Assembly: GCF_021391495.1 (NCBI RefSeq)
Contig: NZ_CP090063.1
Location: 6,448,001-6,512,000 of the forward strand
Length of the DNA stretch: 64,000 nt
Direction: 5' to 3'
Source: Amycolatopsis acidiphila
GTDB lineage: Bacteria > Actinomycetota > Actinomycetes > Mycobacteriales > Pseudonocardiaceae
The position numbers and the translations under genes are program-made. Below the pieces are notes generated by a model. It saw only the letters and a program-made list of their open reading frames with translations. It did not search any database and was not told the DNA's origin. Within the stretch, counting starts at the first letter, position 1. The number at the start of each line of letters is the position of its first letter. Positions 1 to 64,000 of this stretch are shown here, piece by piece.

Positions 1-208
1 CGGGCAGCCGGCCCGGCTTCGAGCCCAGCGTGCCGGACTCGTAGATGAGGACCAGGTCCGGCGCGTGCGTGCGGCGGGCGAGGTTCGCCGCCGTGGAGGG
101 CAGGCCGATGCCGACGAAGCACCGCTGACCACCGGTGAGCGCGCGGGCGGCGGCGATCGACATCATCTCGTCGGACGTGTACGTCCGCTCCTCGGTGGTC
201 GCGGTCAC
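1..208 (-). CDS. CoA-transferase subunit B, 3-oxoadipate type (partial)
   Basis: This is the N-terminal part of the beta subunit of a class I CoA-transferase, cut off by the window edge. The visible residues contain the start of the family fold (SIAAARAL, then GIGLPSTAANLARR), followed by LVLIYESGTLGSKP. The GTG start at 208 overlaps the stop of the alpha-subunit gene (GTGA), so the two subunits are translationally coupled, as is usual for two-gene CoA-transferases. The predicted role is to move CoA from succinyl-CoA to a 3-oxo acid such as 3-oxoadipate. Substrate is inferred from the better-matching alpha subunit; other dicarboxylates remain possible. Confidence 0.8.
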   Translation of the reverse strand, partial: MTATTEERTYTSDEMMSIAAARALTGGQRCFVGIGLPSTAANLARRTHAPDLVLIYESGTLGSKPGRLP

Positions 209-1023
209 TTGGCTGCCTCCATCCCGAACACCTTCTCGTCGACCCAGGCCTGGAAGGAGTCCCGATTCCGGCCAATGGAATCCCAATACTCGTAGTATTC
301 GTTGTCCCGGTCGTAGTAGCCCTGGGCGTAGGACGGGTGGGCTCCCCGCGGCGCCTCGGCGACCGCGGTGACGGCCCAGGACGGGAGCACGATGCCGCCC
401 GGCACCGGCTCCAGCTCGTCGACGATCTCCTCCACCGTGGCGAGGCTGCGCCTGGCCGCGAGCACCGCCTCCTTCTGCACGCCCACCAGGCCCCAGATCT
501 GCACGTTGCCGGCGCGGTCCGCGCGCTGGGCGTGGATGATCGAGACGTCCGGGTTCAGCGCCGGGACGGCGGCGAGCTGCTCGCCGGTGAACGGGCAGGT
601 GATCTGCTTGATCGTGTCGGTGTGGTTGGGCAGGTCCGTACCCGAGTAACCACGCAGCACCGCGAACGGGAGGCCGGAGGCGCCGGCGACGTACCGGTTG
701 GCCATGCCGGCGTGGCTGTGCTCCTCGATCTCCAGCGGCACCGGCCAGGAGTTCTGCACCGCGTCACGGAAGCGGTGCAGCGAGCCCACACCGGGGTTGC
801 CGCCCCACGAGAAGATCAGCTTGCGCGCGCAGCCGGCACCGATGAGCTGGTCGTAGACGATGTCCGGAGTCATCCGGACCAGCGTCAGGTCCTTCCGCCG
901 CTGGCGGATGATCTCCTGCCCCGCCGCATGCGGGATCAGGTGCGTGAACCCCTCCAGCGCGACGGTGTCGCCGTCGTGGACCAGCTGCGCGACCGCGTCG
1001 CGCAAGGACAGTATCTCGGCCAT
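205..1023 (-). CDS. 3-oxoadipate CoA-transferase subunit A (CatI/PcaI-like)
   Basis: A 272-residue CoA-transferase alpha subunit. The first 110 residues closely resemble the CatI/PcaI 3-oxoadipate CoA-transferase subunit of pseudomonads as I remember it: GDTVALEGFTHLIPHAAG near residue 17, LVRMTPDIVYDQLIGAG near 47, then FSWGGNPGVGS near 70. The usual reaction is succinyl-CoA plus 3-oxoadipate giving 3-oxoadipyl-CoA, the penultimate step of the beta-ketoadipate route. Full length for the family, starting at ATG 1023. It is the first gene of a pair with the beta subunit and diverges from the dehydrogenase at 1108; a nested inverted repeat lies between the two. No other aromatic-degradation gene is in the window, so the exact substrate is unproven. 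Confidence 0.82.
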   Translation of the reverse strand: MAEILSLRDAVAQLVHDGDTVALEGFTHLIPHAAGQEIIRQRRKDLTLVRMTPDIVYDQLIGAGCARKLIFSWGGNPGVGSLHRFRDAVQNSWPVPLEIEEHSHAGMANRYVAGASGLPFAVLRGYSGTDLPNHTDTIKQITCPFTGEQLAAVPALNPDVSIIHAQRADRAGNVQIWGLVGVQKEAVLAARRSLATVEEIVDELEPVPGGIVLPSWAVTAVAEAPRGAHPSYAQGYYDRDNEYYEYWDSIGRNRDSFQAWVDEKVFGMEAAK

Positions 1024-1048
1024 GAGCTACCTCGTTCGCATTCCGCAC

Positions 1049-1077
1049 ACAAGTTCTCGATAAGAACGTACTTGTTC
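1049..1077. promoter_or_regulatory. Nested inverted repeat between divergent genes (operator candidate)
   Basis: The 84 bp between the divergent CoA-transferase and dehydrogenase genes holds a perfect arm pair GTTCT (1053-1057) and AGAAC (1063-1067) with a 5-bp spacer. Outside it lies a second pair, ACAAGT (1049-1054) and ACTTGT (1070-1075), and a third GTTC half-site sits at 1074-1077. This is the expected position for a repressor controlling one or both genes. No regulator gene is adjacent, so the partner is unknown. Confidence 0.45.
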
Positions 1078-1107
1078 GGCGGCCCCGACGCAAGGGAAGG
1101 TGGTGCC

Positions 1108-2025
1108 ATGCGGATCGTGGTCACGAGGCGGGTACCCGAGGCGGCACTGGTGGAACTCCGGGCACTGGGCGAGGTCTGGGTGTCGCCGGAGGACCGCCCG
1201 CTCACCCCGGATGAGCTGCGGAAAGCCGTCGAAGGCGCCTCGGCGGTCGTGAGCATGCTGCACGACCGGATCGACGCCTCGGTGGCCGAAGCCGCGGGCC
1301 CCGGCCTCCGTGTGGTGGCAAACGTAGCGGTGGGGTACGACAACATCGACGTGCCGGCACTCGCCGAACGGGGGATCGCGGTGACGAACACGCCGGACGT
1401 GCTCACCGACGCCACCGCCGACCTCGCCTTCGGGCTGCTACTGGCGCTCACCCGCCGGATCGCCGAGGGCGACCGCCTGCTGCGCGCCCGCAAACCGTGG
1501 TCGTTCCACCTCGGCTTCATGCTCGGCAGTGGGTTGCAGGCGAAGACATTGGGCATCATCGGGCCGGGGAAGATCGGCCACGCGATGGCGAAGCGGGCCG
1601 AGGCCTTCGGCATGCACGTTGTCTACAGTGGACGGAACGATCCGGTGGAGGACCTGCTCCGGGTCGCCGACGTCGTGTCGCTGCACTGCCCGCTCACGCC
1701 CGGCACGCGGCATCTCATCGACGCCGCCGCACTCAAGCTGATGAAGCCGAGCGCGGTGCTCATCAACACCACGCGCGGACCGGTGGTGGACGAGGCGGCG
1801 CTCGCCGACGCGCTGCTCTCGCGCCGGATCGCCGGGGCCGGGCTCGACGTGTTCGAGCACGAACCCGACGTCGAGCCGCGCCTGCTCGAACTGGACAACG
1901 TCGTGCTCACGCCCCACCTCGGTTCCGCCACCGTGGAGACCCGGACCGAAATGGCCCTGCTCGCAGCCGACAACGTCACCGCGGTCCTCACCGGCGCGGA
2001 GCCGTTAAATCCGGTGCACCACTGA
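1108..2025 (+). CDS. D-isomer 2-hydroxyacid dehydrogenase (glyoxylate/hydroxypyruvate reductase-like)
   Basis: A 305-residue NAD(P)H-dependent D-2-hydroxyacid dehydrogenase. It has the family's features in order: an N-terminal substrate-domain half, VAVGYDNID near residue 75, the Rossmann motif IIGPGKIG near 148, the catalytic Arg in NTTRGPVVDE, the Glu in DVFEHEP, and the catalytic His in LTPHLGSAT. The open frame runs far upstream, but that part overlaps the CoA-transferase on the other strand. ATG 1108 is preceded by a good AAGGGAAGG ribosome site and gives normal family length. A role in reducing glyoxylate or hydroxypyruvate is inferred from the family. Confidence 0.85.
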   Translation: MRIVVTRRVPEAALVELRALGEVWVSPEDRPLTPDELRKAVEGASAVVSMLHDRIDASVAEAAGPGLRVVANVAVGYDNIDVPALAERGIAVTNTPDVLTDATADLAFGLLLALTRRIAEGDRLLRARKPWSFHLGFMLGSGLQAKTLGIIGPGKIGHAMAKRAEAFGMHVVYSGRNDPVEDLLRVADVVSLHCPLTPGTRHLIDAAALKLMKPSAVLINTTRGPVVDEAALADALLSRRIAGAGLDVFEHEPDVEPRLLELDNVVLTPHLGSATVETRTEMALLAADNVTAVLTGAEPLNPVHH

Positions 2026-2050
2026 TTGGTACGGAAGTACAGTTTTATCC

Positions 2051-2734
2051 GTGCGACAGACCCTCATCTTCGACGCCGACGACACCCTCTGGGAGAACAA
2101 CGTCGTCTTCGAGCGCGTGATCGACGACTACCTCGACTGGCTCGCGCATCCGACCCTCGACCGCGCGGAGCTGCGGTCGATCCTCGACGACATCGAGCGC
2201 GCGAACGCGGCCGCGCACGGCTACGGCACCAAGGTCTTCCTGCGCAGCCTGCACGAGTGCGTGGCGCGACTGCGGGAGCGGCCGACGACGGAGCACGAGG
2301 AACGCCGGATCCTCGAACTGGCCGACCAGCTCGTCAACCACGAGATCGAGCTGATCCCCGGCGTCGCCGAGACGCTCGACGAGCTCGCCGCGCGGCACGA
2401 CCTGTTGCTGCTGACCAAGGGTGACGACGAGGAGCAGCAGCGCAAGATCGACGCCTCCGACCTCGACCAGCACTTCGCGAGCGTGCACATCGTGCGCGAG
2501 AAGGACACCGGCACCTACCGGCAGCTGGTCGAGGAGCACTCCCTGCGCCCGGAGCGGGCCTGGATGATCGGCAACTCGCCGAAGTCGGACATCGTCCCCG
2601 CGCGCCGGGCCGGCCTCAACGCCGTGTACATCCCGAACGAGAGCACCTGGGTTCTCGAACACGACGTGGTCGACCCCGCGGACGACCGGGTGCTGCACCT
2701 GACGCGCTTCCCGGACCTGCTCGCCCACTTCTGA
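2051..2734 (+). CDS. HAD-superfamily hydrolase
   Basis: A 227-residue haloacid-dehalogenase-type phosphatase. Motif I DADDTL lies at residues 8-13, with the nucleophile Asp and the general acid Asp. Motif II is the Thr in LLLTKGD near residue 120, and motifs III/IV lie around MIGNSPKSDI near 175. A helical cap domain separates motifs I and II, as in YjjG-type nucleotidases and phosphoglycolate-phosphatase relatives. The GTG start at 2051 follows 25 bp after the dehydrogenase stop, so the two may share a transcript. If so, a link to phosphoglycolate/glyoxylate housekeeping would be attractive, but the substrate cannot be read from sequence. A strong terminator follows. Confidence 0.8.
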   Translation: MRQTLIFDADDTLWENNVVFERVIDDYLDWLAHPTLDRAELRSILDDIERANAAAHGYGTKVFLRSLHECVARLRERPTTEHEERRILELADQLVNHEIELIPGVAETLDELAARHDLLLLTKGDDEEQQRKIDASDLDQHFASVHIVREKDTGTYRQLVEEHSLRPERAWMIGNSPKSDIVPARRAGLNAVYIPNESTWVLEHDVVDPADDRVLHLTRFPDLLAHF

Positions 2735-2740
2735 ACCGGA

Positions 2741-2774
2741 AAGGCCGGCTCCCGCACCCAGGGGAGCCGGCCTT
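2741..2774 (+). terminator. Intrinsic terminator after the HAD gene
   Basis: A perfect 13-bp stem (2741-2753 with 2762-2774, arms AAGGCCGGCTCCC and its complement) around an 8-nt loop, 6 bp after the HAD stop. The uridine run is short, as is common in high-GC actinomycetes. The inverted repeat could also stop transcription arriving from the other side. Confidence 0.8.
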
Positions 2775-2852
2775 CCGTCGTTCGTCCTGGCGGCGGACCA
2801 TCAGCACGCACCGCCGCGGGTTCTGAGGTGACTTCTCGCGAGGAGAACCTCG

Positions 2853-3164
2853 TCAGACGCCGGTCGGTCCCTCGGGCGAGGGCATCACGGCGAAGTTCAG
2901 CTGGCCCTGGTCGTCCTGCTGGACGTCGAGAACCTTGTCGTCGAGGAACTGGGCGGCCTGCGGCTCCAGGAACACCCGGGCCCCGGCGTCGGTGCCGAGC
3001 ACCTGGTCGCCGGCCTCCGGCTGCTCGGCCACGGACAGCGCCAGCTGCGCGCCCGCGTCCTGCTGAGCCTGCACCGCGAAGCGGAGCCCACCGGTCTCCT
3101 GCTTGCCTTCCTGAGCGGTCAGCGCGCTGATCGCTTCGGCGGCGGCATCGGTCATAGCGAGCAT
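2853..3164 (-). CDS. HesB/IscA-like protein lacking the cluster-binding cysteines
   Basis: A 103-residue protein whose layout is that of the HesB/IscA (A-type iron-sulfur carrier) fold: MTDAAAEAISAL at the start, a GLRFAV strand near residue 26, and FLEPQAAQFLDDKVLDV near 66. Family members that carry clusters use three cysteines (one central, two in a C-terminal CGC). None is present; the protein has no cysteine at all. It therefore probably does not deliver clusters in the usual way. Cysteine-free paralogues of this kind are common in actinobacteria, and their role is not established. The start could be either Met of the MLAM pair; the upstream AAGGGATG is a usable ribosome site. It is monocistronic. 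Confidence 0.75.
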   Translation of the reverse strand: MLAMTDAAAEAISALTAQEGKQETGGLRFAVQAQQDAGAQLALSVAEQPEAGDQVLGTDAGARVFLEPQAAQFLDDKVLDVQQDDQGQLNFAVMPSPEGPTGV

Positions 3165-3297
3165 GATCTTTCATCCCTTCGGTTACGTGCGCTCGTAGTC
3201 CCGACGGTAGGGGTCTCGGAATGGTCACGCGCGGTGACACCGGCAGCTTTTGCCGAAAACCCGCCGTTTGCCCAGGCCACGCCGGACGTGACCGATG

Positions 3298-3717
3298 TCA
3301 CTTCGGCTCGGTCGGCGGGGTCCGGTAGATCTCCGCGACCGAACCGCCCGGCTTGTCCGCGTTCTGGTCCTCCTCCACCGAGGGCTCGCCCGCCGCCGTC
3401 GCGTCGTCGATTACCAGGGCCTCTGCCTGGCCCCGCCACTCGTCGAGGTTCTCGTCGCCGTTGAGCGGGCGGTCGGGGTCCTCGGGCTGGACATCGGCGC
3501 GCTCCTGGCGCAACCGGTCGTCCAGCGGTTCGCCCTCGCGCTCCTCGTTCGGCGTGGTGCCGAAGCCGTCGGAGAAGGCGTACCGCTCGGGCGGCTCGAC
3601 ACCTTCCTCGAGCGGGTCGACGCGAAGCCGGTCCTCGTCCAGGTCCTCGGCGCTGTTCAGCGCCGCAGGGTCGGATTCCACGGAATCGGGTACAGGGTGA
3701 CCATGCGCCTCACTCAT
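3298..3717 (-). CDS. DUF5709-family acidic protein
   Basis: A 139-residue, very acidic, probably partly disordered protein with repeated Asp/Glu/Pro clusters (ESDPAALNSAEDLDED, PLEEGVEPPERYAFSDGFGTTPNEE). It matches the actinobacterial DUF5709 pattern: the D-L-D-E-D opening and the RYAFSDGFGTTPxEE segment, then RLxQExxDVxPEDPD. It has no signal peptide, membrane segment or catalytic motif. I chose the ATG at 3717 (MSEAHGH) because the 11 residues upstream are basic and unlike the rest. Function unknown. Confidence 0.72.
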   Translation of the reverse strand: MSEAHGHPVPDSVESDPAALNSAEDLDEDRLRVDPLEEGVEPPERYAFSDGFGTTPNEEREGEPLDDRLRQERADVQPEDPDRPLNGDENLDEWRGQAEALVIDDATAAGEPSVEEDQNADKPGGSVAEIYRTPPTEPK

Positions 3718-3816
3718 GGGTTGGCGATACCCGAGCCTCCGACCAGGCAAACCCCGAGATCAAGGTCACTCGCTTGTACAGTGCAAGAAGTTGCTGATGC
3801 TAGGTAAATTACGGGT

Positions 3817-4248
3817 ATGACCACCGCGCAGTGGAGCGGGCAGCGGGTCGAGCACCGGCTCGATGCGACACACCCCCTGGTCTGGTACCTCGTCGCAGGT
3901 GCGGTGACCACGGGCCTGCAGGAGCTCATCTTCCTCGCCGCACGCCCCGTCATCGAGTCCGTCGCGGCGAACGTCGTGGCGATCGCGGTGACGACGCTGG
4001 CCAACACCGAGTTCCACCGCCGCGTCACCTTCGCGCACATGCGGCCCTCGCCGCTGAAGCTGCACCTGCAGTCGCTGGGCACCTTCGCCTTCTACGCCGG
4101 CTACGGGTCGGTCGTGCTGGTGTTGCTCCAAGCGATCGTGCACGCACCCTCGGCGACGCTCGAAGCGGTGGTGCTTGCGGTCACCAGTACTATTGGTGGA
4201 GCCTTACGATTCGTGGTCCTTCGTTGGTGGGTTTTCACCACTCGCTGA
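3817..4248 (+). CDS. GtrA-like membrane protein
   Basis: A 143-residue integral membrane protein of the GtrA/DPMS family with four predicted membrane segments (about residues 22-42, 50-70, 88-110 and 118-138), full length for the family. The signature for the second half is AIAVTTLANTEFHRRVTF, matching the family's N-x-x-x-x-F-x-x-x-x-x-F region. Members are thought to help move polyprenyl-linked sugars across the membrane for cell-wall or lipid glycosylation. A TANNNT box (TAAATT, 3805-3810) lies 6 bp before the ATG at 3817, which suggests a leaderless transcript. No glycosyltransferase is nearby, so the pathway is unassigned. Confidence 0.82.
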   Translation: MTTAQWSGQRVEHRLDATHPLVWYLVAGAVTTGLQELIFLAARPVIESVAANVVAIAVTTLANTEFHRRVTFAHMRPSPLKLHLQSLGTFAFYAGYGSVVLVLLQAIVHAPSATLEAVVLAVTSTIGGALRFVVLRWWVFTTR

Positions 4249-4543
4249 TGGCCCATCGACAGGTCACGGAGAGATGTCACTTGTGCGCGAAACCTGCATG
4301 GAAATGCATGGAGTGACCGTCCGGGAATCGTTTGTGAGCAGCCTGCTGCTGCAAATGGGGTATCTCTCCGACTTATCTTGTTGAAATCTGGACTGCTGAA
4401 CACCCGCCGCTTACGATTACGCTCAGTCGCATCGAGAGCGGGTCGGCAGGGACCAAATGGGAGTGTCCGCTCACCGAGAGTGACAGACGTGGGCCCCGAC
4501 GGCGACCGGTCGTAGGGTCGCCATTGTCGTTGGGGAGCCGACT
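4249..4543. promoter_or_regulatory. Long leader before the ShbA-type sigma gene
   Basis: These 295 bp hold no convincing gene. An exact direct repeat TGCATGGA occurs at 4295-4302 and 4305-4312, ten bp apart (one helical turn), so one protein face could bind both. Closer to the gene there is a GTGACA (near 4481) and a TAGGGT box (near 4514). GGGGAG just before ATG 4544 is the ribosome site. Short frames on either strand lack coding character. Confidence 0.4.
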
Positions 4544-5218
4544 ATGAAAACCGATGTCCCGCCTGTCTCTACCGTGCCCGCCGAAGCGGCGGTGCCTGGA
4601 TTCACCACTCCGCAGTCGTTTCCGCGTGGTCCCGCCTCGCGGTTGACCAAGGAGGAGCTCGACCCGGCAGTCAAGGAAGCCGCAACTGGGGACCCCGCTG
4701 CTATCGCGAGGCTGATCGGCATGATCACGCCGGTGGCCGTGCGGTACTGCCGGGCCCGCCTCGGCGGCCGCGACCTGTCCTACCTGTCCGCGGACGACGT
4801 GGCGCAGGAGGTCTGCCTGGCGGTGCTGCACGCACTGCCGAACTACCAGGACCGCGGCGGCTCGTTCCTCTACCTGGTGCACGCCATCGCGTCCAACAAG
4901 GTGGCCGACGCCTACCGGTTGGTCTCGCGCGACCGGTCCGACCCCGTGGCCGAGCTGCCCGAGCGGCCGCTGACCGACAACGAGCCGGAGAAGCGCGTCC
5001 TCGACGTGGACCTCGGGGCCCGGTTGAACAAGCTGGTCTCGACCCTGCCGCCGTTGCAGCAGGAGATCCTGACGCTGCGCCTCATCGTGGGCCTCTCCGC
5101 GAACGAGACCGCGGAGGCGCTGGGCATCTCGGCAGGCAACGTCCGGGTCACCCAGCACCGTGCGCTCACCAAACTGCGTGCCATGGTCACCCGGGACGGG
5201 GACCTGGTCGAGGACTGA
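4544..5218 (+). CDS. shbA: RNA polymerase sigma factor, ShbA/SigD type
   Basis: A 224-residue sigma-70-family factor of the small two-domain type. Region 2 lies at about residues 55-130 (VRYCRARLGG, then LSADDVAQEVCLAVLHALPNYQDRGG, then LVHAIASNKVADAYR). Region 4 lies at about 165-215 (LPPLQQEILTLRLIVGLSANETAEALGIS, then VRVTQHRALTKLR). It strongly resembles Mycobacterium SigD and Streptomyces ShbA; ShbA drives transcription of the principal sigma factor hrdB. No anti-sigma factor is encoded next to it, which fits ShbA-type factors. An N-terminal stretch of about 35 residues before region 2 is Pro/Ala-rich. The long intergenic region upstream suggests transcriptional control. Confidence 0.85.
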   Translation: MKTDVPPVSTVPAEAAVPGFTTPQSFPRGPASRLTKEELDPAVKEAATGDPAAIARLIGMITPVAVRYCRARLGGRDLSYLSADDVAQEVCLAVLHALPNYQDRGGSFLYLVHAIASNKVADAYRLVSRDRSDPVAELPERPLTDNEPEKRVLDVDLGARLNKLVSTLPPLQQEILTLRLIVGLSANETAEALGISAGNVRVTQHRALTKLRAMVTRDGDLVED

Positions 5219-5221
5219 TCG

Positions 5222-6202
5222 TCAGGCGTAGGCCTTGTGCAGCGCGGGCAGCAGGTCCGACGAGGCGAACTCGAAGAACCCGTCCTGCTGGTCGCCGCCG
5301 ATCTGAACCAGTGCCAGGTCGGTGAACCCGGCGTCGGCGAACGGCTTGACCGCTTCGACGATGGCGTCGACGTCGGATCCACACGGGATCGACTCGGCCA
5401 CGTCGGCCTGCTTCACGTACTGGGTCGCACCCGCGAAGGCCGACGTGCCCGGCAGTTCGGCGTTGACCTTCCAGCCGCCGCTGAACCAGCGGAACTGCTC
5501 GTGGGCACGGCGCTCGGCCGCTTCGCGGTCGGTGTCGAACGACACGGGCAGCTGCGCGAACTTGCGCGTCGTGTCTTCGCGTACCTGCGCCCGCTCGCTG
5601 TCCCAGGCCTTGATCAGCTCGCCGTTGGGCTCGGTGGTGATCAGCGCGTCGGCGACCGGCGCGAACCGCTCCACCGACTGCCGGCCGGAGACCGCGAGCG
5701 CGATCGGCGTCCGGCGCTCCGGCAGGTCCCACAGCTTCGCCGAATCGACCCGGTAGTGCTTCCCGGCGAAGTTGACGTAACCGCCGTCGAACAGCTCGCC
5801 GATGATCTCCACGGCCTCGGTGAGCATCTCGTGCCGCACGTTCGCCGGCGGCCAGCCGCGGCCCACGACGTGCTCGTTGAGGTTCTCCCCCGCGCCGAGG
5901 CCCAGGATGAACCTGTCGTCCGAGAGCAGGGACACGGTCGCGGCCTTCTGCGCGACCACCGCCGGGTGGTACCGCATGGTCGGGCACGTCACGAAGCTGA
6001 GCAGCTCCACCCGGTCGGTGACCTGCGAGACCGCGCCCAGCACGCTCCACGCGTAGGGCGCGTGCCCCTGCTCGTCGAGCCAGGGCGAGTAGTGGTCGCT
6101 GGAGACCTCGAACTCGAACCCGCACTCTTCGGCGGCCTTCGCGTGCCGGACCAGATCCTTCGGCCCGGCCTGCTCGGTCATCAGCGTGTAGCCGAAACGC
6201 AC
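5222..6202 (-). CDS. F420-dependent oxidoreductase, G6PDH-like family
   Basis: A 326-residue luciferase-like (TIM-barrel) enzyme of the F420-dependent glucose-6-phosphate-dehydrogenase-like group. It shows MRFGYTLMTEQ at the start, SSDHYSPWL near residue 33, the barrel strand FVTCPTMRYHPAVVAQKAAT near 70, and GLGAGENLNEHVVG near 100. F420 is presumed from family membership; the physiological substrate is unknown. The GTG start at 6202 has a good GGAG site seven bases upstream and lies inside the 3' end of the WhiB gene (22-bp overlap), so the two are translated from one message. A longer frame to 6346 exists but would run through the WhiB coding region. Confidence 0.82.
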   Translation of the reverse strand: MRFGYTLMTEQAGPKDLVRHAKAAEECGFEFEVSSDHYSPWLDEQGHAPYAWSVLGAVSQVTDRVELLSFVTCPTMRYHPAVVAQKAATVSLLSDDRFILGLGAGENLNEHVVGRGWPPANVRHEMLTEAVEIIGELFDGGYVNFAGKHYRVDSAKLWDLPERRTPIALAVSGRQSVERFAPVADALITTEPNGELIKAWDSERAQVREDTTRKFAQLPVSFDTDREAAERRAHEQFRWFSGGWKVNAELPGTSAFAGATQYVKQADVAESIPCGSDVDAIVEAVKPFADAGFTDLALVQIGGDQQDGFFEFASSDLLPALHKAYA

Positions 6203-6510
6203 TCCTGCTCCTTCGTCTCGTCCTCGAGCAGCTGCTTGCGGCGCACGATCGCCGCCCGGCGCTCGGTCTCGTCGAGGCCTCCCCAGACCCCGAACGGCTC
6301 CTCGGCGGTCAGCGCGTGGTGCCGGCACTCGACGATGACGGGGCACGACATGCAGACCCGCTTGGCCCTCGCGACCCGGTCGGCGCGCGCGAACCCGCGT
6401 TCTCCGTCAGGATGGAAGAAGACCGAGCTGTCCAGGTTCCGGCAATTGCCGTTGCGCTGCCATTCCCAGGTTTCGGCGACCGGGGTGGGCAGTCGTGACG
6501 TGTCCGCCAT
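6181..6510 (-). CDS. WhiB-family iron-sulfur transcription regulator, WhiB3/WhiD type
   Basis: A 109-residue Wbl protein with the four conserved cysteines (Cys23, Cys53, Cys56 and Cys62 in VCMSCPVIVEC) that bind a [4Fe-4S] cluster. It also has the turn motif GVWGG (about residue 74) followed by a basic tail. The N-terminal block (WEWQRNGNCRNLDSSVFFHPDGERG, seen in pieces) is characteristic of Mycobacterium WhiB3 and Streptomyces WhiD, which partner with the principal sigma factor and respond to redox state. The ATG at 6510 has a GAGGGAG site. The F420 oxidoreductase start lies within its last codons, an unusual pairing. Confidence 0.88.
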   Translation of the reverse strand: MADTSRLPTPVAETWEWQRNGNCRNLDSSVFFHPDGERGFARADRVARAKRVCMSCPVIVECRHHALTAEEPFGVWGGLDETERRAAIVRRKQLLEDETKEQECVSATR

Positions 6511-6576
6511 GTTCTGACTCCCTCGCGACGTGCTGTCGCGCCCGGGCTACCCCGGTTCATTGAGCGCTACACCTGC

Positions 6577-7053
6577 TCAGAGCGAGAACTTCTTCTCGTA
6601 CCAGTGATCGGCGTACAACCGCTCCCCGTAGGGCGCCACCTCCCGGTACCCGTGCCGGGCGTACAGCCCCCTCGCCTCCACAAGATCACTTCTGGTGTCC
6701 AGCCGCATCACTTGTGCACCGGTTCGCAGGGCCGCGGCTTCCGCTGTCAGCAGAAGCCGCGAACCCCACCCGCGCCCGCGCGCGGCCGCCTTCACGTACA
6801 TGCGCGTCAGCTCCGTGGTGTGGGCGTCGACGATCTTGACCCCGACGCAGCCGACCACCTCGCTGCCGTCGCGCGCGACGAAGAACAGGCCCGTCGGCGG
6901 GTCGAGGTGGTCGCTGGGCTCGTCCGCCAGCGCGCGGTCGATCTCCTCCGCCGTGGCCTGCCTGCCGTAGTACCGGCTGGCGACGTCGTCGATGTAGTCG
7001 CGCAACACGGCCACGGCGTCGGGATGACCGACGGCAAGCTGCGCGATGCTCAC
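6577..7053 (-). CDS. GNAT-family N-acetyltransferase
   Basis: A 158-residue single-domain GNAT enzyme. The acetyl-CoA pyrophosphate-binding motif is AARGRGWGSRLL (about residues 91-102), after the beta-strand GCVGVKIVDAHTTELTRMYV and before ALRTGAQVMRLDT. The C-terminal ARGLYARHGYREV is typical of amino-group acetyltransferases. The GTG start at 7053 overlaps the MaoC stop (GTGA), so it is coupled to the dehydratase gene. The substrate cannot be told from sequence. Confidence 0.82.
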   Translation of the reverse strand: MSIAQLAVGHPDAVAVLRDYIDDVASRYYGRQATAEEIDRALADEPSDHLDPPTGLFFVARDGSEVVGCVGVKIVDAHTTELTRMYVKAAARGRGWGSRLLLTAEAAALRTGAQVMRLDTRSDLVEARGLYARHGYREVAPYGERLYADHWYEKKFSL

Positions 7054-7493
7054 CCGCGGAGCACGAAGTTGAGGGCGATGGCGGAGAAGACGACCTCGTC
7101 GTCCTGGTTGCGCACCTCGATGAGGCTGCGCACGAGACCGCGGTCGGGCTTCGACTTCGACGGCCGCGCCTCCAGCACCTGGACCCGGATGCGCAGCTCG
7201 TCGCCGGGCCGCACGGGCTTGCGCCAGCGCAGCTCGTCGATCCCGGGACTGCCGAGGCTGGAGACCGGGGACAGGTAGTTCTCCGTCAGCAGCCGCATCA
7301 TCAGCCCGGCGGTGTGCCAGCCGCTCGCGATGAGGCCGCCGAAGTGGCTCTGCGCGGCGGCTGTCGGATCCACGTGAAAGGGCTGCGGGTCGTACTTGGT
7401 GGCGAACTCGATGATCTCGGCCTCGGTCACCTTGACGCTGCCGAACTCCTGGGTCGACCCCGGCACGTAGTCCTCGAAATAGCGGTCGGTCAT
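7050..7493 (-). CDS. MaoC-like hot-dog dehydratase
   Basis: A 147-residue single-hot-dog protein with the R-hydratase motif: FATKYDPQPFHVDP near residue 32 carries the catalytic Asp and His, and FGGLIASGWHTAGLMMRL follows. It is expected to hydrate or dehydrate 2-enoyl/3-hydroxyacyl-CoA thioesters. I start it at ATG 7493 (MTDRYFEDY), because the ten upstream residues do not fit the family and that ATG sits at the normal family N-terminus. It is the first gene of a MaoC-GNAT pair and diverges from the reductase-like gene at 7547, with only 53 bp between them. Confidence 0.82.
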   Translation of the reverse strand: MTDRYFEDYVPGSTQEFGSVKVTEAEIIEFATKYDPQPFHVDPTAAAQSHFGGLIASGWHTAGLMMRLLTENYLSPVSSLGSPGIDELRWRKPVRPGDELRIRVQVLEARPSKSKPDRGLVRSLIEVRNQDDEVVFSAIALNFVLRG

Positions 7494-7546
7494 GGTGGAC
7501 AGCTTCGCACGCGTGTCATCCACATACTCCCGGTATGGTGAGGGCC

Positions 7547-8710
7547 ATGGCAGAGCAGCGCGGCTTCGACCTGGTCCTGTTCGGCGCGACCGGCTTCACC
7601 GGCGGCCTGACCGCCGAGTACCTCGCGCGGCACCTGCCCGAGGGCGGCCGCTGGGCGCTCGCGGGACGCAACCCCGAGAAGCTGGCGGCCATGCGCGATC
7701 GCCTCGGCCCGAGGTGGGCCGAGCTGCCGCTGCTGCACGCCGACGTCACCGATCCCAAGTCGCTCGAGGAGGTCGCGGCGTCGGCCAAGGTCGTCATCAC
7801 GACCGTCGGCCCGTACCTCCTGCACGGCGAGCCGCTGGTCGCGGCGTGCGCCAAGGCCGGCACCGACTACGTGGACCTCACCGGCGAGCCGGAGTTCTTC
7901 GACCGGACCTACGTCCGCCATCACCGGACGGCCGAGCGGACCGGCGCGCGCATCGTGCACGCCTGCGGGTTCGACTCGGTCCCGCACGACCTGGGCGTCT
8001 TCTACACGGTCAAGCAACTGCCGGCGGGCGTTCCGCTGCGGATCTCCGGCCAGGTGCGCACCGGCGCGACCTTCTCCGGCGGCACCTACGCCTCGGCGCT
8101 GACGGTCTTTTCGCGGCTGCTGCCGATGGTGCGGGCGGCCCGCGAGCGGGCCCGGGCGGAGCCGAAGCCCGCCGGGCGGCGGGTGCGCGCCGAGACCGGG
8201 AAGCCGCACCGCGACCCCGGCACCGGCCGCTGGCTGGCGCCGCTGACCACGATCGACCCGCAGGTCGTCGCGTTGTCGGGACGACTGCTGGAGTCCTACG
8301 GGCCCGACTTCGGCTACAGCCACTACGTCTCGTTCAAGCGCCTGCCCACGGTGGCCGGCGCGGCCGCGGGAATGGGGGCGCTGGCGGTGCTCGCCCAGAT
8401 CCCGCCGGTGCGCAGGGCGTTGTCGAACCTGCAGAAGCCGGGGTCCGGGCCGAGCGAGGAGCGGCGCGCCCGGTCGTGGTTCAAGGTGCGCTTCGTCGGC
8501 GAAGGCGGCGGGAAACGCGTGGTGACCGAGGTCGCGGGCGGCGATCCCGGCTACGACGAGACGGCCAAGATGCTCGCGGAGTCGGCGATGTGCCTGGCCT
8601 TCGACGACCTGCCGCCGACCGCGGGCCAGGTCACGACGGCCGCCGCGATGGGCGACGCACTGCTGGCCCGGCTGGTGGACGCGGGCCTGATGTTCCGGGT
8701 GGTGCTCTGA
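7547..8710 (+). CDS. Saccharopine-dehydrogenase-like / trans-acting enoyl reductase family protein
   Basis: A 387-residue Rossmann-fold protein beginning with the NAD(P) motif LVLFGATGFTGGLTAEYLA (residues 8-26). It continues with WALAGRNPEKL near 38, ITTVGPYLLHGEPLVAACA near 88, and YVDLTGEPEFF near 113. This is the Rv2449c/Rv2953 group, of which the Rv2953 protein reduces a polyketide intermediate in trans during mycobacterial phthiocerol/phenolphthiocerol lipid synthesis; others are unassigned. An ATG at 7535 is also possible, but GGTGAGG sits better before 7547. It is divergent from the MaoC gene, so lipid metabolism is plausible. Confidence 0.78.
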   Translation: MAEQRGFDLVLFGATGFTGGLTAEYLARHLPEGGRWALAGRNPEKLAAMRDRLGPRWAELPLLHADVTDPKSLEEVAASAKVVITTVGPYLLHGEPLVAACAKAGTDYVDLTGEPEFFDRTYVRHHRTAERTGARIVHACGFDSVPHDLGVFYTVKQLPAGVPLRISGQVRTGATFSGGTYASALTVFSRLLPMVRAARERARAEPKPAGRRVRAETGKPHRDPGTGRWLAPLTTIDPQVVALSGRLLESYGPDFGYSHYVSFKRLPTVAGAAAGMGALAVLAQIPPVRRALSNLQKPGSGPSEERRARSWFKVRFVGEGGGKRVVTEVAGGDPGYDETAKMLAESAMCLAFDDLPPTAGQVTTAAAMGDALLARLVDAGLMFRVVL

Positions 8711-8714
8711 GCCG

Positions 8715-9215
8715 TCAGCGACGGGGCAGGCGGTGCAGCTCGACGTCGGTGAGGCGGCCCTGGTCGATGCCCGCCGTGAGGTAGGTGCAGTACGGCTGCC
8801 GGCGGCGGTCGGTGGGCGAACCGGGGTTGAGCAGCCGCATCCCGTTGTCCGCCACGGTGTCCCACGGGATGTGGCTGTGGCCGAACACCAGCACGTCGGT
8901 GTCCGGGAACGCGGCGGCGCACCGCTGCTCCCGCCCCTTCGCCGCGCCGGTCTCGTGCACGACCGCCAGGCGCAGCCCGTCCAGCTCGGCGCGGGCGACC
9001 TCGGGCAGCCGGGCCCGCAGCCCGGGGCCGTCGTTGTTGCCGTACACGCCGATCAGCCGGCGACTGCGGGCCTCGAGCTCGTCGAGCAGGCCGACCTCCA
9101 CCCAGTCACCCGCGTGGATCACGAGATCGGCATCGGCGATGACCGGCCAGAGGAGTTCGGGCAGCCCGCGTGCGCGCTTGGGCACATGGGTGTCCGCGAG
9201 GATGACGAGCCGCAT
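8715..9215 (-). CDS. YfcE/MJ0936-type metallophosphoesterase
   Basis: A 166-residue calcineurin-like phosphoesterase with all metal-binding motifs: LADTHV (D-x-H) at residues 6-11, IHAGDW near 32, GNND near 58, VVHETG near 84, and GHSH near 109. The family hydrolyses phosphodiester bonds in small molecules or nucleotides. ATG 9215 begins the normal family start MRLVILADTH; the extra twelve upstream codons are rejected. It converges with the reductase-like gene, leaving only four bases between the two stops. Confidence 0.83.
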   Translation of the reverse strand: MRLVILADTHVPKRARGLPELLWPVIADADLVIHAGDWVEVGLLDELEARSRRLIGVYGNNDGPGLRARLPEVARAELDGLRLAVVHETGAAKGREQRCAAAFPDTDVLVFGHSHIPWDTVADNGMRLLNPGSPTDRRRQPYCTYLTAGIDQGRLTDVELHRLPRR

Positions 9216-9313
9216 GCCCCAGCTGTACACACCCCCCGTCCGTGGCGCCACCGGTCGCCCGTAACCTTTCTCCCTGTTGTCCGGATTCCGCCCGTCTCTG
9301 GGAGAGTGACCCT

Positions 9314-11095
9314 TTGCCGCAGGAACCCGTGTGGCCCACCACCGACGCCGAGAAGACCGACATCCTCGAACCGGTCACCGACGTCATCCCCCCGGTTCAG
9401 CCGAAGCGTCCGCGCCGGGCGTTGCGCCGCGCCGGCATCGTCGCGGGCTCGGTGCTGGGCGTGTTCGTCGCGTTGTACGCGGTGGACCTGCTGGTGAGCC
9501 AGGGCAACGTGCCGCGCGGCGTGACCGTTGCGGGAGTGGACGTCGGCGGGCTGAAGCGCGCGGAGGCCGAGGAGCGGCTGCGGGACCAGATCGAGCCGCG
9601 GCTGGCGAAGCCGGTGGCCGTGCGAGCCGGTGCCGTGAACGCGACGATCGAGCCCGCCCGCGCCGGGCTGCGCCTCGACTGGGCGTCCACTTTGGACCAG
9701 GCAGGCACGCAGCCGGTCAACCCGTTCACCCGGTTCGCCTCGTTCTTCACCTCCCGCGAGGTCGGCGTGGCGACCCGGGCGGACAAGGCACAGCTTGTCA
9801 ACACACTGGAGAACCTGCGCCCGCAGGTCGACCGCCACCCCGTCGAGGGCTCGATCCGGTTCGACGGCGCGACGCCGGTCCCCGTCGAACCCGAGCAGGG
9901 GCAGCAGCTGCGGGTCGACGATGCGGCGATCGCCGTGCTGACGGACTGGGCATCCGGACGCCCGGTGACGCTGCCCGTGCAGCAGACGCCGGTGGCCGTG
10001 TCGGCGGAAGCGGTCCAGACCGCGCTCGCCCAGCTGGCACAGCCCGCGGTGTCGGGACCGGTGCTGATCCACGGCGACGGCGCGGACGCGACCGTGCAGC
10101 CGGCCGCGATCGCGGCGGCGCTGCGGTTCGAGCCCGCCGAGGGCGGCACGCTCGCGATGAAGGTGGACAACGGGAAGATCGCCGAGGCGGCGGGGCCGCA
10201 GCTGAAGTCCACCGAGAAGCAGGGCAAGGACGCGCAGATCGTGTTCACCGGCGGTCGTCCGACGGTGGAGGAGTCCGTCGACGGCCGGGGCGTGGACTGG
10301 AACCCGACGCTCGAACCGTTGCCGGAGCTGCTCAAGCGGGCCGGCGAGCGCGAGCTGACGGCGAAGTACGTCGACACACCCGCGAAGGTCACCACCGAGC
10401 AGGCCAAGCAGCTGGGCATCAAGGAGGTGATCGGCGAGTTCTCGACCGGCGGGTTCGCCGCGGACTCAGGGATCAACATCCGGACGGTCGCGCAGAAGGT
10501 CGACGGAGCCATCGTCAAGCCCGGGGAAACGTTCAGCCTCAACGGTTTCACGGGTCCGCGCGGCAAGGCGCAGGGGTACGTCGAGGCCGGGGTGATCGAG
10601 AACGGGGCGCCCGGGCGCGAGGTGGGCGGCGGCATCTCGCAGTTCGCGACGACGCTGTACAACGCGTCGTACTTCGCCGGGCTGAAGGACGCCGGGCACC
10701 GCGAGCACAGCTACTACATCAGCCGCTACCCCGCCGCGCGCGAGGCGACGGTGTTCCAGAACCCGGACGGTTCGAGCGTCATCGACCTGAAGTTCACCAA
10801 CGACGCGGGCACCGGCGTTGCCATCCAGACGATCTGGACGCCGTCGTCGATCACGGTGAAGTTGTGGGGCACCAAGCGGTACAACGTCGAGTCGGTGCCG
10901 GGCGAGCGGGGGAACTTCGTCGATCCGGCGCCGAAGCCGGGCCCGGCGGAGAACTGCCACGCGTCGAACGGCGCGCCGGGGTTCACCACGTCGGACACGC
11001 GGATCCTGCGCGACGCCTCGACCGGTCAGATCGTGCGCACCGACAAGCGCACGGTGCACTACAACCCGCAGCCGAAGATCATTTGCGGCGGCTGA
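9314..11095 (+). CDS. VanW-family membrane-anchored peptidoglycan-binding-like protein
   Basis: About 593 residues. There is a short acidic cytoplasmic head, a basic run (PKRPRRALRRAG), one membrane anchor (about residues 42-62), repeated alpha/beta segments resembling the YoaR/PG_binding_4 domain, and a C-terminal VanW domain. The VanW domain shows the hallmarks KPGETFSLN and GYVEAGVIENG, then REVGGGISQFATTLYNASYFAGL. Members are found beside vancomycin-resistance genes and as general envelope proteins; the biochemical role is unproven. I chose the TTG at 9314, preceded by GGGAGAG, over the upstream ATG because the extra 24 residues look non-coding. Its 3' end overlaps the TetR gene by 17 bp, tail to tail. 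Confidence 0.8.
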   Translation: MPQEPVWPTTDAEKTDILEPVTDVIPPVQPKRPRRALRRAGIVAGSVLGVFVALYAVDLLVSQGNVPRGVTVAGVDVGGLKRAEAEERLRDQIEPRLAKPVAVRAGAVNATIEPARAGLRLDWASTLDQAGTQPVNPFTRFASFFTSREVGVATRADKAQLVNTLENLRPQVDRHPVEGSIRFDGATPVPVEPEQGQQLRVDDAAIAVLTDWASGRPVTLPVQQTPVAVSAEAVQTALAQLAQPAVSGPVLIHGDGADATVQPAAIAAALRFEPAEGGTLAMKVDNGKIAEAAGPQLKSTEKQGKDAQIVFTGGRPTVEESVDGRGVDWNPTLEPLPELLKRAGERELTAKYVDTPAKVTTEQAKQLGIKEVIGEFSTGGFAADSGINIRTVAQKVDGAIVKPGETFSLNGFTGPRGKAQGYVEAGVIENGAPGREVGGGISQFATTLYNASYFAGLKDAGHREHSYYISRYPAAREATVFQNPDGSSVIDLKFTNDAGTGVAIQTIWTPSSITVKLWGTKRYNVESVPGERGNFVDPAPKPGPAENCHASNGAPGFTTSDTRILRDASTGQIVRTDKRTVHYNPQPKIICGG

Positions 11096-11795
11096 CCTCG
11101 AGCCTCGCGGCGACGCCGTCGAGACAGCGTTCGACCGAGTAGTCGAAGACATCGGCGAAGTAGGTCTCGCGGCGCACGGGGTCGGTGGCCATGGCGTGGA
11201 TGTACCCGCTGAGTGCGGCGAGGCCGGGCATCGTCCGGTCGTCGCGGTGCTGGCTCCAGATGGCGAGGGTGCGTGCGCGGGCGTTGCCCTGGCTGAGCTG
11301 CTCGTCCTCGACGGAGATCAGGCCGCAGATGACGTTCGACAGGAACAGGTAGACCTCGGGGCTCTCGTCGCCGAAACCGGCGTTCTGCAGGATCCGCACG
11401 CCCCGGTCGATCGAAGGGGCGGCGGCCCAGACGGTGAGCCCGTGCACGGAGATCCGGCGGGCGACGCCCGGGTAGCGGGTCAGGACGGTGCGCAGCTCGG
11501 TGGCGAGGCGGCGGAACCAGTCGCGCCACAGCAGGTCCTCCGGAGGCAGCGGGAACATGCCGATGACCCGGTCGACGACGGCGCTCACCACGGCCTCGCG
11601 GTCGCCGACGTGGTGGTAGACGACGGCGGGATAGGCCTGCACGGCCCCGGCGAGCTGGCGCAGGGTCCAGTTCTCGAGGCCGTGATGGGCGGTCAGCTCC
11701 AGCGCGGCGGCCACGATCCCGTCCGGCGTGACGGCGGGCAGCCCCGCCGCGTCCCGCGAACGGGGCCGGCCGGGTACCGCAGGAGAGTTCGCCAT
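11079..11795 (-). CDS. TetR-family transcriptional regulator
   Basis: A 238-residue TetR/AcrR regulator. The N-terminal helix-turn-helix lies at about residues 22-65 (ALELTAHHGLENWTLRQLAGAVQ, then VVYHHVGDREAVVSAVVDRV). The C-terminal region is the longer TetR_C type (HGLTVWAAAPSIDRGVRIL, then FLSNVICGLISVEDEQ). ATG 11795 is preceded by AGGGTGAG; a GTG nine bases further up is possible. A perfect 17-bp palindrome lies 31 bp upstream of the start, so it probably represses itself. It has no obvious partner transporter; the next gene in its direction (the phosphoesterase) lies beyond the convergent VanW gene. Confidence 0.85.
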   Translation of the reverse strand: MANSPAVPGRPRSRDAAGLPAVTPDGIVAAALELTAHHGLENWTLRQLAGAVQAYPAVVYHHVGDREAVVSAVVDRVIGMFPLPPEDLLWRDWFRRLATELRTVLTRYPGVARRISVHGLTVWAAAPSIDRGVRILQNAGFGDESPEVYLFLSNVICGLISVEDEQLSQGNARARTLAIWSQHRDDRTMPGLAALSGYIHAMATDPVRRETYFADVFDYSVERCLDGVAARLEVSRRK

Positions 11796-11826
11796 GGCGC
11801 TCACCCTAGCTGGCGGGGGTGGCGTT

Positions 11827-11843
11827 ACTGGCAGGCTGCCAGT
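11827..11843. promoter_or_regulatory. Palindromic operator candidate for the TetR regulator
   Basis: ACTGGCAG (11827-11834), one central base, then its exact complement CTGCCAGT (11836-11843). Size, symmetry and position, immediately upstream of the TetR start, are those of an autoregulatory TetR operator. Confidence 0.6.
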
Positions 11844-11985
11844 TTCTGTGGGTAGCAGGTGGGCGCGGGTGTGCCGGCCGGGTTGCGAGGACCGAGCGGG
11901 GCGGGTGTGACGTGTGAAACCAGGTTGGCGGCGGGCCCTCCGGCGTGGAAGGCTGGGGAGCGTCGTCCGTAGCTAGGAGGCTCTC

Positions 11986-12171
11986 ATGTCCGACCCCACG
12001 CCTTCGTCCGAGAATCCGGAGGACGACCTGAAGCGCAAGTTCCGGGAAGCGCTGGAACGCAAGCAGGCGCACACCCGCGCGGGCAACCAGTCCGACAGCG
12101 GCGGTGGCCGGAACCAGCACGCCCAGGGGCCCGCCGGCGGGAAGCGCACCTTCCGGCGCAAGTCCGGCTGA
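11986..12171 (+). CDS. DUF5302 small protein
   Basis: A 61-residue, highly charged and probably disordered protein (DDLKRKFREALERKQAHTRAG, then KRTFRRKSG at the end). It matches the actinobacterial DUF5302 family in length and in the central K-R-K-F-R-E-A-L-x-R-K segment. A near-perfect ribosome site (AGGAGG) precedes the ATG. No catalytic motif or membrane segment. The very basic tail hints at nucleic-acid or ribosome contact, but nothing shows that. It is followed by a bidirectional terminator. Confidence 0.75.
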   Translation: MSDPTPSSENPEDDLKRKFREALERKQAHTRAGNQSDSGGGRNQHAQGPAGGKRTFRRKSG

Positions 12172-12190
12172 CGCAGCCGGGTTTCGTGAC

Positions 12191-12241
12191 CGGGGCAAGG
12201 GCCGTTCATCGCATACGCATGCGTGAACGGCCCTTGCCCCG
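12191..12241. terminator. Bidirectional intrinsic terminator
   Basis: A very strong hairpin: an 18-bp perfect stem (12191-12208 with 12224-12241). The loop carries a further 5-bp stem (CGCAT/ATGCG, 12210-12214 with 12219-12223). It separates the DUF5302 gene from the convergent valine dehydrogenase gene and can serve both. Confidence 0.85.
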
Positions 12242-12247
12242 TTTCCG

Positions 12248-13327
12248 TCAAAGCCGAGGCGTCAGGATCGTCTGCAGGCGGCCTACTTCCGACATGCGTC
12301 GCTCGGCAAGGCGGTCCGCGGCTGTCGCCGGCGGTACGCCTTCGGCTTCCGCCAACGCGAATACCGCCTTCGTCGTCTCGAAGATCGCCGTCGCCCTGCG
12401 CTTCGCGCGGGCGAAGTCGAAGCCGTGCAGTTCGTCGCTCACCTGGATGACCCCGCCGGCGTTCACGAGGTAGTCGGGCGCGTACAGGATCCCGCGATCC
12501 TCCAGCTGCTTCTCGATGTCCGGCGCCGCCAGCTGGTTGTTCGCCGCACCGCAGACGATCTCCGCCCGCAGCACCGGGACCGTCCGGTCGTTCAACGCCC
12601 CGCCCAGCGCGCACGGCGCGTACACGTCCAACGCCGAGCCGACCAGCTCGTCGGCGTCCGCGGCGACCTCGACCCCCGGGTGCGCCACCGTCACGCGCTC
12701 GATCGCCGCCGGGGACACATCGCTGATCACGACCTGCGCCCCCGCCTCGACGAGATGCCCGACGAGGATGTGCCCGACCTTCCCGACCCCGGACACGCCC
12801 ACCCGGCGGCCCGCCAGCTCCGCCGAACCCCAGCGGTGCGACGCACACGCGCGCATGCCTTGGAACACCCCGAAAGCCGTCAGCACCGACGAGTCCCCAG
12901 CCCCGCCGTCATCCGGCGACCGGCCGGTCACGAACCGGGTCTCGCGCGCCACGACGTCCATGTCCGCCACATACGTGCCCACGTCGCACGCCGTGATGTA
13001 GCGCCCGGCCAGCGACTGCACGAAGCGCCCGTACGCCCGCAGCAACGCCTCGCTCTTGACCGTCGCGGGGTCGCCGATGATCACGGCCTTGCCACCGCCG
13101 AGGTCGAGCCCGGCGAGCGCGTTCTTGTAGGCCATCCCCTTCGACAGCGCCAGCACGTCGGCGACGGCGGCGTCCTCGGACTCGTAGGGGTAGAACCTGG
13201 TACCGCCGAGCGCGGGGCCCAGCGCGGTGGAGTAGACCGCGATGATCGCCTTCAGGCCGGTCGCCCGGTCCTGGCAGAACACGACCTGTTCATGGCCGCT
13301 CTCGCGGCCGAATATCCCGTCGGTCAC
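12248..13327 (-). CDS. vdh: Valine (Leu/Phe/Glu-family) dehydrogenase
   Basis: A 359-residue Glu/Leu/Phe/Val dehydrogenase, NAD-dependent oxidative deaminase of branched-chain amino acids. Catalytic features are [10 protein letters not shown] near residue 39, the substrate Lys in [16 protein letters not shown] (about 67-82), [10 protein letters not shown] near 115, the Rossmann site [10 protein letters not shown] near 177, and [11 protein letters not shown] near 240. Length and sequence resemble Streptomyces valine dehydrogenase. The GTG start at 13327 has a GAGGAG site; the frame runs further upstream but the extension is Pro/Arg-rich and unlike the family. It lies 120 bp after the tryptophan dioxygenase gene on the same strand. 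Confidence 0.85.
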
Positions 13328-13447
13328 GGTTGGGAACTCCTCATCAAGGGTGGGCGGCCGCTCGTGGCGCCGGCCCGGTTCGGTTGTGGTGAGCGCGGAA
13401 GGTCGTTCCCGCCCATCCAGCAACCTAGCGCCCCGGAAAGCCACCGA

Positions 13448-14173
13448 CTAGAGATCGCGCCGGATCGCCCACAGCTCGGGGAACACCGGCCGGAACAGGG
13501 TGCGGCGCAGGTACTCCGACCCCGGGGAGCCGCCGGTCCCGCCCTTGTCGCCGATCGTGCGCTCGACCATCTTCACGTGCCGGTAGCGCCACTCCTGCAT
13601 GCCTTCGTCGAGGTCGACCAGGTGCTCGGCGACCAGCGCGGCCCCCTCGTCGTCGGCGTACACGCGCCGCAGGTCGCCGTCATACCCCTGAGTCTTCAGG
13701 TACCCCAGGAACGACTCCCACAACGACGGCCGCGACATCGCATCGATGATCCGCCGCCGCCCCGGGCTGTCCTGCTGGTAGTGCTCGAAGGCGCCCTCGT
13801 CCCGCCGCCCGAGCACCGCCTCCAGCTCCCGGAACTGGGCGGACTGGAAGCCGCTGGCGGCGTCGAGCCGGGTGCGGAAGCTCGTGAACTGGCTGGGCGT
13901 CATCGTCTCCAGTACGTCGATCTGCGCGACGACCACCTTGAGCACGGTCAGGATCCGCCGCAGGGTGCGCACCGCCCGCGCGGTGTCGCCGTCCTCGAGC
14001 CGTTCCTGCAGGTACGCCAGCTCGTGCAGCAGCTGCTTGAACCACAGTTCGTACACCTGGTGGATGACGATGAACAGCATCTCGTCGTGCTCGTCGGAGC
14101 GTGGGCGCTGCGCGTCGAGGATCTCGTCGAGCGCGAGGTACGAGGTATAGGTGAGTGAGGCGTCGTGAGCCAT
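13448..14173 (-). CDS. kynA: Tryptophan 2,3-dioxygenase
   Basis: A 241-residue heme dioxygenase that opens the indole ring of L-tryptophan to N-formylkynurenine. Visible features are the N-terminal TYTSYLALDEIL, substrate/heme residues in LFIVIHQVYELWFKQLLHE (about 33-51), and the heme-ligand region YRHVKMVERTIGDKGGTGGS (about 197-216). It is somewhat shorter than many homologues (about 270-280) but keeps all core segments. No kynureninase or formamidase gene is adjacent, so a full kynurenine route is not shown here. Confidence 0.9.
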   Translation of the reverse strand: MAHDASLTYTSYLALDEILDAQRPRSDEHDEMLFIVIHQVYELWFKQLLHELAYLQERLEDGDTARAVRTLRRILTVLKVVVAQIDVLETMTPSQFTSFRTRLDAASGFQSAQFRELEAVLGRRDEGAFEHYQQDSPGRRRIIDAMSRPSLWESFLGYLKTQGYDGDLRRVYADDEGAALVAEHLVDLDEGMQEWRYRHVKMVERTIGDKGGTGGSPGSEYLRRTLFRPVFPELWAIRRDL

Positions 14174-14453
14174 GGGGTCAGGTTAGAGCCGGGGCGAGGC
14201 CCAGGCTTCACGAACAGGTGAAGGAGCTGGCTTCGAACGGGCGGACGAATTAACTTCGGCTCGACGGAGACCGAGTCGATCATTATAGCTATCAGGCCCG
14301 CCCGTTTTTACCCTTTCGGGTGATTTACCGTTTTCCCTACCATCTGCGGAAAACAGACTTATCTGTCGTCTGCGGTTTTTTCCTTCCCCTGGCCGGTTTT
14401 CGCATCTAATCTCTGCGCAGTTCCGCCTTTCACGTCAAGAGGGGAAGTCCCCA
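14174..14453. promoter_or_regulatory. AT-rich spacer before the secreted peptidase
   Basis: A 280-bp spacer between divergent genes, unusually AT-rich between about 14260 and 14420 for this genome. It contains an imperfect hairpin with arms AAAACAGAC and GTCTGCGGTTTT near 14350-14382, followed by a T run, which may attenuate transcription into the peptidase gene. AAGAGGGGAAG just before the GTG is the ribosome site. I see no gene in it. Confidence 0.35.
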
Positions 14454-16388
14454 GTGCGAAGAGCCCTGACCCTGTTCGTTTCGCTCGCCCTCGCGGGTGG
14501 CGTGGCCGCCGCGGTGCCCGCCACGGCCTCCGCGCAGGGACGTGCGGTGATCCCGCTGTCCCACCCGCGCTGGGCCACGCCCCAGACGAAGGTCGCCGAC
14601 GCCGCACCGTCGTCGAAGCTGAATTTCCGCGTGTACCTGTCGATGCGCGACCAGGCCGCGGCCGAGGCGACCGCGCAGTCGGTGAGCGACCCGTCGAGCA
14701 AGACCTACCGCCAGTACCTCGACCCCAACCAGGTCGTCGACCGCTTCGCCGCGAACGACGCCACCGTGAAGTCGGTGCGCGACTGGCTCGCCGGCAGCGG
14801 GTTCGCGATCGGTGACGTGCCGTCGAACAAGGCGTACGTCGAGGCGACCGGCACCGCCGACCAGGTGGAGAAGGCGTTCGCCGTCGACCTCGCCAAGTAC
14901 GAGGTCGACGGCCAGGTCCTGCGGGCCGCGGACAAGGAGCTCTCCGTCCCCGCCGCGCTGGGGAACCAGGTGCTCGGCGTCGTGGGCGTCGACCAGGCCT
15001 CCCAGCTGCTCAAGCCCGAGCACACCGACGGCACCCCGAGCGACGTGCCGCCGTCGGCGGGCTTCCGCAACGCCCCGCCGTGCAGCGACTACTACGGCCA
15101 GAAGACCGACACCACCGACCCGGCCTACGCGGGCAAGAACCTGCCGTACGCGCCGTGTGGCTACAAGCCCGGCCAGCTGCGGTCGGCCTACGGCGTCGAC
15201 AAGGCCGGCTCGGACGGCGCCGGCACCACGGTCGCGATCGTGGACGCCTTCGCCTCGCCGACGCTGTACTCGGACGCCTCCGAGTACGCCCGGCGCAACG
15301 ACCCGGCGCACCCGCTGTCGCAGTCGCAGTTCTCGGAGAAGGTCTTCCCGACCAACCCGGACATGGAGCCGCCGGACCAGTGTGACGCCGCCGGCTGGTA
15401 CGGCGAGCAGACGCTGGACGTCGAGGCCGTGCACGCGATGGCCCCGGGCGCCAAGATCCTCTACGTCGGCAGCGCCGACTGCCAGGACCAGTCGCTGGAC
15501 GAGGCGCTGAACTGGATCGTCGCCGGTCACCACGCCGACATCATCAGCAACTCCTACGGCGACACGGGCGAGGACATCCCCGCCTCCGAGGTCAAGGTCT
15601 GGAACCAGATCGCGATCCAGGCCGCGCTGGAGGGCATCGGCGTCTACTTCTCCTCCGGTGACAACGGGGACGAGGTCGCCCGCCTGGGCCACCCGGCCGC
15701 CGACTTCCCCGCCTCCGGCTCGTGGGTGACCGCCGTCGGCGGCACCAGCCTCGCGGTCGGCAACGACGGCAAGAGGCTGTTCGAGACCGGCTGGGAGACC
15801 GGCAAGAGCACGCTGACCAACGGTGCGTACGTGCCCGGCCCGCCCGGGGCGTACACCAGCGGCTCCGGCGGTGGCACCAGCGTGTTGTTCGACCAGCCCT
15901 TCTACCAGAAGGGGATCGTGCCGGACGCGCTGTCCACGCAGAACCAGCACGGCAACCACAAGGGCCGCGTCGTGCCCGACATCTCGACGGTCGGTGACCC
16001 CAACACCGGCTTCCTCGTCGGCCAGACGCAGACCTTCCCGGACGGCGTGTACTACGACCAGTACCGCCTCGGCGGCACGAGCCTCTCGTCGCCGGTGCTC
16101 GCCGGGATCATGGCCGTGTCGGACAGCCTGTCGCACTTCCACCACGGGTTCGTCAACCCGCTGGCATACCAGGTCGCCTCGCACACCCCGGCGATCTCCG
16201 ACGTCAAGCACGTCGACGCCGCGGTGGAACGGGTCGACTACGCCAACTCGGTGGACGCGACGGACGGGCTGATCACGTCGGCCCGGACGCTCGACTACCC
16301 GAACCTGACGATCCACACCACGGGTGGCTACGACAACGTCACCGGCCTCGGCTCGCCGAACGGCCTGGCGTTCCTGCTGCTGCCTTGA
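14454..16388 (+). CDS. Secreted S53-family (sedolisin/kumamolisin) serine peptidase
   Basis: A 644-residue exported peptidase. A Sec signal peptide (residues 1-27, cut near ASA-QG) is followed by an activation prodomain (about 50-190). The catalytic domain has Glu318 and Asp322 in GEQTLDVEAVHAMAPGA, the oxyanion Asp370 in SNSYGD, and the nucleophile Ser543 in GGTSLSSP. The C-terminal GGYDNVTGLGSPNG is the calcium-binding site. S53 enzymes are acid-active endo- or tripeptidyl-peptidases whose prodomain is removed after export. The GTG start is fixed by the signal peptide and by GAGGGGAAG upstream. It is a single-gene unit with its own terminator. Confidence 0.9.
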   Translation: MRRALTLFVSLALAGGVAAAVPATASAQGRAVIPLSHPRWATPQTKVADAAPSSKLNFRVYLSMRDQAAAEATAQSVSDPSSKTYRQYLDPNQVVDRFAANDATVKSVRDWLAGSGFAIGDVPSNKAYVEATGTADQVEKAFAVDLAKYEVDGQVLRAADKELSVPAALGNQVLGVVGVDQASQLLKPEHTDGTPSDVPPSAGFRNAPPCSDYYGQKTDTTDPAYAGKNLPYAPCGYKPGQLRSAYGVDKAGSDGAGTTVAIVDAFASPTLYSDASEYARRNDPAHPLSQSQFSEKVFPTNPDMEPPDQCDAAGWYGEQTLDVEAVHAMAPGAKILYVGSADCQDQSLDEALNWIVAGHHADIISNSYGDTGEDIPASEVKVWNQIAIQAALEGIGVYFSSGDNGDEVARLGHPAADFPASGSWVTAVGGTSLAVGNDGKRLFETGWETGKSTLTNGAYVPGPPGAYTSGSGGGTSVLFDQPFYQKGIVPDALSTQNQHGNHKGRVVPDISTVGDPNTGFLVGQTQTFPDGVYYDQYRLGGTSLSSPVLAGIMAVSDSLSHFHHGFVNPLAYQVASHTPAISDVKHVDAAVERVDYANSVDATDGLITSARTLDYPNLTIHTTGGYDNVTGLGSPNGLAFLLLP

Positions 16389-16394
16389 CGCACC

Positions 16395-16440
16395 ACTGAA
16401 AAGAGCCGGTCTCCCACCCGGGAGGCCGGCTCTTTTCAGT
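16395..16440. terminator. Bidirectional terminator between peptidase and P450 genes
   Basis: A long inverted repeat: ACTGAAAAGAGCCGG followed, after one mismatch, by CTCCC (16395-16415), pairing with 16421-16440, which ends in GCTCTTTTCAGT. The T/A-rich stem ends give uridine runs in both directions. It ends two bases before the P450 stop codon. Confidence 0.85.
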
Positions 16441-16441
16441 G

Positions 16442-17614
16442 TCACCAGGCGACGGGCATCGTGCGCGGGCCGCGTACGAGCATCTCCGTCTTCCACACCG
16501 GGTCCCCGGCCAGGCGCAGCGACGGCAGCCGGGTGACCAGCGCGCGCAGGGCTTCCTGCAGCTCCACCCTGGCCAGCGGCGCGCCGAGGCAGTGGTGGAC
16601 GCCGTGCCCGAAGCCGAGGTGCTGGTTCTCCTCCCGGTCGAAACGCAGCTCCTCGGGCGCCCCGAAACGCAGGCCGTCGCGGTTCGCCGCGCCGACGGCC
16701 ACCAGCACCGGCTCGCCCTGCTTCACCAGCACGCCGCCGACCTCGACGTCTTCCGCGGCGTAGCGCGGGAAGCTCGCGCCCGCGCCCAGCGGGACGAACC
16801 GCAGCAGCTCCTCGACCGCCGGCTTGACCAGCTCCGGGTCCGCGCACAGCTGCTTCCACTGCTCGGGCCGCTCCTGCAGGACGTAGACGAAGTTGGGGAT
16901 CTGGCTCGCGGTCGTCTCGTGCCCGGCGATGAGGATGCCGCGGCACAGGTCGACCATCTCCAGCTCGGTCAGCCGGTCCTGCTCGTCGCGGGCGGCGATG
17001 AGGTCGGTCATCAGGTCGTCGGCGGGTTCCGCCCGCCGCTGCGCGATCAGCCCGCGCATGTAGTCGCGCAGCTCCTCCTGGTTCCTGGTGAACTCCTCGG
17101 CGGTGAGCCCGCTGGTCGACAACGCGGCGTCGCTCCACACCCGGAAACGCGGGCGGTCATCGACGGGCACGCCGAGCAGTTCGCAGATGACGGCGACGGG
17201 GATCGGCAGCGCGTAGTTCTCGACGAGGTCCACCGGGGCTCCCAGGGCGACGAGCTCGTCGAGGTAGCGCTCGGACAGCTCGCGCACGCGCGGGCGCAGC
17301 TGTTCGACCCGGCGGATCGTGAAGGCCTTCGCCACCAGGCGCCGCAGGCGGGTGTGGTCGGGCGGGTCCATCTGCAGGATGCCGCCGGGACGCACGCCGG
17401 GCGACAGTCTCGGGGCGTCCCGCTCGGCGGCCATCGCGCGGCTGAACCGCTTGTCCCCCAGGACGAAGCGGGCGTCGGCGTAACGGGTGGCCAGCCAGGC
17501 GGGCTCGCCGTAGGGCAGCTGCACGCGGATCATGCCGTCCGCGTCCCGCGCTGCCGCGTAGGCATCGTTCAGGTCGAGGCCGGCGGCCTCGTTGAAGGGA
17601 TAGGCAACGGTCAC
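16442..17614 (-). CDS. Cytochrome P450, CYP107-like
   Basis: A 390-residue soluble bacterial P450. The I-helix oxygen-activation motif AGHETT is at residues 230-235, the ExxR motif is in VEELLRF (about 268-273), and the heme loop FGHGVHHCLG (335-344) carries the axial Cys342. It needs ferredoxin partners that are not encoded nearby. Length and motif wording fit the CYP107/CYP105-type group of actinomycetes, which hydroxylate secondary metabolites, fatty acids or xenobiotics. The substrate is unknown. Isolated, with no biosynthetic partner adjacent. Confidence 0.88.
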   Translation of the reverse strand: MTVAYPFNEAAGLDLNDAYAAARDADGMIRVQLPYGEPAWLATRYADARFVLGDKRFSRAMAAERDAPRLSPGVRPGGILQMDPPDHTRLRRLVAKAFTIRRVEQLRPRVRELSERYLDELVALGAPVDLVENYALPIPVAVICELLGVPVDDRPRFRVWSDAALSTSGLTAEEFTRNQEELRDYMRGLIAQRRAEPADDLMTDLIAARDEQDRLTELEMVDLCRGILIAGHETTASQIPNFVYVLQERPEQWKQLCADPELVKPAVEELLRFVPLGAGASFPRYAAEDVEVGGVLVKQGEPVLVAVGAANRDGLRFGAPEELRFDREENQHLGFGHGVHHCLGAPLARVELQEALRALVTRLPSLRLAGDPVWKTEMLVRGPRTMPVAW

Positions 17615-17671
17615 TTCGCGTGTATATCGCCTCGACGCAGCGTGGGGAACCGCTATCCGGAGGACCGTCGC

Positions 17672-20500
17672 CTACCGAGCGGAACCCTCCGGCTCTCGCA
17701 CGTCGCCGGTGGGGCGCCTGAGGGCCTGGGCGACCAGCTCGGCAAGGTGGACGGCCGTGCGGTCGGACTCCTGCGCGATCTGTGTGCGGCAGCTGAAGCC
17801 GTCCGAAATGACGACCGTGTCCGGGTCCGCTTCGCGGATCGCGGGCAGCATCCTGTCCTCGGCCACCGCGCGGGAGACGTCGTAGTGGCCGCGCTCGAAG
17901 CCGAAGTTGCCCGCGAGGCCGCAGCAGCCGGAGTCCAAAGTGGAGTTGCGGATGCCCGCCCTGGCCATCAGTCGCTCGTCGGCGGTGAAGCCGAGTTCGG
18001 CGTGCTGATGGCAGTGCACCTGGGTGACGGCGTCGATGTCCAGGTCCCCCAACGGAAGTTCGGCCTCCGCCAGCAACTCGGCGAACGTCCGCGTGCGCTC
18101 TGCCAGCAGGGCCGCTGTCTCGTCGCCGGGCATCAGGTGCCCGAGGTCGCCGCGAAACAGCGCTGTACAGCTGGGTTCGAGCCCGACGACCTCGTACCCG
18201 GCGTCGAGATACGGCTTCAGCACCGACAACGTCCGCCCCAGCACGCGCTTCGCCACGCCCAGCTGCCCCGTCGACACCCACGTCAGCCCGCAGCACACGT
18301 TCTTCTCCGGCACCACGACGTCGTACCCCGCGGCCGCCAGCACCTCGGTCGCCGCGTGCAGCACCGCGGGCGTGAGGTAGTTGTTGAACGAGTCCGGCCA
18401 CAGCACGACGGGCTTGCCGCCCGAGGTCCGCTTGCGGGAACGCGTGTACGGCCGGTCGGCGAACGTCGGCAACCGCCGCTCCGCCGCGATGCCGCCGACC
18501 CGTTTGACGAGTGCGGCGATCCTCGGCCGCCGCAGCGCGGCGTTCGCGAACCTCGGCGCCACCGCGGAGAACCGCAACCACAGTGGCAGCCAGCCCATCG
18601 AGTAGTGCGACAACGGCCGGAGCCGGCCCTTGTAGTGCTGGTGCTGGAACTCGGCCTTGTACGTCGCCATGTCGACATCGACCGGGCAGTCGGACAGGCA
18701 GCCCTTGCAGGACAGGCACAGGTCGAGCGCGTCCCGCACCTCTGCCGACCGCCAGCCGTCGGTGATCAGCTCGCCGTTGATCATCTCGGCGAGCAGGTGT
18801 GCCCGGCCGCGGGTCGAGTGCTTCTCCTCGCGGGTGGCGCGGTAGCTCGGGCACATCACCCCGCCACCGCTGGTGTTGCGGCACTTGCCGACGCCGACGC
18901 ACCGGCGCATGGCCTCGGCGAAACTGCCGTCGTCGTGTGGGTAGCCCAGCATCACCGGCACGTTCGCCGCGCGCAGCCGCAGATCCGCGTCGACCGGTCG
19001 TGGCCTGACCAGGATGCCGGGGTTCATCCGGTCGTCCGGGTCGAAGATGCCCTTGAACCGCTCGAACAGCGCCATCATCTCGGGGCTGTACATCCGCGGC
19101 AGCAGCTCCGAGCGGGCCTGGCCGTCGCCGTGCTCGCCCGAGAGCGATCCGCCGTGCGCGGCGATCAGGTCGGCCGCGTCCCGCAGGAACGACCGGAAGC
19201 CCGCGATCCCCGACTTCGACAGCAGGTCGAAGTCGATGCGCATGTGCAGGCAGCCCTCGCCGTAATGGCCGTACACCACGGTTTTGCGGCCGTGCCGGGC
19301 CAGCAGCTGCTTGAACTCCCGCAGGTAGGCGCCGAGCCGTTCCGGCGGCACCGCGGCGTCCTCCCAGCCGGGCCACGCCTCCGAACCGTCGGACATCCGG
19401 GTCGCCAGGCCCGCGCCTTCCTCGCGGATGCGCCACAACCGCCGCTGCGCCGCCGGATCGGTCAGCACCACGTGCGGGCGGCCCAGCCGGCGAGCCAACT
19501 CGTGAGCCCGCTGCTGCGCCTCGTCGAGGGTCTCCCCGGCCAGCTCGACCATCAGCCAGGCCCGGCCGTCGGGCAGGTCCGAGCTGCGCGCGCCGGTCAG
19601 CCCGACCAGCTCGATGTCGAGCCCTTCCACCGTGAGCGGGTTCTTCGCCAGGATCGCGGGCACGGCGTCGGCCGCGTCGATGTCGGTGTCGAAGCCGAAG
19701 ACCGCCAGCGCCCGGTGCTTGGGCAGCTCGACCAGCGCCACGGTCGCGTCCAGCACGGTCACGCAGGTGCCCTCGCTGCCGACGAGCGCGCGGGCCACGT
19801 TGAACCCGTTCTCCGGCAACAGGTGTTCGAGCCCGTAACCGGAGACGCGACGGCCCCAGCCGGACAGTTCCTTGCGAAGCAGGGCGAGGTTGCCGTCCAC
19901 CAGGTCGCGCAGCTCGCGGTACACCCGGCCTTCCGTGCCGGGCAAGGCCGCGCGGCGGTCGGCTTCGGACCTGGACGTGGTGCCGACGGTCAGCCGGGTG
20001 CCGTCGTAGAGCAGCACCCGCATGCTCTCCAGGTTGTCGGCGGTGCGGCCCCACGCGACGGAGTGCGAGCCGCACGCGTTGTTGCCGATCATGCCGCCGA
20101 TCGTGCAGCGGCTGTGCGTGGACGGGTCCGGGCCGAACCGCAGCCCGTGCGGCGCGGCGACGGCCTGCAGGTCGTCGAGCACGGTGCCGGGCGCCACCCG
20201 TGCGGTGCGGGCCTGGGCGTCCAGCTCGAGCACTCCGCGCAGGTGCCGGGAGGTGTCCAGGACCAGACCGGGCCCGCAGGCGTTGCCCGCGATGCTGGTG
20301 CCGCCACCGCGGGCGATCACCGGCGCCCCGGCCGCACGGCAGGCGGCGACCGCGGCGACCACGTCGTCGGCCGTCCTCGGCAGGACCACGCCCAGCGGTG
20401 CGTGCCGGTAGTTGGAGGCGTCCGTGGTGTACAGCGCGAGACTGCCGGCGTCGAACGCCGCGTCCTGCCCGGTCAGAAGCTCACGAAGGGTGTCCCGCAC
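17672..20500 (-). CDS. FAD-linked oxidase fused to Fe-S/CCG domains (D-lactate/glycolate dehydrogenase-like)
   Basis: A roughly 942-residue fusion. An FAD-binding PCMH domain (about residues 30-230; VIARGGGTSIAGNACGPGLVLD) leads to a GlcD-type C-terminal oxidase domain (to about 520). Two cysteine-rich iron-sulfur segments follow (CVGVGKCRNTS, and CLSCKGCLSDCPVDVD), then two CCG domains (CCGLTWVS; CCGLAGNFGFERG). This joins in one chain what GlcD and GlcF do separately: oxidation of a 2-hydroxy acid such as D-lactate or glycolate, with electrons passed to quinone through Fe-S clusters. I chose GTG 20500, as residues further upstream are low-complexity and run into the divergent gene's promoter. 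Confidence 0.82.
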   Translation of the reverse strand: MRDTLRELLTGQDAAFDAGSLALYTTDASNYRHAPLGVVLPRTADDVVAAVAACRAAGAPVIARGGGTSIAGNACGPGLVLDTSRHLRGVLELDAQARTARVAPGTVLDDLQAVAAPHGLRFGPDPSTHSRCTIGGMIGNNACGSHSVAWGRTADNLESMRVLLYDGTRLTVGTTSRSEADRRAALPGTEGRVYRELRDLVDGNLALLRKELSGWGRRVSGYGLEHLLPENGFNVARALVGSEGTCVTVLDATVALVELPKHRALAVFGFDTDIDAADAVPAILAKNPLTVEGLDIELVGLTGARSSDLPDGRAWLMVELAGETLDEAQQRAHELARRLGRPHVVLTDPAAQRRLWRIREEGAGLATRMSDGSEAWPGWEDAAVPPERLGAYLREFKQLLARHGRKTVVYGHYGEGCLHMRIDFDLLSKSGIAGFRSFLRDAADLIAAHGGSLSGEHGDGQARSELLPRMYSPEMMALFERFKGIFDPDDRMNPGILVRPRPVDADLRLRAANVPVMLGYPHDDGSFAEAMRRCVGVGKCRNTSGGGVMCPSYRATREEKHSTRGRAHLLAEMINGELITDGWRSAEVRDALDLCLSCKGCLSDCPVDVDMATYKAEFQHQHYKGRLRPLSHYSMGWLPLWLRFSAVAPRFANAALRRPRIAALVKRVGGIAAERRLPTFADRPYTRSRKRTSGGKPVVLWPDSFNNYLTPAVLHAATEVLAAAGYDVVVPEKNVCCGLTWVSTGQLGVAKRVLGRTLSVLKPYLDAGYEVVGLEPSCTALFRGDLGHLMPGDETAALLAERTRTFAELLAEAELPLGDLDIDAVTQVHCHQHAELGFTADERLMARAGIRNSTLDSGCCGLAGNFGFERGHYDVSRAVAEDRMLPAIREADPDTVVISDGFSCRTQIAQESDRTAVHLAELVAQALRRPTGDVREPEGSAR

Positions 20501-20580
20501 ACCCTCATTGAAACACCCCGCGTGCCGCCCACCGGGACGCCGGTCTTGCCCGCGCGACCCGGCGCGGCTTAGCTGGGGCC

Positions 20581-21366
20581 ATGGAAACTCAAGCGGTGCG
20601 GGACGCCTCCGCACGCCTGCTGCTCGCCTACGACAAGGGCGAGCCGATGGCGCCGGTGATCGAGTCGTTCCCCGAGGCGACGGTCGCCGACGCCTACCGG
20701 ATCCAGCAGGAGCAGGTGCGGGAGTGGGTCGCGGGCGGCGACGTGGTCAAGGGGCACAAGGTCGGCCTCGCGTCGCGGGCCATGCAGGAGCAGATGGGCG
20801 TCGACCAGCCGGACTACGGGCATCTGCTGGCGGGCATGTTCCACCTCGAGCACCAGCCCATCGATGCCGGGTCGTTCCTGCAGCCGCGGATCGAGCCGGA
20901 GATCGCGTTCGTCCTCGGGCGCAGGCTGACCGGCCCGGGCGTGACGGTCGCGGACGCGATCCGGGCGGTGGACTTCGTGGTGCCCGCGCTGGAGATCGTG
21001 GCGTCGCGGATCACCGACTGGAAGATCTCCATCGTGGACACCATCGCGGACAACGCGTCCTCGGGTGGCGTGGTGCTGGGCAGCAAGCCGACCGCACTGT
21101 CCGATGTGGACCTACGGCTGGTCGGCTGCACGCTTCAGCTCGGGGGTGAGCTGGTGGCCACCGGCGCGGGCGCGGCGGTACTCGGTTCGCCGATCAACGC
21201 CCTCGTGTGGCTCGCGAACACGATCGGCCCGCTGGGCATCGACCTGGAGCCGGGCCACGTGGTCCTGCCGGGCTCGATGACCCGCGCCTACCCGGTACGG
21301 GCCGGGGACACGGTGGTCGCGGACATGGGTGCGCTGGGCACGGTCACGGCTGTGTTTGCGGAATAG
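20581..21366 (+). CDS. 2-keto-4-pentenoate hydratase (MhpD/HsaE-like)
   Basis: A 261-residue member of the fumarylacetoacetate-hydrolase superfamily, hydratase branch. Visible are KGHKVGLASRAMQEQMGVDQPDYGHL (about 60-80), the metal-binding Glu pair in RIEPEIAFVLGR (about 103-114), and FVVPALEIVASRITDWK near 138. It adds water to 2-hydroxypenta-2,4-dienoate-type products of meta-cleavage pathways (aromatics or sterols). No aldolase or dehydrogenase partners lie next to it. It diverges from the FAD/Fe-S gene and overlaps the next convergent gene by 23 bp. Confidence 0.85.
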   Translation: METQAVRDASARLLLAYDKGEPMAPVIESFPEATVADAYRIQQEQVREWVAGGDVVKGHKVGLASRAMQEQMGVDQPDYGHLLAGMFHLEHQPIDAGSFLQPRIEPEIAFVLGRRLTGPGVTVADAIRAVDFVVPALEIVASRITDWKISIVDTIADNASSGGVVLGSKPTALSDVDLRLVGCTLQLGGELVATGAGAAVLGSPINALVWLANTIGPLGIDLEPGHVVLPGSMTRAYPVRAGDTVVADMGALGTVTAVFAE

Positions 21367-23401
21367 CCTCCTCCGCCTGCGCCGCCGGTTCCGGGTGGCC
21401 CAGCTTCGTCAGCCACAGGCGGAACAGCTTGTGCAGCGCCTCGGCGCCGACGAGGTCGCCCGGTGGTTCGAACTCGCGCGGGTGGATGAGGAAGCCGCGT
21501 TCCTGCGGACCACCGAAGCCGCCGTGGGAGCCCACGTGCGGCTCGAACGGGGAAGCCTCGTCGGTCTCCGGGTCGTAGTTGCTGTTGATCATGATGTCCG
21601 CGCAGTGCGGGAACGAGTCCACGCGCTTGATCAGCTCCGCGGCGTGCGGACCGAGGCGCAGCATCGGATCCTCCCCCACGACGAACCCGCTCTCCAGCCG
21701 GTGCAGCCCGTCCCGGCCCAGCACGACCGGGCCGAACTCCTTGCTGCGCACCAGCATGAACCCGACCCCGGCGTGGTCCACCAGCGCCGGCAGCAACTCC
21801 GGGTACTCGCGTTCGATCGTCTCCAGCTCGACCCGGCCCTCGTGGTCGGTGAACGACACCATCGCGATGTGCCCGGAGACCGTCACCACCACGCCCGGCG
21901 CCACCCGCGTCACCTCGCCCGGGCCCGTGCGGTCCGTCGTGGGCCGGTGCTCGATGCGGCCCGCCTTCCGCGCCCGGGCACGCAGCCGCTGCGCGATCGG
22001 CCCGCCCCCGGACGCCACCTCGGCCTCCGGGGTGGGACCGCCGCACAACCGGCCGACCAGCTCCTCGACCGACTCGCCGAACCGGTCGGCGAAGGCCCAG
22101 CCCTGCGTCTGCCCGTGGTCCGACAGCACCACCAGGTGGTAGCGCCGCGGCGCGAGCTTCGCCGCCCGGTGCAGCCGCCCGATCTGCTGGTCGATCGCCC
22201 GCAGCACGGCCAGCGAGTCGAACCGCTCGATCCCGGAGTGGTGTGCGACCTCGTCGTAGCCCAGGAAGTCCGCGTACACCACCGAACGGCCCGCGAGCAT
22301 GTCCTCCAGTACCGCCGACACGACCACGTCGCGGGCGATCACCGTGGTGCCCGGCCGCGCGATCGGGTACAGCCCACCGCGCTTGACCCGCGGCCGTACC
22401 CCGGCGCGCCGCTGCTTCGCCGCCGCGGACAGCTCGCGGGCGACGTCCATCAGTGCCGAGCCGAGGGTGTGCACCGCGTTGACCGGGTTCGCGAAGTACG
22501 CGTAGTAGCCCGCGCCCACCCTGTCCTTGTGCCGGCGCCGCAAACCCTTGGGCAGCAACACCGACACCGCGCTCATCGTCAGGCTGTAGTGCGGGGCGTC
22601 GCCGGTGAACAGGTTGCCGTGGCTCGCCCCGTCGACAGCCAGCAACCCGCGCCCGTCGGAGTGACGGCGCTCGATCTCCGCCGCGTCCCGCGGGTGCGCG
22701 CACGCCATCACGTGGTCGCGGTCCTTTTCGTACCAACGGAAGCCGAGGATGTCGTAGTTCGAGCCGTGCAGGATCCCGCTCACGCTGGCGCCGGTCTGCG
22801 AGCTCCAGTCGGTCTGCCACTTCGCGAGCTTGTGACTGTCGGCGGCGAGCCAGCGCGCGAGGGTCGGCATGTCCCCGTCGCGCACGGCGCGGCGCACGAC
22901 GTCGTAGCCGAGGCCGTCGACCTGCAGGAAGATCACGCCCGGCGGCTGGTCGGCCAGGTGCTCGGGGCTGCGGCGGCTGCGCCGGACGGCGCGGCGGAAG
23001 AAGATCTCGTCCTCGTCGATCGCGAGCAGGCTGCTGACCAGCGCGTTCACCACGGAGATGCCGAGCACGACCAGGACCGCCGTGCGCAGCCCGTCCACCT
23101 CGACGCCGGGCACCGCGGCCAGTGCGGCGAAGGCGCCCGCGCCCAGCAGCAGGAAGCTGCCGATGCCGAGGGTGAACAGCGCCAGCGGCAGCGCGACCCG
23201 CAGCACCAGCGGCCACACCACGCTGGTGAGCAGCGACAGCAGCAGCGCGCACACGATCGGCTGCCACCACCGGGGCATCGAGAACCCGTCGAGCAGCAGG
23301 TCGAGGCCGTGCAGCGCGAGCGCGACGGTCAGCAGGACCAGCGTCACCCTGGCGATCGTGCGGCCACGCCGCAGCAGGCGCCCCCGTTCGGCCTCGGTCA
23401 T
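21344..23401 (-). CDS. Membrane-anchored alkaline-phosphatase-superfamily phosphodiesterase
   Basis: A 685-residue protein. Four or so N-terminal membrane segments lie in about residues 15-115. A type I phosphodiesterase/nucleotide-pyrophosphatase-like domain follows, with metal and nucleophile sites in VIFLQVDGLGYDVVRRA, the Thr/Ser region TDWSSQTGASVSGILHG, YADFLGYDEVAHHSG, and VVLSDHGQTQG. Family members cleave phosphodiesters or transfer phospho-groups on lipids and nucleotides at the cell surface. The ATG at 23401 overlaps the DedA stop (ATGA). It is the last gene of a three-gene unit with the metallo-hydrolase and the DedA protein. Confidence 0.78.
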   Translation of the reverse strand: MTEAERGRLLRRGRTIARVTLVLLTVALALHGLDLLLDGFSMPRWWQPIVCALLLSLLTSVVWPLVLRVALPLALFTLGIGSFLLLGAGAFAALAAVPGVEVDGLRTAVLVVLGISVVNALVSSLLAIDEDEIFFRRAVRRSRRSPEHLADQPPGVIFLQVDGLGYDVVRRAVRDGDMPTLARWLAADSHKLAKWQTDWSSQTGASVSGILHGSNYDILGFRWYEKDRDHVMACAHPRDAAEIERRHSDGRGLLAVDGASHGNLFTGDAPHYSLTMSAVSVLLPKGLRRRHKDRVGAGYYAYFANPVNAVHTLGSALMDVARELSAAAKQRRAGVRPRVKRGGLYPIARPGTTVIARDVVVSAVLEDMLAGRSVVYADFLGYDEVAHHSGIERFDSLAVLRAIDQQIGRLHRAAKLAPRRYHLVVLSDHGQTQGWAFADRFGESVEELVGRLCGGPTPEAEVASGGGPIAQRLRARARKAGRIEHRPTTDRTGPGEVTRVAPGVVVTVSGHIAMVSFTDHEGRVELETIEREYPELLPALVDHAGVGFMLVRSKEFGPVVLGRDGLHRLESGFVVGEDPMLRLGPHAAELIKRVDSFPHCADIMINSNYDPETDEASPFEPHVGSHGGFGGPQERGFLIHPREFEPPGDLVGAEALHKLFRLWLTKLGHPEPAAQAEEAIPQTQP

Positions 23402-24012
23402 GAGTCCACCTTGTCTTCCGCGCGGGCCGCCGCCCGCTCCCGGCGCCATCTCGCCACCAGGTTCAGCACCACGGTCACCAGCAGGACCAGCACCGCGGCG
23501 AGCACGGTGGCGATCAGCGGCGAGTCGAAGATCCCGCCGCTCAGCACGCCGAGGAGCGCGTACGCGACCGCCCACAGCACGCACGCGGCCAGCGTGGCGG
23601 GCAGCAGCCGCCGCCACGGGTAGGAGACCGCCCCGGCCGCGAGCAGCACCGGGATCCGGCCCGCCGGCACGAGCCGCCCGACGACGATCAGCTGCCAGCC
23701 GCGTTTGTCGAACCGCCCGCGCGCGCTCACCAGCCGGTCCGGCCGCTGCCCACGGGCGAGCCAGCGGACCGCGGCGTCGCTGCCGAGGCGGGCGACCGCG
23801 AACGTCGCGGTGTCGCCGATCGCGGCGGCGAGCGTGGCCTGCAGCAGCACCAGCGGCAACGACAGGTGCGGGGTCGTCATGGCGACCGCCGCGGCGGCGC
23901 CGACAAGCGCCCCGGTGGGCACGATCGGCACGATGGATCCGATGAGGACGCCCAGGAACAGCGTGGGATAGCCGATCGACGACGTGTCCGACCAGTTGAG
24001 TGCGAGCGTCAC
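23398..24012 (-). CDS. DedA/VTT-family membrane protein
   Basis: A 204-residue multi-pass protein of the DedA (SNARE-associated/VTT) family, with five to six hydrophobic segments. The conserved amphipathic motif around GRLVPAGRIPVLLAAGAVSYPWRRL (two Arg and two Pro residues in a re-entrant loop) is present. Family members are now linked to lipid flipping, including undecaprenyl phosphate recycling. Its GTG start at 24012 overlaps the preceding stop and its own stop overlaps the phosphodiesterase start, so all three genes are coupled. That neighbourhood supports a lipid or envelope task. Confidence 0.8.
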   Translation of the reverse strand: MTLALNWSDTSSIGYPTLFLGVLIGSIVPIVPTGALVGAAAAVAMTTPHLSLPLVLLQATLAAAIGDTATFAVARLGSDAAVRWLARGQRPDRLVSARGRFDKRGWQLIVVGRLVPAGRIPVLLAAGAVSYPWRRLLPATLAACVLWAVAYALLGVLSGGIFDSPLIATVLAAVLVLLVTVVLNLVARWRRERAAARAEDKVDS

Positions 24013-24770
24013 CGGGTCACCTCGGGCAGTTCGACGTGTTCCCCGGGCTGGGTGACGAGCACCTCGGTGTGTGCCGCGGCCGCGGCGGCGAACAGGCGCG
24101 GCGGTTCGACGAGCAGGCGGCGCATCTTCTTCGTGCGCGCGAGCCCCGGCACGGCGAGCGTGCCCCAGTGCACCGGGACGGTGACGGACGGCCTGATCAG
24201 CCGGGCGGCCTCCGCGGCGCGGGCCGGGTCGAGGTGGCCGGGGCCGAGGCTGGGTCCCCAGCCCCACACCGGCAGCAGCGCGACGTCGACAGCTCGTAGT
24301 TCCGCCATGGCCGGGTACAGGTCGGTGTCGCCCGCGACGTAGACGCGACGGCCGCCGGCCTCCACGAGATGACCGACCGCGGGCGCGTGCGGCCCGTGCG
24401 TGAACCGCGGTCCCCAGCGGTGCGCGGCGTGATCCGCGTGCAGCGCCGTGACCTTCAGTTCGCCGTCCTCGAGCCGCTCGCCCACCGCGAGCTCGTCCAC
24501 CCGCGGGAAACCCCGGCGCCGCAACCAGTCCCCCGCGCCGCGGGGCACGACGATCCGGATGTCCGGGCCGAGCAGCCGCAGCGACGGCAGGTGCAGGTGG
24601 TCGCCGTGCAGATGGGAGATGAGCACGAGATCGGTACCGGCCCAGGATTCCGGCGGCAACGGCGGCACGACCCGCCTGAGGCCACCGATGTTGCCGGTGA
24701 GCACGGGATCGGTGAGCACCACCCGGCCAGCTGTCTCCAGACGGACTGTCGAGTGGCCGAGGAAGCGCAT
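24009..24770 (-). CDS. MBL-fold metallo-hydrolase (UlaG-like)
   Basis: A 253-residue metallo-beta-lactamase-fold hydrolase. It has LGHSTVRLE near the start, the metal motif SHLHGDHLHLPS (HxHxDH; about residues 51-62), the second-metal His in ALHADHAAHRWG, the bridging Asp in VYVAGDTDLYPA, and the last His in VPVHWGTLAVP. It is similar to L-ascorbate-6-phosphate lactonase UlaG and N-acyl-phosphatidylethanolamine phospholipase D-type enzymes, and its DedA/phosphodiesterase neighbours make a lipid substrate plausible. The start is uncertain: a GTG at 24809 adds 13 residues. I prefer ATG 24770 (MRFLGHSTVRLE) on family length. Confidence 0.8.
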   Translation of the reverse strand: MRFLGHSTVRLETAGRVVLTDPVLTGNIGGLRRVVPPLPPESWAGTDLVLISHLHGDHLHLPSLRLLGPDIRIVVPRGAGDWLRRRGFPRVDELAVGERLEDGELKVTALHADHAAHRWGPRFTHGPHAPAVGHLVEAGGRRVYVAGDTDLYPAMAELRAVDVALLPVWGWGPSLGPGHLDPARAAEAARLIRPSVTVPVHWGTLAVPGLARTKKMRRLLVEPPRLFAAAAAAHTEVLVTQPGEHVELPEVTR

Positions 24771-25333
24771 GACCAGTCCGTCCACTCCGTCATTATCCAC
24801 AAGCCGCACGTAACCGGACGCCGCGCGGAAGGCGCGCCGGACAGTGGCTTGAGTAACACTACGGTTACCGGACTACTTGCGCCGGATGCCGGAAAAAGGC
24901 CCGCACAGAGCGGACCAGAGGGTGTTCGGCCTGGTCAGCCGGGTGTCAGGGGCGGATGACGAAGCAAGGTCAACAGTCAACGCTCACGTGGCATTTCCCA
25001 CGTGGCGCCGTCGACGTATGTCGATAACAGCCAATTCACACTACTGTCATAAGACCGGCCAACCCGGGAGTAACAACTGCGCCGTGGAAACGGGTCCACC
25101 ACACCGTGGTTCCGCCGGCGCACAGCAAACCGAACGCCCAACGACGTGCACACCGACGACCACGCGGCCACCCGCTGATGTGTGGCCGGGCGATGGGCCC
25201 TGCCCAGATGCGCATCGCCCGAAGTTCCTCTCTCGACTGACCATCGCGGCCCGGGACCACGCCGTTAGCCAGGTCTGCCAGACCTGCACGATCGGATGAA
25301 CCGTGCCGCCGACGCCCAAGGAGGCGGCCAGCC
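24771..25333. promoter_or_regulatory. Intergenic region upstream of gltB
   Basis: About 560 bp with no supportable gene; short frames on both strands have poor codon bias. It holds two small inverted repeats: GTAAC/GTTAC at 24853-24868, just upstream of the metallo-hydrolase, and CACGTGG/CCACGTG at 24985-25004. There is also a repeated GTCAAC element (24969-24981). AAGGAGG at 25318-25324 is the gltB ribosome site. The length is more than a simple promoter needs and may carry nitrogen control of gltBD, but I see no recognisable GlnR box. Confidence 0.35.
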
Positions 25334-28300
25334 GTGACCCGCCACAGTTCGACCAGGCCGGAAGGCCTTTATGACGCGCAGTACGAGCACGACGCCTGCG
25401 GCGTCGCCTTCGTCGCCGATCTCGCCGGCCGGCGAGATCACGAAATAGTGCGGAAGGCTCTCGTCGCGTTGCGCAACCTCGAACACCGTGGCGCCAGAGG
25501 AGCGGAACCCGACACCGGCGACGGCGCCGGCATCCTCATCCAGGTCCCGGACGCGTTCTACCGCGCGGTCGTGGACTTCGCGCTCCCCGAGGCCGGCGGA
25601 TACGCGGTGGGCACGGCTTTCCTGCCCACCGGCGACACCGCCCGCGGCCGTGCCATGAGCGCCATCGAGGGCATCGCCGCCGAGGAGGGCATGGCCGTCC
25701 TCGGCTGGCGTGAGCTGCCCGTCGACCCCGAGCACGTGGGGCCGACCGCGAAGAACGTCATGCCGCATTTCAGCCAGGTCTTCCTGGCGCCGCGCGAAGA
25801 AGGGGTGGCGGGGCTCGCGCTCGAACGCCTGGCCTTCTGCGTGCGCAAGCGCGCCGAGCACGCGCTCGAGCCCGAGGGCGTCTACTTCCCCAGCCTGTCC
25901 TCGCGGACCATCGTCTACAAGGGAATGCTGACCGAGCCCCAGGTCGAGCGGTTCTTCCCCGACCTGACCGACGAGCGCGTGGTCAGCGCGATCGGGCTCG
26001 TGCACTCCCGCTTCTCCACCAACACCTTCCCGTCGTGGCCGCTGGCGCACCCCTACCGGTACGTCGCGCACAACGGCGAGATCAACACGTTGCGGGGCAA
26101 CCGGAACTGGATGGACGCGCGCGAGTCGATGCTCGCCACCGACCTCATCCCCGGCGACCTCAAGCGGCTCTTCCCGATCACCACCCGCGGCGCCAGCGAC
26201 TCGGCGACCTTCGACGAGGTGCTGGAGCTGCTGCACCTCGGCGGCCGCAGCCTGCCGCACTCGGTGCTCATGATGATCCCGGAGGCGTGGGAGAACCACG
26301 AGGAGATGGACCCGGTCCGCCGGGCCTTCTACGAGTTCCACTCCGCCCTGATGGAGCCGTGGGACGGGCCCGCGCTCGTGTCGTTCACCGACGGCACGCA
26401 GATCGGCGCGGTGCTCGACCGCAACGGCCTGCGCCCGGCGCGCTACTGGGTCACCGAGGACGGCCTGGTCGTGCTGGCCAGTGAGGTCGGCGTGCTGGAG
26501 CTGGACCCGGCGAGCATCGTGCGCAAGGGGCGCCTGGAGCCCGGCCGGATGTTCCTCGTCGACACCGCCGAAGGGCGGATCATCGACGACGAGGAGATCA
26601 AGGGCGGGCTCGCGACCCAGCACCCGTACGGCGAATGGGTCGACAACGGCCTGGTGCGCCTGGAAGAACTGCCCGAGCGGGAGCGCGAGGTACCCACGCA
26701 CGCCTCTCTCGTCCGGCGCCAGCAGGCCTTCGGCTACACCGAGGAGGAGCTGGAAACCCTCCTCGAACCCATGGCCCGCGGGGGTGCCGAGCCGATCGGC
26801 TCGATGGGCAACGACTCGCCGCTCGCGCCGCTGTCGAGCAGGCCACGGCAGATCTTCGACTACTTCACCCAGCTGTTCGCGCAGGTGACCAACCCGCCGC
26901 TGGACGCCATCCGCGAGGAGCTGGTGACCTCGCTGGGCACGCAGCTGGGCGCCGAGCCCAACCTGCTGGAGGCCGGCCCGGAGCACTGCCGCAAGATCGT
27001 GCTGCCGTTCCCCGTGCTGGACAACGACGAGCTGGCCAAGCTCGTGCACATCAACGACGACGGCGAGCTGCCCGAGTTCCAGGCGGTCACCGTGCTCGGC
27101 CGGTACGAGGTCGACGGCGGCGGCAAGGCGCTCGTCGAGCGGCTCAACGAGATCTGCACCGAGGTGTCCGAGGCGATCGAGGACGGCGCGCGGCTGATCG
27201 TGCTGTCCGACCGCGGGGTCGACGAGCGGCACGCGGCGATCCCGTCGCTGCTGCTGACCGGCGCGGTGCACCACCACCTGGTCCGCCAGAAGACCCGCAC
27301 GCAGGTCGGCCTGGTCGTCGAGTCCGGTGACGCGCGCGAGGTGCACCACATCGCGTTGCTCATCGGCTACGGCGTGGCCGCGGTGAACCCGTACCTGGCG
27401 ATGGCCACCGTCGAGGAGCTGGCCCACCAGGGCAAGATCCCCGGCGTCACGCCGAAGCAGGCGACCCGGAACCTGATCAAGGCGCTGGGCAAGGGCGTGC
27501 GCAAGACCATGTCGAAGATGGGAGTGTCCACTGTGGCGTCCTACACCGGCGCCCAGATCTTCGAGGCGATCGGGCTCGGCGAGGAGGTCGTCGACACCTG
27601 CTTCGCGGGCACGACGTCCCGCCTGGGCGGCGTCGGCTTCGAGACACTGGCGCAGGAGGTGACCGAACGGCACAAGCGCGCCTTCCCGCGCGACACCATG
27701 CGCCCGGCGCACCGCGAGCTGGAGACGGGCGCGGACTACCAGTGGCGCCGTGAGGGCGAGCCGCACCTGTTCAACCCGCAGACGGTGTTCAAGCTGCAGC
27801 ACTCGACGCGCTCCGGGAAGTACGAGATCTTCAAGGAGTACACCAAGGCCGTCGACGACCAGGCCGAGAAGCTGATGACGCTGCGCGGCCTGTTCGACTT
27901 CAAGGTGGGCGAGCGGCCGCCGGTGCCGGTCGAGGAGGTCGAGCCGGTCTCCGAGATCGTCAAGCGGTTCGCCACCGGCGCGATCTCCTACGGCTCGATC
28001 TCGATGGAGATGCACCAGACCCTCGCGATCGCGATGAACCGCCTCGGCGGCAAGTCCAACACCGGGGAGGGCGGCGAGGACCCGGAGCGGCTCTACGACC
28101 CGGAGCGGCGCTCCGCGGTCAAGCAGGTGGCGAGCGGCCGGTTCGGCGTGACGAGCGAGTACCTGGTCAACGCCGACGACATCCAGATCAAGATGGCGCA
28201 GGGCGCGAAGCCCGGCGAAGGCGGCCAGCTGCCCGGCGCGAAGGTGTACCCGTGGATCGCGAAGACGCGGTACTCCACGCCCGGCGTCGGGCTCATCTCG

Positions 28301-29863
28301 CCGCCGCCGCACCACGACATCTACTCGATCGAGGATCTGGCGCAGCTGATCCACGACCTGAAGAACGCCAACCCGGCGGCGCGGATCCACGTGAAGCTGG
28401 TGTCCGAGGTCGGCGTCGGGACCGTGGCGGCCGGCGTCTCCAAGGCGCATGCGGACGTCGTGCTCATCTCCGGGCATGACGGCGGCACGGGCGCCTCGCC
28501 ACTGTCGTCGATCAAGCACGCCGGCGGGCCCTGGGAGCTCGGCCTCGCCGAGACGCAGCAGACGTTGCTGGCCAACAGGTTGCGGGACCGGATCGTCGTG
28601 CAGACCGACGGGCAGCTCAAGACGGGCCGGGACGTGGTGATCGCGGCCCTGCTCGGCGCCGAGGAGTTCGGCTTCGCGACCGCGCCGCTGGTGGTTTCGG
28701 GCTGCATCATGATGCGGGTCTGTCACCTCGACACCTGCCCGGTCGGCGTCGCGACGCAGAACCCCAAGCTGCGCGAGAAGTTCAGCGGCAAGGCCGAGTA
28801 CGTGGTGAACTTCTTCGAGTTCATCGCGCAGGAGGTCCGGGAGTACCTGGCGGAGCTGGGTTTCCGGTCGATCGAGGAGGCCGTCGGGCACGCCGAGCTG
28901 CTCGACAAGCGGCGTGCGGTCGAGCACTGGAAGGCCGCCGGGCTCGACCTGGCGCCGATCTTCCACGTGCCCGAGCTGGAGCCGCGGGCCGCGCGGCACC
29001 AGGTCGTCGCGCAGGACCACGGGCTGGACAAGGCATTGGACAACACGCTCATCCAGCTGGCCGAGGGCGCGCTGTCCTCTGGCGACCGGGTGAAGCTCGA
29101 ACTGCCGGTGCGCAACGTGAACCGGACCGTCGGCACCATGCTGGGCTCGGAGCTGACGAAGCGCTGGGGCGGCGAGGGCCTGCCCGACGACACGATCGAC
29201 GTGACCTTCACCGGCACGGCGGGGCAGTCGTTCGGCGCGTTCGTGCCGCGCGGGATCACCCTGCGGCTCATCGGCGACGCGAACGACTACGTCGCGAAGG
29301 GACTCTCCGGCGGGCGGGTCGTCGTGCGGCCGCCGCGGGAGTCGCAGTTCGCCGCGGAGGAGCACATCATCGCGGGCAACGTGATCGGCTACGGCGCGAC
29401 CGCCGGCGAGATCTTCCTGCGCGGCAAGGTCGGCGAGCGGTTCTGCGTGCGCAACTCCGGTGCGCTGGCCGTCGTCGAGGGCGTGGGCGACCACGGCTGC
29501 GAGTACATGACCGGCGGCCGCGTGGTCGTGCTCGGCGGCACCGGCCGCAACTTCGCGGCCGGGATGTCCGGTGGCGTGGCGTACGTGCTGGACCTCTCGC
29601 CGCTGCGGGTCAACCGGGAGATGGTGGACCTGGACCCGCTGGACGACGAGGACACCGAGTTCCTGCGCGACGCCGTCGAACGGCACTACGCGGAGACGGA
29701 GTCGGTGGTGGCGCACGCGTTGCTGGCCGACTGGGACGTGGCCGTCGAGCGGTTCGGCAAGGTCATGCCCAAGGACTACAAGCGGGTTCTGCAGGCTCAG
29801 GCCGCGGCCGAACGCGACGGCCGCGACGTGAACGACGCGATCATGGAGGCGGCACATGGCTGA
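25334..29863 (+). CDS. gltB: Glutamate synthase (NADPH) large subunit
   Basis: A 1509-residue alpha subunit of glutamate synthase. It transfers the amide nitrogen of glutamine to 2-oxoglutarate. Domain order: an N-terminal class II glutaminase whose catalytic Cys is residue 22 (HDACGVAF), exposed after removal of a 21-residue propeptide; a central domain; the FMN/3Fe-4S synthase domain ([14 protein letters not shown] near 900, [13 protein letters not shown] near 1050, and the cluster cysteines in [15 protein letters not shown] near 1125); and the GXGXG beta-helix ([11 protein letters not shown] and later). GTG start with AAGGAGG upstream. Full length. Its last 8 bases overlap gltD. Confidence 0.95.
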
Positions 29864-31310
29864 CCCCAAGGGTTTTCTCACCACCAAGCGGGAGACCCCG
29901 AAGACCCGGCCGGTCGACATCCGGATCATGGACTGGCGCGAGGTCTACGAGGACTTCCACTCGAGCAAGCTGGAGAAGCAGGCCGGGCGCTGCATGGACT
30001 GCGGCATCCCGTTCTGCCACCAGGGCTGTCCGCTGGGGAACCTGATCCCCGAGTGGAACAACCTGGTGTGGCGGCAGGACTGGCGCGACGCGATCGAGCG
30101 GTTGCACGCGACCAACAACTTCCCGGAGTTCACCGGCACGCTGTGCCCGGCGCCGTGCGAGACCGCGTGCGTGCTCGGCATCAACGACGACCCGGTGACG
30201 ATCAAGCGGGTCGAGATCTCGATCATCGACCGCGCGTGGGAGGAAGGCTGGGTCCCGCCGCAGCCGCCGGAGACGCGGACGGGCAAGAAGGTCGCCGTGG
30301 TCGGCTCCGGACCCTCGGGCCTGGCCGCGGCGCAGCAGCTGACCCGCGCCGGGCACGATGTGGTGGTGTTCGAGCGGTCCGACGCCATCGGCGGGCTGCT
30401 GCGGTACGGCATCCCCGCGTTCAAGATGGAGAAGTGGCGGCTGGACCGGCGGCTGGACCAGATGCGTGCGGAGGGCACGGAGTTCCGGGCCGGGGTGAAC
30501 GTCGGCGTCGACATCACCGCCGAGGAGCTGCGCTCGTCGTACGACGCCGTGGTGCTGGCCGGTGGCGCGACCGCGTGGCGCGACCTGCCGATCACCGGTC
30601 GCGAGACGACGGGCGTGTACCAGGCGATGGAGTACCTGCCGTGGGCCAACCGGGTCGCCGCGGGCGAGCTGGAGGCGCCGCCGATCAGCGCCGAGGGCAA
30701 GCACGTGGTGGTCATCGGCGGCGGTGACACCGGCGCGGACTGCGTCGGCACCGCGCACCGCCAGGGCGCCGCTTCGGTGACGCAGCTGGAAATCATGCCG
30801 CGGCCGCCGGAGGCACGTTCGGACGCGCACCCGTGGCCGACGTACCCGATGATCTACCGCGTGTCGTCGGCGCACGAAGAGGGCGGCGAGCGGCTGTACT
30901 CGGTGAACACGCAGGAGTTCGTCGCCGACGACGCGGGCGAGTTGCGGGCGCTGCGGCTGGTCGAGGTGCGCAACGAGGGCGGCAAGTTCGTGCCGGTCGA
31001 GGGCACCGAGAAGGAGCTGCCGGCGCAGCTGGTGCTGCTGGCGATGGGCTTCGTCGGGCCGCAGCGGGAGGGCCTGCTCGAGTCGCTGGGAGTGGAGCTG
31101 GACCAGCGCGGCAACGTGGCCCGTGATGAGGCGTTCCGCACGAGCCTGGACAACGTGTTCGTGGCCGGCGACATGGGCCGTGGCCAGTCGCTGATCGTGT
31201 GGGCGATCGCGGAGGGCCGCGCCGCCGCCGCCGGCGTCGACCGCTACCTCATGCCGGAGCGCGACCTCCTGCCGGCGCCCATCTCGCCGACGGACCGTCC
31301 GATCGCCTGA
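29856..31310 (+). CDS. gltD: Glutamate synthase (NADPH) small subunit
   Basis: A 484-residue beta subunit that takes electrons from NADPH and passes them to GltB. N-terminal cysteines for two low-potential [4Fe-4S] clusters are in [18 protein letters not shown] (about 45-62) and [12 protein letters not shown] (about 96-107). The FAD site [15 protein letters not shown] is near 149, and the NADPH site [14 protein letters not shown] is near 288. The C-terminal ATG-type motif [19 protein letters not shown] closes the FAD fold. It overlaps gltB by 8 bp, a standard gltBD operon, and is followed by a terminator. Confidence 0.95.
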
Positions 31311-31320
31311 GTTCTCCTCG

Positions 31321-31355
31321 ACCGCCTCCGGCAGACCTGCTCTGCCGGAGGCGGT
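31321..31355. terminator. Terminator after gltD
   Basis: A perfect 15-bp stem (31321-31335 with 31341-31355, arms ACCGCCTCCGGCAGA and complement) around a 5-nt loop, ten bases after the gltD stop. It also lies 6 bp past the EamA stop on the other strand, so it probably closes the biosynthetic cluster as well. Confidence 0.85.
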
Positions 31356-31360
31356 CCCGC

Positions 31361-32350
31361 TCATCCGCCTCGCGCGCCGGCACGCGCCGGCGAACGGCGA
31401 GATGCCGCGAGGATGACGCCCGCCGCGGCGAGCGTGAAACCCGCTATCGCAAATCCCGACAAAGGCTCGTCCAGCGTGACCGCGGCAATGATCGCGGTCA
31501 CCGAGGGAACGAGGAAGAACATCGTACTGGCTCGTACCACCTCGCCACGACGGATCATCGCGTAAAACAGGGTGAAGGCGATGATGGAGTTCACCAATGC
31601 CAGCCAGCCCACGCTGAACACGAACAATCCGGCTTGGTCGATGTGCACGTCTTCGAAGACGAAGGCGCACGCGGCTGCCAGGCAGGTCGACGCGAGCAGC
31701 TGGACCGCAGCCCCGGTCCTGAGGTCCATTTCCGGGCAGAACTTCTTCTGATAGACAGTGCCACCACTCAGCGCGAGCAGGCCCACCACCGTCACGACGA
31801 CGCCCGCGAAGTAACGCTCGGAAAAGTCGAGTCCCTTCGCCACGGCCAGGACAACCCCGGCGATGCCGAGGAGGAATCCCCACAGCTGCCTCGGGGTCAG
31901 TCGCTCACCGAGGGCAGGCCCGGCGAGCAACGCCGTGAGCAGCGGATTGAGCCCGATCACCAGCGACGAGATGGCGGCGGGCACACCAAGCTTGAAGCCG
32001 CTGTACACAGCGAGAAACTGCAAGCCCTGCACCAGGACCCCGGCAACCGCGATATGCGCGAAGGCCCGTTTGCCCTTAGGCCACGGAGCCTTCGTCAACC
32101 CCACGATGCCGAACATGACGAGTGTCGCCAGACCGAACCGCGCGAGCAGAAGAGTGAACGGCGGCGCGCTCCGGACGCCTAGATCACCGACGACGTATGC
32201 GCTGCTCCACGCCAACACGAATGTGACCGGCACCCCAGCTGTGAGTGCGATCGATCTCAGTCCCGGCCGGCTCGGCGACCTGGAGCGCAACCAGGCCATC
32301 CGCTCGAGAAAGCCCCAGTCCAGAGCCTTCGTGCTGTCACTGTTTCTCAT
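31361..32350 (-). CDS. EamA/DMT-superfamily transporter (cluster exporter candidate)
   Basis: A 329-residue permease with about ten membrane helices arranged as two EamA repeats (first from about residue 38, VTFVLAWSSAYVVGDLGVRSAPP; second from about 185). DMT proteins export amino acids and small metabolites. It is the last gene on the strand of the biosynthetic cluster, separated from the glutamate mutase gene by a 206-bp AT-rich gap, so it may have its own promoter. CAGGAG sits before the ATG. Exporting the cluster product or an amino-acid-like intermediate is a reasonable inference, not shown. Confidence 0.82.
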   Translation of the reverse strand: MRNSDSTKALDWGFLERMAWLRSRSPSRPGLRSIALTAGVPVTFVLAWSSAYVVGDLGVRSAPPFTLLLARFGLATLVMFGIVGLTKAPWPKGKRAFAHIAVAGVLVQGLQFLAVYSGFKLGVPAAISSLVIGLNPLLTALLAGPALGERLTPRQLWGFLLGIAGVVLAVAKGLDFSERYFAGVVVTVVGLLALSGGTVYQKKFCPEMDLRTGAAVQLLASTCLAAACAFVFEDVHIDQAGLFVFSVGWLALVNSIIAFTLFYAMIRRGEVVRASTMFFLVPSVTAIIAAVTLDEPLSGFAIAGFTLAAAGVILAASRRSPARAGARGG

Positions 32351-32556
32351 GGTGCTCCTGAAAGTCTCGAGCGCGTAGAGCTTGGCAGGATCATGACCTG
32401 GGAAACCGAGAGCCGACGAGGCGGTCCTGGCCGAATACCTTCATTGTGACGTTCCACAAAGGAAATTTTTCTTATTTTAGGTCGGTAACAGCCGTCTTTC
32501 ATCCGCTATCCCAGTGAGGACATGGCAACCGCCGAGCGTAATAAGAGCCCTGATCC
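32351..32556. promoter_or_regulatory. AT-rich gap between glutamate mutase and EamA genes
   Basis: About 200 bp without a gene. Positions 32455-32490 form an AT-rich island (AAATTTTTCTTATTTTAGG) that is unusual for this genome and is the likeliest place for a promoter serving the EamA gene on the minus strand. No terminator hairpin is evident, so read-through from the cluster operon is also possible. Confidence 0.35.
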
Positions 32557-33843
32557 CTACACACGGTCACCCCGGCTGTTATGACGAATTTCTGACTCAT
32601 AGTCGAACTTACGCTGTACATAAGTCAACTCTTCGAGTAAACGCGCCGCAGAACGCGGACGCGGTTTGACGCGCCATACCGATCCACGGAGAGGCAGTGA
32701 ACCGGTATCCTCCCATCGAAGCCAGCCGTCGCGATCAATCCTGCTCCTGGTAGCGCCGTTGTTGTCAGGGTGCAAACTGAACGGGAGATCGAGCAGGCCT
32801 TTCCCGAAGGCGATCCGCAACGCGATGCCGAGATCGTCATCGAGATCGAGAACAGCTCGTACGATGGCGGCGGCTTCCGCGTAGGTTTGGGAATCACTCT
32901 CGAGTGGGACGCCCGAAGGTGGCAGCACCTCGGCAAATGCGGCAGCCTGCTCCAGGGCCGAGATGTTCTCCTGGACCGAGGGTATTCGCTGCGCCTCCAC
33001 AGTGGTCTTGACGATCAGGCGCTCCGCTCCCGTATACACGGCGAGTGCGACAGCCTGCTCCAAAACCCGGGCTCCACCCGCTGCCGTTCGCGGATAAACG
33101 CCCATATAGGCGTAAATGACAACGTGCCAATCTACTGCGGGTAGAAGCTCACGACACAATCGGCGTAATGCGGCGACCGCCTCACAGTCCTGCTCCAAGT
33201 TGGTCTGCTGAGCGTAACTGAGTGAGATGCTCCGGAGACCGTGCTGGACGAAGAAGAGCCCCTCCAGAATCGCGATCGCGACCAGTTGGCCGGGTGGGCA
33301 GAGCTGTCCGAGCATGCACCCGCCGAACGTCTCCAGATGTGGCTCCATCTGTTGCGACCGGAGCTCCGCCAAGCCGTCGCAACACTTCGCCCAACTCGTT
33401 ATCGACTCGCGCAGCGGCGTCCGGCCATAGGGAAGGCAATAGGACACGGGCCCTCCCTCAGTCGCGCCCAAGGGAATCGCACGCAATACCTCGAAGACCC
33501 CGAGCGGTAGGGCTGTGCCGTGCCGCACCTGGATGGGAAAGTCCTGGTCCGAGACCGAAGCCACCCATCGCGTTACGTCGACCGGATGAGTGACCAGCGG
33601 ATAGCCGTTGAGCGGGATGCCCTCCCGCAAGGCCTGCTCGGCAAGATCGAGGCGGCCGACTCGGGTGTGGGCGTCCAGGGTTATGGTTCCGGCAGTAGTC
33701 GCGTCAGCGTGCCTGGTGGCAAGCAGCCCGGCGCGCATCGCGGCAGGTTCGGCGAAGCCCATCCGGGGCTGGACGACCAGGTTGCCACGGTTCGCCTGCC
33801 GCCGTACGTACCGGCCGAAATCAGACTGGTCCGTGGTCATCAT
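32557..33843 (-). CDS. Glutamate mutase epsilon (large) subunit
   Basis: A 428-residue catalytic subunit of AdoCbl-dependent glutamate mutase (methylaspartate mutase), which turns L-glutamate into (2S,3S)-3-methylaspartate. Recognisable family blocks are the N-terminal NRGNLVVQPRMGF, RVGRLDLAEQALREGIPLNGYPLVTH, FPIQVRHGTALP, GATEGGPVSYCLPYGR, the substrate barrel segment QMEPHLETFGGCMLGQLCPP, then LSYAQQTNLEQDCEA. It is shorter than the clostridial enzyme (about 480), missing part of the C-terminus. It starts on the ATGATGA that ends the sigma-subunit gene. In vicenistatin-type pathways such pairs (VinH/VinI) supply 3-methylaspartate; the same role is inferred here. Confidence 0.88.
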   Translation of the reverse strand: MMTTDQSDFGRYVRRQANRGNLVVQPRMGFAEPAAMRAGLLATRHADATTAGTITLDAHTRVGRLDLAEQALREGIPLNGYPLVTHPVDVTRWVASVSDQDFPIQVRHGTALPLGVFEVLRAIPLGATEGGPVSYCLPYGRTPLRESITSWAKCCDGLAELRSQQMEPHLETFGGCMLGQLCPPGQLVAIAILEGLFFVQHGLRSISLSYAQQTNLEQDCEAVAALRRLCRELLPAVDWHVVIYAYMGVYPRTAAGGARVLEQAVALAVYTGAERLIVKTTVEAQRIPSVQENISALEQAAAFAEVLPPSGVPLESDSQTYAEAAAIVRAVLDLDDDLGIALRIAFGKGLLDLPFSLHPDNNGATRSRIDRDGWLRWEDTGSLPLRGSVWRVKPRPRSAARLLEELTYVQRKFDYESEIRHNSRGDRV

Positions 33844-34304
33844 GGCCGTGCGCAGGGCACTGTGGTCGACGTGCGGGACATCCGGCCGGCTACCTCCTCG
33901 GCCATCCCCGCCAACAGTTCACGAAACACGGCCAAAGAGCGTTCGTCGTCCGCGAAGATCTCGTCGAAGCCCGCCGCCAGGAGCCGCACCGATCGTCCTT
34001 CCGCACCGGCCTGGTTCACACTGAGCTTTCCCCCAGCCACCACCCGCATCGGCTCATGCCGGGCATGTCGCCGCAGTCGTCCGATGAGGTTCAGGCAGTC
34101 CTGGTAGCCGTGACCGTTCACGCTGCTGATGACCACCAGCACGGGGCGATGCAGGCAACACTGCGACACCAGGAGATCCTCCGGTACGCACGGCCCCAGA
34201 TTGACGACGTGGAACCCGTACTCCTCAATCAGCAGTTGCAGGAACACGAGATTCCATGTGTGTGCATCCGAAGGGGTGGAGCTCACGATCACCACACCCG
34301 GCAT
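33840..34304 (-). CDS. Glutamate mutase sigma (B12-binding) subunit
   Basis: A 154-residue cobalamin-binding Rossmann domain. The lower-ligand His lies in SDAHTWN (about residues 12-18); the classical D-x-H-x-x-G ends in Asn here instead of Gly. VVNLGPCVPEDLLV, ISSVNGHGYQDC and VVAGGKLS follow, matching the sigma subunit of glutamate mutase. The Asn variant is, as far as I recall, common in actinomycete biosynthetic homologues, so the protein is probably functional. ATG 34304 is chosen because a longer frame would overlap the decarboxylase gene by 68 bp. It is coupled by overlap to the epsilon subunit gene. Confidence 0.85.
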   Translation of the reverse strand: MPGVVIVSSTPSDAHTWNLVFLQLLIEEYGFHVVNLGPCVPEDLLVSQCCLHRPVLVVISSVNGHGYQDCLNLIGRLRRHARHEPMRVVAGGKLSVNQAGAEGRSVRLLAAGFDEIFADDERSLAVFRELLAGMAEEVAGRMSRTSTTVPCARP

Positions 34305-34311
34305 CTCCCTG

Positions 34312-35553
34312 TCACCCCTTTCCGATGGCGTTCTCGTAGACACGACGGTGTTCGAGTCGTGACACGGATACGACGGCACCGTCTCGTACGACGACTTCGG
34401 CCGGCGCGGGGCGGCTCAGAAACGCCAGCAGGCTCGCAGTCGGCCCGTAGGCACCAGCGTTCGGTATGGCGATGACGTCGCCGACCGACAGGTCCGGCAC
34501 CTCCGCGCCTCTCGCCAAGATGTCACCCGGAGTGCATAGCGGACCTGCCAGACTGACCCTCTGCACTACCCGGTCCGCTTCAACGGCGACCTCGGCCGGC
34601 AGTAGCCTGCCGACCCCGGACAGCCCACCGAAAGTGTTGACCCCGCCGTCGAGCAGTACGAAACGACGCCCCCTGCTGGTCTTGACGCTTCGCACGCCGA
34701 GCAAGAGCGTTCCGCACTCGCCCACCAGATAGCGGCCCGACTCCACCGCAATCCGGACGCCGCCCGACCGCCATCGCGGAAGATGCCTGTCCAAAGTGTC
34801 TTCCAGTGCGGCGCGCAACCCCGGATACCGATGACGTGTACCGGCCCGCCCGTAGGGGCAGGCGAACCCACCGCCGATGTCGACCATGCGCACTGGCCGG
34901 CCTAGCTCCTTTTCGAGCCTGGCCGCCGCCGCGACGGCGTGGTCGAACTCGGCGACCAGGGCTTCCTCGCTCTCGGCGTTGCTCTGGGAAAAGAAGTGGA
35001 ACCCGACGACATTGGTTCCGGGAACCCCCTCCAGCGTGGGTACGGCGCCCCGGAAACTCTCACTGTCCATCCCGAACTGGCTGGGCCTGCCTGTCATTCG
35101 GGCGCCCGAGACCCCGGGAACCACCGGCTCATTGATCCGCACCAGGCAGTCCGCGACGACTCCTGCCTCCCGCGCCGACGATCCGATGCACCTCAGGTCG
35201 GTGACCGACTCCGCGGAGAAGAGCCTGACCCCGGAACTCAACGCGAAGCGCAGTTCGTCCTCGGTCTTCGCGGGACCCGTGTAGAGAACGTCTGCCGGGT
35301 CGTGGCCGCCTTGCGACGAGGCGGCGAGCTCACCGGCCGAACTGACCTCGGCTCGGCATCTACGCTCACCCTCGACGAGGGAGCGGATGAGTTCCGGGTG
35401 CGGATTCGCCTTCACCGCATAAAAAGCTTCGACTCCGCTCGGGAGACTCTCGAACAGGTCCTCTCGCGCCGCGAGGACCTTGTCCAGGTCGTAGACATAC
35501 AGGGGTGTCCGATACCGCCTGACCAACTCGCTGCGCTGGGTGGCCGTCGTCAT
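34312..35553 (-). CDS. PLP-dependent decarboxylase, LysA/ornithine-decarboxylase fold (VinO/BtrK-like)
   Basis: A 413-residue fold-III (alanine-racemase-like) decarboxylase. The PLP Lys48 is in FYAVKANPHP, the glycine-rich phosphate loop is DIGGGFACPYG (about 217-227), VESGR is near 261, and the active-site Cys is in GPLCTPGDIL (about 340-349), followed by NAGAYGP. In butirosin (BtrK) and vicenistatin (VinO) synthesis, relatives decarboxylate an amino acid while it is attached to a carrier protein. The carrier, ligases and glutamate mutase around it suggest that it decarboxylates 3-methylaspartyl-carrier protein to 3-aminoisobutyryl-carrier protein. ATGA overlap with the preceding ligase gene. 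Confidence 0.86.
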   Translation of the reverse strand: MTTATQRSELVRRYRTPLYVYDLDKVLAAREDLFESLPSGVEAFYAVKANPHPELIRSLVEGERRCRAEVSSAGELAASSQGGHDPADVLYTGPAKTEDELRFALSSGVRLFSAESVTDLRCIGSSAREAGVVADCLVRINEPVVPGVSGARMTGRPSQFGMDSESFRGAVPTLEGVPGTNVVGFHFFSQSNAESEEALVAEFDHAVAAAARLEKELGRPVRMVDIGGGFACPYGRAGTRHRYPGLRAALEDTLDRHLPRWRSGGVRIAVESGRYLVGECGTLLLGVRSVKTSRGRRFVLLDGGVNTFGGLSGVGRLLPAEVAVEADRVVQRVSLAGPLCTPGDILARGAEVPDLSVGDVIAIPNAGAYGPTASLLAFLSRPAPAEVVVRDGAVVSVSRLEHRRVYENAIGKG

Positions 35554-37076
35554 CCGTTGCTCCGCTTCAACAGCATTGCCATTTCGTCGCGGGCATGCTT
35601 CCCGTTCGGGGTACGGGGAAGCTCGTCCACCACATGGCAGCTGGCCGGCACCTTCGCTGGTTCGAGACGATCCGCCAGCTCCTTGAGTACTCGGCTCGCA
35701 GAAAGCGCTGTCTCCGCGAAAATCGCCAGGTCGTGGTGTTCAGCCGGAGGCACGACCGCCGCCGCCTCGACGCCTGCGACGTCCATCGCCGCCTGCTCGA
35801 TCTCGGTAGTGCTCATGCGGACGCCCTTGCGCTTGAAGACCTCGTCGCGCCGCCCTTCGAAGTACAGGTAGCCGTCCTCGTCGAGAGAGCCGTAGTCACC
35901 GGTGTGCAACTGGACTCGTCCAGTCCTGCCGTCTCGGCGAAACACTGTTCGGGTGGCTTCCGGGTTGCGCCAGTAACCGGCCATCACATGTGGTCCGGAC
36001 ACGACGATTTCGCCAACCCTTCCGGCCGGGAGCGGATTGCCGGCGGCGTCGCTGATCCACACCTCGGTGCCCGGGAGGGCGCGGCCGACCGAACCGAGGC
36101 GCTCGTTGTGTTCGTCCGGCGGCATGACGGTGATCCTCTTCGCCTCCGTCTGACCGTATTGCCGAACCACTCGCGCTCCGCGAAACCGCTCGGACAACTC
36201 CTGGATCATCGCCGGCGAGAGCGCGGCCCCCGTGTTGCTGAACATTCGGATTCGGGGAAGTCGTCCGGCCTCGCGTTTCGCGAGACGAAGAATCATGGCT
36301 GCGAAGGACGGCACGATCGGCACCACGGTGGTACCGGTTTCGCTCATCCGGCTGAGCAGAGTGAGGTCGGTCCCGCCACCGGCGAGCACGATCTCGCACC
36401 GGGCACAGCACGTCATGATCAGTTTGTACAACCCGTAGTCCCAGGAAAGCGGGAACCTGCAGAAGACGACATCCGCAGACCGATAGCCCAGCACCGAAGT
36501 CAGTGCGCAACAGCTGAAAACGATCTGCCGGTGCGGACAGACTACCGCTTTGGGGGTCCCGGTGCTGCCCGACGTATAAATGAGTACCGCCGGATCCGAC
36601 GGGCAGTTCTCGTACTGCTCGACCTCCGGATCGGACGAGCAGAGGTCTTCGACTTCTGCCCATACATGGTCGACCTCGTGCACCAGCACCGAAGCGATCG
36701 ACCGCAGTATCGAGGCCCACGGTACAGCGGTGATCACGATGGCCGGCTCGGCGTCGGCGACGATCATGCGAAGCTGAAAGGCCTTGGTCATCGGATCGAG
36801 CGGAACGAGCACGGCGCCGGCGCGCGACACGCCGAAGACCATGGCCGCGAACTCGCGGCAGGCAGGTAGCTGGATGAGCACGCGATCGCCAGGTCGTAGG
36901 CCTTGACGTCGTAACCAGGCTGCAAAAGCCACGCTATGTCTTGCCAGTTGCCGATAACTCCAACGGCCTGCCGAATCTCGCACCGCCGGCGATTCGGGCG
37001 CATCCTTCACCGCACCGTCCAACATGTGGTGCACGAGAGCACCCGTGGGTGAGTCCTGCCGCGCGGTGTGCATCAT
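35550..37076 (-). CDS. AMP-forming ligase, beta-amino-acid (VinN-like) type
   Basis: A 508-residue stand-alone adenylation enzyme of the ANL superfamily. The P-loop-like IYTSGSTGTPKAV is at 166-178, the segment FPLSWDYGLYK at 208-218, SNTGAAL at 280-286, YGQTEAKRI at 307-315, then HTGDYG and the catalytic C-terminal Lys in RTPNGKHARDEM. The [FW]DYGLYK and QTEAKR wording is that of ligases I associate with beta-amino-acid loading (VinN type). In those, an Asp in the first block binds the amino group and an Arg in the second binds the side carboxylate; here they would be Asp213 and Arg314. Inferred job: load 3-methylaspartate onto the free carrier protein. It overlaps both neighbouring genes. 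Confidence 0.8.
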   Translation of the reverse strand: MMHTARQDSPTGALVHHMLDGAVKDAPESPAVRDSAGRWSYRQLARHSVAFAAWLRRQGLRPGDRVLIQLPACREFAAMVFGVSRAGAVLVPLDPMTKAFQLRMIVADAEPAIVITAVPWASILRSIASVLVHEVDHVWAEVEDLCSSDPEVEQYENCPSDPAVLIYTSGSTGTPKAVVCPHRQIVFSCCALTSVLGYRSADVVFCRFPLSWDYGLYKLIMTCCARCEIVLAGGGTDLTLLSRMSETGTTVVPIVPSFAAMILRLAKREAGRLPRIRMFSNTGAALSPAMIQELSERFRGARVVRQYGQTEAKRITVMPPDEHNERLGSVGRALPGTEVWISDAAGNPLPAGRVGEIVVSGPHVMAGYWRNPEATRTVFRRDGRTGRVQLHTGDYGSLDEDGYLYFEGRRDEVFKRKGVRMSTTEIEQAAMDVAGVEAAAVVPPAEHHDLAIFAETALSASRVLKELADRLEPAKVPASCHVVDELPRTPNGKHARDEMAMLLKRSNG

Positions 37077-38644
37077 TCCCGACCCCCCGGGGAACTCGAA
37101 ACCTCACGCCGGGAACCCGGATTGATTTTGGCCAGCAACGAACGACGATCGACCTTGCCGCTCGCGCTGAGCGGAAATTCCCGGAAGACGGTCACCGAGG
37201 AGGGCGCCATGTACTCCGGCAGGCGCTCGCGCAGCCTGCTGGTCAGCGCCACCGCGTCGAGGTCCCGCCCGGTACACGCCGCCACGACCTCGTCGTTGCC
37301 GGCAATGGAAACCACGAAGGCAACGGCATCCACCACACCGGCCTCGGACCGCAGTACCGACTCCACGTCCCCCAGTTCGACCCGGTAGCCGCGTATCTTC
37401 ACCTGCTGGTCGGTCCGTCCCAAGTGCACAAGCCCGACGTCCGACAGGCGCACCCGGTCCCCGGTGCGGTACCACAGCCGATCGGACGGCTGAATCGGCT
37501 CCGAAACAACCCGCGGGGTTCCGCCCTCCCATTCGACGAAACGCCCGGCATTGTCGGCCGGGTCGAGGTAACCGGGAAAGCGCTGAACCCCCCGGACGCA
37601 CAACTCGCCCTCCGTGTCCGGGAAACCTTGCTCGTTGAGCACCAGCCGCTCCAGGCCCGGATACAACTGACCGATCGGCAGGACCTCGCCGCCGGATCGC
37701 CCTTCCCGCAACGAGTGCGGGGACACCCGGTATTGGCTGCAGCTCAACGTCAGCTCGGTCGGTCCGTAGAGATTCTCGATGACGCTCGCCGGCGCGGCGG
37801 CCTGCCACGCACGCGCATGAGCCACCGTCAGTGGTTCGCCACAGAACAAGCTCCAGCGCAGCGCCGGCATCGAACTCGCGGACAGGGCGCGTAACCGCAT
37901 CGCGAAGGACACCACCGACGGCACGGAGAACCAGTGTGTGAGCCCACGCGCGGCCACGAACCGCGCAGGAGCCAGCAGCTCCGCTCGGCTGGGCACGACG
38001 AGCGTCGCGCCCGCCCCCCAGGTCGCGAACAGGTCGAAGACCGACAGGTCGAAGGTGAGATCGAAGGTCTGCGACACCCGATCGCCCGGCATCAGGCCAT
38101 AACGGTCTATGACGTAGGTGAGGAAGGCGGCGAGGTTCTGGTGGCGAATCGGCACTCCTTTCGGCCTGCCGGTCGACCCCGAGGTGAACAGGATGTAGCA
38201 GAGCCGATCCGGCTCGGACGAGCGCGCTCGTGGTCGCACCTGGCCGCGCAAGGAGTTGGGCGACGCCGGCAACGTAAGTGCTCTCGCAGACAGCTTCCGG
38301 ACCGAGCAGTCCTCCTGGGCCAGGACGAAGTCCAGGCCGGCAGCGCCGGCGATCGCCGCGTTCCGCTCTTCTGGGAACCCGGGGTTCAGCGGTACCACGG
38401 CCGCCCCCAGCGAGGCGATCGCGAGGTACCCGGTGTACGCCAGCACCGATCGGCCGGCGAGCAGACCGATCCTCCGCGGCACAGCGCCGTTGTTGGCCTC
38501 CACGACGCGATCCGCCAACCGCTCGGCCCGAATGCGCAGCTGCTCATAGGTCAATACCTCGCCGGCCACTTCCAGAGCGGGTTCGGAGGCATACGCCCGC
38601 GCTGAGGTGGAAAACCACTCGTGCATCGTCGAACCGGTACCCAT
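37073..38644 (-). CDS. Stand-alone NRPS-type amino-acid adenylation enzyme (VinM-like)
   Basis: A 523-residue adenylation enzyme with the full NRPS core set: A3 LFTSGSTGRPKGV, A4 FDLSVFDLF, A5 NLYGPTELT, A7 YRTGD, A8 GRTDQQVKIRGYRVELGD, and A10 SASGKVDR. The A4 Asp expected to hold an alpha-amino group is present, unlike in the neighbouring ligase, so it should activate a proteinogenic-type alpha-amino acid. In vicenistatin synthesis VinM adds alanine to the amine of the carrier-bound beta-amino acid as a protecting group; a similar role is inferred. No condensation domain exists in the cluster. ATG 38644 follows GGGGGAACGTG and overlaps the upstream stop by one base. Confidence 0.82.
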   Translation of the reverse strand: MGTGSTMHEWFSTSARAYASEPALEVAGEVLTYEQLRIRAERLADRVVEANNGAVPRRIGLLAGRSVLAYTGYLAIASLGAAVVPLNPGFPEERNAAIAGAAGLDFVLAQEDCSVRKLSARALTLPASPNSLRGQVRPRARSSEPDRLCYILFTSGSTGRPKGVPIRHQNLAAFLTYVIDRYGLMPGDRVSQTFDLTFDLSVFDLFATWGAGATLVVPSRAELLAPARFVAARGLTHWFSVPSVVSFAMRLRALSASSMPALRWSLFCGEPLTVAHARAWQAAAPASVIENLYGPTELTLSCSQYRVSPHSLREGRSGGEVLPIGQLYPGLERLVLNEQGFPDTEGELCVRGVQRFPGYLDPADNAGRFVEWEGGTPRVVSEPIQPSDRLWYRTGDRVRLSDVGLVHLGRTDQQVKIRGYRVELGDVESVLRSEAGVVDAVAFVVSIAGNDEVVAACTGRDLDAVALTSRLRERLPEYMAPSSVTVFREFPLSASGKVDRRSLLAKINPGSRREVSSSPGGRE

Positions 38645-39549
38645 CACGTTCCCCCAGGATCGGGCGCGGCGAGGATGCGTCCGAGAGCCTGCTCCAGGAG
38701 ACCTGGGCGAGGACGCCCGCGCCGGGCACTTTCGGTTGTCGTCCGGACGGCTCTCGGGAGGGCGCCCCACGCGCCGGCCGCTTCCGACGCGCCGTTCCCC
38801 GACATCGCCAGTCGATACCGTTGGTGGCGGCTCGCCGACCAGAGGTCCGGTGCCTGCCGCACCAGTAGACCGGGGTCGGTGCAGAACCGCCGGGACAGCA
38901 CATCCAGGACAGTCGCAGGCTCCCGGCTCCACTCGGGATCGTCATTGCTCGTCGCCGGGACGGGCCCGGCCCGCTCGAGCCACCTGTAATGGGTGTGATC
39001 GGGCATGGTCGTCGCGTTACCCAAGGCGTGCCGCTCCCGGTGCAGCTGTTCGGTCGTCGGCCTCGTCAATGGGCTGATGGAAGCACGAAAGGCATCGTCT
39101 GTGAGCCAGCCGTCGTGGGGCGACTGTTCACCCCGCGCCGTCATCGCCGCGAAGTGGTCTGACACGTGCCAGTGCCCGCGCTCGTGCCGGTGCACCAGGA
39201 ACCAGTGTGGCGCCTCGTCCCTGCCGGAGGAGGGCGACCACGGTAGGTGCCAGGTGTTACCGACAACGAGGACCCGGCCACGGCACTCGAGCTCCGCGTC
39301 GATGCCGGCCCGGGCGTTGTGCCAGTCCCTCGCGCCGCGATACGCCAGCACCGAGCCATCGCGACACGTATCGATTCGGTTGTAGTGGGAGAAGATCAGG
39401 ACGTCCGACTTGGGGTCGGCCCCCACCCACAAGTGCACCGCGGACGCTAGTCGGCCGGCGACGTCCGGGTCCTCCACCTCGAGGTACGCGACCAGGTTGG
39501 CGGAATAGCAGGTCAGCAGATCGGTGCTGGTGAAGCCGGGTGCGTTCAC
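38644..39549 (-). CDS. BtrH-like acyltransferase/cysteine-peptidase-fold protein
   Basis: A 301-residue protein whose first 140 residues have the layout of the butirosin BtrH N-terminal (papain-like) domain. Cys14 is in LLTCYSANLVAYL, there is a strand VLVVGNTWHLPW, His115 is in APHWFLV, and Asp131 is in HVSDHFAA, forming a Cys-His-Asp triad candidate. BtrH moves an acyl chain from a carrier protein to an amine of the antibiotic core. The rest is unrecognised. Spacing of the triad matches the second BtrH-like protein of the cluster (Cys13, His112, Asp127). The GTG at 39549 overlaps the preceding stop (GTGA); the long upstream frame is rejected because it lies within the neighbouring gene. Confidence 0.68.
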   Translation of the reverse strand: MNAPGFTSTDLLTCYSANLVAYLEVEDPDVAGRLASAVHLWVGADPKSDVLIFSHYNRIDTCRDGSVLAYRGARDWHNARAGIDAELECRGRVLVVGNTWHLPWSPSSGRDEAPHWFLVHRHERGHWHVSDHFAAMTARGEQSPHDGWLTDDAFRASISPLTRPTTEQLHRERHALGNATTMPDHTHYRWLERAGPVPATSNDDPEWSREPATVLDVLSRRFCTDPGLLVRQAPDLWSASRHQRYRLAMSGNGASEAAGAWGALPRAVRTTTESARRGRPRPGLLEQALGRILAAPDPGGT

Positions 39550-40628
39550 GATTCGAGTTCTTTCAACAGGGCGGGAAGATGGTCCGCCACCACATCGAGC
39601 ATGAGCTCCGTCGCGCCGCCGCCGATGCCGAACACGGCGGCCTCTGCCCGCATCTGTTGCACACCTCCGGACCGGAAACCATCGGCACCGTGGAACTGCG
39701 AGCACGCTGTCATCACCTGGTCGACCGTCGCGGCTGACGCCGCCTTGAGGAGGGCTCCCGCGACGGCGTCATGCTCAACCGCGATGCGCTCCCGCAACCG
39801 TTCCCAGAGCGCGTTCAGCCCGTGCAACTGCACGAGACATCCGGCAAGCCGCTGGCGAACCGCCGGATTCCGCGAGAGTGGAAGATCGTCGACCTGCCGG
39901 TCGTCGAGTCGCCGCACCGTCCGGGAGATGACCGTGTGACACAGGTGGATCGCCCAGGTAGCGGAGGCCAGCCGCTCGACCGTGATGTGTCGGGAGAACA
40001 TGGCAAGACCGCGGCCGAAGCCCCCGAGGACCCATTCGGGTGCGATTTCGACTCCGTCGAAGGTCAGGTGCCCGAGGCCTGCACCTTCGAACAGTGTCGT
40101 GTCCACCGGGCTGACCGAAACGCCGGCGGCGGCCAGGGGTACGAGAAACCAGGTGAAGTTCGTGAAGTGCCGCCCAGGTCGATGTTTGGCCAGTACGAGT
40201 GCGTGGCGGGCGAAGAGCGCGGATGTCACCCAGCGCTTACGACCGCGGAGCACCAGTTTTTCCGTCCCCTCGAGTGCGACGGCGCTTTTCGCACCCACGA
40301 GATCCGATCCGGCTGTTTCATCGGTGGCCGCCACGGCCACAACTTCTTCACCAGCGAGACAAGCGTCCAGCACCTCTCTCGCGCACGGCGTGACGGCCGA
40401 TTCGGCCAAGAGCGGAAGCGCCGTGGCAAGCTGAACAGAGAGGGCGAGGACGGGCCCCAGCCGGCCGTCCTGGCAGGCTCGCCCGATCAGACGTCTCAGT
40501 ACGAGTGGGTCCAGATTGCCTCGGGGCGTCTCGCCATAAAGCTGACGGACCGCACCGGAGCTACTCAGCTCGGCCATCGTCCTGTCCATGTCCGGTGGGA
40601 GCCGGTCTCGCACGAACGAATCAGACAA
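39546..40628 (-). CDS. Acyl-CoA-dehydrogenase-like flavoprotein 1
   Basis: A 360-residue ACAD-fold protein: AVAATDETAGSDL near residue 98 (the flavin-contact 'TE..aGSD' block), KRWVTSA near 131, the middle beta-domain, VERLASATWAIHL (217-229), and the C-terminal helix with FHGADGF. The usual catalytic Glu in the C-terminal YEGT motif is replaced (GIGGGATEL). Glu218 sits where isovaleryl-CoA dehydrogenase keeps its base, so alpha,beta-desaturation is still possible. The start is TTG 40628, six bases after a GGAGG site; an upstream frame would overlap the previous gene by 65 bp. Probably acts on a carrier-bound acyl group. Confidence 0.78.
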   Translation of the reverse strand: MSDSFVRDRLPPDMDRTMAELSSSGAVRQLYGETPRGNLDPLVLRRLIGRACQDGRLGPVLALSVQLATALPLLAESAVTPCAREVLDACLAGEEVVAVAATDETAGSDLVGAKSAVALEGTEKLVLRGRKRWVTSALFARHALVLAKHRPGRHFTNFTWFLVPLAAAGVSVSPVDTTLFEGAGLGHLTFDGVEIAPEWVLGGFGRGLAMFSRHITVERLASATWAIHLCHTVISRTVRRLDDRQVDDLPLSRNPAVRQRLAGCLVQLHGLNALWERLRERIAVEHDAVAGALLKAASAATVDQVMTACSQFHGADGFRSGGVQQMRAEAAVFGIGGGATELMLDVVADHLPALLKELES

Positions 40629-41805
40629 AACCCACCTCCGGATCGAGCAAGGCGAGTCTCCCGTCGGCGAGGTGCAGCCGGTCATTGCTGAAGTTGAGCG
40701 CCGCCGAGCGGAGGTCGCGCAGTGAGCGCTCGAGGCCGGTGGGCGAGTCCTTCAGGTATCCGTGCTTCAACCCCACGACGTCGATCAGGTCTTCGATCAC
40801 CCGGTAGCACTCCTCGGAAGCGGTGATCTTGAGTGAGTTGATCAACAGTTGGTACCGCGGACGCGAAAGGTCAGCGCCACCGTCCATTGCCCCCGAGACC
40901 GCTGCCGCCGTGTGGCGGGTCAGCGCATGGACGGTCTCCAGTCGCTGCCGCGCCCGTGACAATCTCGCCAGGAGCAGCTCCGATTCGAGGTTGAGTCGTC
41001 CACGCTCGGCAGGGGCGCGCAGCAAGCTGACGACTCGCGACATCGCCCCAGCCGCGGCACCCAACCAGGCGGCCGCCCAGCCCAGGTGTGCCAAGGGCGC
41101 GAAGCAGGTGACCGCGATCCTCCTGAACCCACCGTGTGCGCCGATGACCTGGCCGGCCGGGATGCGACCGGTCAACTGGAGCGCGACACTGTGGCTCGCG
41201 CGCATGCCGAGCGGGTTCCAGGCACCCGAAACCACAATGTCCAGTTGATCGCGATGGGCATAGACGAGCGAGACTTCGTGCTCGGACTGCGCCCGCGGAC
41301 TCCGCACGCTCACCAGGAAACCGTCAGCGTGCGCGCCGCCTGTCACGATGGGTGCGAAGCGATCGAGAACCACGCTGTCGCCGTCATCGCCCAACTGTGA
41401 CTCGGCGCTCAGCAGATGGCCGCCCTTGCCCGCTTCGGTAGTCACCGAAGCCAGGTACAACCCCTCGTCACCCAGCTGCGCCAGGAGATCGTCGCCGAAG
41501 GGCTGGGCGGCATGAGCGACGATGGCCGCGACCTGCTGACTGTGCATGGCAAAGATCATCGCCACGGAGAGGTCGACGCGGCCCAGCGCGACCGTCACCT
41601 CCAGCATGTCGTCCAGCGTTCCGCCAAGGCCACCGTGGTGCCTGGGCGCGAGCAGTCCGAGTAGTCCCTGCCTGCGAAGCTCCGTGAGCGCCGCCGTGGG
41701 GAACTCAGCTGCCGCGTCCATCTCCGCGGCGTGCTTCTGAACCACCTCGCAGACGTTGCCCACGCGGTCGTTCAAGCCGACTGCGGCAGGTGATGACACG
41801 ATCAC
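40621..41805 (-). CDS. Acyl-CoA-dehydrogenase-like flavoprotein 2
   Basis: A 394-residue ACAD-fold protein: helical N-terminal domain (GLLGLLAPRHHGGLGGTLDDML near 48), LASVTTEAGKGG near 118 in place of the usual flavin-contact block, and NPLGMRASHSVALQL near 197. The C-terminal helices carry an LRSAALNFSNDRL segment where a dehydrogenase would have its YEGT. Neither the usual Glu nor the isovaleryl-type Glu is visible. It may be a hydroxylase/oxidase-type flavoprotein or the non-catalytic half of a mixed tetramer with flavoprotein 1, whose gene overlaps it by 8 bp. GTG start overlapping the carrier-protein stop. Confidence 0.76.
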   Translation of the reverse strand: MIVSSPAAVGLNDRVGNVCEVVQKHAAEMDAAAEFPTAALTELRRQGLLGLLAPRHHGGLGGTLDDMLEVTVALGRVDLSVAMIFAMHSQQVAAIVAHAAQPFGDDLLAQLGDEGLYLASVTTEAGKGGHLLSAESQLGDDGDSVVLDRFAPIVTGGAHADGFLVSVRSPRAQSEHEVSLVYAHRDQLDIVVSGAWNPLGMRASHSVALQLTGRIPAGQVIGAHGGFRRIAVTCFAPLAHLGWAAAWLGAAAGAMSRVVSLLRAPAERGRLNLESELLLARLSRARQRLETVHALTRHTAAAVSGAMDGGADLSRPRYQLLINSLKITASEECYRVIEDLIDVVGLKHGYLKDSPTGLERSLRDLRSAALNFSNDRLHLADGRLALLDPEVGFV

Positions 41806-42062
41806 GTCCTGCCTGCCGCGGTAGATCCGTCACCGATGGCGGCAGACGTGGCCCGCCAAAGGCGGCCGGCGGTACTGAAGGTCTCCTCGGTCAGTACGTC
41901 TTCCGGCAACCGAATCGAGAAGGTGTCCTCCAGCGCGAACAGCAGCTCGATCGATTGCATCGAATCGAGCCCCAGTTCTCGAAGCGGGGCCTCCGCGGTC
42001 ATCTCCTGCTCTCCCAGGAGCGGCAGGAAACGACGTAAAACGTCGACGAAGACGGCATCCAT
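41802..42062 (-). CDS. Free-standing acyl carrier protein
   Basis: An 86-residue carrier protein with the four-helix layout and the phosphopantetheine attachment Ser34 in LGLDSMQSIEL. AGAGGAAGAGGG precedes the ATG at 42062; the longer frame would overlap the upstream gene. It is the likely platform on which the cluster ligases, the decarboxylase and the flavoproteins act, in the same way as VinL or BtrI. No phosphopantetheinyl transferase is in the window, so activation must come from elsewhere in the genome. The 3' end overlaps flavoprotein 2 (GTGA). Confidence 0.88.
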   Translation of the reverse strand: MDAVFVDVLRRFLPLLGEQEMTAEAPLRELGLDSMQSIELLFALEDTFSIRLPEDVLTEETFSTAGRLWRATSAAIGDGSTAAGRT

Positions 42063-42076
42063 CCCTCTTCCTCTCG

Positions 42077-43189
42077 TCACACGGCCTGCCGGCGCGCGTC
42101 CCGCACCAGCTCGCACAGATCATCGACACGAACAAGCTTCTCGGGCAGCAGGCTTCCTGGCGGGAACTCGACGGCGAACACACGCTCCAACCGTTCGACG
42201 ATTTCGATCATGCGCAGGGAGCTGAAGGCTGGGAGATTCGTCAGTTCACCCTGTTCCACGAGCTGTTCCGGGAGACCCAGGACCGTCGCGACGGTTGCCC
42301 GGACGCCCGCGTGAACGTCCGTGCCGTCGCTCACGGGCGACTCGGGCACGAAGACGCTGCCGTCCTCACCCAGCAGATTCCCCACTGCGGTGAACAACCC
42401 AGGCGGCTCCGGCCTGCCCTGGGCCACTCGCCGATACGCCAAGTACACCCTCGCGACCATTTTGCTCCATTCCTGGAGGTGCGTCCGCACCGCCGGAGAG
42501 ACGTCTCCGCGAAATTCGCAGCGATAGCGGGTATGCAGGCGGCGAGATCGGTGCAGCAACCAGATCTCAAGGCTGAACCGATCTAAGGCCGTTTCCCGGT
42601 CCGGGTGCTCGGCATACGTCGACAAATACGAGCGCAGACTCTGCCGCGACATCTCGAACGACAACGGCGGCGGCGCCGGCAACGGTCGCGGTTCGAACCA
42701 GATCGCACTCAGATCGGGCAGCGTCCGGATCAGATCGACCACGGCGGATCGATCACGTTTGAACCGACACGGCTCAGCGGGTCCCCATATCGTTTCGTTT
42801 CGATAGCCATCGATGATCCAGACGCCGTCACCAGCCGGTTCCAGCAGGAAGCTGTGCTCGACGTGCTTCTGCCGGTAATAGGGCAACCACGGCAGGTACG
42901 CCGCGTCGGTGATCAGGTAAACGGGGACGTCGGAACCGAGGGCTTCGTGAGCGGACGCCGTATCGACGCGCTGAATCGAGGCGAGACCAAGCCTTTCGTC
43001 CGCCGCTTCCAGCTGCTGGCCCAGAGAAGGTTCGACAGTGGGCAACGAGTTCTGCCGTGAGCGCGGGTTGAAATGTAATTCCGCACCGAGCCGGTAAGGC
43101 GTGGCAGCGCCATGATAGTGACTCGCCAGGACCGCGAGATTGATCTGAAGACAATCGAAGAGCCCGGCATCGACCGACGATACGTCCAT
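42077..43189 (-). CDS. BtrH-like acyltransferase domain fused to a carrier-protein domain
   Basis: A 370-residue fusion and the first gene of the operon. Residues 1-135 resemble the BtrH N-terminal domain: Cys13 in LFDCLQINLAVL, YLITDAAYLPWLPYY near 91, His112 in EHSFLLEP, and Asp127 in WIIDGY. A helical middle part follows. Residues about 290-370 form a carrier domain with the attachment Ser324 in AFSSLRMIEIVERLERVF (the usual D-S-L is S-S-L). An acyltransferase holding its own carrier suggests that the acyl group is passed to this domain before or during transfer to the final acceptor. ATG start with AAGGAG four bases upstream. I know of no described protein with this exact pairing. Confidence 0.7.
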   Translation of the reverse strand: MDVSSVDAGLFDCLQINLAVLASHYHGAATPYRLGAELHFNPRSRQNSLPTVEPSLGQQLEAADERLGLASIQRVDTASAHEALGSDVPVYLITDAAYLPWLPYYRQKHVEHSFLLEPAGDGVWIIDGYRNETIWGPAEPCRFKRDRSAVVDLIRTLPDLSAIWFEPRPLPAPPPLSFEMSRQSLRSYLSTYAEHPDRETALDRFSLEIWLLHRSRRLHTRYRCEFRGDVSPAVRTHLQEWSKMVARVYLAYRRVAQGRPEPPGLFTAVGNLLGEDGSVFVPESPVSDGTDVHAGVRATVATVLGLPEQLVEQGELTNLPAFSSLRMIEIVERLERVFAVEFPPGSLLPEKLVRVDDLCELVRDARRQAV

Positions 43190-43421
43190 TTAGCTCCTTC
43201 CGGTCCGCCGGATGGATTCTTTGGAGATGTCAGGCAACCCCAGTGCTTCGTGGCACAGGTTGCACGAGCCCCGGCGGCTCAGCCAGGAGGCGCACTCAAC
43301 CTTTTTGACAGGTGAGGCGGCCAAATTACGCCATTCGAGTGAACCTCCAGCACGAACGCATCTGCGGGGGCGCGCTTCGCCACTTAGAGGCGCAAGCAGG
43401 TTCATCGAGGAGGGGGCTCTC
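43190..43421. promoter_or_regulatory. Divergent promoter region of the biosynthetic operon and DyP gene
   Basis: A 232-bp spacer between the operon's first gene (minus) and the peroxidase gene (plus). A TTGACA box lies at 43305-43310 on the plus strand, with AT-rich sequence (AAATTA) shortly downstream. GAGGAGGGGG precedes the peroxidase ATG. It is the only long spacer upstream of the ten-gene operon, so the operon promoter should lie here. No regulator gene belongs obviously to the cluster. Confidence 0.4.
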
Positions 43422-44816
43422 ATGGCCGTTGACCTGTCCACCCCGCTGTCGTGGCGGGCCGCCACCGGCGACGCCGCCACGATGCTGGACGAGTTGCAGC
43501 CGAACATCGTGAAGGCACACGTGCGCGATCACCTGTCCGTGTTGTTCCTGGGCTTCGGCGACGCAGCCGAGGCGAAGGCGTTCCTCAAGGCGCTCGCCGG
43601 GCTGATGAAGTCGGCGAAGACCCACCTCCAAGAGATCGAGGCGTTCAAGGCGAGCACCGGTGGCGGGACGACGTACGTGGGCCTGGGGCTGACCGCGACG
43701 GGGTACGGGAAGCTGGGGATCGCTGCCACGCCTGGGGATCCGTCCTTCCAGGGCGGTGCGAAGAAGGCCGCCGAGAACCTGGTCGACCCGCCGGTCAGCG
43801 GCTGGGAGCCGCCGTACCAGGAGCCGATCGACGCGGTGGTGCTGATCGGCGACGCGAACGCGGCCGCCACGCGGGCGAAGCGGGCCGAGGTGCTGGCGCT
43901 ACTGCCGCGGTCGGTGACCGTGCTGGGCGAGGAGACCGGGCGCGGGCTCGCGAACGAGAACGGCGACGGCATCGAGCATTTCGGATACGTCGACGGGCGC
44001 AGTCAGCCGCTTTTCCTCACCGAGGACGTGGAAACCGAGCGGGACACCACCGACGGAATCAATGAATGGGATCCCTCGACACCGCTGGCGCAGATCCTGG
44101 TCCCCGATTCCGCGGCGCCGGACCCGAACGTGCACTTCGGCAGCTACTTCGTTTTCCGGAAACTGGAACAGAATGTGCAGCTGTTCAAGCAGGCGGAACA
44201 GGATCTGGCCGAAGAACTGACGCTGAAGGGCGAGGACGCGGAACGCGCGGGCGCGATGCTCGTCGGCCGTTTCGAGGACGGTACCCCGCTCGTCGTGCAG
44301 AGCGCGGCCGGTTCGCATCATCCGGTGGAGAACGATTTCAGCTACGACAGCGACAAGCTCGGGCAGAAATGCCCCTTCCAGGCACACATCCGCAAGACGA
44401 ACCCGCGGGGCTCGGGCGGCGCCGAACCCCCGGAACGCGAGCGGCTGCACCTGATGGCCCGGCGGGGCCAGACCTACGGCCGGCGGCTGGACGATCCCAG
44501 CGCCGACCTGCCGCCGGTGGTCCGCCCGACGAAGGACGTCGGACTGCTGTTCATGGCCTTCAACAGCGACCTGGCCAACCAGTTCGAGTTCACCCAGCGT
44601 CTGTGGGCGAACAACCCCGGCTTCCCCGTCACCCCGGACGGTTCGCGGCCCGGGCTCGACCCTGTCATCGGACAGGGCCAGCGGCCCGGCTCGAACTATT
44701 CGCGGGACTGGGGCCGGAACGGAGCGCAGCCGGTCGACGCGATCCCGCAGGCGGTCACGCTCAAGGGCGGCGAATACTTCTTCATGCCGTCGCTTGCCTT
44801 CCTGCGGAGTTTGTGA
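43422..44816 (+). CDS. DyP-type heme peroxidase
   Basis: A 464-residue dye-decolorizing peroxidase. The distal-site motif GxxDG is FGYVDGRSQP (GYVDG at 188-192), with its catalytic Asp191. The conserved CPFQAHIRKTNPRG (about residues 312-325) precedes the heme-contact arginine region, and FMAFNSDLANQFEF lies near 380. Length and lack of a Tat signal fit the longer C/D-type DyPs of actinomycetes, some of which oxidise lignin models. ATG 43422 is set by GAGGAGGGGG; the frame upstream is non-coding. It diverges from the biosynthetic operon; a role in it is possible but unproven. A terminator follows. Confidence 0.88.
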   Translation: MAVDLSTPLSWRAATGDAATMLDELQPNIVKAHVRDHLSVLFLGFGDAAEAKAFLKALAGLMKSAKTHLQEIEAFKASTGGGTTYVGLGLTATGYGKLGIAATPGDPSFQGGAKKAAENLVDPPVSGWEPPYQEPIDAVVLIGDANAAATRAKRAEVLALLPRSVTVLGEETGRGLANENGDGIEHFGYVDGRSQPLFLTEDVETERDTTDGINEWDPSTPLAQILVPDSAAPDPNVHFGSYFVFRKLEQNVQLFKQAEQDLAEELTLKGEDAERAGAMLVGRFEDGTPLVVQSAAGSHHPVENDFSYDSDKLGQKCPFQAHIRKTNPRGSGGAEPPERERLHLMARRGQTYGRRLDDPSADLPPVVRPTKDVGLLFMAFNSDLANQFEFTQRLWANNPGFPVTPDGSRPGLDPVIGQGQRPGSNYSRDWGRNGAQPVDAIPQAVTLKGGEYFFMPSLAFLRSL

Positions 44817-44826
44817 GTAAACGGCC

Positions 44827-44853
44827 AACCCGCCGGGCGATCCCCGGCGGGTT
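44827..44853 (+). terminator. Terminator after the DyP gene
   Basis: A perfect 11-bp GC-rich stem (AACCCGCCGGG at 44827-44837 with 44843-44853) around a 5-nt loop, followed by a short T run, 10 bp after the stop codon. Confidence 0.82.
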
Positions 44854-44904
44854 TCCCCGATCAGTCGATTTTCGTTCCGCCGGGAAAGCGGGTAGTAGTT
44901 AGGC

Positions 44905-45690
44905 GTGGATCGACACGAACGCCTGAACACGCTGCTGGAAATGGTCGGGCAGCGCACCAGGATTGACGTCGAAGAAACCGCGAGAGAACTTCAGGTCTCT
45001 CCCGCGACGATTCGGCGCGACCTCGACCACCTCGCGGGTCGACAATTGCTGACCCGCACTCGGGGCGGCGCCGTCACGAGCAATGTCGCCTACGATCTGC
45101 CGTTACGGCACAAAACGGCCAGCCACGCTCAGGAAAAGCAGCGGATAGGCGCGGCGGCGGCGCGGCTCGTGCAGCGCGGGATGATCGTCGGGGTCAGTGG
45201 CGGCACCACCGCGACGGAGGTCAGCCGCGCGCTGGCCACCCGCCCGGAGTTCAACGAGGGCGACGGCACGCCGGCGCTGACGGTGGTCACGAACGCACTC
45301 AACATCGCGCACGAGCTGGCGGTCCGGCAAAGCATCAAGATCGTGACCACCGGTGGCGTGGCGCGGACGCGGTCATTCGAGCTGACCGGGCCACTCGCGG
45401 CGCTGGTGCTGCAGGAGATCAGCCTCGACCTCGCGTTCATCGGGGTGGACGCGATCGACGTGGTGCGCGGCCTCTACGCCCACCACGAGGCGGAGGCGAG
45501 CGTCAACCGGCTGTTCGGATCCCGGGCGCAGGAGGTCGTGGCGGTCGCGGACAGCTCGAAGCTCGGCGGGTTCGCGTTCGCCCGGATCTGCGGGCCGCTG
45601 GACATCCACGTGCTGGTCACCGACAGCGGCGCCGACCCGGACCACGTGGCGGCGTTCGAGCGCAACGGGGTGCGCGTCGTGGTGGCGTGA
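44905..45690 (+). CDS. DeoR-family transcriptional regulator
   Basis: A 261-residue DeoR/GlpR-type repressor. The N-terminal helix-turn-helix is at about residues 18-55 (VEETARELQVSPATIRRDLDHLAGRQLLTRTRGGAV). A sugar-phosphate sensor domain (from about 75) shows GVSGGTTATEVSRAL, TVVTNALNIAHEL, TTGGVARTRSFELTG, and FIGVDAIDVVRGLYAHHEAEA. It should sense a phosphorylated sugar and control a carbohydrate operon, but none lies beside it. The GTG at 44905 follows the DyP terminator. The partner genes are not identifiable. Confidence 0.85.
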   Translation: MDRHERLNTLLEMVGQRTRIDVEETARELQVSPATIRRDLDHLAGRQLLTRTRGGAVTSNVAYDLPLRHKTASHAQEKQRIGAAAARLVQRGMIVGVSGGTTATEVSRALATRPEFNEGDGTPALTVVTNALNIAHELAVRQSIKIVTTGGVARTRSFELTGPLAALVLQEISLDLAFIGVDAIDVVRGLYAHHEAEASVNRLFGSRAQEVVAVADSSKLGGFAFARICGPLDIHVLVTDSGADPDHVAAFERNGVRVVVA

Positions 45691-45708
45691 CCCCGGGGCG
45701 GTGGCACT

Positions 45709-47190
45709 TCAGCGGTCGGGGTGGGCCGGCTCCCCATTGGCCCGTGTCACCCCGGACTCGATGAGCCGCATGAGCGCCCGCGTGTCCAGATGCTCCTCGA
45801 CGGCGTCCGCCAGGCGGTCCAGCATCGACTCCCGCAGGGCCGCGAAGCCGGGCGCACCTGGGCTCGGCGACCACGCCACCCCCGCCTGGGCCGCCGCTTC
45901 CGCCAGCCACGCGCGGCGGAACCCGTCGTTGTCGAGCGTCCCGTGCCAGGTCGTGCCCCAGACCGGGCCGGCACGCCACCCGTCGAGGAACGGTTCGGCC
46001 TCCCCCTGGGCGACGGCGCTGCCGTGATGGATCTCGTACGCCTCGACCTCGTGCCCCCGCCACGCCCCGACCGGCCGTCCGAGCACCTTCTCCGGTGAGA
46101 ACGAAACGGTCGTCGGCAGCAGGCCGAGACCACGCACCGCTCCCGCACCGGACTCGACGTCGTCCCGGATCTCGCGCGCCAGCATCTGGTACCCACCACA
46201 GATCCCGAGCACCGGACGGCCCTCGCCGACGCGCCGTGAAAGCGCTTCCGCCAAGCCGCGGGACCGCAGCCAGCCCAGGTCGTCCACCGTCGCCCGGCTT
46301 CCCGGCAGGACGACGATGTCACTGGTGCGCACCACATCCGGTTCGGCCGTCAACTGCACCGTGACACCGGGTTCGGCCGCGAGAGCGTCCACATCGGTCG
46401 CATTCGACGCCCGCGGAAACCGGACCACGGCGACCTTCAGCGTTCCGCCGCGCTGTTCGCGGGTCCACCCGGCCGCGGCGAGCGCGTCCTCGGAGTCGAT
46501 CCACACGCCGTCGAGCCACGGCAACACGCCCAGCACGGGCCGCCCGGTCAGCTCCTCGATGCGGTCGAGGCCCGGGCGCAGCAGACCCACGTCGCCGCGG
46601 AACTTGTTGACGATCCAGCCCGCGATCAGCGCCTGGTCTTCCTTGTCCAGCAACGCTTGCGTGCCGTACATCGCGGCCAGCACCCCGCCGCGATCGATGT
46701 CCCCGACGACGAGCACGGGCAGGTCGAACCGCCGCGCCAGCCCCATGTTCACGTAGTCGCCCGCGCGCAGGTTGATCTCCGCCGGGCTGCCCGCCCCTTC
46801 GCAGACGACCACGTCGAACCGCGTCCGCAGCTCGGCGAACGTGTCGAACGCGATCCGCGCGAGGCCCGCGCGACCGGTCGCGTACTCGCCCGCCTCGAGC
46901 GTCCCGAACGGCTTGCCCAGCGCGATCACGTGACTGCGGTGATCGCTGCCCGGCTTGAGCAGCACCGGGTTCATCGCGGCTTCCGGCTCGACACCGGCCG
47001 CGCGCGCCTGAAGCCATTGTGCACGCCCGATTTCGGCCCCGTCGGCACACACCATCGAGTTGTTGGACATGTTCTGCGCCTTGAACGGCGCGACCCGCAC
47101 GCCCTGGCGGGCGAGCCACCGGCACACCCCCGCGGTCACCAGGCTCTTGCCCGCGTCGGAGGTCGTCCCGGCGATGAGCAGCCCGTTCAT
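45709..47190 (-). CDS. cobQ: Cobyric acid synthase
   Basis: A 493-residue glutamine-dependent amidotransferase that amidates four side chains of adenosylcobyrinic acid a,c-diamide. The P-loop-like ATPase start is LLIAGTTSDAGKSLVTAG (residues 4-21), with PFKAQNMSNNSMVCADGAEIGRAQ near 35. The C-terminal class I glutamine amidotransferase has its Cys in GICGGYQML (about 330), with the His near the end (YEIHHG). Full length. ATGA overlap with cobD downstream on the same strand order (cobD then cobQ). Confidence 0.93.
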   Translation of the reverse strand: MNGLLIAGTTSDAGKSLVTAGVCRWLARQGVRVAPFKAQNMSNNSMVCADGAEIGRAQWLQARAAGVEPEAAMNPVLLKPGSDHRSHVIALGKPFGTLEAGEYATGRAGLARIAFDTFAELRTRFDVVVCEGAGSPAEINLRAGDYVNMGLARRFDLPVLVVGDIDRGGVLAAMYGTQALLDKEDQALIAGWIVNKFRGDVGLLRPGLDRIEELTGRPVLGVLPWLDGVWIDSEDALAAAGWTREQRGGTLKVAVVRFPRASNATDVDALAAEPGVTVQLTAEPDVVRTSDIVVLPGSRATVDDLGWLRSRGLAEALSRRVGEGRPVLGICGGYQMLAREIRDDVESGAGAVRGLGLLPTTVSFSPEKVLGRPVGAWRGHEVEAYEIHHGSAVAQGEAEPFLDGWRAGPVWGTTWHGTLDNDGFRRAWLAEAAAQAGVAWSPSPGAPGFAALRESMLDRLADAVEEHLDTRALMRLIESGVTRANGEPAHPDR

Positions 47191-48110
47191 CGCGCCACCG
47201 CCGCGGCGAGCGCAGCCAGGCCGACGGCCTGGGACAACCTCACCGAGCGCCGCAGGTCGCCCGCCCCCGGCGCGGGCCCGTCGCCGAGCGTGCCGCGGTC
47301 CTCGGCGCGGCCGCCGTAGCTGTTCACGCCGCCGAGCCGGACGTCGAGTGCGCCCGCGAAAGCCGACTCGACCTGGCCGGCGTTGGGGCTGGGATGACGC
47401 GAACCGTCACGCCGCCACACCCGCCACGCCCGGCCCGGGCGGCCGCCGGCCAGCGGCGCGCAGCAAATCGCGGCGAGCGCGCCGAGCCGTGCGGGGAGCA
47501 GGTTGGCCAGGTCGTCGGCGCGGGCGGAGGCCCAGCCGAAACGTTCGTAGCGGGGCGAGTGGTGGCCGACCATCGCGTCGAGCGTGTTGAGCGCGCGGTA
47601 GCCCAGCAGGCCCGGGAGACCCGCGACCGCGCCCCAGAACAGTGGCGCGACGACGGCGTCGGAGGTGTTCTCGGCGATGGATTCGGTGGCGGCGCGGGCG
47701 AGCTCCTTGCTGTCGAGGTTCGTCGCGTCACGGCCGCACAGGTGCGACAGCCGTCGACGGGCGGCGGGCACGTCGTCCGCGTCGAGCAGCTCCGCCATCG
47801 CCGTCCCCTCACGCGCGAGCCCGCGGCCGCCGAGGACCGTCCAGGTGGCGAGCGCCGTGACCGCGAACCGGGCCGGCGGCCGGCGCCGGGTCGCGACCTG
47901 CGCGACCGCGCCCAGGCCGGCGGCCACGCCGGCGCAGGCCGCCGTGTACGCCGCGCCACGGGGCCGCGAGTCGGCCCAGACGCGGCGCTCCAGCGCGCCC
48001 GCCGCGCGCCCGAACAGGGCGACCGGGTGGCCGCGGCGAGGGTCGCCGAGCGCCCTGTCCAGGGCGTACCCGGCGACCATGCCCAGCCTGGTCGACGATC
48101 TTGCACACAC
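47187..48110 (-). CDS. cobD: Adenosylcobinamide-phosphate synthase
   Basis: An integral membrane enzyme of about 307 residues that joins aminopropanol (phosphate) to adenosylcobyric acid. The family N-terminus ALDRALGDPRRGHPVALFG is clear, followed by KELARAATESIAENTSDAVVAPLFWGAVAGLPG and RYERFGWASARADDLANLLPARL. The start is uncertain. ATG 48080 would cut the first helix short, so I use GTG 48110 (VCARSSTRLG), which aligns better with mycobacterial CobD; a GTG at 48113 is equally possible. It diverges from cobU with about 40 bp between them, and overlaps cobQ by 4 bp. Confidence 0.88.
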   Translation of the reverse strand: MCARSSTRLGMVAGYALDRALGDPRRGHPVALFGRAAGALERRVWADSRPRGAAYTAACAGVAAGLGAVAQVATRRRPPARFAVTALATWTVLGGRGLAREGTAMAELLDADDVPAARRRLSHLCGRDATNLDSKELARAATESIAENTSDAVVAPLFWGAVAGLPGLLGYRALNTLDAMVGHHSPRYERFGWASARADDLANLLPARLGALAAICCAPLAGGRPGRAWRVWRRDGSRHPSPNAGQVESAFAGALDVRLGGVNSYGGRAEDRGTLGDGPAPGAGDLRRSVRLSQAVGLAALAAAVAR

Positions 48111-48149
48111 CACGCACGCGACGGTAGCGCTTGCACGAGAATGCCGGGT

Positions 48150-48770
48150 ATGACCAAGCTGACCCAGCGGCTCGCCGGCTCCCTCGAGGTCGCGGCCCGG
48201 CTGCTCCGCCGGTACGGGAGCGACCACGGCAAGGTGCTCGTCCTCGGCGGCGTGCGGTCGGGCAAGTCCCGGCACGCCGAACGGCTGATGAACCGGCATC
48301 CGGAGGTCGTCTACGTGGCGCCCGGCTACCCGGCGAGCGAGGACGACCCCGAGTGGGCCGCCCGGATCGCCCAGCACCAGGCCCGCCGCCCCGCGAACTG
48401 GCGCACGGTGGAGACCACGGACCTGGCGGCGACGGTGCGCAAGGCCTCCCGCCCGCTGCTCATCGACTGCCTCGGCACCTGGGTCAGCCGGGTGCTGGGC
48501 GAGGTCGGCGCCTGGGAGCAGACCGCGGGCTGGGAGCTGCGCCTGGACGAGCGGCTGGAGGACTTCCTCGCCGCCTGGGTGAGCGCGCACGTACCCATCG
48601 TGGCGGTCAGCAACGAGGTCGGCATGGGTGTGGTACCCGCGACGGTGTCCGGACGGCTCTTTCGTGATGTGCTGGGGGCACTGAACAACCGCGTCGCCGC
48701 GGATTCGGACAGCGTCCAGCTCGTGGTGGCCGGGCGCGTCCTGCGCTTGACCGAAAGGGCTCTCCTGTGA
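48150..48770 (+). CDS. cobU: Adenosylcobinamide kinase/guanylyltransferase
   Basis: A 206-residue bifunctional enzyme that phosphorylates adenosylcobinamide and converts it to adenosylcobinamide-GDP. The P-loop GGVRSGKSRHAERL is at residues 33-46, YVAPGYPASEDDPEWAARIAQHQARR near 54, and the GTP-linked segment VSNEVGMGVVPATVSGRLFRDVLG near 150. An N-terminal stretch of about 28 residues precedes the usual start and is common in actinobacterial homologues. ATG 48141 in the same frame is an alternative. It heads the cobU-cobT-cobS run and is coupled to cobT by overlap. Confidence 0.9.
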   Translation: MTKLTQRLAGSLEVAARLLRRYGSDHGKVLVLGGVRSGKSRHAERLMNRHPEVVYVAPGYPASEDDPEWAARIAQHQARRPANWRTVETTDLAATVRKASRPLLIDCLGTWVSRVLGEVGAWEQTAGWELRLDERLEDFLAAWVSAHVPIVAVSNEVGMGVVPATVSGRLFRDVLGALNNRVAADSDSVQLVVAGRVLRLTERALL

Positions 48771-49780
48771 TCGACGTTCCGCTTCCCGACCCCCGTGCCC
48801 ACGCCGACGCGCTCGCCCGCCTCGACGGCCTGGTGAAGCCGGTGGGCGCGCTGGGCAGGCTGGAGGAGCTGGCCGCGTGGCTCAGCGCCGCGCACGGCAC
48901 GGTGCCGCCCCGGCCGCTGGAGAACGTGCGCGTGGTCGTGTTCGCCGGAGACCACGGCGTCTCCGCGACGTCGGCATACCCGCGTGAGATCACCGCGGCG
49001 ATGGTGCGGGTGTTCCTGGCGGGCAAGAGCGGGGTGAACGTGCTGGCGCGGCAGGTCGGCGCGCAGGTCCGGGTGCTGGACATCGCGGTGGACGACGACC
49101 TCGCCGACGTGCCGGCGGAGGTGCGCGAGCACAAGATCCGGCGCGGCTCCGGCTCGATCGATGTCGAGGACGCGCTGGCGCCGGGCGAGGCCGCGCGCGC
49201 CTTCGAGGCCGGGCGCGCGGTGGCCGACGCGGAGATCGCCTCGGGTGCGGACCTGCTGATCCCCGGCGACATGGGCATCGGCAACACCGCGGTCGCGGCC
49301 GCGCTGGTGGCCGCCGTGCTGGGCCTGCCCGCGGACGACGTCGTCGGCACGGGCACGGGTCTGGACGAGGCCGGGCGGGCGCGCAAGGTCGAGGTGGTCG
49401 CGAAGGCGCTGGCGCGCCCGCGAGGGTCGGGTCCGTTCGAGCTGCTGACAGCGCTGGGCAGCGCCTGCGCCGCGGCGACGGCCGGCTTCCTGGTGCAGGG
49501 CGCGGTCCGCGGTGTGCCGGTGTTGCTGGACGGCGTGTTCTCCGGGGCGGCAGCGCTGGTGGCGCGGGAGATCGCGCCGGACGCGGTGCGCTGGTGGCTG
49601 GCCGGGCACCGGTCGACGGAGCCGTCGCAAGCGTTTGCGCTCAAGGCGCTGGGGCTGTCCCCGGTCCTCGACCTGGGCCTGCGGCTCGGCGAGGGCAGCG
49701 GCGCGGTGCAGGCGGTGCCCACACTCCGCGCGGCGCAGGCGATCATCGCCGAGATGGGCCTGCTGGCCGACCTCGCGTGA
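48767..49780 (+). CDS. cobT: Nicotinate-nucleotide:dimethylbenzimidazole phosphoribosyltransferase
   Basis: A 337-residue enzyme that forms alpha-ribazole phosphate from dimethylbenzimidazole and nicotinate mononucleotide. Clear motifs are KPVGALGRLEELAAWLS near 23, VFAGDHGVSATSAYP near 62, and DLLIPGDMGIGNTAVAAALVAAVLG near 162. ALGSACAAATAGFLVQGA follows, then GHRSTEPSQAFALKALGL. Full length. GTG start overlapping the cobU stop (GTGA). Works with bluB (63169) to build the lower ligand. Confidence 0.93.
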   Translation: MIDVPLPDPRAHADALARLDGLVKPVGALGRLEELAAWLSAAHGTVPPRPLENVRVVVFAGDHGVSATSAYPREITAAMVRVFLAGKSGVNVLARQVGAQVRVLDIAVDDDLADVPAEVREHKIRRGSGSIDVEDALAPGEAARAFEAGRAVADAEIASGADLLIPGDMGIGNTAVAAALVAAVLGLPADDVVGTGTGLDEAGRARKVEVVAKALARPRGSGPFELLTALGSACAAATAGFLVQGAVRGVPVLLDGVFSGAAALVAREIAPDAVRWWLAGHRSTEPSQAFALKALGLSPVLDLGLRLGEGSGAVQAVPTLRAAQAIIAEMGLLADLA

Positions 49781-49918
49781 GGCGCGGCGGGTGGAGTGCC
49801 GGTGACCACCGCGCGGGTGCACCCGTGCGTGCGGCGCGGCCGCGATGGCCGAGTGGGATCCCCGCCACGGCGCCGGGCCGGTGGCCGGGGCGCATCCCGT
49901 CATCCGGAGGTGACCACC

Positions 49919-50650
49919 ATGCGTGACGCGTTGCGGATGGCGTTCGGGACGTTGACCGCCTTGCCGGTGCCGCCGCCGGGGAGGATCGACCGGCGGGTGG
50001 CCGGCGGGGCGATGCTGCTCGCGCCCCTCGCCGCGGTGCCGCTCGCCGCGGTGGCCGGACTCGTCGTCTACGGCGGCAAGGCGCTCGGCCTGCCCGCGCT
50101 CGCCGTCGCCGCGGTGGCGCTCGGCGCGGTGGCGCTCGGCAGCCGCGGGCTGCACCTCGACGGGCTCGCCGACACCGCCGACGGGCTCGGCGCCTCCTAC
50201 GACCGCGGGCGCGCTCTGGAGATCATGCGCCGCGGCGACTCCGGGCCCACCGGGGTCGCCACGCTCGTCCTGGTGTTGATCGTCCAATGTGGAGCACTCG
50301 CCGGTGGTGGGGTCGCGACGGCGGTCATCGGCGTGCTCACCGGCCGCTGCGTGCTCTCGCTCTGCTGCGCGCGCGGCGTGCCGTCCGCACGCCCCGAAGG
50401 GCTGGGCGCCACCGTCGCCGGATCAGTGCCGATTCCCTTGGCGGCACTGGTTTTCGTGCTCGCCGCCGCGGCCTCGGCCGCCGCCCCGGGAATGGCGTGG
50501 TGGCGCGGCCCGGTAGCCGTCGCCGCGGGCTATGCCGTTGCCGGGCTGCTGCTGCGGCGCTGCACCCGGCGGCTCGGCGGCATCACCGGCGACGTGCTCG
50601 GCGCCTGCGTCGAAGCCGCCACCGCCGCCGCGCTGCTCGCCTCAGCCTGA
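49919..50650 (+). CDS. cobS: Adenosylcobinamide-GDP ribazoletransferase
   Basis: A 243-residue membrane enzyme that joins alpha-ribazole to adenosylcobinamide-GDP, the last assembly step. It has the family opening RMAFGTLTALPVP and the Asp-rich metal site RGLHLDGLADTADGL (about 80-94), followed by LEIMRRGDSGPTGV. Several hydrophobic helices. CGGAGG precedes ATG 49919 by eight bases. It lies 138 bp after cobT; its last 9 bases overlap the convergent GntR gene. Confidence 0.9.
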   Translation: MRDALRMAFGTLTALPVPPPGRIDRRVAGGAMLLAPLAAVPLAAVAGLVVYGGKALGLPALAVAAVALGAVALGSRGLHLDGLADTADGLGASYDRGRALEIMRRGDSGPTGVATLVLVLIVQCGALAGGGVATAVIGVLTGRCVLSLCCARGVPSARPEGLGATVAGSVPIPLAALVFVLAAAASAAAPGMAWWRGPVAVAAGYAVAGLLLRRCTRRLGGITGDVLGACVEAATAAALLASA

Positions 50651-51367
50651 CGCCTTGTCGACCGCGTGCCGCAGCGCGTGCTCGGTGATCCGGAAGTGCT
50701 CCCCGGCGATCTGCGCCGCGGTGTCCGGGTCGCTGCCGGTGATCGCCTCGACCAGCGCGCGGTGCTGCGGCAGCGCCATCTCCCGCAGCGCGGGCGTGAA
50801 CGGTTCATGGCTGATGCCCAGGCTCACCTGCGCCAGCAGCTGCCGGCTCAGGTCGGCGAGCAGCGGGTTGTGCGCGGCGGCGGCGACGCCGCGGTGCAGC
50901 TCGACGTCCGCCGACCGCGCGGTGACCCCGTCCGCCGCCTCCTCGTACCGCTTCAGCGCGCCCATGATCGCCGCGTCGTCCTCGAGGGTGTGCCGCTCGG
51001 CCGCGGTGCGCGCCACGAGCGACTCGATCAGCCGCCGCAGGTCGAACAGCTCCTCGAGCTGGTCCCAGTCCTTGCCGAGCAGGTCGCGCACGACCCCGGC
51101 CGTCCGCTCGCCCCAGTCCTGCCGCACGAACGACCCGCCGGTGCGCCCGCGCCGGATCTCGACGTAGCCGGCCTCCCGCAGGTCGGCGAGCGCGGCCCGG
51201 ACGGTGACCCGGCTGACCGCGAGCATGTCGGCGAGGTCCCGTTCGGCGGGCAGCCGCTCGCCCGCCGAGTAGTCGCCGACGGCGATCGCGGCGATCAGCC
51301 GGTCCGCCACGGCCTTGGCCGCCGACACTGGCTGCACGGGTGTCGACAACTCGCGGTCTTCAGTCAC
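50642..51367 (-). CDS. GntR/FadR-family transcriptional regulator
   Basis: A 241-residue FadR-subfamily regulator. The winged helix-turn-helix is at about residues 18-80 (VADRLIAAIAVGDYSAGERLPAERDLADMLAVSRVTVRAALADLREAGYVEIRRG). An all-helical FCD effector domain follows, with LFDLRRLIESLVARTAAERH, VELHRGVAAAAHNPLL, and HRALVEAITGSDPDTAAQIAGEHF; its Asp/His residues usually bind a metal and an organic acid. It diverges from the peptidase/permease pair, with a palindrome between them, so it most likely represses that pair in response to an amino-acid-like ligand. Confidence 0.87.
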   Translation of the reverse strand: MTEDRELSTPVQPVSAAKAVADRLIAAIAVGDYSAGERLPAERDLADMLAVSRVTVRAALADLREAGYVEIRRGRTGGSFVRQDWGERTAGVVRDLLGKDWDQLEELFDLRRLIESLVARTAAERHTLEDDAAIMGALKRYEEAADGVTARSADVELHRGVAAAAHNPLLADLSRQLLAQVSLGISHEPFTPALREMALPQHRALVEAITGSDPDTAAQIAGEHFRITEHALRHAVDKASG

Positions 51368-51390
51368 CTGCTCATCGTAAATTCCCTCTT

Positions 51391-51413
51391 AAAGGTATCC
51401 TACCTGTACCTTT
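51391..51413. promoter_or_regulatory. Inverted repeat, operator candidate for the GntR regulator
   Basis: AAAGGTA (51391-51397) and its complement TACCTTT (51407-51413), separated by 9 bp, in the 64-bp gap between the GntR gene and the divergent peptidase gene. A further GGTA/TACC pair is nested inside. FadR-type regulators use short arms of this kind. Confidence 0.55.
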
Positions 51414-51431
51414 GGCCGGTACCCTTCGCCC

Positions 51432-52319
51432 ATGAGCCCCCTGTCCACCGGCTTCGCCCCGTTCCGCCAGTACCGCACCTGGTACCGGGTCACCGGCGAG
51501 CTCGGCCGCGGCGTGCCGCTGATCGTCCTGCACGGCGGCCCCGGCTGCACGCACAACTACGTCCTCAGCCTCGCCGACCTCGCCGACGGCACCCGCGCCG
51601 TCGTCCACTACGACCAGCTCGGCTGCGGTGGGTCCACGCGCCTGCCGGACGCCGATCCGGGCTTCTGGACCGTCGAGCTGTTCCTCGCCGAGCTGGACAA
51701 CCTGCTCGAGCACCTCGGCATCGCCGGTTCCTACGACGTGCTCGGCCAGTCGTGGGGCGGGATGCTCGCCGCCGAGCACGCGGTGCGCAGGCCCGCCGGG
51801 CTGCGCAAGCTGGTGATCGCCGACTCGCCCGCGTCGATGCACGACTGGAGCGTCGCCGCCGGGAAGCTGCGGGCCGAACTCCCCGCAGAGGTCAGGGAAG
51901 CCCTCGACCGCCACGAAGCCACCGGGGACTACGCCAACCCCGAGTACAAGGCGGCCTCGGACGTCTTCTACGCCCGGCACGTCTGCCGGATCCTGCCGAA
52001 CCCGCCGGAGGTCCGGCGCACGCTCGAGGCGATGGAAGAGGACCCGACCGTCTACAACGCGATGAACGGGCCCAACGAGTTCCACGTCATCGGCTCGCTC
52101 AGGGACTGGACCGTCGTCGACCGGCTGCCCGCGATCGAGGTGCCGACGCTGGTGCTCAACGGCCGCTACGACGAGGCCACCGACGACTGCGTCCGGCCCT
52201 ATGTGGATCAGATCGCCGGCGCGCGTCATGTTCGCTTCGAAAATTCCTCACACATGCCGCACGTGGAAGAGCGAGCAACCTACCTGGCGACCGTCCGCGC
52301 CTTCCTGGAGGAAGCATGA
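51432..52319 (+). CDS. Proline-iminopeptidase-type alpha/beta hydrolase
   Basis: A 295-residue serine hydrolase of peptidase family S33. The oxyanion motif HGGPGCTHNY is near residue 36, the nucleophile elbow GQSWGGMLA near 105 carries the Ser, the Asp lies in VLNGRYDEATDD near 242, and the His in SSHMPHVEE near 275. Such enzymes remove an N-terminal amino acid or hydrolyse amides. It forms an ATGA-coupled pair with an amino-acid permease under a GntR regulator, which suggests uptake and use of a peptide or amino-acid amide. VinJ, the deprotecting hydrolase of vicenistatin synthesis, belongs to the same family. Confidence 0.86.
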   Translation: MSPLSTGFAPFRQYRTWYRVTGELGRGVPLIVLHGGPGCTHNYVLSLADLADGTRAVVHYDQLGCGGSTRLPDADPGFWTVELFLAELDNLLEHLGIAGSYDVLGQSWGGMLAAEHAVRRPAGLRKLVIADSPASMHDWSVAAGKLRAELPAEVREALDRHEATGDYANPEYKAASDVFYARHVCRILPNPPEVRRTLEAMEEDPTVYNAMNGPNEFHVIGSLRDWTVVDRLPAIEVPTLVLNGRYDEATDDCVRPYVDQIAGARHVRFENSSHMPHVEERATYLATVRAFLEEA

Positions 52320-53710
52320 GCAGTCCCGACCTCAGCAGGTTCGGCTACGAGCAGGAGCTCCGCCGGACGATGACACTGCGCGACCTCGTCGTCTACGGCA
52401 TGGTCTTCATGGTGCCGATCGCGCCGTTCTCGATCTTCGGCTCGGTGTTCAACGGCTCGTCCGGCATGGTGCCGCTCACCTACATCATCGGCTGGGTCGC
52501 GATGGTCTTCACCGCGATCAGCTACCGCGAGATGTCGCGCGCGTTCCCGATCGCGGGTTCGGTCTACGCGTACGCGGGCCGCGGGCTCAACCCGTCGGCC
52601 GGTTTCCTCGCCGGCTGGGCGATCCTGCTCGACTACCTCCTGGTGCCGACCCTGCTGTACGTCGTGGGCGCGCAGGCGATGGCCAACGTCGTGCCCGACG
52701 TGCCGCAGTGGGCGTGGATCGTGCTCTTCGTGCTGCTGAACACGATCATCAACCTGCGCGGCGTGGAGACCACGGCGACGGCGAACAAGGTGTTCCTGTA
52801 CGCGCAGCTGCTCGTGCTGGTGGTCTTCGTGGTGCTCGCCGTGATCGGCATCAGCCGCGGCGACGGCGGCTCGCACTGGTCCGGCACGCCGTTCTTCAAC
52901 TCGGCCGAGTTCTCGCCGTCGCTGGTGTTCGGCGCGTTGTCGATCGCGGTGCTGTCCTTCCTCGGCTTCGACGCGATCTCGACGATGTCCGAGGAGGTCA
53001 AGGGCGGCTCGCGGGTGATCGGCCGGGCGACCCTGATCACGCTGAGCCTGGTCGCGGTGCTGTTCATCGTCCAGACCTACCTCGCCGCGCTGCTGGTGCC
53101 GGGCAAGACGCAGTTCGACACCGACGACGCGGCCAACAACGCCTTCTACGACATCTCGAACCTGATCGGCGGGCGGGTGTTCGAGATCGTGATCGCACTC
53201 GCGGTGGCGATCGGCGCGGCGATCGCGAACTCGCTCGTGGCACAGGCCGCGACCTCGCGGCTGCTGTTCTCCATGGCACGCGACGGCCAGCTGCCGCGGT
53301 TCCTGCGCGACGTGCACCCGGTGCGCCGGGTGCCGCAGAAGGCGATCCTGCTGGTGGCGGGGATCAGCCTGGTGCTGGGCCTGTTCCTGGTAGGGCAGAT
53401 CGCCCTGCTGTCGTCGCTGGTCAACTTCGGCGCGCTGTTCTCGTTCCTGGTACTGCACGTCTCCGTGGTGTCGCATTACCTGTTCCGCCGGCGCGACCGT
53501 CGCTTCGGGCTGCACCTGATCGTGCCGGTCATCGGGTTCGTGATCATCGGCTACGTACTGGTGAACGCCGACATCCACGCGAAGGTCGGCGGCCTGGTGT
53601 GGCTCGCGGTCGGCGTCGCGGTACTGGTGTTCTTCAAGGTCACCGGCCGCTCGGCGAAGCTCACCCTGGAAGAAGGGACGCCAGCGTCCGAAGAAAGCCC
53701 GTCGTCGTAG
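52316..53710 (+). CDS. APC-family amino-acid permease
   Basis: A 464-residue secondary transporter of the APC superfamily with about twelve membrane helices. Typical signatures are LRDLVVYGMVFMVPIAPFSIFG near 22, SYREMSRAFPIAGSVYAYAGRGLNPSAGFLAGW near 68, and FLGFDAISTMSEEVKGGSRVIGRAT near 222. The short acidic tail is cytoplasmic. It starts on the overlap with the peptidase stop. Probably imports an amino acid or amine. The final 50 bp overlap cobC on the opposite strand, an unusually long convergent overlap. Confidence 0.87.
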   Translation: MSSPDLSRFGYEQELRRTMTLRDLVVYGMVFMVPIAPFSIFGSVFNGSSGMVPLTYIIGWVAMVFTAISYREMSRAFPIAGSVYAYAGRGLNPSAGFLAGWAILLDYLLVPTLLYVVGAQAMANVVPDVPQWAWIVLFVLLNTIINLRGVETTATANKVFLYAQLLVLVVFVVLAVIGISRGDGGSHWSGTPFFNSAEFSPSLVFGALSIAVLSFLGFDAISTMSEEVKGGSRVIGRATLITLSLVAVLFIVQTYLAALLVPGKTQFDTDDAANNAFYDISNLIGGRVFEIVIALAVAIGAAIANSLVAQAATSRLLFSMARDGQLPRFLRDVHPVRRVPQKAILLVAGISLVLGLFLVGQIALLSSLVNFGALFSFLVLHVSVVSHYLFRRRDRRFGLHLIVPVIGFVIIGYVLVNADIHAKVGGLVWLAVGVAVLVFFKVTGRSAKLTLEEGTPASEESPSS

Positions 53711-54680
53711 CCTCGTCCCGCACGGCGAGGCGCAGGTGGTCGCCGTCCAGCCCGGGAAACGTGTCGCCCCGGCGGACGGCGTACCCGGCTTCCCGCAACC
53801 GCAGGCGAAGCCGTTGCGCACCAGGGATTTTGACGAGCACGAACGGTGCCCGCGGCGTGCCGGGCACGGCCACCCCCAGCTCCCGCAACCCGGCGACGAG
53901 CCGTTCGCGGTCGCGTTCGGCGAGGACGGCGAGCTTGTCGGCCTCGTCGAGCGCGGCCGGCCGGCAGCAGGCGACGACCGCGCGCGCGGCGGGCGTCGAC
54001 ACCGACCACGGCGGTTGCACCGCTTGCAGCCGCCGCACGATGCCGGGTTCCGCCAGCAGGTAACCCGCCCGCAGTCCCGCGATGCCCCAGGTCTTGGTCA
54101 GGCTGCGGATCACGACGAGGCCTGGAAGCGCTTTCCCCGCCAGCGACTCCGGCTCGCCCGGTACCGCGTCGAGGAAGGCCTCGTCGACGACCAGGACGCG
54201 GCCCGGCCGCAGCAACGCCTCCAGCGTCGCGGCGGGATGCAGCACGGACGTCGGGTTCGTGGGGTTGCCGACGAACACGAGGTCGGCGTCGTCCGGCACC
54301 AGCGATGGGTCGAGGACGTAGTCGGGCTGCAGGACCACGCGTCGGGGCTCGTGCCCCGCCGCACGCAACGCGGCCTCCGGCTCGGTGAACTGCGGGTGCA
54401 CCACGACGGCGTCACGACCGCGGAAAGCCGTTGCCAGCAAGGTGAACGCCTCCGCCGCACCGGCCGTCACGAGAACTTCGCCGGGCTGCCTGCCGTGCCT
54501 GGCCGCGACCGCTTCGGTGGCCTCCGTCGCGTCCGGGTAGGCCGCGAGTTCGGCGAGGCTCTCGGCCAGTTCGCGGCGCAGCCATTCAGGCGGCTCGGGC
54601 AGTCGCACGTTGACGGCGAGGTCGATCAGGCCCGCGCCCACCTCGCGGTCACCGTGATGGTGCAGGTCATAGTCACTCAT
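53661..54680 (-). CDS. cobC: Threonine-phosphate decarboxylase-like aminotransferase
   Basis: A 339-residue fold-I PLP enzyme, of the type placed in actinobacterial cobalamin loci as CobC (Rv2231c-like); it is expected to supply (R)-1-amino-2-propanol phosphate. Motifs are HHHGDREVGAGLIDLAVNV at the start, the PLP contact FVGNPTNPTS near 135, the Asp in VVDEAFLDAVP near 163, and the PLP Lys in IRSLTKTWGIAGLRAGY near 193. The start overlaps the cobB stop by 8 bp, so it is the last gene of the riboswitch operon. Confidence 0.85.
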   Translation of the reverse strand: MSDYDLHHHGDREVGAGLIDLAVNVRLPEPPEWLRRELAESLAELAAYPDATEATEAVAARHGRQPGEVLVTAGAAEAFTLLATAFRGRDAVVVHPQFTEPEAALRAAGHEPRRVVLQPDYVLDPSLVPDDADLVFVGNPTNPTSVLHPAATLEALLRPGRVLVVDEAFLDAVPGEPESLAGKALPGLVVIRSLTKTWGIAGLRAGYLLAEPGIVRRLQAVQPPWSVSTPAARAVVACCRPAALDEADKLAVLAERDRERLVAGLRELGVAVPGTPRAPFVLVKIPGAQRLRLRLREAGYAVRRGDTFPGLDGDHLRLAVRDEATTTGFLRTLASLLPG

Positions 54681-56001
54681 GCGCGTGCACCGCGGCCGCG
54701 AAGCGCCGTGCCGGCCCGGGGTGCCCCGCCCAGTGGACGTGCAGGTAGGACGCGTGCAGGGTCGCCGTGGCGAACCCCTCGCCTTGCCCGTCCCACTCCC
54801 AGGCCGGCGTTTTCCCCTGCCGCGGACGGACTTCCGTGCGGTGGAACTCGTGCCCGGTGACCCGGCTGCCGGCCTCGCCGAGCAGGTGCGCCGACGGCGC
54901 GACCGCCTTGCGGTAGCCGAGCGACCCGCGTTTCGTCATGTGTGCCTCGGCGTCGAGCGCGCCCACCATCGGCTGGCCGTCGAGCTCCCGGCACAGGTAC
55001 AGCAGCCCGGCGCACTCGGCGACCACCGGCATTCCACTGTGGACAGCACTGGCGATCTCCTCGCGCAGCGGGAGGTTCGCGGACAGCTCCTCGACGTGCA
55101 CCTCGGGGAAGCCGCCGCCGAAGTAGAGTCCGGCGCACTCGTCCGGAAGTGTCTTGTCGCGCAACGGGTCCAGGTCCACCACGTCGATCCCGTGCGCGGC
55201 CAGCAGCTCGACGGTCTCGGTATAGCGGAAGGTGAACGCCTGCCCGGCCGCCGCCGCGACGACCTTGCGGGGGCCGTCCCAGGAAGCCGCGGGCGACCAG
55301 GGGGTGCCGGACAGCCGTGGCGCCCGCCGCGCCACCCGGACGACCGCGTCGAGGTCGACCCCCCGCCCGATCCACTCGGCCAGTTTCGGCAGCAGCCGCT
55401 GGGAGTCCGTGGCCCGTTCCGCGGCGGGGACGAGTCCGAGATGCCTGCTCGGCGCGTGGATGTCCTCGCTGCGGCGCAACGCGCCCAGCACCGGGATCCC
55501 GGTCGGCACGAGCGCCGCGCGGATCTCGTCCTCGTGCCGCTGCGAGCCGAGCTTGTTGAGGATCACCCCGGCCAGCTCCAGCCGCGGGTCGTACTTCGCG
55601 AAGCCCAGCACCGTCGCGGCGACACTGCGACTCGCGGCACTCGCGTCGACGACGAGCACCACCGGCGCGTCGAGCAGCCGCGCGACGTGCGCTGTCGAGG
55701 CGAAGCCCTCGGTGCCCAGCGCACCGTCGAACAGGCCCATCACGCCTTCGATGACCGCCAGCTCGCCCGCACCGTGCAGGAGCAGCGGGACGAGGAGGTC
55801 TTCGCTCTGCAGAAAGGGATCCAGGTTGCGCGGCGGCCTGCCGGTGGCGAGTGCGTGGTAGCTCGGGTCGATGAAGTCGGGGCCCACCTTGTGCCCGGAG
55901 ACGTCCAGCCCGCGGGCCCGCAGCGCGGCCATCAGCCCGGCCGCGACCGTCGTCTTGCCGTGTCCCGAGCCCGGTGCCGCGATGACGACACGGGCTACCA
56001 T
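54673..56001 (-). CDS. cobB: Cobyrinic acid a,c-diamide synthase
   Basis: A 442-residue amidotransferase that amidates the a and c acetate groups (on hydrogenobyrinic or cobyrinic acid). The ATP site VIAAPGSGHGKTTVAAG is at residues 6-22, with GHKVGPDFIDPSYH near 37. EGVMGLFDG follows near 86. The C-terminal glutamine amidotransferase has its Cys in VVAECAGLLYLC near 326 and the His in TGHEFHRTEV near 385. The ATG lies inside the last codons of cobO (7-bp overlap), and the end overlaps cobC, so the three are coupled. Confidence 0.92.
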   Translation of the reverse strand: MVARVVIAAPGSGHGKTTVAAGLMAALRARGLDVSGHKVGPDFIDPSYHALATGRPPRNLDPFLQSEDLLVPLLLHGAGELAVIEGVMGLFDGALGTEGFASTAHVARLLDAPVVLVVDASAASRSVAATVLGFAKYDPRLELAGVILNKLGSQRHEDEIRAALVPTGIPVLGALRRSEDIHAPSRHLGLVPAAERATDSQRLLPKLAEWIGRGVDLDAVVRVARRAPRLSGTPWSPAASWDGPRKVVAAAAGQAFTFRYTETVELLAAHGIDVVDLDPLRDKTLPDECAGLYFGGGFPEVHVEELSANLPLREEIASAVHSGMPVVAECAGLLYLCRELDGQPMVGALDAEAHMTKRGSLGYRKAVAPSAHLLGEAGSRVTGHEFHRTEVRPRQGKTPAWEWDGQGEGFATATLHASYLHVHWAGHPGPARRFAAAVHAHE

Positions 56002-56609
56002 TCGATCCCTCGCTGGCCCTTTTGCCCGGCGTCCATCGGGTGCTTGACCTTCGTCATCTCCACGACGAGGTCGGCGGCCTCGATCAGCGCGGGTGGCGCG
56101 TCCCGGCCGGTGATGACGACGTGCTGGCGCCCTGGCCGGTCGCGGATGGCGGCGACCACCTCGTCCACGTCGATCCAGCCCCACTTCAGGGGATAGGTGA
56201 ACTCGTCGAGCACGTAGAAGTCGTGGCGTTCGTCGGCGAGGCGGCGCCGGATCTCCGCCCAGCCCTCCCGCGCGTTCGCCGCGTGGTCCTCCTCGGTACC
56301 GGCCTTGCGCGACCAGCTCCAGCCCTCGCCCATCTTGTGCCACTCGACGGGACCGCCCTGCCCGGTCTGGTCGTGCAGCTCGCCGAGGGCGCGGAAAGCG
56401 CTCTCTTCGCCCACCCGCCACTTCGCCGACTTGACGAACTGGAACACGCCGATGGACCAGCCCTGGTTCCAGGCGCGCAGCGCCATCCCGAAGGCGGCGG
56501 TGGACTTGCCCTTCATCGCACCGGTGTGCACGGCGAAGATCGGGCGGTTGCGGCGCTGGCGCGTGGTGAGCCCGTCCGCCGGGACTGCCTCCGGTTTGCC
56601 CTGTGGCAT
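55995..56609 (-). CDS. cobO: Cob(I)yrinic acid a,c-diamide adenosyltransferase
   Basis: A 204-residue CobA/CobO-type ATP:corrinoid adenosyltransferase that attaches the 5'-deoxyadenosyl group. The P-loop is VHTGAMKGKSTAAFGMALRA (about 27-46), followed by FQFVKSAKW near 57, VLDEFTYPLKWGWIDVDEVV near 145, and VVITGRDAPPALIEAADLVVEM. The ATG at 56609 shares one base with the chelatase stop. It makes the form of cofactor that the glutamate mutase in this window needs. Confidence 0.93.
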   Translation of the reverse strand: MPQGKPEAVPADGLTTRQRRNRPIFAVHTGAMKGKSTAAFGMALRAWNQGWSIGVFQFVKSAKWRVGEESAFRALGELHDQTGQGGPVEWHKMGEGWSWSRKAGTEEDHAANAREGWAEIRRRLADERHDFYVLDEFTYPLKWGWIDVDEVVAAIRDRPGRQHVVITGRDAPPALIEAADLVVEMTKVKHPMDAGQKGQRGIEW

Positions 56610-58558
56610 CAGGCAGCCCTCCCTAGCCGTGACTTCACCGCACCCGCAAGGGAATCCGCCGCGACCTCGCCCAGCGGCACGTGCTCGCCGCCGAGGTGCT
56701 CGGCCAGCTCGGCAGCCAGACCGAGCCGCATCCGCCCGGTCTCGCAGTCCATCACGACCGACGTGACCTCGGTGAGCAGTCCGGCCGCGGCCTGGGACCG
56801 GCGCACCGCGTCCGGACCGCTCGTGGCCCGGCCGTCGGTCACCACGACGAGCAGCGGCCGCCGCCGCGGGTCCCGCAGCTGTTCGATCCGCAGCACCCTG
56901 GCCGCTTCGAGCAGCCCCTCGGCGAGCGGTGTCCGGCCGCCGGTCGGTAGTGCGTCGAGACGGGTGGCGGCGGCCTCGACGCTGATCGTCGGCGGCAGCG
57001 CCAGCTCGGCCGCACCGGCGCGGAACGTGACCAGCCCGACCTTGTCGCGGCGCTGGTAGGCGTCCAGCAGCAGCGACAGCACCGCTGCCTTCACCTCCCG
57101 CATCCGCGCTTTCGCGCCCATCGAGCCGGACGCGTCCACGCAGAACAGCACCAGGTTGCCCTCGTTGCCTTCGCGCCGGGCGTACCGCAGATCTCCCTTG
57201 CGCAGCACCAGTCCCGGCCCGGACCGGCCGCGACCGGACTGGTGCGGCGCCGCGGCCTGCAGCGTCGCCACCAGATGCGGCTTTCCGGCACGCACGCTCG
57301 GTGGCTGCACGCCGACGGTCCGGCCCGACTCGGTGACCGCCCTCGACCGGCGGCCGCGCTCGCCTTCGCCGACCCCCGCGACCCGGAACACCCGCGCGCG
57401 GAACGGCGTGCCCGCGCCGGTCCGCTGCTCGCCCGGCTCGCCGGCCCCACCGGCGGGTTGCTCGCCGCCGTCGCCCGCCTCCCCCGAGGACGGCTCGGAC
57501 GGCGCGTCCGAACCCGAGCCCGGGCCGTCGTCGTCCGGCTCGGGCGGCTCCGGCGGTTCGGCGTCGCGCAGGGCCTGCTCCAGCTGCTCTTCGTCGATGC
57601 CCGGCGCGTCGAAGGGGTTGCGGCGGCGGCGGTGTGGCAACGCCAGCCGCGCGGCGACCCGGATGTCCTCGGTGGACACTTCGGCGCGGCCGGACCAGGC
57701 CGCGTGCGCGACGGCCGTGCGTGCGGTGACGATGTCCGCCCGCATCCCGTCCACGTCGAAGGACGCGCACACCTCGGCGATCTGCCGCAGCGCGTCGTCG
57801 GCCAGCCCGACCGACGGCAGAAGTTGTTGCGCCGCCTCGATTTCGGCCGCCAGCGCCGCGTCCTCGGAGTCGTACTTCGAGGCGAACGCGTCGGGGTCCG
57901 CCTCGTAGGCGAGGCGGCGGCGGACGACCTCGGCCCGCTGCTCCGGATCCCGGCTGGAGGCGACCTCGACGGTGAGCCCGAACCGGTCGAGCAGCTGCGG
58001 CCGCAGCTCGCCCTCCTCCGGGTTCATCGTGCCGATCAGCACGAACCGCGCCGCGTGCGACACCGAGACGCCTTCGCGCTCGACGGTCGCGCGGCCCATC
58101 GCCGCGGCGTCGAGCAGGGTGTCGACGAGGTGGTCGTGCAGCAGGTTCACCTCGTCCACGTACAGCAGCCCGCGATGGGCCGCGGCGAGCAGACCGGGCT
58201 GGTAGTCGGTGACGCCTTCGGCGAGCGCGCGCTCGAGGTTCAGCGAGCCGATGACCCGGTCCTCGGCCGCGCCGACCGGCAGCTCGACCAGCCGCGCCGG
58301 CCTGCGGATCGCGGGGCCGGCGTGCGGGCCGTCGGGGCAGGCGGGGTCGGGACGGGCCGGGTCGCAGGAGAAGCGGCAGCCCTCGACGACCTCCACCTCG
58401 GGCAGCAGCCCGGCGAGCGCGCGGACCATCGTGGACTTCGCGGTGCCCTTCTCGCCGCGGACGAGGACGCCGCCGATCGCGGGCGAGATCGCGGAGAGCA
58501 CGAGTGCCAGCCGGAGATCCTGCATACCGACGACGGCGGTGAAGGGATACGGCCGCAT
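56609..58558 (-). CDS. Cobaltochelatase subunit, fused ChlI/ChlD type
   Basis: A 649-residue fusion of an AAA+ motor and a von Willebrand A domain. The Walker A site is VRGEKGTAKSTMVRAL (about 33-48), Walker B is LLYVDEVNLL near 127, and the sensor block is FVLIGTMNPEEGELRPQLLDRF near 168. An acidic Pro/Gly/Glu linker (about 330-390) follows, and then the vWA domain with MIDAS LVLFCVDASGSMGAKA near 478 and VVTDGRATSG near 575. In actinobacteria this protein replaces CobS/CobT as partner of CobN for cobalt insertion. GAGGAG precedes ATG 58558. First gene of the operon under the cobalamin riboswitch. Confidence 0.88.
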   Translation of the reverse strand: MRPYPFTAVVGMQDLRLALVLSAISPAIGGVLVRGEKGTAKSTMVRALAGLLPEVEVVEGCRFSCDPARPDPACPDGPHAGPAIRRPARLVELPVGAAEDRVIGSLNLERALAEGVTDYQPGLLAAAHRGLLYVDEVNLLHDHLVDTLLDAAAMGRATVEREGVSVSHAARFVLIGTMNPEEGELRPQLLDRFGLTVEVASSRDPEQRAEVVRRRLAYEADPDAFASKYDSEDAALAAEIEAAQQLLPSVGLADDALRQIAEVCASFDVDGMRADIVTARTAVAHAAWSGRAEVSTEDIRVAARLALPHRRRRNPFDAPGIDEEQLEQALRDAEPPEPPEPDDDGPGSGSDAPSEPSSGEAGDGGEQPAGGAGEPGEQRTGAGTPFRARVFRVAGVGEGERGRRSRAVTESGRTVGVQPPSVRAGKPHLVATLQAAAPHQSGRGRSGPGLVLRKGDLRYARREGNEGNLVLFCVDASGSMGAKARMREVKAAVLSLLLDAYQRRDKVGLVTFRAGAAELALPPTISVEAAATRLDALPTGGRTPLAEGLLEAARVLRIEQLRDPRRRPLLVVVTDGRATSGPDAVRRSQAAAGLLTEVTSVVMDCETGRMRLGLAAELAEHLGGEHVPLGEVAADSLAGAVKSRLGRAA

Positions 58559-58624
58559 GCGACTCCTCGGCTTCAGAGCGGGTGTCCACGCCCACTGGAT
58601 CTGGCCACGCGCCCCGGCAGGGGT

Positions 58625-58735
58625 CACGCAACGGGCGCCGAAGCTCTGGCTGCCGATCCGCGAGGACCGGTCACAGTGGCGGGACCGCCCCGGATTCGCA
58701 CCGGGTTCCACGACGACCGTCCCCGGCATCATCGC
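58625..58735 (-). ncRNA. Cobalamin riboswitch
   Basis: Read on the minus strand, the leader of the chelatase gene contains the AdoCbl-riboswitch core. GGAACCCGGTGCGAATCC begins at about 58709, then CGGTCCCGCCACTGTGA ends at 58671 (the invariant CCCGCxACTGT), and the GGCAGCCAGAGC segment around 58645-58656 is the 3' conserved box. The aptamer ends some 70 nt before the ATG; the intervening RNA includes the ribosome site GAGGAG. UUCGGC in the aptamer's 3' part could pair with GCCGAG overlapping that site, which would be a translational switch. High cobalamin should lower expression of chelatase, cobO, cobB and cobC. Confidence 0.88.
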
Positions 58736-58736
58736 A

Positions 58737-58742
58737 TACGGT
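58737..58742 (+). promoter_or_regulatory. Probable -10 box of a leaderless cobL transcript
   Basis: TACGGT fits the actinomycete TANNNT -10 pattern and lies eight bases before the GTG of cobL, which has no ribosome site. That places the transcription start at or next to the start codon. Confidence 0.45.
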
Positions 58743-58750
58743 TCGGGATC

Positions 58751-59920
58751 GTGACGATTGTCGTTGTGGGCGTCGGCGCCGACGGCTGGGCCGGACTCGG
58801 CGAACCGGCCAGAGCCGAGCTGACCAGCTGTGACGTGCTGTTCGGCAGTGCGCGGCAGCTGGCGCTCATCCCACTGGGGACGCCGAAGAAGACGTGGCCG
58901 AGCCCACTGCTGCCCGCGCTCGGCGAGCTGTTGGCGGGGCACGAGGGCAACCGCTTCGGCGTCCTCGCGAGCGGTGATCCGCTGTTGTCGGGCATCGGCA
59001 CGACGCTGATGAAGCGGTTCGGCGACGTGCGGATCGTGCCGGCGGTGTCCTCGGTCACACTCGCCCGCGCGCGGCTCGGCTGGGCCGCCGAGGAGACCGA
59101 GGTGGTGAGCGTCGTCGGCCGGAACGTGCACCGGGTGGCCCGCGTGCTGACGCCGGGCGCGCGGCTGCTGGTGCTCAGCTCAGACGCGTCGAGCCCGGCC
59201 GTGATCGCGGAACTGCTGACGGCGCACGGCTTCGGTGACAGCGCGCTGACCGTGTTCGAGCAGCTCGGTTCGCCCGCCGAGCGCCGGGTCGAAGGTGTCG
59301 CGCGGACGTGGTCGGCGGAGGTCGATCCGCTCAACATCGTGGCGATCGAATGCGTGGGCGGTCCCGGGCTGGCCACGGTGCCGGGCCTGCCGGACGACGC
59401 GTTCGAGCACGACGGCCAGCTCACCAAGCGGGACCTGCGCGCGCTCGCCCTCGCGCGGCTCGCGCCGTTGCCCGGCCGGTTGCTGTGGGACGTCGGCGCG
59501 GGCGCGGGCAGCGTCGCGATCGAGTGGTCGCGGGCGCATCCGTCCAACCGCGCGATCGCCGTGGAACGCGACGCCGAGCGGGTCGCGCGCATCGGCCGCA
59601 ACGCGGAACGCCTTGGGGTGCCTGATCTTCGCGTGGTCAGGGGTGCCGCGCCGGAGGCGCTGGACGGCCTTCCCGCACCGGACGCGGTGTTCCTCGGCGG
59701 CGGGCTGTCGGCGTGGCGCCGCTGCTTCGACGCGCTCGCGCCCGGCGGCCGGCTCGTCGCACACGCCGTCACCCTCGAATCGGAACAGGCGCTCGCACAG
59801 GCCTACCGGGAATGCGGCGGCGACCTCACCCGCGTCGCTCTCGAACACGCGGCCCCGCTCGGCGGGTTCACCGGCTGGACGCCGGCCCGCACCGTCACCC
59901 AATGGAGCATCAGCAGATGA
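58751..59920 (+). CDS. cobL: Precorrin-6Y C5,15-methyltransferase (decarboxylating), CbiE-CbiT fusion
   Basis: A 389-residue two-domain enzyme. The N-terminal CbiE-type tetrapyrrole methylase (about 1-190) has VVGVGADGWAGL, LASGDPLLSGIG, and PAVSSVTLARARLGW. The C-terminal CbiT-type SAM methyltransferase (about 210-389) has LTKRDLRALALARLAPL and then LLWDVGAGAGSVAIEW. It methylates C5 and C15 and removes the acetate carboxyl at C12. A GTG start, probably leaderless; much of the long frame upstream is the shadow of the chelatase gene. Coupled to cobM (ATGA). Confidence 0.92.
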   Translation: MTIVVVGVGADGWAGLGEPARAELTSCDVLFGSARQLALIPLGTPKKTWPSPLLPALGELLAGHEGNRFGVLASGDPLLSGIGTTLMKRFGDVRIVPAVSSVTLARARLGWAAEETEVVSVVGRNVHRVARVLTPGARLLVLSSDASSPAVIAELLTAHGFGDSALTVFEQLGSPAERRVEGVARTWSAEVDPLNIVAIECVGGPGLATVPGLPDDAFEHDGQLTKRDLRALALARLAPLPGRLLWDVGAGAGSVAIEWSRAHPSNRAIAVERDAERVARIGRNAERLGVPDLRVVRGAAPEALDGLPAPDAVFLGGGLSAWRRCFDALAPGGRLVAHAVTLESEQALAQAYRECGGDLTRVALEHAAPLGGFTGWTPARTVTQWSISR

Positions 59921-60663
59921 CCGTGCACTTCATCGGCGCCGGCCCGGGCGCCGCCGACCTGATCACCGTGCGGGGGCGCGACCTGCTCGCGCGCTGCCAG
60001 GTGTGTCTGTACCCGGGCAGCCTCACCCCGCCCGACCTGCTCGAACACTGCCCGCCGGGGGCGCGGTTCGTCGACACGGCGGAGCTGAACCTGGACCAGA
60101 TCACCGCGGAGCTCGTCGCGGCCCACGAGGCGGGGCACGACGTGGCGCGGCTGTGCTCGGGCGACCCGTCGATCTACAGCGCGGTGGCGGAGCAGATGCG
60201 CCGGCTGGACGCGGCGGGCGTGCCCTACGCCGTGGTGCCGGGCGTCCCGGCGTTCGCGGCGGCGGCCGCCGTACTGGGGCGGGAGCTGACCGTGCCGACG
60301 GTCGGGCAGAGCCTGGTGATCACGCGCGTCCAGGCCCGCTCGACGGCCATGCCCGCGGGCGAGACCCTGGCCGCGTTCGCCGCGACGGGCACGACGCTGG
60401 CCGTGCACCTGGCGATCAACCGGGTGGAGCAGGTGGTCGAGGAGCTGCTGCCGCACTACGGCGCCGGCTGCCCGACGGCCGTCGTGGCACGCGCGAGCCA
60501 GCCGGCGGAGCAGGTCCTGCGCGGGCCACTGGGTGACCTGGCGATGCGGGTCCGCGCCGCGGGCATCACCCGCGCGGCGGTGATCTTCGTGGGCCCCGTC
60601 CTGGCGGCGGAGGTATTCCCGGACAGCTTCCTCTACTCGGCGGCGCGGGAGCGACAGGTGTAG
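59917..60663 (+). CDS. cobM: Precorrin-4 C11-methyltransferase
   Basis: A 248-residue tetrapyrrole methylase. The SAM-binding loop is [18 protein letters not shown] (residues 3-20), [12 protein letters not shown] near 31, the second SAM motif [16 protein letters not shown] near 79, and [16 protein letters not shown] near 102. [12 protein letters not shown] follows near the C-terminus. It methylates C11 of precorrin-4 (or its cobalt form). The ATG overlaps the cobL stop. The next gene in the cob series on this strand is cobK, after the toxin-antitoxin pair and cbiD. Confidence 0.93.
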
Positions 60664-60683
60664 CCCCGTGTGACACGCCGGGC

Positions 60684-60689
60684 TACACT
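60684..60689 (+). promoter_or_regulatory. -10 box of the toxin-antitoxin operon
   Basis: TACACT, a good TANNNT match, lies six bases before the GTG start of the antitoxin, which lacks a ribosome site. This is the arrangement of a leaderless transcript. GTGT (60668-60671) and ACAC (60685-60688) around it could be part of an autoregulatory site. Confidence 0.5.
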
Positions 60690-60695
60690 GGGCTC

Positions 60696-60977
60696 GTGGA
60701 CGACGTGATCAGCCAGCGGGAGCTGCGCAACAACTCGGCTGCTGTGATGGATGCCGTCGAGAACGGCGAGACCTTCCGCATCACGCGCAACGGGGTCGAG
60801 GTGGCCGAACTGCGTCCGATCACCCGCCGACGCAAGCTGTCCGCGGAGGAACTCGTGACACGCCACCGACGACTGGCGCACGTCGACGCTGCGGCGATGC
60901 GGGCGGACGCGGATGCCTTCTTCGGCACCGAAGACCGGGTCGGCGAAGACGATCCATGGAGCAGGCCCCGTGGCTGA
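60696..60977 (+). CDS. Phd/VapB-type antitoxin
   Basis: A 93-residue Phd/YefM-family antitoxin. The DNA-binding N-terminus shows [35 protein letters not shown] in the usual order (residues 5-39). The C-terminal charged part that neutralises the toxin follows ([16 protein letters not shown] onwards). Its last codons overlap the PIN-domain toxin gene by 8 bp. It probably represses its own promoter together with the toxin. Confidence 0.88.
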
Positions 60978-61374
60978 CCCGACCGAGTCCGGCGTGCTGG
61001 ACACCTGCGCCTACCTCGATCTCCCTCGGCTGAAGCCCGAGGATCTGCCCCGGGTCCCGGAGCTGACCTCGATCACGCTCGCGGAGCTGCACCAGGGTGC
61101 GGCCTTCGCGCAGGACAACGCCGTCCGTGCGGCGCGGACCGAACAGCTGGGCGCCGCACTGGCCGAGTTCGACCCCCTGCCGTTCGGCGACGAAGCCGCC
61201 GCGCGCTACGGCTCCCTGGTCGCCCTCACACTCGCCGCCGGCCGGAACCCCCGGCCTCGCCGAATGGACCTGCTGATCGCGGCGATCGCCTCCGCCCGCG
61301 GTCTTCCGCTCTACACGCGCAACGCGAACGACTTCAAGGGCCTCGAAAGCCTGCTGACCGTCGTCCCGGTCTAA
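60970..61374 (+). CDS. PIN-domain VapC-type toxin
   Basis: A 134-residue PIN-domain ribonuclease. Acidic metal-binding residues are visible in order: Asp11 in [11 protein letters not shown], Glu in [14 protein letters not shown] near 35, Asp in [17 protein letters not shown] near 98, and the last in [12 protein letters not shown] near 119. VapC toxins cut specific tRNAs or rRNA when the antitoxin is lost. GTG start within the antitoxin's end. The pair sits between cobM and cbiD and is unrelated to cobalamin synthesis. Confidence 0.88.
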
Positions 61375-62411
61375 GCCCGCCCCACGACGTTGCCCGCGCG
61401 GTCGATCACCACGACGTCCACCTCGATCGGGGCGGGGCGCAGGACCTCGACCGCCGTCGCGAGGGCGCGGGACGCCACCAGGTCGCCCAGCGGGATGCCC
61501 GCCGCCTGGGCGAGTTCCAGCGCGTGCAGGGCCGTGTTCGCCGAGCGGATCTCCTCGGCTATCGGCGGGGCCAGTGACGCGAGCAGCCGCAGGTCGACCT
61601 GTGACCGCTTCGAGTGCAGGTCCAGGTGCCCCGCCGCGAGCTTCGAGAACTTCGCGAACCCGCCGGCGAGCGTCAGCCGCGGCACCGGATGCCGCCGCAG
61701 GTACTTCAGCACCGCGCCCGCGAAGTCCCCCATGTCCAGCAACGCGACTTCGGGCAGCCCGTACAACGAAGCCACCACCCGCTCGGACGTGCTCCCCGTC
61801 GCCCCCGCCACGTGCTGGTAGCCCATCGCCCTGGCCACGTCCACGCCCCGGCGGATGCTGTCGATCCACGCCGAGCAGGAGTACGGCACCACGACACCTG
61901 TCGTGCCGAGGACCGACAGGCCGCCGAGGATGCCCAATCGCGGGTTCCACGTCTGGCGCGCCAGCTCCTCCCCGTCGGGGATCGAGATCTCGACCACCAC
62001 GTCGCCGGTCCCGCCGCACGAAGCGGCCACCCGCTCGACCGCGTCGGTCATCAGCCGCCGCGGCACGGGGTTGATCGCCGGTTCGCCCACGGCCAGTGGC
62101 AACCCGGGCAACGTCACGGTGCCGACGCCTTCGCCCGCCCGGAACGTCACCCCGCTGCCCGGCTCCCCGTGGGACACCGTCGAGAGGATCAGCGCGCCGT
62201 GCGTGACGTCGGGGTCGTCGCCCGCGTCCTTGATCACGCCCGCCGTCGCGGAGTCCGCGGCGAGCGTCTCCGTCGCGAGCGCGAACGTCGGCCGCCGGTC
62301 CTTGGGCAGCCGCACCTCGACCGGATCGGGGAACTCACCGGTGAGCAGCGCGGTGTACGCGGCGGTCGTCGCCGCGGTCGCGCACGCCCCGGTCGTCCAC
62401 CCGTACCGCAT
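61371..62411 (-). CDS. cbiD: Cobalt-precorrin-5B C1-methyltransferase
   Basis: A 346-residue CbiD protein. The family start RYGWTTGACATAATTAAYTAL is unmistakable, with IKDAGDDPDVTHGALI near 60, NPRLGILGGLSVLGTTGVVVPYSC near 157, and LAGGFAKFSKLAAGHLDLHSKRSQVDL near 250. It methylates C1 and helps ring contraction, and belongs to the cobalt-early (anaerobic-type) route, in place of CobF. It is alone on the minus strand, converging with the toxin gene (4-bp overlap) and divergent from cobK. Confidence 0.92.
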   Translation of the reverse strand: MRYGWTTGACATAATTAAYTALLTGEFPDPVEVRLPKDRRPTFALATETLAADSATAGVIKDAGDDPDVTHGALILSTVSHGEPGSGVTFRAGEGVGTVTLPGLPLAVGEPAINPVPRRLMTDAVERVAASCGGTGDVVVEISIPDGEELARQTWNPRLGILGGLSVLGTTGVVVPYSCSAWIDSIRRGVDVARAMGYQHVAGATGSTSERVVASLYGLPEVALLDMGDFAGAVLKYLRRHPVPRLTLAGGFAKFSKLAAGHLDLHSKRSQVDLRLLASLAPPIAEEIRSANTALHALELAQAAGIPLGDLVASRALATAVEVLRPAPIEVDVVVIDRAGNVVGRA

Positions 62412-62422
62412 GAACAGGGAGT

Positions 62423-63172
62423 ATGGCTGGTGTGCAGACCGTTCTCGTCCTCGGAGGCACCGCGGAGGCCCGTGCGCTGGCCGCCGAGCTCACCGAACGC
62501 GGTATTCGTGTCGTCTCGTCCCTCGCGGGCCGCGTCGCGAACCCACGCCTGCCGGTCGGCGAAGTACGCGTCGGCGGCTTCGGCGGACCCGACGGCCTCG
62601 CCCGCTACCTCACCGAGAACGACATCGCCGCAGTGGTGGACGCCACGCATCCCTTCGCCGAACGGATCGGCGCGTCTGCCGCGAAAGGGACTTCCACGGC
62701 GAAAGTGCCGCTGCTGCGCTTGCAGCGGAAAGGCTGGCAGGCCGGCCCCGGCGACGACTGGCACTGGGTCGGCACACTCGAAGAAGCAGCGACGAAGATC
62801 ACACAACTCGGCGAGCGCATCTTCCTGACCAGCGGCCGCCAGGGGCTCGCCGCCTTCGCGCACTGCACCCGGCAGTGGTTCCTCGCCCGCTGCGTGGATC
62901 CGCCGGAACCGCCGCTCCCGCCCAGGATCGAGGTCCTCCTCGACCGCGGCCCCTACGACGTCGCAGGCGAGACCGGGCTCCTGCGCGAGCACCGGATCGA
63001 CGTGCTCGTCACCAAGGACAGCGGCGGCGGCATGACCGCCGCGAAACTGGTCGCCGCACGCGAACTCGGCATACCGGTCGTCGTCGTGCGCCGTCCCGCG
63101 CGACCTGTCACCCGGACGGTCGAGGACGTGGCCGCCGCCGCGGACTGGGTGTCGGCGATGCTGAAGGCATGA
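62423..63172 (+). CDS. cobK: Precorrin-6A reductase
   Basis: A 249-residue NADPH-dependent reductase of the CobK/CbiJ family. Motifs: LVLGGTAEARALAAEL (residues 8-23), SSLAGRVANPRLPVGEVRVGGFGG near 32, VVDATHPFAERIGASA near 70, FLTSGRQGLAAF near 133, and VLVTKDSGGGMTAAKL near 194. ATG 62423 follows GGGAG closely; a GTG nine bases on is an alternative. It is only 11 bp from the divergent cbiD start, so the two share a promoter region. Coupled to bluB. Confidence 0.92.
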   Translation: MAGVQTVLVLGGTAEARALAAELTERGIRVVSSLAGRVANPRLPVGEVRVGGFGGPDGLARYLTENDIAAVVDATHPFAERIGASAAKGTSTAKVPLLRLQRKGWQAGPGDDWHWVGTLEEAATKITQLGERIFLTSGRQGLAAFAHCTRQWFLARCVDPPEPPLPPRIEVLLDRGPYDVAGETGLLREHRIDVLVTKDSGGGMTAAKLVAARELGIPVVVVRRPARPVTRTVEDVAAAADWVSAMLKA

Positions 63173-63849
63173 CGCAAGCCTTCTACGACGTCCTGCTGCG
63201 CCGCCGTGACGTGCGCGCGGAGTTCACCGGCGAGCCGATCCCGGACGACGTCCTGGCCCGGGTGCTGGAAGCCGCGCACGCCGCGCCCAGCGTCGGTCTC
63301 ACCCAGCCGTGGGATTTCGTGCTCGTGTCCGGCACCGCGACCCGGGCCGCGTTCCGGGAGCACGTGCTGACCGAAAGAGCGGTGTTCGCGCAAAGCCTCC
63401 CCGAGGGCCGGAACGCGACGTTCGACCGGATCAAGATCGAAGGGATCCTCGAGTCGAGCCTTGGCATCGTGGTCACCTACGACCCGGCGCGCGGCGCGCC
63501 CGACGTGCTCGGCAGGCATGCGATCGCCGACGCCGGGCTGTACTCGGTGTGCCTGGCCATCCAGAACCTCTGGCTCGCCGCGACCGCGGAAAACCTGGGC
63601 GTGGGCTGGGTGAGCTTCTACCGCGAGGAGTTCCTGAGCGAACTGCTCGGCATCCCGGCGGGCATCCGCCCGGTCGCCTGGCTGTGCGTGGGACCGGTCA
63701 GCCGATTGCACGAAACGCCGGATTTGGAGCGGCACGGCTGGCGCCGGCGCCGCCCGGTGGCGGCCGCAACCCATCTCGAACGCTTCGGCGAACAGGGCGG
63801 CGTGCATAATTCTTGCCCGACAGAACCCGAAGAAACCTCGACTCAGTAG
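63169..63849 (+). CDS. bluB: 5,6-dimethylbenzimidazole synthase
   Basis: A 226-residue BluB, a nitroreductase-fold flavoenzyme that breaks down FMNH2 with oxygen to make the lower ligand of B12. Characteristic are FYDVLLRRRDVRAEFTGEPIPDDVLARVLEAAHAAPSVGLTQPWDF at the start, GILESSLGIVVTYDPARG near 97, RHAIADAGLYSVCLAIQNLWLAATAENLGVGWVSFY near 120, and HETPDLERHGWR near the end. ATGA overlap with cobK. Its product is the substrate of CobT. Confidence 0.93.
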   Translation: MTQAFYDVLLRRRDVRAEFTGEPIPDDVLARVLEAAHAAPSVGLTQPWDFVLVSGTATRAAFREHVLTERAVFAQSLPEGRNATFDRIKIEGILESSLGIVVTYDPARGAPDVLGRHAIADAGLYSVCLAIQNLWLAATAENLGVGWVSFYREEFLSELLGIPAGIRPVAWLCVGPVSRLHETPDLERHGWRRRRPVAAATHLERFGEQGGVHNSCPTEPEETSTQ

Positions 63850-63867
63850 GGCGATAGCGTTCGTTCA

Positions 63868-64000
63868 ATGTGGATGGCCAGCAGGACGCCGACAGCCACC
63901 TCCGAAGAGGTGACCGATCCGGAGCAGCCACGCCCGGACACCACACCCGCCGCCGGGTCCGCCACGGTGCTGTGGCGCTGGCTGTCGGTCGTGCTCGGGC
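63868..64000 (+). CDS. Unidentified protein (partial, N-terminal 44 codons)
   Basis: The window ends inside this frame. It opens with a Thr/Glu/Pro-rich, likely cytoplasmic head (SRTPTATSEEVTDPEQPRP, then TTPAAGSATV). The last visible residues (LWRWLSVVLG) look like the start of a hydrophobic segment, so a membrane protein is likely. ATG 63868 and ATG 63874 are both possible. Too little is visible to name a family. Confidence 0.5.
   Translation, partial: MWMASRTPTATSEEVTDPEQPRPDTTPAAGSATVLWRWLSVVLG

Follow-up and report, generated by a model that had tools for sequence, protein, structure and literature searches.

The window analyzed here, a stretch of 64,000 nucleotides from Amycolatopsis acidiphila, contains a block of ten genes and an exporter gene (31361..43189), all of which are present, intact and located on the minus strand (Table 1). 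The frames of the ten genes are joined by overlaps of 1–4 bases or gaps of 7–14 bases, save for those of the two flavoproteins (ACAD1 and ACAD2), which overlap by 65 bases, and 206 bases separate the block from the exporter gene. Pfam searches bore out the families assigned in the original prediction to MutE, the B12-binding subunit, the PLP decarboxylase, the two AMP ligases and the free carrier, and also confirmed two acyl-CoA-dehydrogenase-fold proteins and an EamA exporter. The two carrier domains that had been counted are likewise present, one free-standing and the second as the C-terminus of the 42077..43189 product, whose N-terminal part is a probable cysteine acyltransferase.

Table 1. 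Genes of the A. acidiphila locus, in minus-strand order.
Position	Strand	Product	Evidence
42077..43189	-	BtrH/CcbD/CtaG-fold protein (residues ~1-285) continuing into an acyl carrier domain at the C-terminus (~286-370)	PP-binding Pfam; AF2 (pLDDT 90.4); fold match
41802..42062	-	VinL-like acyl carrier protein (free-standing) with GLDSM motif	Pfam PP-binding, E 2.5e-10
40621..41805	-	ACAD1, acyl-CoA-dehydrogenase-fold flavoprotein, alanosine AlnG family, probable N-hydroxylase	Pfam; identity to alanosine-type loci
39546..40685	-	ACAD2, prolyl-carrier-protein-dehydrogenase-like flavoprotein, conserved Glu237	NCBIfam RedW-type, E 4.9e-22
38644..39549	-	Second BtrH/AziU3/CcbD-fold protein, GTG start	AF2 pLDDT 90.7; fold matches
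37073..38644	-	Aminoacyl ligase resembling VinM; adenylation code DLFFLCLLS-K	AA-adenyl-dom, E 2.4e-95
35550..37076	-	VinN-like ligase, predicted for the 3-methylaspartate beta-carboxyl	PDB 3wvn best match, 548 bits
34312..35553	-	VinO/BtrK-like PLP decarboxylase	Best PDB matches BtrK 2j66 and 7ru7, 174-175 bits
33840..34304	-	Small (B12-binding) subunit of glutamate mutase	Pfam B12-binding; match to methylaspartate mutase S under the cut-off
32557..33843	-	Glutamate (methylaspartate) mutase E subunit	Pfam MutE, E 5.1e-79
31361..32350	-	EamA-family exporter	Pfam EamA, E 1.5e-28

As judged from sequence, the mutase, the VinN-, VinO- and VinM-like enzymes and the free carrier support a vicenistatin-type route that would lead to carrier-bound 3-aminoisobutyrate. 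The E and S subunits of the mutase are encoded beside the ligase, and both score under the NCBIfam equivalog cut-offs (for MutE against TIGR01503, 152 bits with a cut-off of 390). The best PDB match of the VinN-like ligase is VinN itself (3wvn). With residue numbers set by a 16-residue construct offset, D230, K330 and R331 of the VinN site are retained and S299 is replaced by Thr in 14/14 sequences; in VinN, D230 is described as reading the α-amino group, and S299 and R331 the α-carboxyl group (PMC7756342). In a phylogenetic tree, the window VinN forms a clade (support 100/100) with the VinN proteins of one Lentzea locus and of four of the mutase loci, and the VinM-like code, the positions of which were placed via an alignment to PheA, is common to the window and four of the five mutase loci. 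VinN, VinO and GlmE of a PKS-linked Labedaea locus are 56, 55 and 60% identical to those of the window, respectively, and glutamate mutase occurs away from the cassette in four of the seven cassette genomes searched. The VinO/BtrK-like decarboxylase probably acts on a carrier-bound acid. The VinN residues, the mutase and the BtrK-like decarboxylase thus all match the vicenistatin-type loading chemistry that had been predicted, and the accompanying claim of carrier-bound work is upheld as well. The mutase pair, the VinN-, VinO- and VinM-like enzymes and the free carrier are shared with the vicenistatin starter pathway as far as it is described (VinH/I, VinN, VinL, VinO, and VinM; PMC11284099). 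Unlike that pathway, the window shows neither VinK nor a PKS with a loading carrier, and contains two flavoproteins and two BtrH-fold proteins in addition (PMC11284099); because neither was seen in the window, and VinK-like matches in the genome reach only 32–33% identity more than 130 kb away, the locus was not classed as a macrolactam cluster.

The designation “BtrH-like” proved correct but remote. Neither protein reaches the cut-off of Pfam BtrH_N: one gives E 0.093 (13.4 bits vs. a cut-off of 29.7) and the other has no match, and among the members of the two families BtrH_N matches 7/14 (E ≤ 0.1) and 7/11 (E ≤ 1). A sequence-only search for solved relatives returned chance-level or carrier-domain matches, a weak match to BlaR1 and AziU3 at E 0.11–0.13, so that a fold search was needed. 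The AlphaFold models of both proteins match the folds of CcbD, CtaG and AziU3, with 9–16% identity to the BtrH/CcbD/CtaG/AziU3 proteins in fold alignments, from which one window copy differs in bearing its own carrier domain. A Cys-His-Asp triad is kept in both proteins. In the 42077..43189 family, Cys13 is conserved in 56/57 members (one gap) and His112, Asp127 and the carrier Ser324 in 57/57, a count that leaves out 9/65 loci with shorter matches, and in the 38644..39549 family Cys14, His115 and Asp131 are each found in 42/42, two loci with short matches being omitted. The corresponding CtaG triad (C11/H128/D144) was deduced from variant names in PDB titles.

ACAD1 belongs with the AlnG family of alanosine biosynthesis and is a probable N-hydroxylase of a carrier-bound β-amine. 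It is 60–63% identical to ACAD1 of seven SbnA/SbnB (alanosine-type) loci, AlnG itself lying outside the comparison, and about 51–73% identical to ACAD1 of the other cassette types; these locus types rest on an 89-row tally, assigned by a fixed precedence order, that leaves out six loci duplicating named ones (L021–L025, L030) and three short ones (L127–L129) and includes two rows without ACAD1 (L031, L032). The window protein thus resembles its alanosine counterparts no more than it does the proteins of other cassettes, so the functions could differ. In S. hirsutus, which has one of the seven alanosine-type loci, a single gene in the genome matches ACAD1 at E ≤ 1e-20, and an S. hirsutus gene is reported to be 89% identical to AlnG (PMC7347517). 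AlnG has been proposed to N-hydroxylate a carrier-bound β-amine with reduced flavin, an activity termed hypothesized or putative in these two reviews (PMC7347517, PMC11705231). The alanosine clusters (AlnG/AlaD), as described there, thus resemble the window in having a related flavoprotein proposed to act on a carrier-bound β-amine; by contrast, the window copy lacks diaminopropionate genes and adjoining nitrate/nitrite reductases, and its expected substrate would be 3-aminoisobutyrate (PMC7347517, PMC11705231). Flavin reductase genes occur at 45/83 loci (a raw count) and lie within 1.5 kb of a core gene on the same strand at 28/83. Of the 19 loci with ACAD1 but no detected ACAD2, 14 also have such a gene, which in 11 of them encodes an SsuE-like protein and lies 2.7–8.0 kb away. 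Three flavin reductase queries gave no match across the 64-kb window, and none was found in the analyzed stretch of four of the five other mutase loci.

An alignment search with ACAD1 found 148 relatives, of which 80 were kept, and the reading of the locus as a unique orphan was rejected on this basis; a scan of named genomes with a single protein had found nothing. In a class-wide sample, ACAD1 was detected at E ≤ 1e-60 in 4/394 genomes, the window's own genome counted. The isolated oddity implied by the original prediction is hence not one, since matches to the BtrH-carrier protein and to both flavoproteins are present at 62 of the 83 loci retrieved. The cassette is accompanied by mutase genes at 5/83 loci, one of which occupies the corresponding chromosomal site in Amycolatopsis bartoniae; three others, in Streptomyces, adjoin a modular type I PKS with sugar genes, and the S. 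boluensis locus is cut off by a contig end. The earlier notion of a cluster cut loose from any PKS therefore holds for the window copy, beside which no PKS or NRPS was seen, and for the A. bartoniae copy, but not for the three Streptomyces loci that adjoin a PKS. In A. bartoniae, all 11 genes recur between gltD and a Dyp peroxidase gene with their order and orientation unchanged, the orthologs being 52–73% identical and the syntenic exporter 73%; a gene set shared as an 11-gene block with a second genome of the genus is more than chance. The distance between gltD and Dyp is about 12.1 kb in the two genomes with the cluster. A Dyp match at E ≤ 1e-100 was obtained in 10 of the 17 genomes of the genus in which ACAD1 has no match, and in eight of the 17 gltD and Dyp are no more than 3 kb apart (gaps of 0.2–3 kb); in the other two of the 10, Dyp is on another contig (G005) or is a partial match ~17 kb off (G014). 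The operon is thus intact and apparently inserted at the gltD/Dyp site. A functional link to the neighboring gltBD and cobalamin genes was rejected because the cluster looks inserted, and a cobalamin riboswitch (58643–58708) falls outside it. No described cluster with this gene set was found in an openly licensed subset of the literature. The locus appears to be a known loading module grafted onto a family, apparently uncharacterized, of cassettes for oxidizing carrier-bound amines.

At seven loci, a VinK-like AT and/or a type II KS accompanies VinN, VinO, VinM, the carrier, the two flavoproteins and the two BtrH-like proteins: the AT is present in six, a type II KS lies within 10 kb in four, and one lies further out in two more (K. 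persicum and Actinosynnema sp. ALI-1.44). These type II PKS loci with similar cassettes, including Kibdelosporangium, would fit the azicemicin cluster, to which they are likened by its reported contents. A 2009 study of azicemicin reportedly described a type II PKS cluster and an aziridine derived from aspartate; to our knowledge, the aziridine chemistry is still unsolved. Compared with the azicemicin-like loci, the window lacks a type II PKS and VinK and has the mutase in addition. An aziridinyl starter has been named (PMC4383371), and a genome note on azicemicin has been published (PMC4384478).

We give about an even chance to the reading that the operon works on its own, with a vicenistatin-type loader supplying a general cassette that oxidizes and transfers carrier-bound β-amino acids. 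GlmS/GlmE would convert L-glutamate to 3-methylaspartate, the VinN-like ligase would place it, via the β-carboxyl, on the free carrier, and decarboxylation by the VinO-like enzyme would give the 3-aminoisobutyryl-carrier. ACAD1 may then act as an AlnG-type reduced-flavin monooxygenase that hydroxylates the β-nitrogen, the VinM-like ligase may join a small amino acid to this nitrogen or its oxygen, and the conserved Glu of ACAD2 may take the α proton, resulting in desaturation or in ring closure at N-O. If the VinM amide were formed first, as in vicenistatin, the β-nitrogen would be a poor target for N-hydroxylation. The two cysteine transferases would shuttle the acyl group between the two carriers (free and fused) and either water or a small amine, no acceptor gene being evident in the cluster, and the EamA-family protein would likely export the product, most likely a small C4 amino acid or dipeptide that carries either an oxygenated nitrogen or an N-heterocycle. 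The gene identities, synteny, conserved catalytic residues, and family and fold placement are directly established; what we infer is each reaction in this strain, the sequence of steps past decarboxylation, and the nature of the product. It is also tempting to speculate, although the probability is low, that the cassette family makes a carrier-bound aziridine or similar strained N-heterocycle via N-O activation. ACAD1 would hydroxylate the β-nitrogen and the VinM-like ligase would esterify the N-OH, making the amino acid a leaving group; the Glu of ACAD2 would remove the α proton so that the nitrogen closes onto the α carbon, and the cysteine transferases would hand the ring on. The mutase-fed window would then yield a free 2-methylaziridine-2-carboxyl amino acid or dipeptide.

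A simpler explanation, unlikely but deserving some weight, is that the flavoproteins form a plain α,β-desaturase and the cassette makes an α-methyl dehydro-β-alanine (enamide) unit, as in the bolagladins. ACAD2 matches prolyl-carrier dehydrogenases (the RedW-type NCBIfam match, 78 bits, is far under the family cut-off of 650), Glu237 is kept in 65/65 sequences (one locus with a short match left out), and its resemblance to plain desaturases counts against N-oxygenation; since the frames of ACAD1 and ACAD2 overlap, a heteromer is possible. On the other hand, ACAD1 groups with AlnG, occurs without a detected ACAD2 in 19/87 loci (two of them short contigs), and by inspection lacks the base positions of dehydrogenases. 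In the bolagladin account, BolO (VinN-like), the carrier BolC and BolN (BtrK-like) are the proposed suppliers of dehydro-β-alanine and the acyl-CoA-dehydrogenase-like BolQ is the proposed desaturase; deletion of bolN abolished bolagladin and deletion of bolQ gave a dihydro product (PMC7756342). The dehydro-β-alanine pathways of bolagladin and AFC-BC11, as far as described, share the VinN-type ligase, carrier and PLP decarboxylase with the window, and bolagladin also the acyl-CoA-dehydrogenase-like protein; however, they employ aspartate and a fatty acyl group in place of the methylaspartate and aminoacyl group expected here, and the portions of the accounts available name no BtrH-like (a point against desaturation for bolagladin) or AlnG-type protein (PMC7756342, PMC12186527). 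N-oxygenation is favored over simple desaturation because of the identity of ACAD1 to its homolog in the alanosine loci, for which N-hydroxylation has been proposed.

As with the vicenistatin enzymes, the operon could provide the starter unit for a PKS encoded at another site of the genome, which would agree with the type I PKS and sugar genes adjoining the three Streptomyces mutase loci but is very unlikely: the exporter closes the operon, the only matches of a VinK-like query in the window genome are part of a 1,897-aa frame (33%) and one of 371 aa (32%), each more than 130 kb away, and the KSIII-like protein encoded at the Streptomyces loci has a best match of 30% there. Hydrazine synthetases couple an N-hydroxy amine with an activated amino acid; given this precedent and the placement of ACAD1 in the AlnG family, the N-hydroxyl could instead serve N-N bond formation, whereby the VinM-activated amino acid is esterified to the N-OH and rearranges to a hydrazino acid that is later oxidized. 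This outcome seems even less probable, and neither Pfam nor inspection revealed a cupin, MetRS-type or nitrite-forming protein encoded by the eleven genes.

If N-oxygenation by ACAD1 is true, many apparently uncharacterized actinomycete cassettes would gain a predicted reaction. One conserved flavoprotein appears to tie together the N-hydroxylation of alanosine, the β-amino-acid loaders of macrolactams and the aziridine chemistry of azicemicin, which have so far been studied apart. Among the loci seen, no mutase-bearing version is smaller than the copies in the window and in A. bartoniae, which have no adjoining PKS or sugar genes; ten proteins could therefore suffice to reconstitute the shared chemistry. 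Two known sets of enzymes in an unstudied combination may thus serve as a lead to the bacterial routes toward unusual nitrogen groups.

The layout in the original prediction, ten packed minus-strand genes followed by an exporter, was borne out; the ten genes overlap or lie at most 14 bases apart, within a single contig of 8.18 Mb. In 2-kb blocks, the G+C content is 62-68% across 32001-44000 and 67-75% elsewhere in the window. By inspection of gene names, gltB and gltD are nearest on one flank; on the opposite flank, genes for a Dyp-type peroxidase and a regulator of the DeoR type come before those for cobalamin synthesis.

Positions of the cluster and of a nearby RNA element in the window
Feature	Position	Strand	Remarks
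Ten packed genes	43189 to 32557	minus	intact
EamA exporter	ends 31361	minus	intact
Cobalamin riboswitch	58643-58708		Rfam RF00174, 33 bits; amid cobalamin genes right of the cluster

In A. bartoniae, 11/11 genes occur in identical order between gltD and Dyp, with protein identities of 52-73%, whereas identity to the window reaches 82-91% for gltD, Dyp, DeoR and CobQ in the flanks. Matches to ACAD1, one of the two acyl-CoA-dehydrogenase-fold flavoproteins (ACAD1 and ACAD2), were found at E≤1e-60 in 2 of the 19 genus-group genomes searched, namely these two. The gltD-Dyp distance is approximately 12.1 kb in both cluster-bearing genomes and at most 3 kb in eight of the other 17. Because gltD and Dyp lie close together in cluster-free genomes, the cluster apparently occupies an insertion point, and therefore its adjacency to glutamate synthase need carry no meaning. 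The cluster is real, intact, conserved in two genus-group genomes and apparently inserted. Beyond the genus group, cassettes with ACAD1 but no mutase occur in named Amycolatopsis species (L075, L079 and L082).

Both mutase subunits (E and S) are clear by Pfam, yet fall under the NCBIfam equivalog cut-offs. The second ligase matches VinN (3wvn) over its full length (548 bits), and the VinN pocket residues are retained in this ligase and 13 relatives, with Ser299 replaced by Thr in all. The nearest solved structure to the window decarboxylase is BtrK. In vicenistatin biosynthesis, as excerpted from PMC11284099, VinN places 3-methylaspartate on VinL, VinO decarboxylates the VinL-bound 3-methylaspartate, and VinM activates Ala, Ser or Gly, Ala being the residue added; the set presented in that excerpt comprises the same enzymes as the loader in the window (mutase, VinN-, VinO- and VinM-like proteins and carrier). 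The VinN proteins of other cassette loci are 38-44% identical to that of the window, with two further weak matches at 27 and 30%, and a VinN tree of 39 rows groups the window with four mutase loci and a Lentzea locus in a single clade (support 100/100). No glutamate mutase was found in the Lentzea aerocolonigenes genome, despite its mutase-clade VinN; thus, the substrate of the ligase at that locus may be aspartate or may come from outside. At a Labedaea locus (L144), VinN, VinO and GlmE are 56, 55 and 60% identical to their window counterparts and are accompanied by a mutase pair and a 2,862-aa PKS-like frame with two AT-like stretches; VinM was not detected within 20 kb. This locus is probably a macrolactam-type cluster. 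Glutamate mutase pairs at L145, L146 and L147, all from genomes within the same family, adjoin, by inspection, an aminoacyl-tRNA-synthetase-like protein, and L145 has a MetRS-like protein too.

An alignment of 13 ACAD1 proteins was searched against named genomes, and the best 80 of 148 relatives, with three from a separate class-wide sampling, formed a set of 83 loci. ACAD1, ACAD2 and the BtrH-carrier protein were all matched in 62 of these, and GlmE with GlmS in five (Streptomyces sp. DSM 15324, A. bartoniae, S. boluensis, S. himastatinicus and Streptomyces sp. ISL-11). DSM 15324, S. himastatinicus and ISL-11 share the order BtrH-carrier, carrier, ACAD1, ACAD2, BtrH2, VinM, VinN, VinO, GlmS, GlmE, ahead of which lie, by inspection of names, a separate carrier, a KSIII-like protein, dTDP-sugar genes, glycosyltransferases and type I PKS frames. 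The loosest mutase case is S. boluensis, whose 11.5-kb stretch begins at a contig end falling inside the carrier gene; VinM and the mutase are separated by two other genes, and neither VinN nor VinO was seen in that stretch.

When 89 loci were typed by marker genes, the settings were TrpB2-like and/or ProA-like (32/89; two without ACAD1 and two more without ACAD2), aminomutase-like (17/89), type II PKS or VinK (7/89), SbnA/SbnB (7/89; ACAD1 present, rest of the cassette absent), glutamate mutase (5/89), inositol phosphate synthase (4/89) and others (17/89). In the largest setting (e.g., L047, L079 and L085), an SDR, a thioesterase and a second carrier are often alongside. Twelve loci (L068, L084, L089, L091, L097, L098, L102, L107, L108, L115, L118 and L121) combine the cassette with genes named, by inspection, as a radical enzyme resembling lysine-2,3-aminomutase and a carbamoyltransferase-like protein, VinN/VinO not being detected; they would draw on a different beta-amino acid source. 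At L026, L028, L029 and L124, the cassette adjoins a myo-inositol-phosphate synthase and a sugar-aminotransferase-like gene, which suggests an acylated aminocyclitol as product.

The azicemicin cluster reportedly combines a type II PKS with two adenylyltransferases, of which one is specific for aspartate, as well as a decarboxylase and an additional carrier. Seven loci in Kibdelosporangium, Labedaea, Actinosynnema and Streptomyces (L050, L059, L061, L065, L077, L081 and L087; flanks L151 and L152) pair the cassette with a VinK-like AT (six) and/or a type II KS (four within 10 kb). For K. persicum and Actinosynnema sp. ALI-1.44, the next 20 kb contain KS and CLF genes with 81-84% identity to those at the Labedaea locus, and in Streptomyces sp. 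YIM 98790 (L081) the VinK-like AT is the only such marker seen. Excerpts of the literature state that a Kibdelosporangium strain makes an aziridine-containing type II polyketide (PMC4384478) and list aziridinyl among starter units (PMC4383371). The seven are candidate azicemicin-type (aziridine) loci, and aziridine formation via N-O chemistry is a live but unproven possibility.

The seven SbnA/SbnB loci reached via the window ACAD1 (L053, L054, L070, L076, L078, L083 and L090) share with L-alanosine clusters, by inspection, diaminopropionate genes, an adenylation protein, a carrier and an AlnG-like flavoprotein. One is from S. hirsutus, whose genome holds a single ACAD1 match (E≤1e-20) and whose locus also has, by inspection, nitrate/nitrite-reductase-like genes, as in L-alanosine clusters; another is from Saccharothrix. 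These seven look like L-alanosine clusters. Fourteen related clusters in Streptomyces and Saccharothrix are mentioned in an excerpt of PMC7347517, where the S. hirsutus gene is reported to be 89% identical to AlnG. Six loci (L067, L088, L092, L093, L106 and L109) have a ligase-ACAD1 pair, SbnA not being detected.

AlnG-type N-hydroxylation is termed hypothesized in an excerpt of PMC11705231. Identity between the window ACAD1 and its counterparts at the seven SbnA/SbnB loci is 60-63%, similar to that with other cassette types, so the assignment of all ACAD1 proteins depends on that of AlnG. Flavin reductase genes occur, as raw counts, at 45 of the 83 loci (28 on the same strand and within 1.5 kb) and, in the tally of 89 loci, at 14 of the 19 that have ACAD1 without detected ACAD2; these counts would favor ACAD1 as a flavin-dependent oxygenase. 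Three reductase queries gave no match in the 64-kb window. Overall, the cluster is a vicenistatin-type loader grafted onto a widespread and apparently undescribed cassette, in which ACAD1 points to N-oxygenation.
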